DNA from: Sphingobacteriales bacterium
GTDB taxonomy: Bacteria; Bacteroidota; Bacteroidia; Chitinophagales; Chitinophagaceae
Assembly: GCA_023251215.1 (NCBI GenBank)
Contig: JAHEZF010000020.1
Location: 1-13,998, forward strand
DNA length: 13,998 nucleotides
Reading direction: 5' to 3'
Of this stretch, positions 1-13,998 are shown in pieces. A model generated the notes under the pieces. That model was not told the origin of the DNA. It worked only from the letters and a program-made list of their open reading frames with translations, and did no database searches. Each line of letters starts with the position of its first letter. Positions within the stretch are counted from its first letter, which is position 1. Made by a program: the position numbers and the translations under genes.

Positions 1-352
1 TGGAAATCATGAAGAACATCCCCAATAATGCAGACAGCATCAGCATGAAGAATTCGGGTAAATGATGACTCTTCTTCAGCCAGTCTGCACACAGCAATGA
101 AATAAGATAAACGCCGAGGTTTAAAATATTTTTCTGAAAAGCGATCAATGAGCTTGTATGAAACATATCGCCAAACAAACTACCTTCTTTATTTAAAAAG
201 AATCCTGCTGCAAAATTTGCCAGCAATAAAACCTGTACAATAGATAATAAGGATTCATTCTTTATTCCCCTGCCAATTTTAATAAACAGCAGCAGGAAAA
301 TGATAACGGTGATCGCCAGCTCAAATTTCATTAAAATTAAAAAATCATTCAT
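1..352 (-). CDS. nuoN: NADH-quinone oxidoreductase subunit N, N-terminal part (cut by window edge)
   Basis: Reading the minus strand from the ATG at 350-352 gives 117 complete codons with no stop before the left edge, beginning MNDFLILMKFELAITVIIF. The product is very hydrophobic, with about three membrane helices in the visible part. This fits the first helices of NuoN, one of the three antiporter-like proton-pumping subunits of the complex I membrane arm. The conserved proton-channel core (central lysines and glutamate) would lie beyond the edge, so identity rests on hydrophobic character plus position directly after nuoM, as in the standard nuo order. The gap from the nuoM stop is 33 bp and contains a degenerate copy of the AT-rich repeat seen elsewhere in the operon. 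The start follows nuoM closely, so the gene is probably co-transcribed with it. Confidence 0.85.
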   Translation of the reverse strand, partial: MNDFLILMKFELAITVIIFLLLFIKIGRGIKNESLLSIVQVLLLANFAAGFFLNKEGSLFGDMFHTSSLIAFQKNILNLGVYLISLLCADWLKKSHHLPEFFMLMLSALLGMFFMIS

Positions 353-354
353 TT

Positions 355-380
355 GTTATTTGATATTCATTATTTATTTC
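355..380 (-). repeat. Degenerate AT-rich operon repeat between nuoM and nuoN
   Basis: The minus strand reads roughly AATAATGAATATCAAATAAC, a weak match to the repeat core at 4391-4429 and 8228-8265. Only one arm is recognisable, so this may be an old decayed copy or chance in AT-rich DNA. Confidence 0.3.
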
Positions 381-385
381 CATTT

Positions 386-1861
386 TTATTTACCAATCAA
401 CTTATTCATTATTATCTCTGCTCCCGGTCTTAATAAGTCGTTTAACCAGAATGGTGCTACGCCAATAGCAACAATTCCAATAATCAATATCACAGCAGCC
501 AGTTTCTCATTCCATGTTGCATCCTTCAACTGTGAAAAATTTTCACGTATTGGTCCCATGGCTGTTTGCCCAATGGCTCTTAAAATATAAACCGACGTTA
601 CTACAATGGACATACAGGCTGCAATGGTAGCAATGCGATAAAAAATATTCGTTTTTTCCCATGAGCCTATAAACACCGTCACCTCAGCCACAAAACCACT
701 GAAGCCGGGTAATCCCAATGAACATAATCCTACAATAAAAAATGCAGTAGAGATGAAGGGTATTACTTTCATCAGTCCGCCCATTTCACTTACTTGTCTT
801 GTATGTGTACGGTCATAGATCATTCCGATAACAGCGAAGAAAAGGGCCGTCATTAATCCATGACTCACCATTTGCATGACGGCGCCGGTGATTGCAGTTT
901 TTGTCAACATTCCAATTCCAAGCAAAACAAAACCGCAATGGCTGATGGAAGAGTAAGCGTTGATGTACTTCAGATCTTTCTGCATCATGGTAGCGAAGGC
1001 GCCGTACAATATTGCAATGCTTGCAAGAACAATGATAATGGTAGAATATTCTTTGGCAGCATCCGGCATTAAATAAGCAGCAACACGAAGACAACCATAA
1101 CCGCCCAGTTTCATGGAAATACCGGCGAGGAACATAGAACCGGCGGTGGGAGCAGAGGAGTGACCATCCGGCACCCAGGTATGAAAAGGAAACAATGCCG
1201 CGAATACACCAAAACCTACAAACAATAATGGAAAAATAATTCGTTGCTTTTCTATAGGGATTGCCAGTTTGGATAAATTCAATAAGTCAAAACTATGACC
1301 GGCAGAAAAATAAAGTCCAAGTATTCCAACCAGCACCAATGCAGACCCTCCCATCAGCATCAATGCCAGTTTATTGGCGCTGTATTCTTTTTTGCCGCTT
1401 CCCCAGATGCCAATCAGCAAATATTTTGGTATCACAGCAATCTCCAGGAAGAAAAACAGGATGAACAGGTCGAGGGAAATAAAAAATCCGTAAGCGCCTA
1501 AGCCCAGTAAGATAAGCAGGAAGTAAAATTCTTTCGTCATCTTTTCTATATTCCAGGAAACCAAAACTCCGGCTACCACAACAAAGGCTGTCAGCATGAT
1601 CATGGCTACTGAAATACCGTCAACTCCAAAATGAAAACTGATATGCAGCGATGGAAACAGGGCATAATTTTGTTCAAACAGCATCTGGGCTGTATTGCCT
1701 GGTGTTCTCTCATTTCTGAAAGCAAAGAATAAAGTAAATGCCAATACCAGTTGGGCAACCGATCCTGCAAAAGAGATCCATCTTACCTGTTGTTTATTGC
1801 GTAACAATAATACCGCAACAGCAGTGACTAATGGAATAATTATGAGCAATAAAAGATTCAT
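386..1861 (-). CDS. nuoM: NADH-quinone oxidoreductase subunit M (antiporter-like proton pump)
   Basis: This 491-residue protein is almost entirely membrane helices (about 14). It carries the hallmarks of the antiporter-like complex I subunits: FFFLEIAVIPKYLLIG with the channel glutamate near residue 139 (equivalent to Glu144 of E. coli NuoM), and the helix-7/8 region FHTWVPDGHSSAPTAGS followed by SMKLGGYG with a conserved lysine. The broken-helix region further on (MVSHGLMTALFF) is also family-typical. It pumps protons in the distal part of the membrane arm. Length matches the family. The ATG at 1859-1861 directly precedes the hydrophobic first helix, so the start is secure. The 263 bp separating it from nuoL are filled with repeats, which is unusual for a tightly packed operon. 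Confidence 0.97.
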   Translation of the reverse strand: MNLLLLIIIPLVTAVAVLLLRNKQQVRWISFAGSVAQLVLAFTLFFAFRNERTPGNTAQMLFEQNYALFPSLHISFHFGVDGISVAMIMLTAFVVVAGVLVSWNIEKMTKEFYFLLILLGLGAYGFFISLDLFILFFFLEIAVIPKYLLIGIWGSGKKEYSANKLALMLMGGSALVLVGILGLYFSAGHSFDLLNLSKLAIPIEKQRIIFPLLFVGFGVFAALFPFHTWVPDGHSSAPTAGSMFLAGISMKLGGYGCLRVAAYLMPDAAKEYSTIIIVLASIAILYGAFATMMQKDLKYINAYSSISHCGFVLLGIGMLTKTAITGAVMQMVSHGLMTALFFAVIGMIYDRTHTRQVSEMGGLMKVIPFISTAFFIVGLCSLGLPGFSGFVAEVTVFIGSWEKTNIFYRIATIAACMSIVVTSVYILRAIGQTAMGPIRENFSQLKDATWNEKLAAVILIIGIVAIGVAPFWLNDLLRPGAEIIMNKLIGK

Positions 1862-1866
1862 CTGAT

Positions 1867-1954
1867 AAATACCGAATATCGAACAGGGAATAATGAATGT
1901 CGAAGTATTTTAACTTCATCATTCATCATTCGGTGTTCCATGTTCATTATTTTT
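1867..1954. repeat. Inverted pair of AT-rich operon repeats (nuoL/nuoM gap)
   Basis: The left arm (about 1867-1905) reads CCGAATATCGAACAGGG and so on. The right arm (about 1914-1950) is an imperfect reverse complement, separated by only a few bases. Both arms share the period of GAA-containing words (cgaa, tgaa) seen at 4391-4429, 4851-4891 and 8228-8320. Transcribed from either strand, this would fold into a long imperfect hairpin within the nuo mRNA. Confidence 0.75.
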
Positions 1955-1956
1955 AA

Positions 1957-2118
1957 ATGACTATCCGCATGAATGACCCTTTGTGATCTTTGTGTAATAC
2001 TTCGTGTCCTCTGTGGTAAAAAAATACAGAAACCACAAAGAAGCACAGAGAAAATACAGCACAAAGAACTCAAAGAACGTTTCGACTTTGAACATAGTTC
2101 ATATATGCGGATAGTCAT
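1957..2118. mobile_element. MITE-like 162-bp element with 14-bp perfect terminal inverted repeats
   Basis: The left terminus 1957-1970 (ATGACTATCCGCAT) is exactly the reverse complement of 2105-2118. With two mismatches next to it, the similarity extends to about 22 bp. The interior is a second inverted repeat made of words such as CTTTGTG, CCTCTGTGG and ACCACAAAG (arms about 1978-2019 and 2032-2080). An identical 8-mer, TATTTTTA, flanks both ends at 1948-1955 and 2120-2127, one base away from each terminus. It could be a target duplication, or coincidence in AT-rich DNA. No credible protein is encoded. The right end sits just beyond the nuoL stop codon, so the element separates nuoL from nuoM without breaking either gene. 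Confidence 0.65.
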
Positions 2119-2124
2119 GTATTT

Positions 2125-4071
2125 TTATTTCCATATATAAATAAACAAAATTGCTAACCCGATTACACCTGCCAAAAAGTAAATAGCATATTGCTGCACT
2201 TTACCTGATTGTACTTTCTTTATTTTTTCAGATATGGCTGTTGTTGAGTTCCCGGTCAGATTCACCAATCCATCCACAATATTTTTATCGAACCATGCTG
2301 CCGGCCGCCCAATTAAATTGAACACTATTTTTTTGGCGATGAACAAATAGATTTCATCAATATAAAATTTATTGTAAGCGGATGTATACAGTCCATTCAG
2401 TGAAGCTGCCAGTTTTTCCGGCCTTTCATTTTGTTTTTTATACAACCACATAGCGGTGAAAATGCCCAGCAATCCTAATGCTACGGGTGCAATGGAAAAT
2501 TGAAGGTGAAGATGGCTTTCTAATGCTCTTCCATCAGAGCTTACAAATTTTCCGAAAGGAATAAAACCAGCAGCAGCAGTTCCTATTCCCAGTAGTACTA
2601 AAGGAAGCGTTATGGCAAAGCCGCCTTCATGATGATGGACCTCACTCCCCGCCCTCTCCAAAGGAGAGGGGGCCGGCTTGTTCCAGAAAATTGAAAAATA
2701 TAATCGGAACATATAGAAAGCCGTCAGCCCGGAAGTAATTAATGCTATCCAGTAAATGATAGTGTTGTTTTGAGATGCTGCCAGCAAAATTTCTTCTTTG
2801 CTGAAAAAGCCCGCAAACGGAGGAACGCCGGCAATGGCGAGGCAGGCAATTAAAAAAGTAATATGTGTAATGGGTAAATATTTTCTCAGTCCGCCCATGT
2901 CTTTCATTTCATTGCTATGCACATAATGTATCACTGCTCCTGCAGCAAGGAAGAGCAACGCTTTAAACATGGCATGGGTAAACAAATGAAACATGGAAGC
3001 TGTATATCCCAATCCACCCTCACCACCATATTTTGAAACGCCAAGGGCAAACATCATAAAACCTATCTGCGACATGGTGGAATAAGCCAGCACTCTTTTT
3101 ATATCCGTTTGTGTACAGGCCATAATGGCTGCAAGGATAGCTGAGATGGCCCCAACCCATCCAACTATTTCAAGCACTCCCGGTGTGGTGATGGAGAAAA
3201 CGGGAAATAATCTTGCCACTAAAAAAACACCAGCCACAACCATCGTAGCGGCATGTATCAAAGCTGAAACCGGAGTAGGCCCTTCCATGGCATCGGGCAG
3301 CCAGATATGCAAAGGGAACATGGCGCTTTTACCGGCACCGCCAATAAATACCAATGCAGCGCCCCATGTTAATGCGGATGCACCAAGGAATGTAGAAGCA
3401 GCTGCAGTTTTTAACTGACCCGATTCAGGAGAAGTTAATGTAGCGATCAGTGTATTGAAATCAAGAGTACCAGAACTAAATGATAAAATTAAAATGCCAA
3501 TTAAGAATCCAAGATCAGCAAAACGGGTAACGATAAATGCTTTTTTACAAGCCGCAACTGCTGATGGCTTTTTGTAATGATACCCGATGAGTAAAAATGA
3601 TGAGACTCCAACCAACTCCCAGAAAATATATATCTGGAAAAGATTGGAAGAAATAACCAGTCCGAGCATGGAGAAAGTAAAAAGGGAAAGAAACGAAAAG
3701 AATGTTGAAAACCGTTCTTCTCCTTTCATGTAGCCGAGGCTGTAGATATGCACCATCAGCGATATAAAGGTAACGACAACAATCATCATCATAGATATAG
3801 AGTCCTGAAGGATTCCCATATCTATTGACAGGTTTTCTGAAAACCGCAGCCATGTATAATTTACAGGGACTAATCTTGGATAGAAACCAACATTTGCGGT
3901 AGTAAAGTAAGTATAAGCGGTATATAATGCCAGGATCGTTGATATCAATATCAAAACTGTTCCGATAATACCAGAACTGTTTTTAAAATATTTTCTGCCG
4001 AATAAACCCAGCAATACAAATCCTGCAAGCGGCAGCAGTGGAATCAGTGCTATGATCGTTGCGTCAGGCAT
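2125..4071 (-). CDS. nuoL: NADH-quinone oxidoreductase subunit L (antiporter-like, with lateral helix)
   Basis: This 648-residue membrane protein is the distal antiporter-like subunit of complex I. Visible hallmarks are IYIFWELVGVSSFLLIGYHY with the channel glutamate near residue 152, and GKSAMFPLHIWLPDAMEGPTPVSALIHAATMV, in two overlapping stretches, carrying the conserved lysine and histidine of the proton channel. The C-terminal part (from YNKFYIDEIYLFIAKK) contains the segment that forms the lateral helix along the membrane arm, and it ends in a final hydrophobic helix. The start codon lies one base from the nuoK stop, so translation is probably coupled. Residues about 465-478 (PAPSPLERAGSEV) come from a GC-rich palindromic repeat inserted in frame in a loop between helices. 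This segment does not look like family sequence. Confidence 0.97.
   Translation of the reverse strand: MPDATIIALIPLLPLAGFVLLGLFGRKYFKNSSGIIGTVLILISTILALYTAYTYFTTANVGFYPRLVPVNYTWLRFSENLSIDMGILQDSISMMMIVVVTFISLMVHIYSLGYMKGEERFSTFFSFLSLFTFSMLGLVISSNLFQIYIFWELVGVSSFLLIGYHYKKPSAVAACKKAFIVTRFADLGFLIGILILSFSSGTLDFNTLIATLTSPESGQLKTAAASTFLGASALTWGAALVFIGGAGKSAMFPLHIWLPDAMEGPTPVSALIHAATMVVAGVFLVARLFPVFSITTPGVLEIVGWVGAISAILAAIMACTQTDIKRVLAYSTMSQIGFMMFALGVSKYGGEGGLGYTASMFHLFTHAMFKALLFLAAGAVIHYVHSNEMKDMGGLRKYLPITHITFLIACLAIAGVPPFAGFFSKEEILLAASQNNTIIYWIALITSGLTAFYMFRLYFSIFWNKPAPSPLERAGSEVHHHEGGFAITLPLVLLGIGTAAAGFIPFGKFVSSDGRALESHLHLQFSIAPVALGLLGIFTAMWLYKKQNERPEKLAASLNGLYTSAYNKFYIDEIYLFIAKKIVFNLIGRPAAWFDKNIVDGLVNLTGNSTTAISEKIKKVQSGKVQQYAIYFLAGVIGLAILFIYIWK
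2641..2680 (-). repeat. GC-rich palindromic repeat inserted in frame in nuoL
   Basis: CCCTCTCC (2652-2659), three A residues and GGAGAGGG (2663-2670) form a perfect 8-bp stem, flanked by GC-rich sequence. It is read through in frame as NuoL PAPSPLERAGSEV. The sequence style (CCCTCTCC-TTT-GGAGAGGG followed by GCGGGG) is a dispersed Bacteroidota-type palindrome and resembles the copies at 8147-8198, 9331-9374 and 9436-9469. Confidence 0.75.
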
Positions 4072-4072
4072 T

Positions 4073-4384
4073 TTAATACTTCAATTCTTCTGCGTTTTCT
4101 ACGTCAATAGAATTATGGCTACGGTATAAATTTATAATGATCGCAATAGCCACTGCTGCTTCTGCAGCAGCAATAGCGATGATAAATACCGTAAAAAACA
4201 AGCCATCCATTTTCCCCGGCCACAGATATTTATTGAATGCAATGAAATTCAGGTTAACACTGTTTAAAATCAATTCTATGCTCATGAGCATGGTAATAAG
4301 GTTCCTTCTTGTCAGGAAACCATATACGCCGATAAAGAACAGTGCAGCGCTGATAAATAGAATATGGTATAATCCAGGTTGCAT
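4073..4384 (-). CDS. nuoK: NADH-quinone oxidoreductase subunit K
   Basis: This 103-residue protein has three membrane helices. The conserved helix-2 glutamate is in MLMSIELILNSVNL (about residue 37, equivalent to Glu36 of E. coli NuoK). A second acidic residue lies in helix 3, in AAAEAAVAIAI (about residue 75, equivalent to Glu72). These two glutamates lie on the central hydrophilic axis that carries the conformational or electrostatic signal through the membrane arm. Length is normal for the family. The stop codon is one base from the nuoL start. On the other side, the normal neighbour nuoJ is displaced by about 450 bp holding a repeat arm and a four-helix-bundle gene. Confidence 0.97.
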   Translation of the reverse strand: MQPGLYHILFISAALFFIGVYGFLTRRNLITMLMSIELILNSVNLNFIAFNKYLWPGKMDGLFFTVFIIAIAAAEAAVAIAIIINLYRSHNSIDVENAEELKY

Positions 4385-4390
4385 TAATTT

Positions 4391-4429
4391 AATATCGAAT
4401 AATGAACAAAGAATGATGAATATCGAATT
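4391..4429 (+). repeat. AT-rich operon repeat, left arm beside nuoK
   Basis: The plus strand reads ATATCGAATAATGAACAAAG and continues GAATGATGAATATCGAA. It is the inverted partner of 4851-4891 and lies in the 52 bp between the four-helix-bundle gene stop and the nuoK start. Confidence 0.75.
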
Positions 4430-4436
4430 GGCATCC

Positions 4437-4835
4437 TCATTTCTTTAATCTTTTTTCTTTTCTTTCTGCTTCCATGTTTTTCTTCGTTGTTTCAATGCTT
4501 TTTACAAAAATTGAAATCAACTCATTACTTTCAATCAATCCCTTTTCCAGGATTTCTATTTTATCTGTTAAAGGCACTTTTTTGATTATCCTCAAAGCAT
4601 TTCTGGATTCCCTCAATTCCTTGAGTAAAATTTTAAGTTTATGAATAAAGTCTGCCCTCGATTCCGCACTTTGTGCTTCTCCATAATGTAGCGCCGGGGA
4701 AGTTCCGGATCTTACTAATTGTCCGGCTAAATGATTTCCTGCTCTGGTATTAAATAAACTTTCTGCAATCTGTATAACTAAAACAGCAAAATCAATTAAC
4801 CGTTCTTCAAGGTCATATTTTCTTTTTTCTTCCAC
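4437..4835 (-). CDS. Four-helix-bundle protein of the 23S rRNA intervening-sequence (IVP/S23) family, inserted in the nuo operon
   Basis: The 132-residue product contains the family's characteristic stretches YDLEERLIDFAV (about residues 7-18), NTRAGNHLAGQLVRSGTSPA (helix 1/2 loop) and YGEAQSAESRADFIHKLKI, then LKELRESRNALRII. It ends in a lysine-rich tail. These place it in the four-helix-bundle family first met as the protein encoded by intervening sequences in spirochaete 23S rRNA. Its fold is also shared by the accessory variability determinant of diversity-generating retroelements. No enzymatic role is established and none is visible here. It is not a complex I subunit. The start is GTG at 4833-4835, one base after the nuoJ stop, and no ATG exists nearby. 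Inverted AT-rich repeats flank it at 4391-4429 and 4851-4891, which suggests arrival as a cassette. It would be co-transcribed with nuo. Confidence 0.88.
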   Translation of the reverse strand: MEEKRKYDLEERLIDFAVLVIQIAESLFNTRAGNHLAGQLVRSGTSPALHYGEAQSAESRADFIHKLKILLKELRESRNALRIIKKVPLTDKIEILEKGLIESNELISIFVKSIETTKKNMEAERKEKRLKK

Positions 4836-4836
4836 T

Positions 4837-5397
4837 TTACAACTTATTTAGTTCATCATTCGATGTTCCTTGTTCATTATTCGTTATTCTCTTCGGGCTT
4901 CTCATGGCAATGACAATACACCCAATCATGGCTGCAAGCAGCAGCATACTCACTACTTCAAAGGGCAGTGCATAACCTCCCTCAGTTACGCTTAGCATTT
5001 TCCTGCCGATATCAGATACTCCTGTATTCACGGGTTCATCCGCCGATTCGTAAAATGTATTCTGGTACACTTGCAGCATGGTCAATCCAAAACCACAAAA
5101 TACAGCCAAGGCTGAAAATATTTTTCTGCCGATCTTTTGTTTAAGTAATTTTTCTCCCGCCTGCTGGGTAAGAAAAATGGAGAAGATGATAAGCACAACA
5201 ATACCGCCAACATATACTACGATCTGTACCGCCGCTATAAACTGGTAATTAAGCCAGAAATAAATACCAGCAATACCTATTAAAGAGAATAATAAATAAA
5301 TGGCAGCCCGGAAGATCTGTCTTGTGGAAACAGATAACAATCCGCTTACCAGTGTAAGAGCCGCTAATAAATAAAATATGACAGTAGAGCCATTCAT
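4837..5397 (-). CDS. nuoJ: NADH-quinone oxidoreductase subunit J, with repeat-derived C-terminal tail
   Basis: This 186-residue protein has five predicted membrane helices. It includes the NuoJ signature around AAVQIVVYVGGIVVLIIFSIFL (in two pieces, about residues 54-75), the helix-3 region with the pi-bulge glycines that move during catalysis. Helix 5 is VSMLLLAAMIGCIVIAM. After that helix the protein should end soon. Here it continues as ITNNEQGTSNDEL (about residues 171-183), which is a direct translation of the AT-rich repeat at 4851-4891, before stopping at 4837-4839. The start overlaps the nuoI stop by one base (TAATG arrangement), so the two are probably translationally coupled. The four-helix-bundle gene follows one base later. 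Confidence 0.96.
   Translation of the reverse strand: MNGSTVIFYLLAALTLVSGLLSVSTRQIFRAAIYLLFSLIGIAGIYFWLNYQFIAAVQIVVYVGGIVVLIIFSIFLTQQAGEKLLKQKIGRKIFSALAVFCGFGLTMLQVYQNTFYESADEPVNTGVSDIGRKMLSVTEGGYALPFEVVSMLLLAAMIGCIVIAMRSPKRITNNEQGTSNDELNKL
4851..4891 (-). repeat. AT-rich operon repeat, right arm inside the nuoJ 3' end
   Basis: The reverse complement reads AACGAATAATGAACAAGG and continues AACATCGAATGATGAAC. It is the inverted partner of 4391-4429, and it overlaps the nuoJ coding region, where it is translated as about 13 residues of low-complexity polar sequence. Confidence 0.78.
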
Positions 5398-5873
5398 TAT
5401 TCTACGCCTTCCCTGATTTTAGAGCCGGGATTGTTTAAAATTTTTGTCAGTTGGTTTCTGTCGAATACACTGTGTTCAAAAGTTTGCGCCATTTTTATTG
5501 CATCTGTCGGGCAGGCTATGATACATAAATTACACATGGTACACAACTCCAGGTGATATACTAATTTGTCAATTGCTTTTTTCTTTTTGCCGTCCGGCAT
5601 TATTTCAAATTTGGTGATCACTTTAATGGTTCCATTGGGGCAAGCCAGTTCACAAGCTGTACAACCGGTGCAGGCATGTTCATTGTTTTCATTATGCGGC
5701 ATTACCACTTCACCCTTAAACCGCTCCGGCAAATTCAATATAGCCTTGTTGTCAGGGTACTGTTGCGTAATGATCTCTTTGTGATGGGTAAAATAATAGC
5801 CGGTCATCCGCATGCCTTTCAGCAGTGATCTTACTGCACCCCAAACCTCTTTTATGTATTTAACTATAAACAT
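5397..5873 (-). CDS. nuoI: NADH-quinone oxidoreductase subunit I (two 4Fe-4S clusters)
   Basis: This 158-residue ferredoxin-like subunit has two complete 4Fe-4S motifs: CTGCTACELACP (cysteines 68, 71, 74, 78) and CTMCNLCIIACP (cysteines 111, 114, 117, 121). These bind clusters N6a and N6b, which carry electrons towards cluster N2 in NuoB at the junction of the peripheral and membrane arms. The N-terminal 60 residues form the amphipathic helix and strand region that lies on the membrane arm. Length is normal. It sits 9 bp after nuoH and overlaps the nuoJ start by one base. In a complex without NuoEFG, NuoI would be an entry point for electrons from a soluble donor such as ferredoxin; that last point is inference. 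Confidence 0.97.
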   Translation of the reverse strand: MFIVKYIKEVWGAVRSLLKGMRMTGYYFTHHKEIITQQYPDNKAILNLPERFKGEVVMPHNENNEHACTGCTACELACPNGTIKVITKFEIMPDGKKKKAIDKLVYHLELCTMCNLCIIACPTDAIKMAQTFEHSVFDRNQLTKILNNPGSKIREGVE

Positions 5874-5882
5874 TGGTTCCGT

Positions 5883-6959
5883 TTAAAAATGCCATTTCAA
5901 TATCGCCATCGCAGTTATCAATAACAAATTAATCATGCTGATTGGCAATAAATATTTCCATTCTAAATTCAGCAACTGGTCAATTCTTAATCTTGGGAAT
6001 GTCCACCTGAACCACATAATGACGAAAATCAGGAAAAATGTTTTTCCAAAAAACCAGATACTTGACGGAATAAAATCCATCACATGGTTAAAGCCTTGCC
6101 AGTTGCCAATATGAAACGGCATCCATCCACCCAAAAATAATGTAGCGCCGATGGCACACACAATGAATACATTCACATATTCCGCTAAAAAGAACAAAGC
6201 GAATTTCATTCCTGAATATTCGGTATGAAACCCCGCAGTTAATTCCGATTCGGCTTCTGCAAGGTCAAACGGCGCCCTGTTGGTTTCAGCAGTTACGGCG
6301 ATAATGAATGTGACAAAAGCAATAATAGCCGGAATATGTCCCTTAAAGATCCACCAGCCATCGGCCTGTGAATATATAATGTCCGAAACACTGAGACTTC
6401 CGGTAAGCACAACAATAGCTAATGCAGATAAGCCGGCAGATAATTCATAGCTCACAATCTGTGCGCCGCTGCGCATGGCGCCCAGCAGGGAATACTTATT
6501 GTTGCTGGCCCAGCCTGCCATTAAAATACCAATAACAGAAACAGAAGAAATGGCTGAAACATACAACACACCAATATTAAGATCCCACATCTGAAAATCT
6601 TTGGCAAAGGCAATAGGAGCCATCAATAACATGGCAACAATCATAGCAACGAATGGTGCAAGATTGAATAGTAATTTATCGGCTCCGCCGGGAGTCAGTC
6701 CTTCTTTCACCAAAAGTTTTACCGTATCTGCCAATGATTGAAACATCCCTTTGGGTCCCACACGATTTGGCCCCAGCCTGATCTGCATCCAGGCAGAAAC
6801 TTTTCTTTCCATCAATACCAATATCAAACCAAGTATAGCAAATAGGCTGATAACACAAACACCCACGATCAGCATCTCAAAGATCAATGCCCATGTTGGA
6901 TTGAATGTTTGATTCAACCAGTTTTGAATAGTATCGGTTATTTTAGATAAGCTCCACAT
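5883..6959 (-). CDS. nuoH: NADH-quinone oxidoreductase subunit H (quinone-chamber membrane subunit)
   Basis: This 358-residue membrane protein has about eight helices. Family signatures are ERKVSAWMQ (about residues 51-59) with IRLGPNRVGP (about 60-69), and the acidic quinone-chamber loop ETNRAPFDLAEAESELTAG, in which the glutamates and arginine link the quinone site to the proton path. The C-terminal FRWTFPRLRIDQLL is also conserved. NuoH anchors the peripheral arm and forms most of the quinone tunnel with NuoB and NuoD. The start ATG (6957-6959) is followed by an amphipathic stretch and the first helix at about residues 24-50. Its upstream neighbour is nuoD, not nuoG, with 101 bp of AT-rich repeat between. 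Confidence 0.97.
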   Translation of the reverse strand: MWSLSKITDTIQNWLNQTFNPTWALIFEMLIVGVCVISLFAILGLILVLMERKVSAWMQIRLGPNRVGPKGMFQSLADTVKLLVKEGLTPGGADKLLFNLAPFVAMIVAMLLMAPIAFAKDFQMWDLNIGVLYVSAISSVSVIGILMAGWASNNKYSLLGAMRSGAQIVSYELSAGLSALAIVVLTGSLSVSDIIYSQADGWWIFKGHIPAIIAFVTFIIAVTAETNRAPFDLAEAESELTAGFHTEYSGMKFALFFLAEYVNVFIVCAIGATLFLGGWMPFHIGNWQGFNHVMDFIPSSIWFFGKTFFLIFVIMWFRWTFPRLRIDQLLNLEWKYLLPISMINLLLITAMAILKWHF

Positions 6960-6963
6960 GCTT

Positions 6964-7058
6964 AAATGATAAATATAAAATCTAAAATGATGAATGAAAA
7001 AGTTGAATACACTATTCCGTTTTATATTTTACATTCAATATTTTGCATTTTACATTTC
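6964..7058. repeat. AT-rich imperfect inverted repeat in the nuoD-nuoH gap
   Basis: The left arm (about 6964-6996, with words such as ATATAAAATCTAAAATG) and the right arm (about 7019-7058, with TTTTACATTCAATATTTTGC) are approximate reverse complements built from AAAATG/AATATA words. It fills almost the whole 101-bp gap where nuoE, nuoF and nuoG would normally be. It differs in sequence from the TCGAATAATGAAC-type repeats elsewhere in the operon. Confidence 0.5.
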
Positions 7059-7060
7059 TA

Positions 7061-8224
7061 TTATCTGTCTATATCTGGTATCACCAAATCCAGTGTTCCC
7101 ATCGCTGCAATCAAATCACCGATCTTCCCGCCCCGTATCATATGATCCAGTGCAGATAAATTGGAAAAGCCGGGTGAACGAAATCTAATTCTGTAAGGAG
7201 TAGCTCCCCCCTCGCTGACAATGTAAACACCAAATTCGCCACGGGCTGTTTCTACTCTTGAATAAAATTCTCCTTTGGGCAATTTCAATACAGCTTTTGT
7301 TTTGGCCTGGAAATCGCCTTCAGGAATATTATCAATTAACTGTTCAATTATTTTTATGGATTGTCGCAGCTCCCTTATCCGCACCATGTAACGGGCAAAT
7401 GAATCGCATCCTGTTTCTAAGATTTCTTCAAACTCTACTTTGTCATACACTTCATACGGATACAGTTTGCGGATATCACAACTTGCAGTGCTGCCTCTTG
7501 CTGTTGGGCCGGTACACCCATAAGAAATGGCATCTTCTTTTGAAAGAAACCCAACGCCTTTCATCCTGTTCCGGAAGATCACATTTCCTGTTACCAGTTC
7601 ATCGTATTCATCCACTTTTGATTTGAACAGAATAATAAAGTCTTTTACTCTTTTCTGAAAGTTGGGATGAATATCCGCCATCACACCTCCGGGTACCATA
7701 TAATTCATAGTTAACCTTGCGCCGCAGGTTTCTTCCATGATGTCATTGATGGTTTCCCTTTCACGAAAAGCATGAAAGAATGGAGTAAAGGCACCGAGGT
7801 CCATGGCCATGGCTCCCCACCACAATTCGTGAGAAGCAATACGGGTCAGTTCATCCATGATCACCCTGATAACCTGTGCCCTTGGGGGAATTTCTACCTG
7901 CAACCCTTTTTCTACACATAAGGCACATCCATGATTATTGATGTGTGAAGAAAGATAATCCATCCGGCTGGTAACATAAATGAACTGGCGGTAAGTGAGG
8001 CTCTCACACATTTTTTCAATAGAACGGTGGATAAAACCGAGATGAGGCTCTACTTTTTTAATTGTTTCGCCATTCAAAGTAATTACCAAATGCAATACGC
8101 CATGTGTAGCAGGATGCTGGGGGCCTACATTAATAACGAATTCGGCCCCCCCGCCCTCCTCTAAGTCTCCCCCACCGGGGGAGACTTCCGAACTGTCCTT
8201 AATTATTTCAGTTTGCCTGTACAT
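7061..8224 (-). CDS. nuoD: NADH-quinone oxidoreductase subunit D (49-kDa-type), with repeat-encoded N-terminus
   Basis: NuoD lines the quinone site together with NuoB. The conserved start of the core is VGPQHPATHGVLHL, whose second histidine corresponds to the quinone-head-group histidine. HRSIEKMCESLTYRQ follows, carrying the tyrosine-containing loop near the quinone. YVTSRMDYLSSHINN and the terminal DLVIPDIDR also fit the family. The frame is open up to an ATG at 8246-8248, but those first eight codons lie inside the AT-rich repeat, so I place the start at the ATG 8222-8224 (387 residues). Between this start and the core lies DSSEVSPGGGDLEEGGG, encoded by a GC-rich palindrome. No other ATG precedes the core, so the repeat must be translated. 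nuoC is a separate gene upstream, not fused as in E. coli. Confidence 0.95.
   Translation of the reverse strand: MYRQTEIIKDSSEVSPGGGDLEEGGGAEFVINVGPQHPATHGVLHLVITLNGETIKKVEPHLGFIHRSIEKMCESLTYRQFIYVTSRMDYLSSHINNHGCALCVEKGLQVEIPPRAQVIRVIMDELTRIASHELWWGAMAMDLGAFTPFFHAFRERETINDIMEETCGARLTMNYMVPGGVMADIHPNFQKRVKDFIILFKSKVDEYDELVTGNVIFRNRMKGVGFLSKEDAISYGCTGPTARGSTASCDIRKLYPYEVYDKVEFEEILETGCDSFARYMVRIRELRQSIKIIEQLIDNIPEGDFQAKTKAVLKLPKGEFYSRVETARGEFGVYIVSEGGATPYRIRFRSPGFSNLSALDHMIRGGKIGDLIAAMGTLDLVIPDIDR
8147..8198 (+). repeat. GC-rich palindromic repeat in the nuoD N-terminal coding region
   Basis: AAGTCTCCCCC (8163-8173) and GGGGGAGACTT (8177-8187) form a perfect 11-bp stem with a three-base loop. 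The 35 bases 8158-8192 match 9335-9369 in nuoB at about 30 positions by eye, in the same orientation and the same reading frame. Confidence 0.85.
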
Positions 8225-8227
8225 TAA

Positions 8228-8320
8228 ATAATATCGAATAACGAACAAGGAATGATGAACATCGGATTATAAACGACCTGAACTTCATTATTCGATATTC
8301 CTTGTTCTGTGTTCATTATT
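8228..8320. repeat. Inverted pair of AT-rich operon repeats (nuoC/nuoD gap)
   Basis: The left arm 8228-8265 reads ATATCGAATAACGAACAAGG and continues AATGATGAACATCGG. The right arm 8281-8320 is its approximate reverse complement, ending at the nuoC stop codon. The short loop (about 8266-8280) holds no gene. It has the same architecture as 1867-1954, and the same repeat family as the arms bracketing the four-helix-bundle gene. Confidence 0.8.
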
Positions 8321-8779
8321 TTAAAGTTTTATCATATTAACCGGGTCCTCAAAATCTTTTCTCATTGGATTTTTTCCTTCCCATCCATCCGGTAATATCA
8401 ATAACCGCAGATCAGGATGGTTCAGGAAATTAACACCAAACATTTCATAAGATTCCCTTTCATGAAATTCAGCTGTTTTCCAGATATTGGATACTGTTTC
8501 TATCTCAGGTTTATCCCTGTTCAGCTTTGCTTTGATAACAATATTGTGGCGATACAGTGTGGAAGTTAAATGATATACCATGGTAAGATGCGTCTTCCAG
8601 TCAATGCAGGTCAGGCAAAAAAGATAATCGAAGAATAATGAGCCTTCATTGCGAAGTTGCTTTGCAAATGACAACCAATCAGCAGACCCGATATTCACAG
8701 TCAACCATTCGCCACCTTCTTCAAATGCTGCAGAGGGTAAGAGTTCTGTGATTTTTATTTTTAATTCTTCGGTTGTCAT
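8321..8779 (-). CDS. nuoC: NADH-quinone oxidoreductase subunit C (30-kDa-type)
   Basis: This 152-residue soluble subunit of the connecting module carries no cofactor. Its C-terminal signature HERESYEMFGVNFLNHPDLR, followed by LLILPDGWEGKNPMRKDF, is the diagnostic 30-kDa subunit motif. The N-terminal domain (FEEGGEWLTVNIGSADWLSF) matches the usual alpha/beta region. NuoC holds NuoD, NuoB and NuoI together near the quinone site. Length is at the short end of the family, as expected for the unfused form. The ATG at 8777-8779 is 28 bp after the nuoB stop, and the end abuts the inverted repeat before nuoD. Confidence 0.95.
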   Translation of the reverse strand: MTTEELKIKITELLPSAAFEEGGEWLTVNIGSADWLSFAKQLRNEGSLFFDYLFCLTCIDWKTHLTMVYHLTSTLYRHNIVIKAKLNRDKPEIETVSNIWKTAEFHERESYEMFGVNFLNHPDLRLLILPDGWEGKNPMRKDFEDPVNMIKL

Positions 8780-8807
8780 TCAGCCATTATCCAATTTATG
8801 ATTCTTC

Positions 8808-9401
8808 TTAACTCCCTTTCATGGGCTGGGGGTTCCTTATCTGCTCTCTTGTTAATCCGCTTTTTATTTTCTGCTGCAGGGTAATCAATGAATGCAATAA
8901 TGCTTCAGGTCTGGGCGGGCATCCAGCCACATATACATCCACTGGTATCACATGGTCAGCGCCTTTTACTACTGAATATGTATTGTAGAAGAATGGTCCG
9001 CCACTGATAGCACAGGCTCCCATGGCAATCACATATTTTGGGTCAGCCATCTGATCGTATAATCTTTTTAGTACCGGCGCCATTTTGTTGACAATGGTTC
9101 CGGCAATTATTATGACATCGGCTTGCCGGGGTGTGGCACGGGCCACTTCAAATCCAAATCTTGAAAAATCGTATTTAGCCGAGGCTACTGCCATCATTTC
9201 AATACCGCAACAACTGGTGGCAAATGTTAAGGGCCATAAAGAGTTTGATCTTGCCCAGTTGATAACATCATCCAGTTTGCTGAGCACTATGCCGCCACCT
9301 GCAGTTTCATGTATCTGGCCGGGAAAGGAAGCCCCCTCTAAATCTCCCCCTGCGGGGGAGACTTTAGAAGATTCATTTAATATGTTTGTTTCTTTATCCA
9401 T
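8808..9401 (-). CDS. nuoB: NADH-quinone oxidoreductase subunit B (N2 cluster), with repeat-encoded N-terminus
   Basis: This 197-residue subunit binds the terminal 4Fe-4S cluster N2, which passes electrons to quinone. The four ligands are visible: adjacent Cys64-Cys65 in [11 protein letters not shown], Cys130 in MGACAISGG and Cys161 in [12 protein letters not shown]. The core begins near [20 protein letters not shown] (about residues 35-54). Residues 11-23, [13 protein letters not shown], precede it and are encoded by a GC-rich palindrome almost identical to the one in nuoD. The start used is the ATG at 9399-9401. The only other plausible start I see before the core is a GTG at codon 39, which would remove the repeat peptide but also trim the N-terminus. 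It lies between nuoA (68 bp upstream) and nuoC (28 bp downstream). Confidence 0.96.
9331..9374 (+). repeat. GC-rich palindromic repeat in the nuoB N-terminal coding region
   Basis: TCTCCCCC (9343-9350) and GGGGGAGA (9354-9361) form a perfect 8-bp stem around a three-base loop, extendable with one mismatch. It reads in frame as [13 protein letters not shown] and is the sister of the copy at 8147-8198. Confidence 0.85.
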
Positions 9402-9435
9402 TTGCTCGCTCCATCTTTCAGGTTTGTGTGTTGGT

Positions 9436-9469
9436 GGCCTCCCCTATCGGGGGAGGTCGGGAGGGGGCT
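9436..9469 (-). repeat. GC-rich palindromic repeat between nuoA and nuoB
   Basis: CCTCCCC (9438-9444) and GGGGAGG (9450-9456) form a 7-bp stem, followed by TCGGGAGGGGGC, which ends right at the nuoA stop codon. The flanking order indicates the opposite orientation to the nuoB and nuoD copies. This is the only copy of the family in the window outside a coding region. Confidence 0.75.
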
Positions 9470-9820
9470 TTACATCCATTTCAATGCCCCCTTTTTATGA
9501 GCATATAAAAATCCCATAAACAATATGAAAAAGAAAATCACAATTTCAATTAATGCAAACCACCCCAGGGTCTTTGCTACCACTGCCCAGGGATAAATGA
9601 ATATCAGTTCCACATCAAAAATCAAAAATATCAGGGCGAATAAATAATAACCAACATTTAATTGTATCCATGTTTTTCCCTGTGTAGGAATCCCGCATTC
9701 GTAAGGTTCTGCTTTCTGCTGATTCTTGGTAGCTTTTGTAACCAGCTTGGCAATAAGGATAGCAATGGAAGAAAATGCCAGGGCAGCAATTATTAAAACG
9801 ATCATAGAGGAGGCGCCCAT
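9470..9820 (-). CDS. nuoA: NADH-quinone oxidoreductase subunit A
   Basis: This 116-residue protein has three membrane helices. The conserved loop PYECGIPTQGKTW carries the cysteine that becomes exposed in the deactive form of the mitochondrial homologue (ND3). Helix 2/3 has FALIFLIFDVELIFIYPWAVV with the conserved DVE acidic pair. It ends with the charged tail YAHKKGALKWM. NuoA sits at the interface of the peripheral and membrane arms near the quinone tunnel. It is the first gene of the nuo operon, preceded by 151 bp of non-coding DNA after the reductase gene. The start ATG is at 9818-9820, with the sequence TTTTTTCT just upstream rather than a purine-rich ribosome site, as is common in Bacteroidota. 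Confidence 0.97.
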   Translation of the reverse strand: MGASSMIVLIIAALAFSSIAILIAKLVTKATKNQQKAEPYECGIPTQGKTWIQLNVGYYLFALIFLIFDVELIFIYPWAVVAKTLGWFALIEIVIFFFILFMGFLYAHKKGALKWM

Positions 9821-9971
9821 AGAAAAAATTGGTTAGTTGAAGTCAAAATTTATCGTTACAAGTTAGCGAAAAAATAGCAATAGTAAGTCTGCAGGCGGTA
9901 TGTGTTTGATATTCTGACAGATGATTTTAGTTTTTATCTGATTTGTAAAAAACAAGCCCGGCAAAAAATAT
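9821..9971 (-). other. Non-coding gap between the reductase gene and nuoA
   Basis: This is 151 bp of AT-rich sequence on the nuo-coding strand, the likeliest site for a nuo promoter because it is the longest repeat-free gap before nuoA. I looked for the Bacteroidota -7 box (TAnnTTTG) and found only an imperfect version (TAAATTTTG, about 9844-9852), with no well-placed -33 TTTG. No convincing terminator for the reductase gene is seen, so read-through from it is possible. Confidence 0.4.
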
Positions 9972-10694
9972 TTAACCATATAGTTCCTGGTGTATTGCTT
10001 TTCTATCATACCCCATATCCGTTATTCTTTTTTTGGCTTCATCAATCATATTTTTCCAGCCGCAAAGAAAGAAAGAGACGGCCGGCCTGCCGGCGCATAA
10101 TTCTTCATAAACAGGATGTACATAACCATGGCGGCCTGCCCATTCTTCCCTGGAAAGAGTGGGGATGTAATTAAAACCGGGCAGTTCCTTCTGCAACTGG
10201 TTTAATTCATCAAAGTAAAGTAGGTCTTCTTGTTTACGGGTACCGTAGATCAGGGTAATATTTTTATGCGGGATATTATGGTTTTTGATGTGATGGGACA
10301 TGCTGCGGAAAGGAGCAATGCCTGTACCGGTACAGATAAAAAAAATGTCTTTTTGTAAATGTTCTTCTTTTAAAGTAAAAACACCCTGGGGCCCGCGGAG
10401 TATGAGTTCACTACCTACATCAACTTTCGTAAATAAATAGGTGGTTCCCAAACCTCCTTCCAGTAAAACGATCACCAATTCTAAAACATTGGTCTCATCA
10501 GGCCAACTGGCAATAGAATAACTCCTGACCCTTTTGTTTGGTTTTTCGTGAATGGGCAGATCCAGCGTAACAAACTGGCCGGGTATAAAATCAAAAGCTT
10601 TTAATTCCGGCATTTCGATCCAGAAACGTTTTGTATTATGTGTTGCGTTTTCTATGCGGATAATTGTTCCTTTTCGCCAGGGTTGAAGTGCCAT
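9972..10694 (-). CDS. Ferredoxin/flavodoxin-NADP(H) reductase-like FAD oxidoreductase
   Basis: This 240-residue protein has the two-domain layout of plant-type ferredoxin-NADP reductases. An FAD-binding beta barrel comes first, with PGQF (38-41), the FAD motif RSYS (57-60) and EGGLGTTYL (79-87). A nucleotide-binding domain follows, with FFICTGTGIAPFRSM (118-132), a DELNQLQ region and FFLCGWKNMIDEAKKRI near the C-terminus. It ends QELYG, so a tyrosine is available near the flavin. No Fe-S ligands, signal peptide or membrane helix are seen, so it is a soluble cytoplasmic enzyme. It should move electrons between NAD(P)H and a one-electron carrier. Its gene lies 151 bp upstream of nuoA on the same strand, and nuoEFG are missing from the operon, so a link to complex I is tempting but unproven. 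Alternative family labels include other small FAD/NAD-binding reductases. Confidence 0.87.
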   Translation of the reverse strand: MALQPWRKGTIIRIENATHNTKRFWIEMPELKAFDFIPGQFVTLDLPIHEKPNKRVRSYSIASWPDETNVLELVIVLLEGGLGTTYLFTKVDVGSELILRGPQGVFTLKEEHLQKDIFFICTGTGIAPFRSMSHHIKNHNIPHKNITLIYGTRKQEDLLYFDELNQLQKELPGFNYIPTLSREEWAGRHGYVHPVYEELCAGRPAVSFFLCGWKNMIDEAKKRITDMGYDRKAIHQELYG

Positions 10695-10710
10695 TTTTAA
10701 AATTTGATTG

Positions 10711-10718
10711 CAAAAATA
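10711..10718 (-). promoter_or_regulatory. Possible Bacteroidota -7 promoter element for the reductase gene
   Basis: The minus strand reads TATTTTTG, matching TAnnTTTG, 16 bp before the reductase ATG. The expected -33 TTTG is not present. Instead, a palindrome occupies the -25 to -50 region. The motif is short and AT-rich, so support is weak. Confidence 0.3.
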
Positions 10719-10729
10719 GGGTACGCTGG

Positions 10730-10760
10730 TTTATTATTCCCTGATGCGGGAAATAATAAA
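10730..10760. promoter_or_regulatory. Palindrome upstream of the reductase gene (possible operator)
   Basis: TTTATTATTCCC (10730-10741) pairs with GGGAAATAATAAA (10748-10760), leaving one bulged A and a six-base loop. There is no T-run on either side that would make it an obvious terminator. It sits 36-66 bp upstream of the reductase start and just upstream of the candidate -7 box, where a regulator-binding site would lie. Confidence 0.45.
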
Positions 10761-10891
10761 GAGGCCATCTCAAAAGTCAATTTTTGCCGGTGAGACGGTA
10801 AGGCAATAAGAAATCTTCAATTGAAATGAATGCTTTCCGTCTTTCCCCCCTTCCCAGCAATTATAAAATTTATATAGTTTTTGACAGCCTC
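10761..10891. mobile_element. Possible MITE or IS remnant with GAGGC-type terminal inverted repeats
   Basis: The left end GAGGCCATCTCAAAAG (10761-10776) and the reverse complement of the right end, GAGGCTGTCAAAAACT (from 10891 inward), are similar. They resemble the GAGGCTGTCTCAAAA type of insertion-sequence terminus. The 131 bp between encode no credible protein. No flanking direct repeat is seen. It occupies much of the 287-bp gap between the exported-protein gene and the reductase gene. Confidence 0.4.
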
Positions 10892-10920
10892 TTTTCTCTA
10901 TGTCAATGGCAAGCAATCGA

Positions 10921-10942
10921 ATGCTGATGCTCCGGTCAGCAT
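10921..10942. repeat. Short hairpin in the gap upstream of the reductase gene
   Basis: ATGCTGA (10921-10927) and TCAGCAT (10936-10942) form a 7-bp stem with an eight-base loop. An overlapping alternative stem uses CCGGT and ACCGG, followed by TTTTT on the plus strand. It lies about 40 bp beyond the end of the exported-protein gene. On that gene's strand no T-run follows, so a terminator role is doubtful. Confidence 0.35.
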
Positions 10943-10981
10943 ACCGGCATTTTTGGCTGGATTGTATCAATATAAAAACTT

Positions 10982-11491
10982 TTAAACACCGGCAACAGTT
11001 TGCAGGACTTTTATTTTTTTCACTGGTATATAATATTTTTTCCCTTGGTAAAAATAACTGACAATAAGCTCCGCATGTTTGGTCATGTTCAGCAACCATG
11101 ACGAAGATTTCTTTATATTACCGCAGGCTTCGGAATGTGAAATGGAGATGACCCGCAGTTTGGTAGCCGGAACCAGAATAGTTTTTACCGGGTTATCAGG
11201 TATATCATAATTGGTAGTAATAACCGGCGTTGAATCAACCGGGCTTGTTTGTGTTTTATAGCATTTCCCTTTTATCCAAACTTCTGTAAAATTGATTTTG
11301 ACAAATGACTTATTAACGGCAAAAATGTAATAATTTACAGGAAGTTCTTTTGGGCGAAGGGGCCTGCCGTTTTCATCTACAGGAATAGTTCCCGGCATTA
11401 CCACCTGTGAATAAGCATATATTTTTATCCGCGGCTGTGCCAAAACGGAACAGGATATGAACAATAATAAAAGGAAGTATAGCTTTTTCAT
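10982..11491 (-). CDS. Small exported protein of unknown function
   Basis: I do not recognise this family. From the ATG at 11489-11491 the protein is 169 residues and begins MKKLYFLLLLFISCSVLAQP, a classical signal peptide (K-K, hydrophobic core, cleavage likely after the A before Q-P). The frame is open 22 codons further up to 11557, but that would bury the signal peptide, so the shorter start is chosen. The mature part is about 150 residues. It is rich in beta-forming stretches (YYIFAVNKSFVKINFTEVWI; ELIVSYFYQGKKYYIPVKKI) and holds two cysteines (in GKCYK and EACGN) that could pair. Location is probably periplasm or surface. It is divergent from the plus-strand Asp-box gene and is followed by 287 bp of repeat-containing DNA before the reductase, so it need not belong to the nuo operon. 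Confidence 0.75.
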   Translation of the reverse strand: MKKLYFLLLLFISCSVLAQPRIKIYAYSQVVMPGTIPVDENGRPLRPKELPVNYYIFAVNKSFVKINFTEVWIKGKCYKTQTSPVDSTPVITTNYDIPDNPVKTILVPATKLRVISISHSEACGNIKKSSSWLLNMTKHAELIVSYFYQGKKYYIPVKKIKVLQTVAGV

Positions 11492-11567
11492 AATAACGTT
11501 TACTTTTACAGATGATTTTTTCAGGGGTTTGACATAAAAAATATTGTAAAAACACAACCCGGATTTT

Positions 11568-11575
11568 CAAACTTA
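11568..11575 (-). promoter_or_regulatory. Possible Bacteroidota -7 promoter element for the small exported-protein gene
   Basis: The minus strand reads TAAGTTTG, a full match to TAnnTTTG, about 75 bp before the chosen ATG at 11491. No clear -33 TTTG lies 19-21 bp upstream. It lies in the divergent intergenic region shared with the Asp-box gene. Confidence 0.35.
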
Positions 11576-11616
11576 CGTTAATTTAGTGGCCTTCTTTCCG
11601 GCATAAAAAAAGTAAA

Positions 11617-13998
11617 ATGATGCAACTAAAACGATTTGTTATTTTTTTATTGGCAACCAGCATTTTTTGGCGCTGTGCCGATACACATGAGTCTGTAAAA
11701 AATTCTTCCCGTGCCGAAATGGATGGAATGGAACAGGCTATGCAGCAGGAGTTCATGATGACCCGTGACCCGCAATTAAATGTGATACCTAACGGGCGGC
11801 TGGTAGCGGCACAAGCTTATATGCAAACCCTGCAGGGAGCAGGAAGAATTAATGCATTGGCATGGCAGGAAAGAGGCCCCAGCAATGTGGGAGGAAGAAC
11901 CCGTGCCATCATGATTGATAAAAGAGATGCAAGCGGCAATACTGTTTTTGCCGGTTCTGTTGGCGGCGGGCTTTTTAAGACAACTAATTTTACCAGCGCA
12001 ACACCCACATGGACGATAGTGAATGATTTTTTACCCAACCTCGCTATTACCTGCCTGGTGCAGGACAACAGCAACCAAAACATAATGTACGCAGGCACCG
12101 GTGAAGGATGGTTTAATATTGATGCCATTCGCGGCCGCGGCATTTATAAAAGCACTGATGGAGGAAATACATGGAATGTTCTTGCTTCTACTATTGTAAC
12201 AACGCCATCGGATTCTACCTACGAATATGTACAGGATCTGGCGATTGATAATAACGGGAATGTATATTGTTGTTTGAGAAATTTAACCGGCGCCGCAAGG
12301 GGTGTACGAAGATCAACCAATGGAGGAACGACATGGGCACAAGTACTCGGTGCTCCATTAACTGTTCCCATAGTATTTGCTACTGGAAGAGCATCTGATC
12401 TGGAAGTTGCATCCAATGGAGATGTATATGCATGTCTTGGTGTTTTTGGAAAAGGCTCCATCTGGAAATCTTCTTTTGCTACTAATGGAGCTAATACCGG
12501 AGCATTAGGAACCTGGGTAGATATAACTCCTCTCTGGGTGCTTACCCGCCAGAGGATTGAATTAGCTATTGCTCCTTCGGATCCGCAAAAATTATATGTA
12601 TTCGCACAGGATAGCGCAACCAGCCAGGTGATTGGTTTGTGGAGATCTACGAATGGAGGAGGAGTCTGGGATTCTGTAGGATCGCCATCTGCATTAAATA
12701 ATGGCTCAAATTCCCAAACCTGGTATGATTTGATTGCTGCGGTTGATCCTAACAATCCAAATACACTTGTTGCCGGTGGCCTGCATATTGCGAAATCAAC
12801 CGATGCAGGACTAAACTGGACAACGATCAGCAGCGGCCAGGCTCATGTTGACCATCATGCTTTGATCTATAACGGCTCCACAAAACTTATTGATGGCAAT
12901 GATGGGGGAATTTATTATTCGGAAACTATTGATCAGCCTTCCCCGGCTTTTACTAATAAGAATAACGGCTATAACGTCACCCAATATTATGCCTGTGATT
13001 ATCATCCTTCCAATGCCAATTATTTTTTAGCCGGCGCACAGGATAATGGAACTCAAAAATTTATTTCTGCCGGCATCAATGCAACCACGAATGCCACAGG
13101 TGGCGATGGAGGCTTTTGTCATATTCGACTGACGGATGGCCAGGTGCAAATAACTTCTAATACTGGAAATAATTATAGTCGTTCTGTAAATGGCGGAACC
13201 AGTTTCTCTTCGTTGGGTGCCAGCATTAATAATAACCGGGGTCAGTTTATTAACCCAACCGATTTTGATGATAATAATAATATCCTGTATTGTGGTGACG
13301 ATGCCGGCAATTATTATTTAATTACAGGTTTGGATGCTGCGGCTTCAGCGCAGCAGGTAACAGTTGCAACTATGGGCACAAGAGAAGTTACAGCTGTAAG
13401 AGTTGATGCAGGCGCAACAGGCACTATCTGGCTTGGCACTTCATTCAATGCTGTTCCGATGGTTCTAAAATTAACGAATGCCAATACACCTTCTCCAACT
13501 GTTGCTGTAAGTTCATTAATTAATGTTGCATCCGGCGCCGTCATATCATGCATTGATATTGATCCGGCAAATGCCAATCACATACTGGTAACTCTTTCTA
13601 ATTATGGTATTGTAAGTGTTTGGGAAAGTACAGACGGGGGTACAACTTTCAGCAATATTGAAGGTAACCTGCCTGATATGCCGGTGCGCTGGGGAATATT
13701 TGCTCCTGCCAATGCACAATTGAATGGCGGCACCGGTGGAAACGGAGGCATATTGCTGGGTACGGAATTAGGAGTATGGACCACTTCGCAGATCAATGGC
13801 GCATCTACGGTATGGATACCCAATAACAGCGGGCAGGCCAATGTAAGTACTCACATGCTTAAGTGGAGGGCTTCGGATAATACCGTAGCTACCGCTACGC
13901 ATGGCAGGGGTTTGTTCACTACTATACTTCCTACCGTAGTAACGGGAGTTTCCAATAACAGCATCACAAAAGATTTTATTAAATACAGTTTTGCGGAT
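11617..13998 (+). CDS. Large secreted Asp-box (BNR/sortilin-like) repeat protein, open at the right edge
   Basis: Reading from ATGATG at 11617 gives 794 codons without a stop to the window end. It starts with a signal-like segment, MMQLKRFVIFLLATSIF. Residues about 83-96 read WQERGPSNVGGRTR, a conserved opening of Bacteroidota beta-propeller proteins, followed by FAGSVGGGLFKT and MYAGTGEGW. Asp-box (SxDxGxxW) repeats occur at KSTDGGNTW (from S179), RSTNGGTTW (S233), RSTNGGGVW (S344), KSTDAGLNW (S394), a weaker RSVNGGTSF (S523) and ESTDGGTTF (S671). This indicates one or two beta-propellers. ATHGRGLFTT (about 760-769) is the usual end of the propeller, after which a C-terminal sorting domain for type IX secretion would be expected just beyond the edge. 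The ligand or substrate is unknown, and the Asp-box fold alone does not show enzymatic activity. The divergent neighbour is the small exported protein. Confidence 0.88.
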   Translation, partial: MMQLKRFVIFLLATSIFWRCADTHESVKNSSRAEMDGMEQAMQQEFMMTRDPQLNVIPNGRLVAAQAYMQTLQGAGRINALAWQERGPSNVGGRTRAIMIDKRDASGNTVFAGSVGGGLFKTTNFTSATPTWTIVNDFLPNLAITCLVQDNSNQNIMYAGTGEGWFNIDAIRGRGIYKSTDGGNTWNVLASTIVTTPSDSTYEYVQDLAIDNNGNVYCCLRNLTGAARGVRRSTNGGTTWAQVLGAPLTVPIVFATGRASDLEVASNGDVYACLGVFGKGSIWKSSFATNGANTGALGTWVDITPLWVLTRQRIELAIAPSDPQKLYVFAQDSATSQVIGLWRSTNGGGVWDSVGSPSALNNGSNSQTWYDLIAAVDPNNPNTLVAGGLHIAKSTDAGLNWTTISSGQAHVDHHALIYNGSTKLIDGNDGGIYYSETIDQPSPAFTNKNNGYNVTQYYACDYHPSNANYFLAGAQDNGTQKFISAGINATTNATGGDGGFCHIRLTDGQVQITSNTGNNYSRSVNGGTSFSSLGASINNNRGQFINPTDFDDNNNILYCGDDAGNYYLITGLDAAASAQQVTVATMGTREVTAVRVDAGATGTIWLGTSFNAVPMVLKLTNANTPSPTVAVSSLINVASGAVISCIDIDPANANHILVTLSNYGIVSVWESTDGGTTFSNIEGNLPDMPVRWGIFAPANAQLNGGTGGNGGILLGTELGVWTTSQINGASTVWIPNNSGQANVSTHMLKWRASDNTVATATHGRGLFTTILPTVVTGVSNNSITKDFIKYSFAD

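Follow-up and report, generated by a model that had tools for sequence, protein, structure and literature searches.

Inverted arrays of 7-nt units around IVP/S23-family genes suggest a widespread, barely described mobile cassette

In the 23S rRNA intervening sequence (IVS) of Coxiella, tandem GACAGAT heptamers precede an S23 ORF and a 28-bp terminal stem closes the element, according to passages of PMC4990558, whose authors repeat the older idea that the ORF once served mobility. The same passages describe a Xanthomonas relative of the intervening-sequence protein (IVP) as a pentamer forming a pentameric toroid, and state that the S23/IVP family has solved structures and no known function. Tandem heptamers have been described in other settings as well. 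The GGGAATC and GGGGA(C/T)T heptamers of Xanthomonas and Nostoc are mostly intergenic, with 70 inverted pairs in Xcc and 75 in Xac; the passages of PMC4692102 that deal with them report that mobile elements do not in general accompany them, and leave their role open. For the TAACTGA direct repeats of Beggiatoaceae, passages of PMC4679880 report no evident mechanism of transfer. In a literature search that drew mostly on journals outside subscription, we recognised no report tying IVP genes outside rRNA to heptad arms.

The DNA analysed here (the window, a whole stretch of 13,998 nucleotides) is contig G000:C198 of a bacterial genome, G000, that amounts to 2.02 Mb in 345 contigs and is 72% complete. 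The complex I genes are carried on the minus strand of the window, and an IVP gene with an array on each side lies among them:

4073..4384, minus strand: nuoK (PF00420), the next gene of the operon
4390..4429, plus strand: 3' arm of the cassette, an inverted heptad array immediately ahead of nuoK
4437..4835, minus strand: IVP/S23-family four-helix-bundle gene between nuoJ and nuoK, intact, 132 aa, GTG start
4837..5397, minus strand: nuoJ (PF00499), with the C-terminus RITNNEQGTSNDELNKL mostly array-encoded
4851..4889, minus strand: 5' arm of the cassette, made of coding-strand GAAYRNY units and lying within the 3' end of the nuoJ frame

The original prediction of an IVP-family gene between nuoK and nuoJ was borne out. 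In a profile search ORF 4437-4835 scored 37.7 bits with PF05635 (curated cut-off 33.8) and 68.2 bits with TIGR02436 (curated cut-off 24), and a monomer model predicts that the protein folds as a four-helix bundle. PF05635 is the only Pfam domain in this ORF, which has no nuclease or transposase domain in Pfam. The Pfam scan covered 14 window ORFs, of which 12 were assigned (11 to complex I or oxidoreductase families, one to IVP) and two were not; none is a reverse transcriptase, and the neighbours of the IVP gene are nuoJ and nuoK. The inverted arms around the gene, also predicted, are real, since the flanks reach an inverted-match score of 19 that 0 of 2000 mononucleotide shuffles attained, but what had been called an AT-rich repeat is a tandem array of 7-nt GAAYRNY units, the two arrays being inverted relative to each other. 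The lag-7 scores of the two flanks are 20 and 19 of 28, and the complementarity between the arms is 80% over 30 nt and 91% over 23 nt. A comparison with the C-termini of relatives indicates that the 5' arm supplies most of the last residues of NuoJ, and the insertion has altered this C-terminus. As in an IVS, an IVP ORF is combined with complementary termini; the cassette sits between nuoJ and nuoK and not inside 23S or 16S rRNA, and no Rfam family reaches its gathering score within the window.

IVP genes were then gathered from relatives, together with 60 stretches (~8-16 kb) around further ones; the loci are the top E-value-ranked matches, so strong family members are over-represented. After removal of short or N-rich flanks, 121 of 124 non-redundant IVP genes were kept, with 609 other genes of the same 60 stretches as controls. 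The flank length was 160 nt, and thresholds of 10 to 20 were all computed, of which a score of at least 14 was picked for reporting. At this threshold inverted flanks are found at 107 of 121 IVP genes (67 genomes) and at 23 of 609 neighbouring control genes; at 18 or more the counts are 81/121 and 8/609. When flanks were re-paired between loci, 15/361 reached 14, and when the 121 genes were reduced to one for each of their 58 site clusters, 51/58 did. The arrays have a definite period. Lag-7 autocorrelation in both flanks (at least 17 of 28) was detected in 70/121 IVP genes and 21/609 controls, lag-8 autocorrelation in 15/121 and 3/609, and lags 4-6 and 9-12 in at most 2/121 IVP genes. The best lag among the 107 elements is 7 in 88 and 8 in 16 (104/107 together).

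A wider profile scan of genome contigs yielded 79 loci, mostly from Bacteroidota, which were filtered for genes whose flanks both measure 120 nt or more and contain no N run, so that some loci are missing and others supply two genes. Here 67 of 84 IVP genes and 4 of 86 controls score at least 14. Positives outside Bacteroidota include Sphaerospermopsis with GGGAATA units (score 44) and Geobacter with ACTCGGA units (26), along with one genome each of Planctomycetota (18), Patescibacteria (24) and Fibrobacter (18); in Desulfosarcina an IVP gene is accompanied by an octad array (score 23). When eight such genomes were searched for more IVP genes, arrays were present beside most of those inspected. 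The threshold of 14 was missed by 14/121 genes in the relatives set and 17/84 in the wider sample; genes below it include L260 (12) and L288 (9) of Sphaerospermopsis and L273 (9) of Desulfosarcina. Two Xanthomonas IVP genes (scores 10 and 9) have upstream arrays only, with no inverted array downstream; the array of one, L271, is of the GGGATTC type, and its genome (G186) has 487 overlapping pattern matches against 0 for the reversed pattern. With 107/121 and 67/84 IVP genes bearing inverted matching flanks, the cassette architecture is general for IVP genes. The expectation that other family members carry flanking inverted repeats, and that these are not equally common at neighbouring genes, was upheld. 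The further expectation that the same repeats flank all members had to be given up, because the units differ by lineage, as described below.

Some loci depart from the usual layout. At L163:7980-8360 the upstream and downstream arrays of an IVP gene are direct and not inverted (by eye). L195, L198, L232 and L258 each hold two IVP genes within a few kb, each gene with its own unit. At L133:5345-5653 a gene that resembles a GIY-YIG nuclease by eye has long inverted flanks (score 44).

Does the unit follow the genome, the site or the protein? The relation was examined in the 107 elements scoring at least 14 only, and a unit was counted as shared at a local score of at least 14. For pairs from different genomes and different sites, the unit is shared in 51/99 at a protein identity of 0.55 or more, 44/702 at 0.40-0.55 and 58/4650 below 0.40. 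Two genes in the same genome share it in 0/84 pairs below 0.55 identity and in 1/5 at or above it, and two genes at the same site (shared neighbours) in 0/59 pairs below 0.5 and 45/66 at 0.55 or more. The Mantel correlation between unit and protein is 0.318; none of 2000 free permutations (maximum 0.090) and none of 2000 within-genome permutations (maximum 0.262) was as high. These comparisons argue that the repeat unit tracks the protein lineage, not the genome or the site. The tie is not absolute, as the 1/5 same-genome and 45/66 same-site pairs at 0.55 or more show, and some related proteins have the unit in opposite polarity (for example L069 and L073). The protein itself is under purifying selection, because pN (0.15-0.24) is far below pS (0.74-0.94, saturated) in 7/7 pairs.

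The same diversity is seen within genome G000, which has four IVP genes in all. Each of them, by eye, is bordered on either side by short arrays in inverted orientation, and their units are four different ones (GCTNNAN, ATTTNAA, AAATNNA and GAAYRNY); one gene, L002, scores 13, just under the threshold of the scored set. Arrays without a gene also occur in the window:

1867..1958 (arms 1867-1906 and 1922-1958), no strand: gene-less inverted pair of the GAAYRNY family in the nuoM/nuoL spacer, DNA fold z -3.47
6964..7057, no strand: probable gene-less pair of the AAATNTA family (unit of IVP gene L004), weak, pattern match at 6971-6988, arms by eye
8229..8320 (arms 8229-8268 and 8284-8320), no strand: gene-less inverted pair of the GAAYRNY family in the interval that separates the genes for the 49-kDa and 30-kDa subunits, DNA fold z -3.10

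The first and the last of these are the empty pairs that had been placed near 1867-1954 and 8228-8320, and both fold better than shuffles as single-stranded DNA. Pair 6964..7057, flanked by the 49-kDa subunit gene and nuoH, folds non-significantly (z -0.65). In genome G000 the pattern GAAYRNYGAAYRWYGAA has 25 matches and its reversed control 0; grouped, the matches make up 8 gene-less inverted pairs (2 in the window) and the cassette with the gene, besides some unpaired arrays. When the 16 gene-less arms are aligned with the 2 cassette arms, the order of the heptads proves to be conserved. The outer boundary is common to the arms by eye, one arm, of L006, being truncated, and the inner end GAAGT is present in 12/16 gene-less arms and in neither cassette arm. 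The 8 gene-less pairs and the window cassette thus have terminal inverted repeats with a common boundary (by eye), as a transposon or MITE does, and the proposal that empty and gene-bearing pairs are one family is supported by shared arm sequence, heptad order and outer boundary. Gene-less pairs are not universal among the three resident units searched (GAAYRNY and those of L001 and L004): the unit of L001 has 3 matches in G000, all at its own gene, and that of L004 gives a weak gene-less signal (9 matches, 4 in the reversed control). The idea that every resident unit has gene-less copies is refuted by the former and weakened by the latter.

Arrays away from IVP genes were counted in the 60 stretches (957,833 bases, ~0.96 Mb), which hold 150 lag-7 and 36 lag-8 segments, with 0-17 at other lags; after shuffling in 200-nt blocks 3 lag-7 and 0 lag-8 segments were left. 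An IVP gene is no more than 250 nt away for 75 of these 186 segments, and the other 111 are more distant. Of the distant arrays 109 were testable; 47 of them match an arm belonging to an IVP gene of their own genome, where comparison with other genomes predicts 8.8. An inverted partner within 250 nt accompanies 34 of the 111. Separately, GAAYRNY units of genome G138 match the pattern in both orientations just past nuoK (L346, ~1785-1860) and may form a gene-less pair.

Junctions that lack the insert do exist. We examined nuoJ/nuoK in 12 of 29 non-own loci, the 17 others being less similar, and no IVP-size insert is present in 12/12 (L091-L102, gaps 2-102 nt). Five more genomes gave 3 empty and 2 occupied junctions (G044 and G110). 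In the closest loci, L091 and L092, and also in G150 and G138, the nuoK start overlaps the nuoJ stop, and the empty junctions read closely (L091, L092, L345 and L346) have no arrays. Gene and arms therefore make up one unit, which close relatives lack at this junction. The three occupied junctions (window, G044 and G110) are not grouped by the nuoJK tree, and G138, empty at nuoJ/nuoK, has the same IVP lineage at nuoM/nuoN (by eye). In one genus, the spacer 5' of a sugar-nucleotide transferase-like gene (by eye) holds an octad-flanked IVP gene in G039, the same IVP gene cut by the contig end in G168, a different, frame-broken IVP gene with heptads in G194, and just 22 nt with no arrays in G195. 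By eye no target-site duplication was detected at the window locus or in the relatives compared, which are too diverged, and no recent transposition event was caught, even close elements having diverged. Insertion is strongly oriented: both neighbours could be called for 59 IVP genes, and the 53 that occupy co-directional spacers are 51 sense and 2 antisense, compared with 112 sense and 43 antisense for small control genes in such spacers. The sense bias fits co-transcription or an RNA step and is unusual for a DNA transposon.

Other small genes can have inverted flanks. GxxExxY genes (TIGR04256) were taken from 30 loci, L303-L332 (e.g., L303, L309 and L325), of which 27 were counted (2 had no recognised ORF and 1 a short flank). 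They had been a candidate negative control and were dropped as such, since 18/27 have inverted flanks at 14 or more. A lag-7 score of at least 19 was found in 0/27 on either side, and their flank repeats are of another style (ACCACAGAGGCACAGAG, CGCAAAGACGCTAAGG), not of period 7. GxxExxY genes form another small-gene cassette class, unrelated to the first. Inverted flanks alone do not set IVP genes apart; it is the 7/8-nt arrays that are characteristic. The window has a CACAGAG/CTTTGTG inverted pair at 1954-2121, of GxxExxY type by eye, that is nested in a 23-nt outer inverted repeat (1954-1976 and 2099-2121) and adjoins the gene-less heptad pair at 1867..1958. A palindromic element, CTCCCCC...GGGGGAG, occurs twice in the window, at 8155-8225 and 9332-9402 (72% identity); its copies give the ORFs of the 49-kDa and 20-kDa complex I subunits N-terminal extensions that resemble each other. 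One Calothrix genome contains five near-identical (99.5-99.95%) copies of a repeated element that spans ~2.07 kb or more (L261, L267, L275, L281 and L286), each with an IVP gene. This multi-copy gene was rejected as proof of self-mobility; it is a passenger, because the five copies travel within the larger element.

That a real, widespread and lineage-coded cassette lies behind these observations we hold with high confidence. A score of 12 or more is reached by 68/609 control genes, so chance or the composition of AT-rich intergenic DNA might be blamed, yet lags 4-6 and 9-12 give nothing comparable, block shuffling leaves 3 lag-7 segments where the real sequence has 150, and the pattern is built from GC-rich units in Geobacter; we see virtually no prospect for this explanation. 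It is also very improbable that the arrays came first, as target sites with a loop in which an IVP gene settles by homing. Genome G000 does contain gene-less pairs that belong to the same family and share its boundary, as such homing would need, but the empty junctions read closely (nuoJ/nuoK in L091, L092, L345 and L346, and the G195 spacer) are without arrays.

Polymerase slippage deserves more attention, because heptamers are an over-represented repeat class for which work cited in passages of PMC4692102 and PMC4679880 blames it. IVP genes would then spread by ordinary horizontal transfer or recombination, and the arrays would arise later by slippage and fold-back synthesis, marking permissive spacers, and the 111/186 segments that lie away from IVP genes in 0.96 Mb are in its favour. 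Slippage predicts, however, that unit and protein lineage are not linked across sites, while the link is strong, and that arrays accompany other small accessory genes, while GxxExxY genes reach lag 7 of at least 19 in 0/27; we consider it improbable. An element acting at the RNA level, whose arms pair in the operon mRNA, are maintained by this pairing and are cut by RNase III as in 23S rRNA IVSs, perhaps with RNA-templated insertion through Avd-like recruitment of a reverse transcriptase, has some appeal, and the strong sense bias (51 to 2) could point to such a process. The arm mismatches of 174 elements nevertheless show no sense-RNA G.U bias (198 wobble-type and 223 A.C-type), which weakens the case for selection on an RNA stem, and we think this explanation unlikely, though worth keeping in mind.

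The reading we prefer is that the IVP protein itself recognises its own arrays and drives their spread, to which we assign a probability of roughly 0.6. The feature would be an IVS-like selfish cassette of ~0.5 kb, in which two inverted arrays of 7-nt units, each ~30-40 nt long, enclose a single IVP gene, and which has entered the spacer of an operon in sense orientation. The protein would recognise its arrays as DNA and so mark the ends of the cassette, borrowed host enzymes would allow new sites to receive copies of these ends, either alone or together with the gene, and the gene-less pairs would be derivatives. A bolder extension is possible and clearly more tentative: IVP proteins could represent an unrecognised class of repeat-addressed mobile cassettes across several phyla, each lineage reading its own 7/8-nt word, writing it as inverted arrays at the cassette ends and seeding gene-less copies, with the heptamers of Xanthomonas, Nostoc and other bacteria and the 23S rRNA IVSs as products of the same machinery, and with sense insertion, possibly driven by a polymerase or reverse transcriptase in an Avd-like partnership. 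A lineage-specific word would tie together two gaps that passages of the literature leave, the lack of an evident mechanism for heptamer transfer (PMC4679880) and of a function for IVP (PMC4990558). If each protein binds its own word, the cassette would be a minimal selfish element that shapes operon spacers and even protein C-termini such as that of NuoJ.

Like the Xanthomonas/Nostoc heptamers, the arrays described here are 7-nt tandem units, mostly intergenic, with many inverted pairs; unlike here, the passages of PMC4692102 name no partner protein. They resemble the Beggiatoaceae TAACTGA repeats in being intergenic heptamer arrays scattered across phyla, whereas the latter are mostly direct and upstream of genes, with no IVP link in the passages of PMC4679880. 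A diversity-generating retroelement (DGR) with Avd differs in that there is no reverse transcriptase among the 14 scanned window ORFs and that flanking heptad arrays are no part of a DGR as usually described. In REPIN/RAYT systems there is one gene per repeat family, with non-autonomous inverted copies elsewhere, which is the RAYT/REPIN division of labour. The proposed relation between IVP and its arrays would resemble this division by analogy, though no nuclease domain is recognised: the window IVP ORF matches no HUH (Y1) nuclease family, and the units are 7-8 nt tandem arrays. With the rRNA IVSs of Coxiella and Leptospira, as the available passages describe them, the window cassette shares the protein family, a size of ~0.4-0.5 kb, complementary termini and a sense ORF; it differs from them in its place within a protein-coding operon, in the heptad arrays on both sides and in a unit that varies with the protein lineage.
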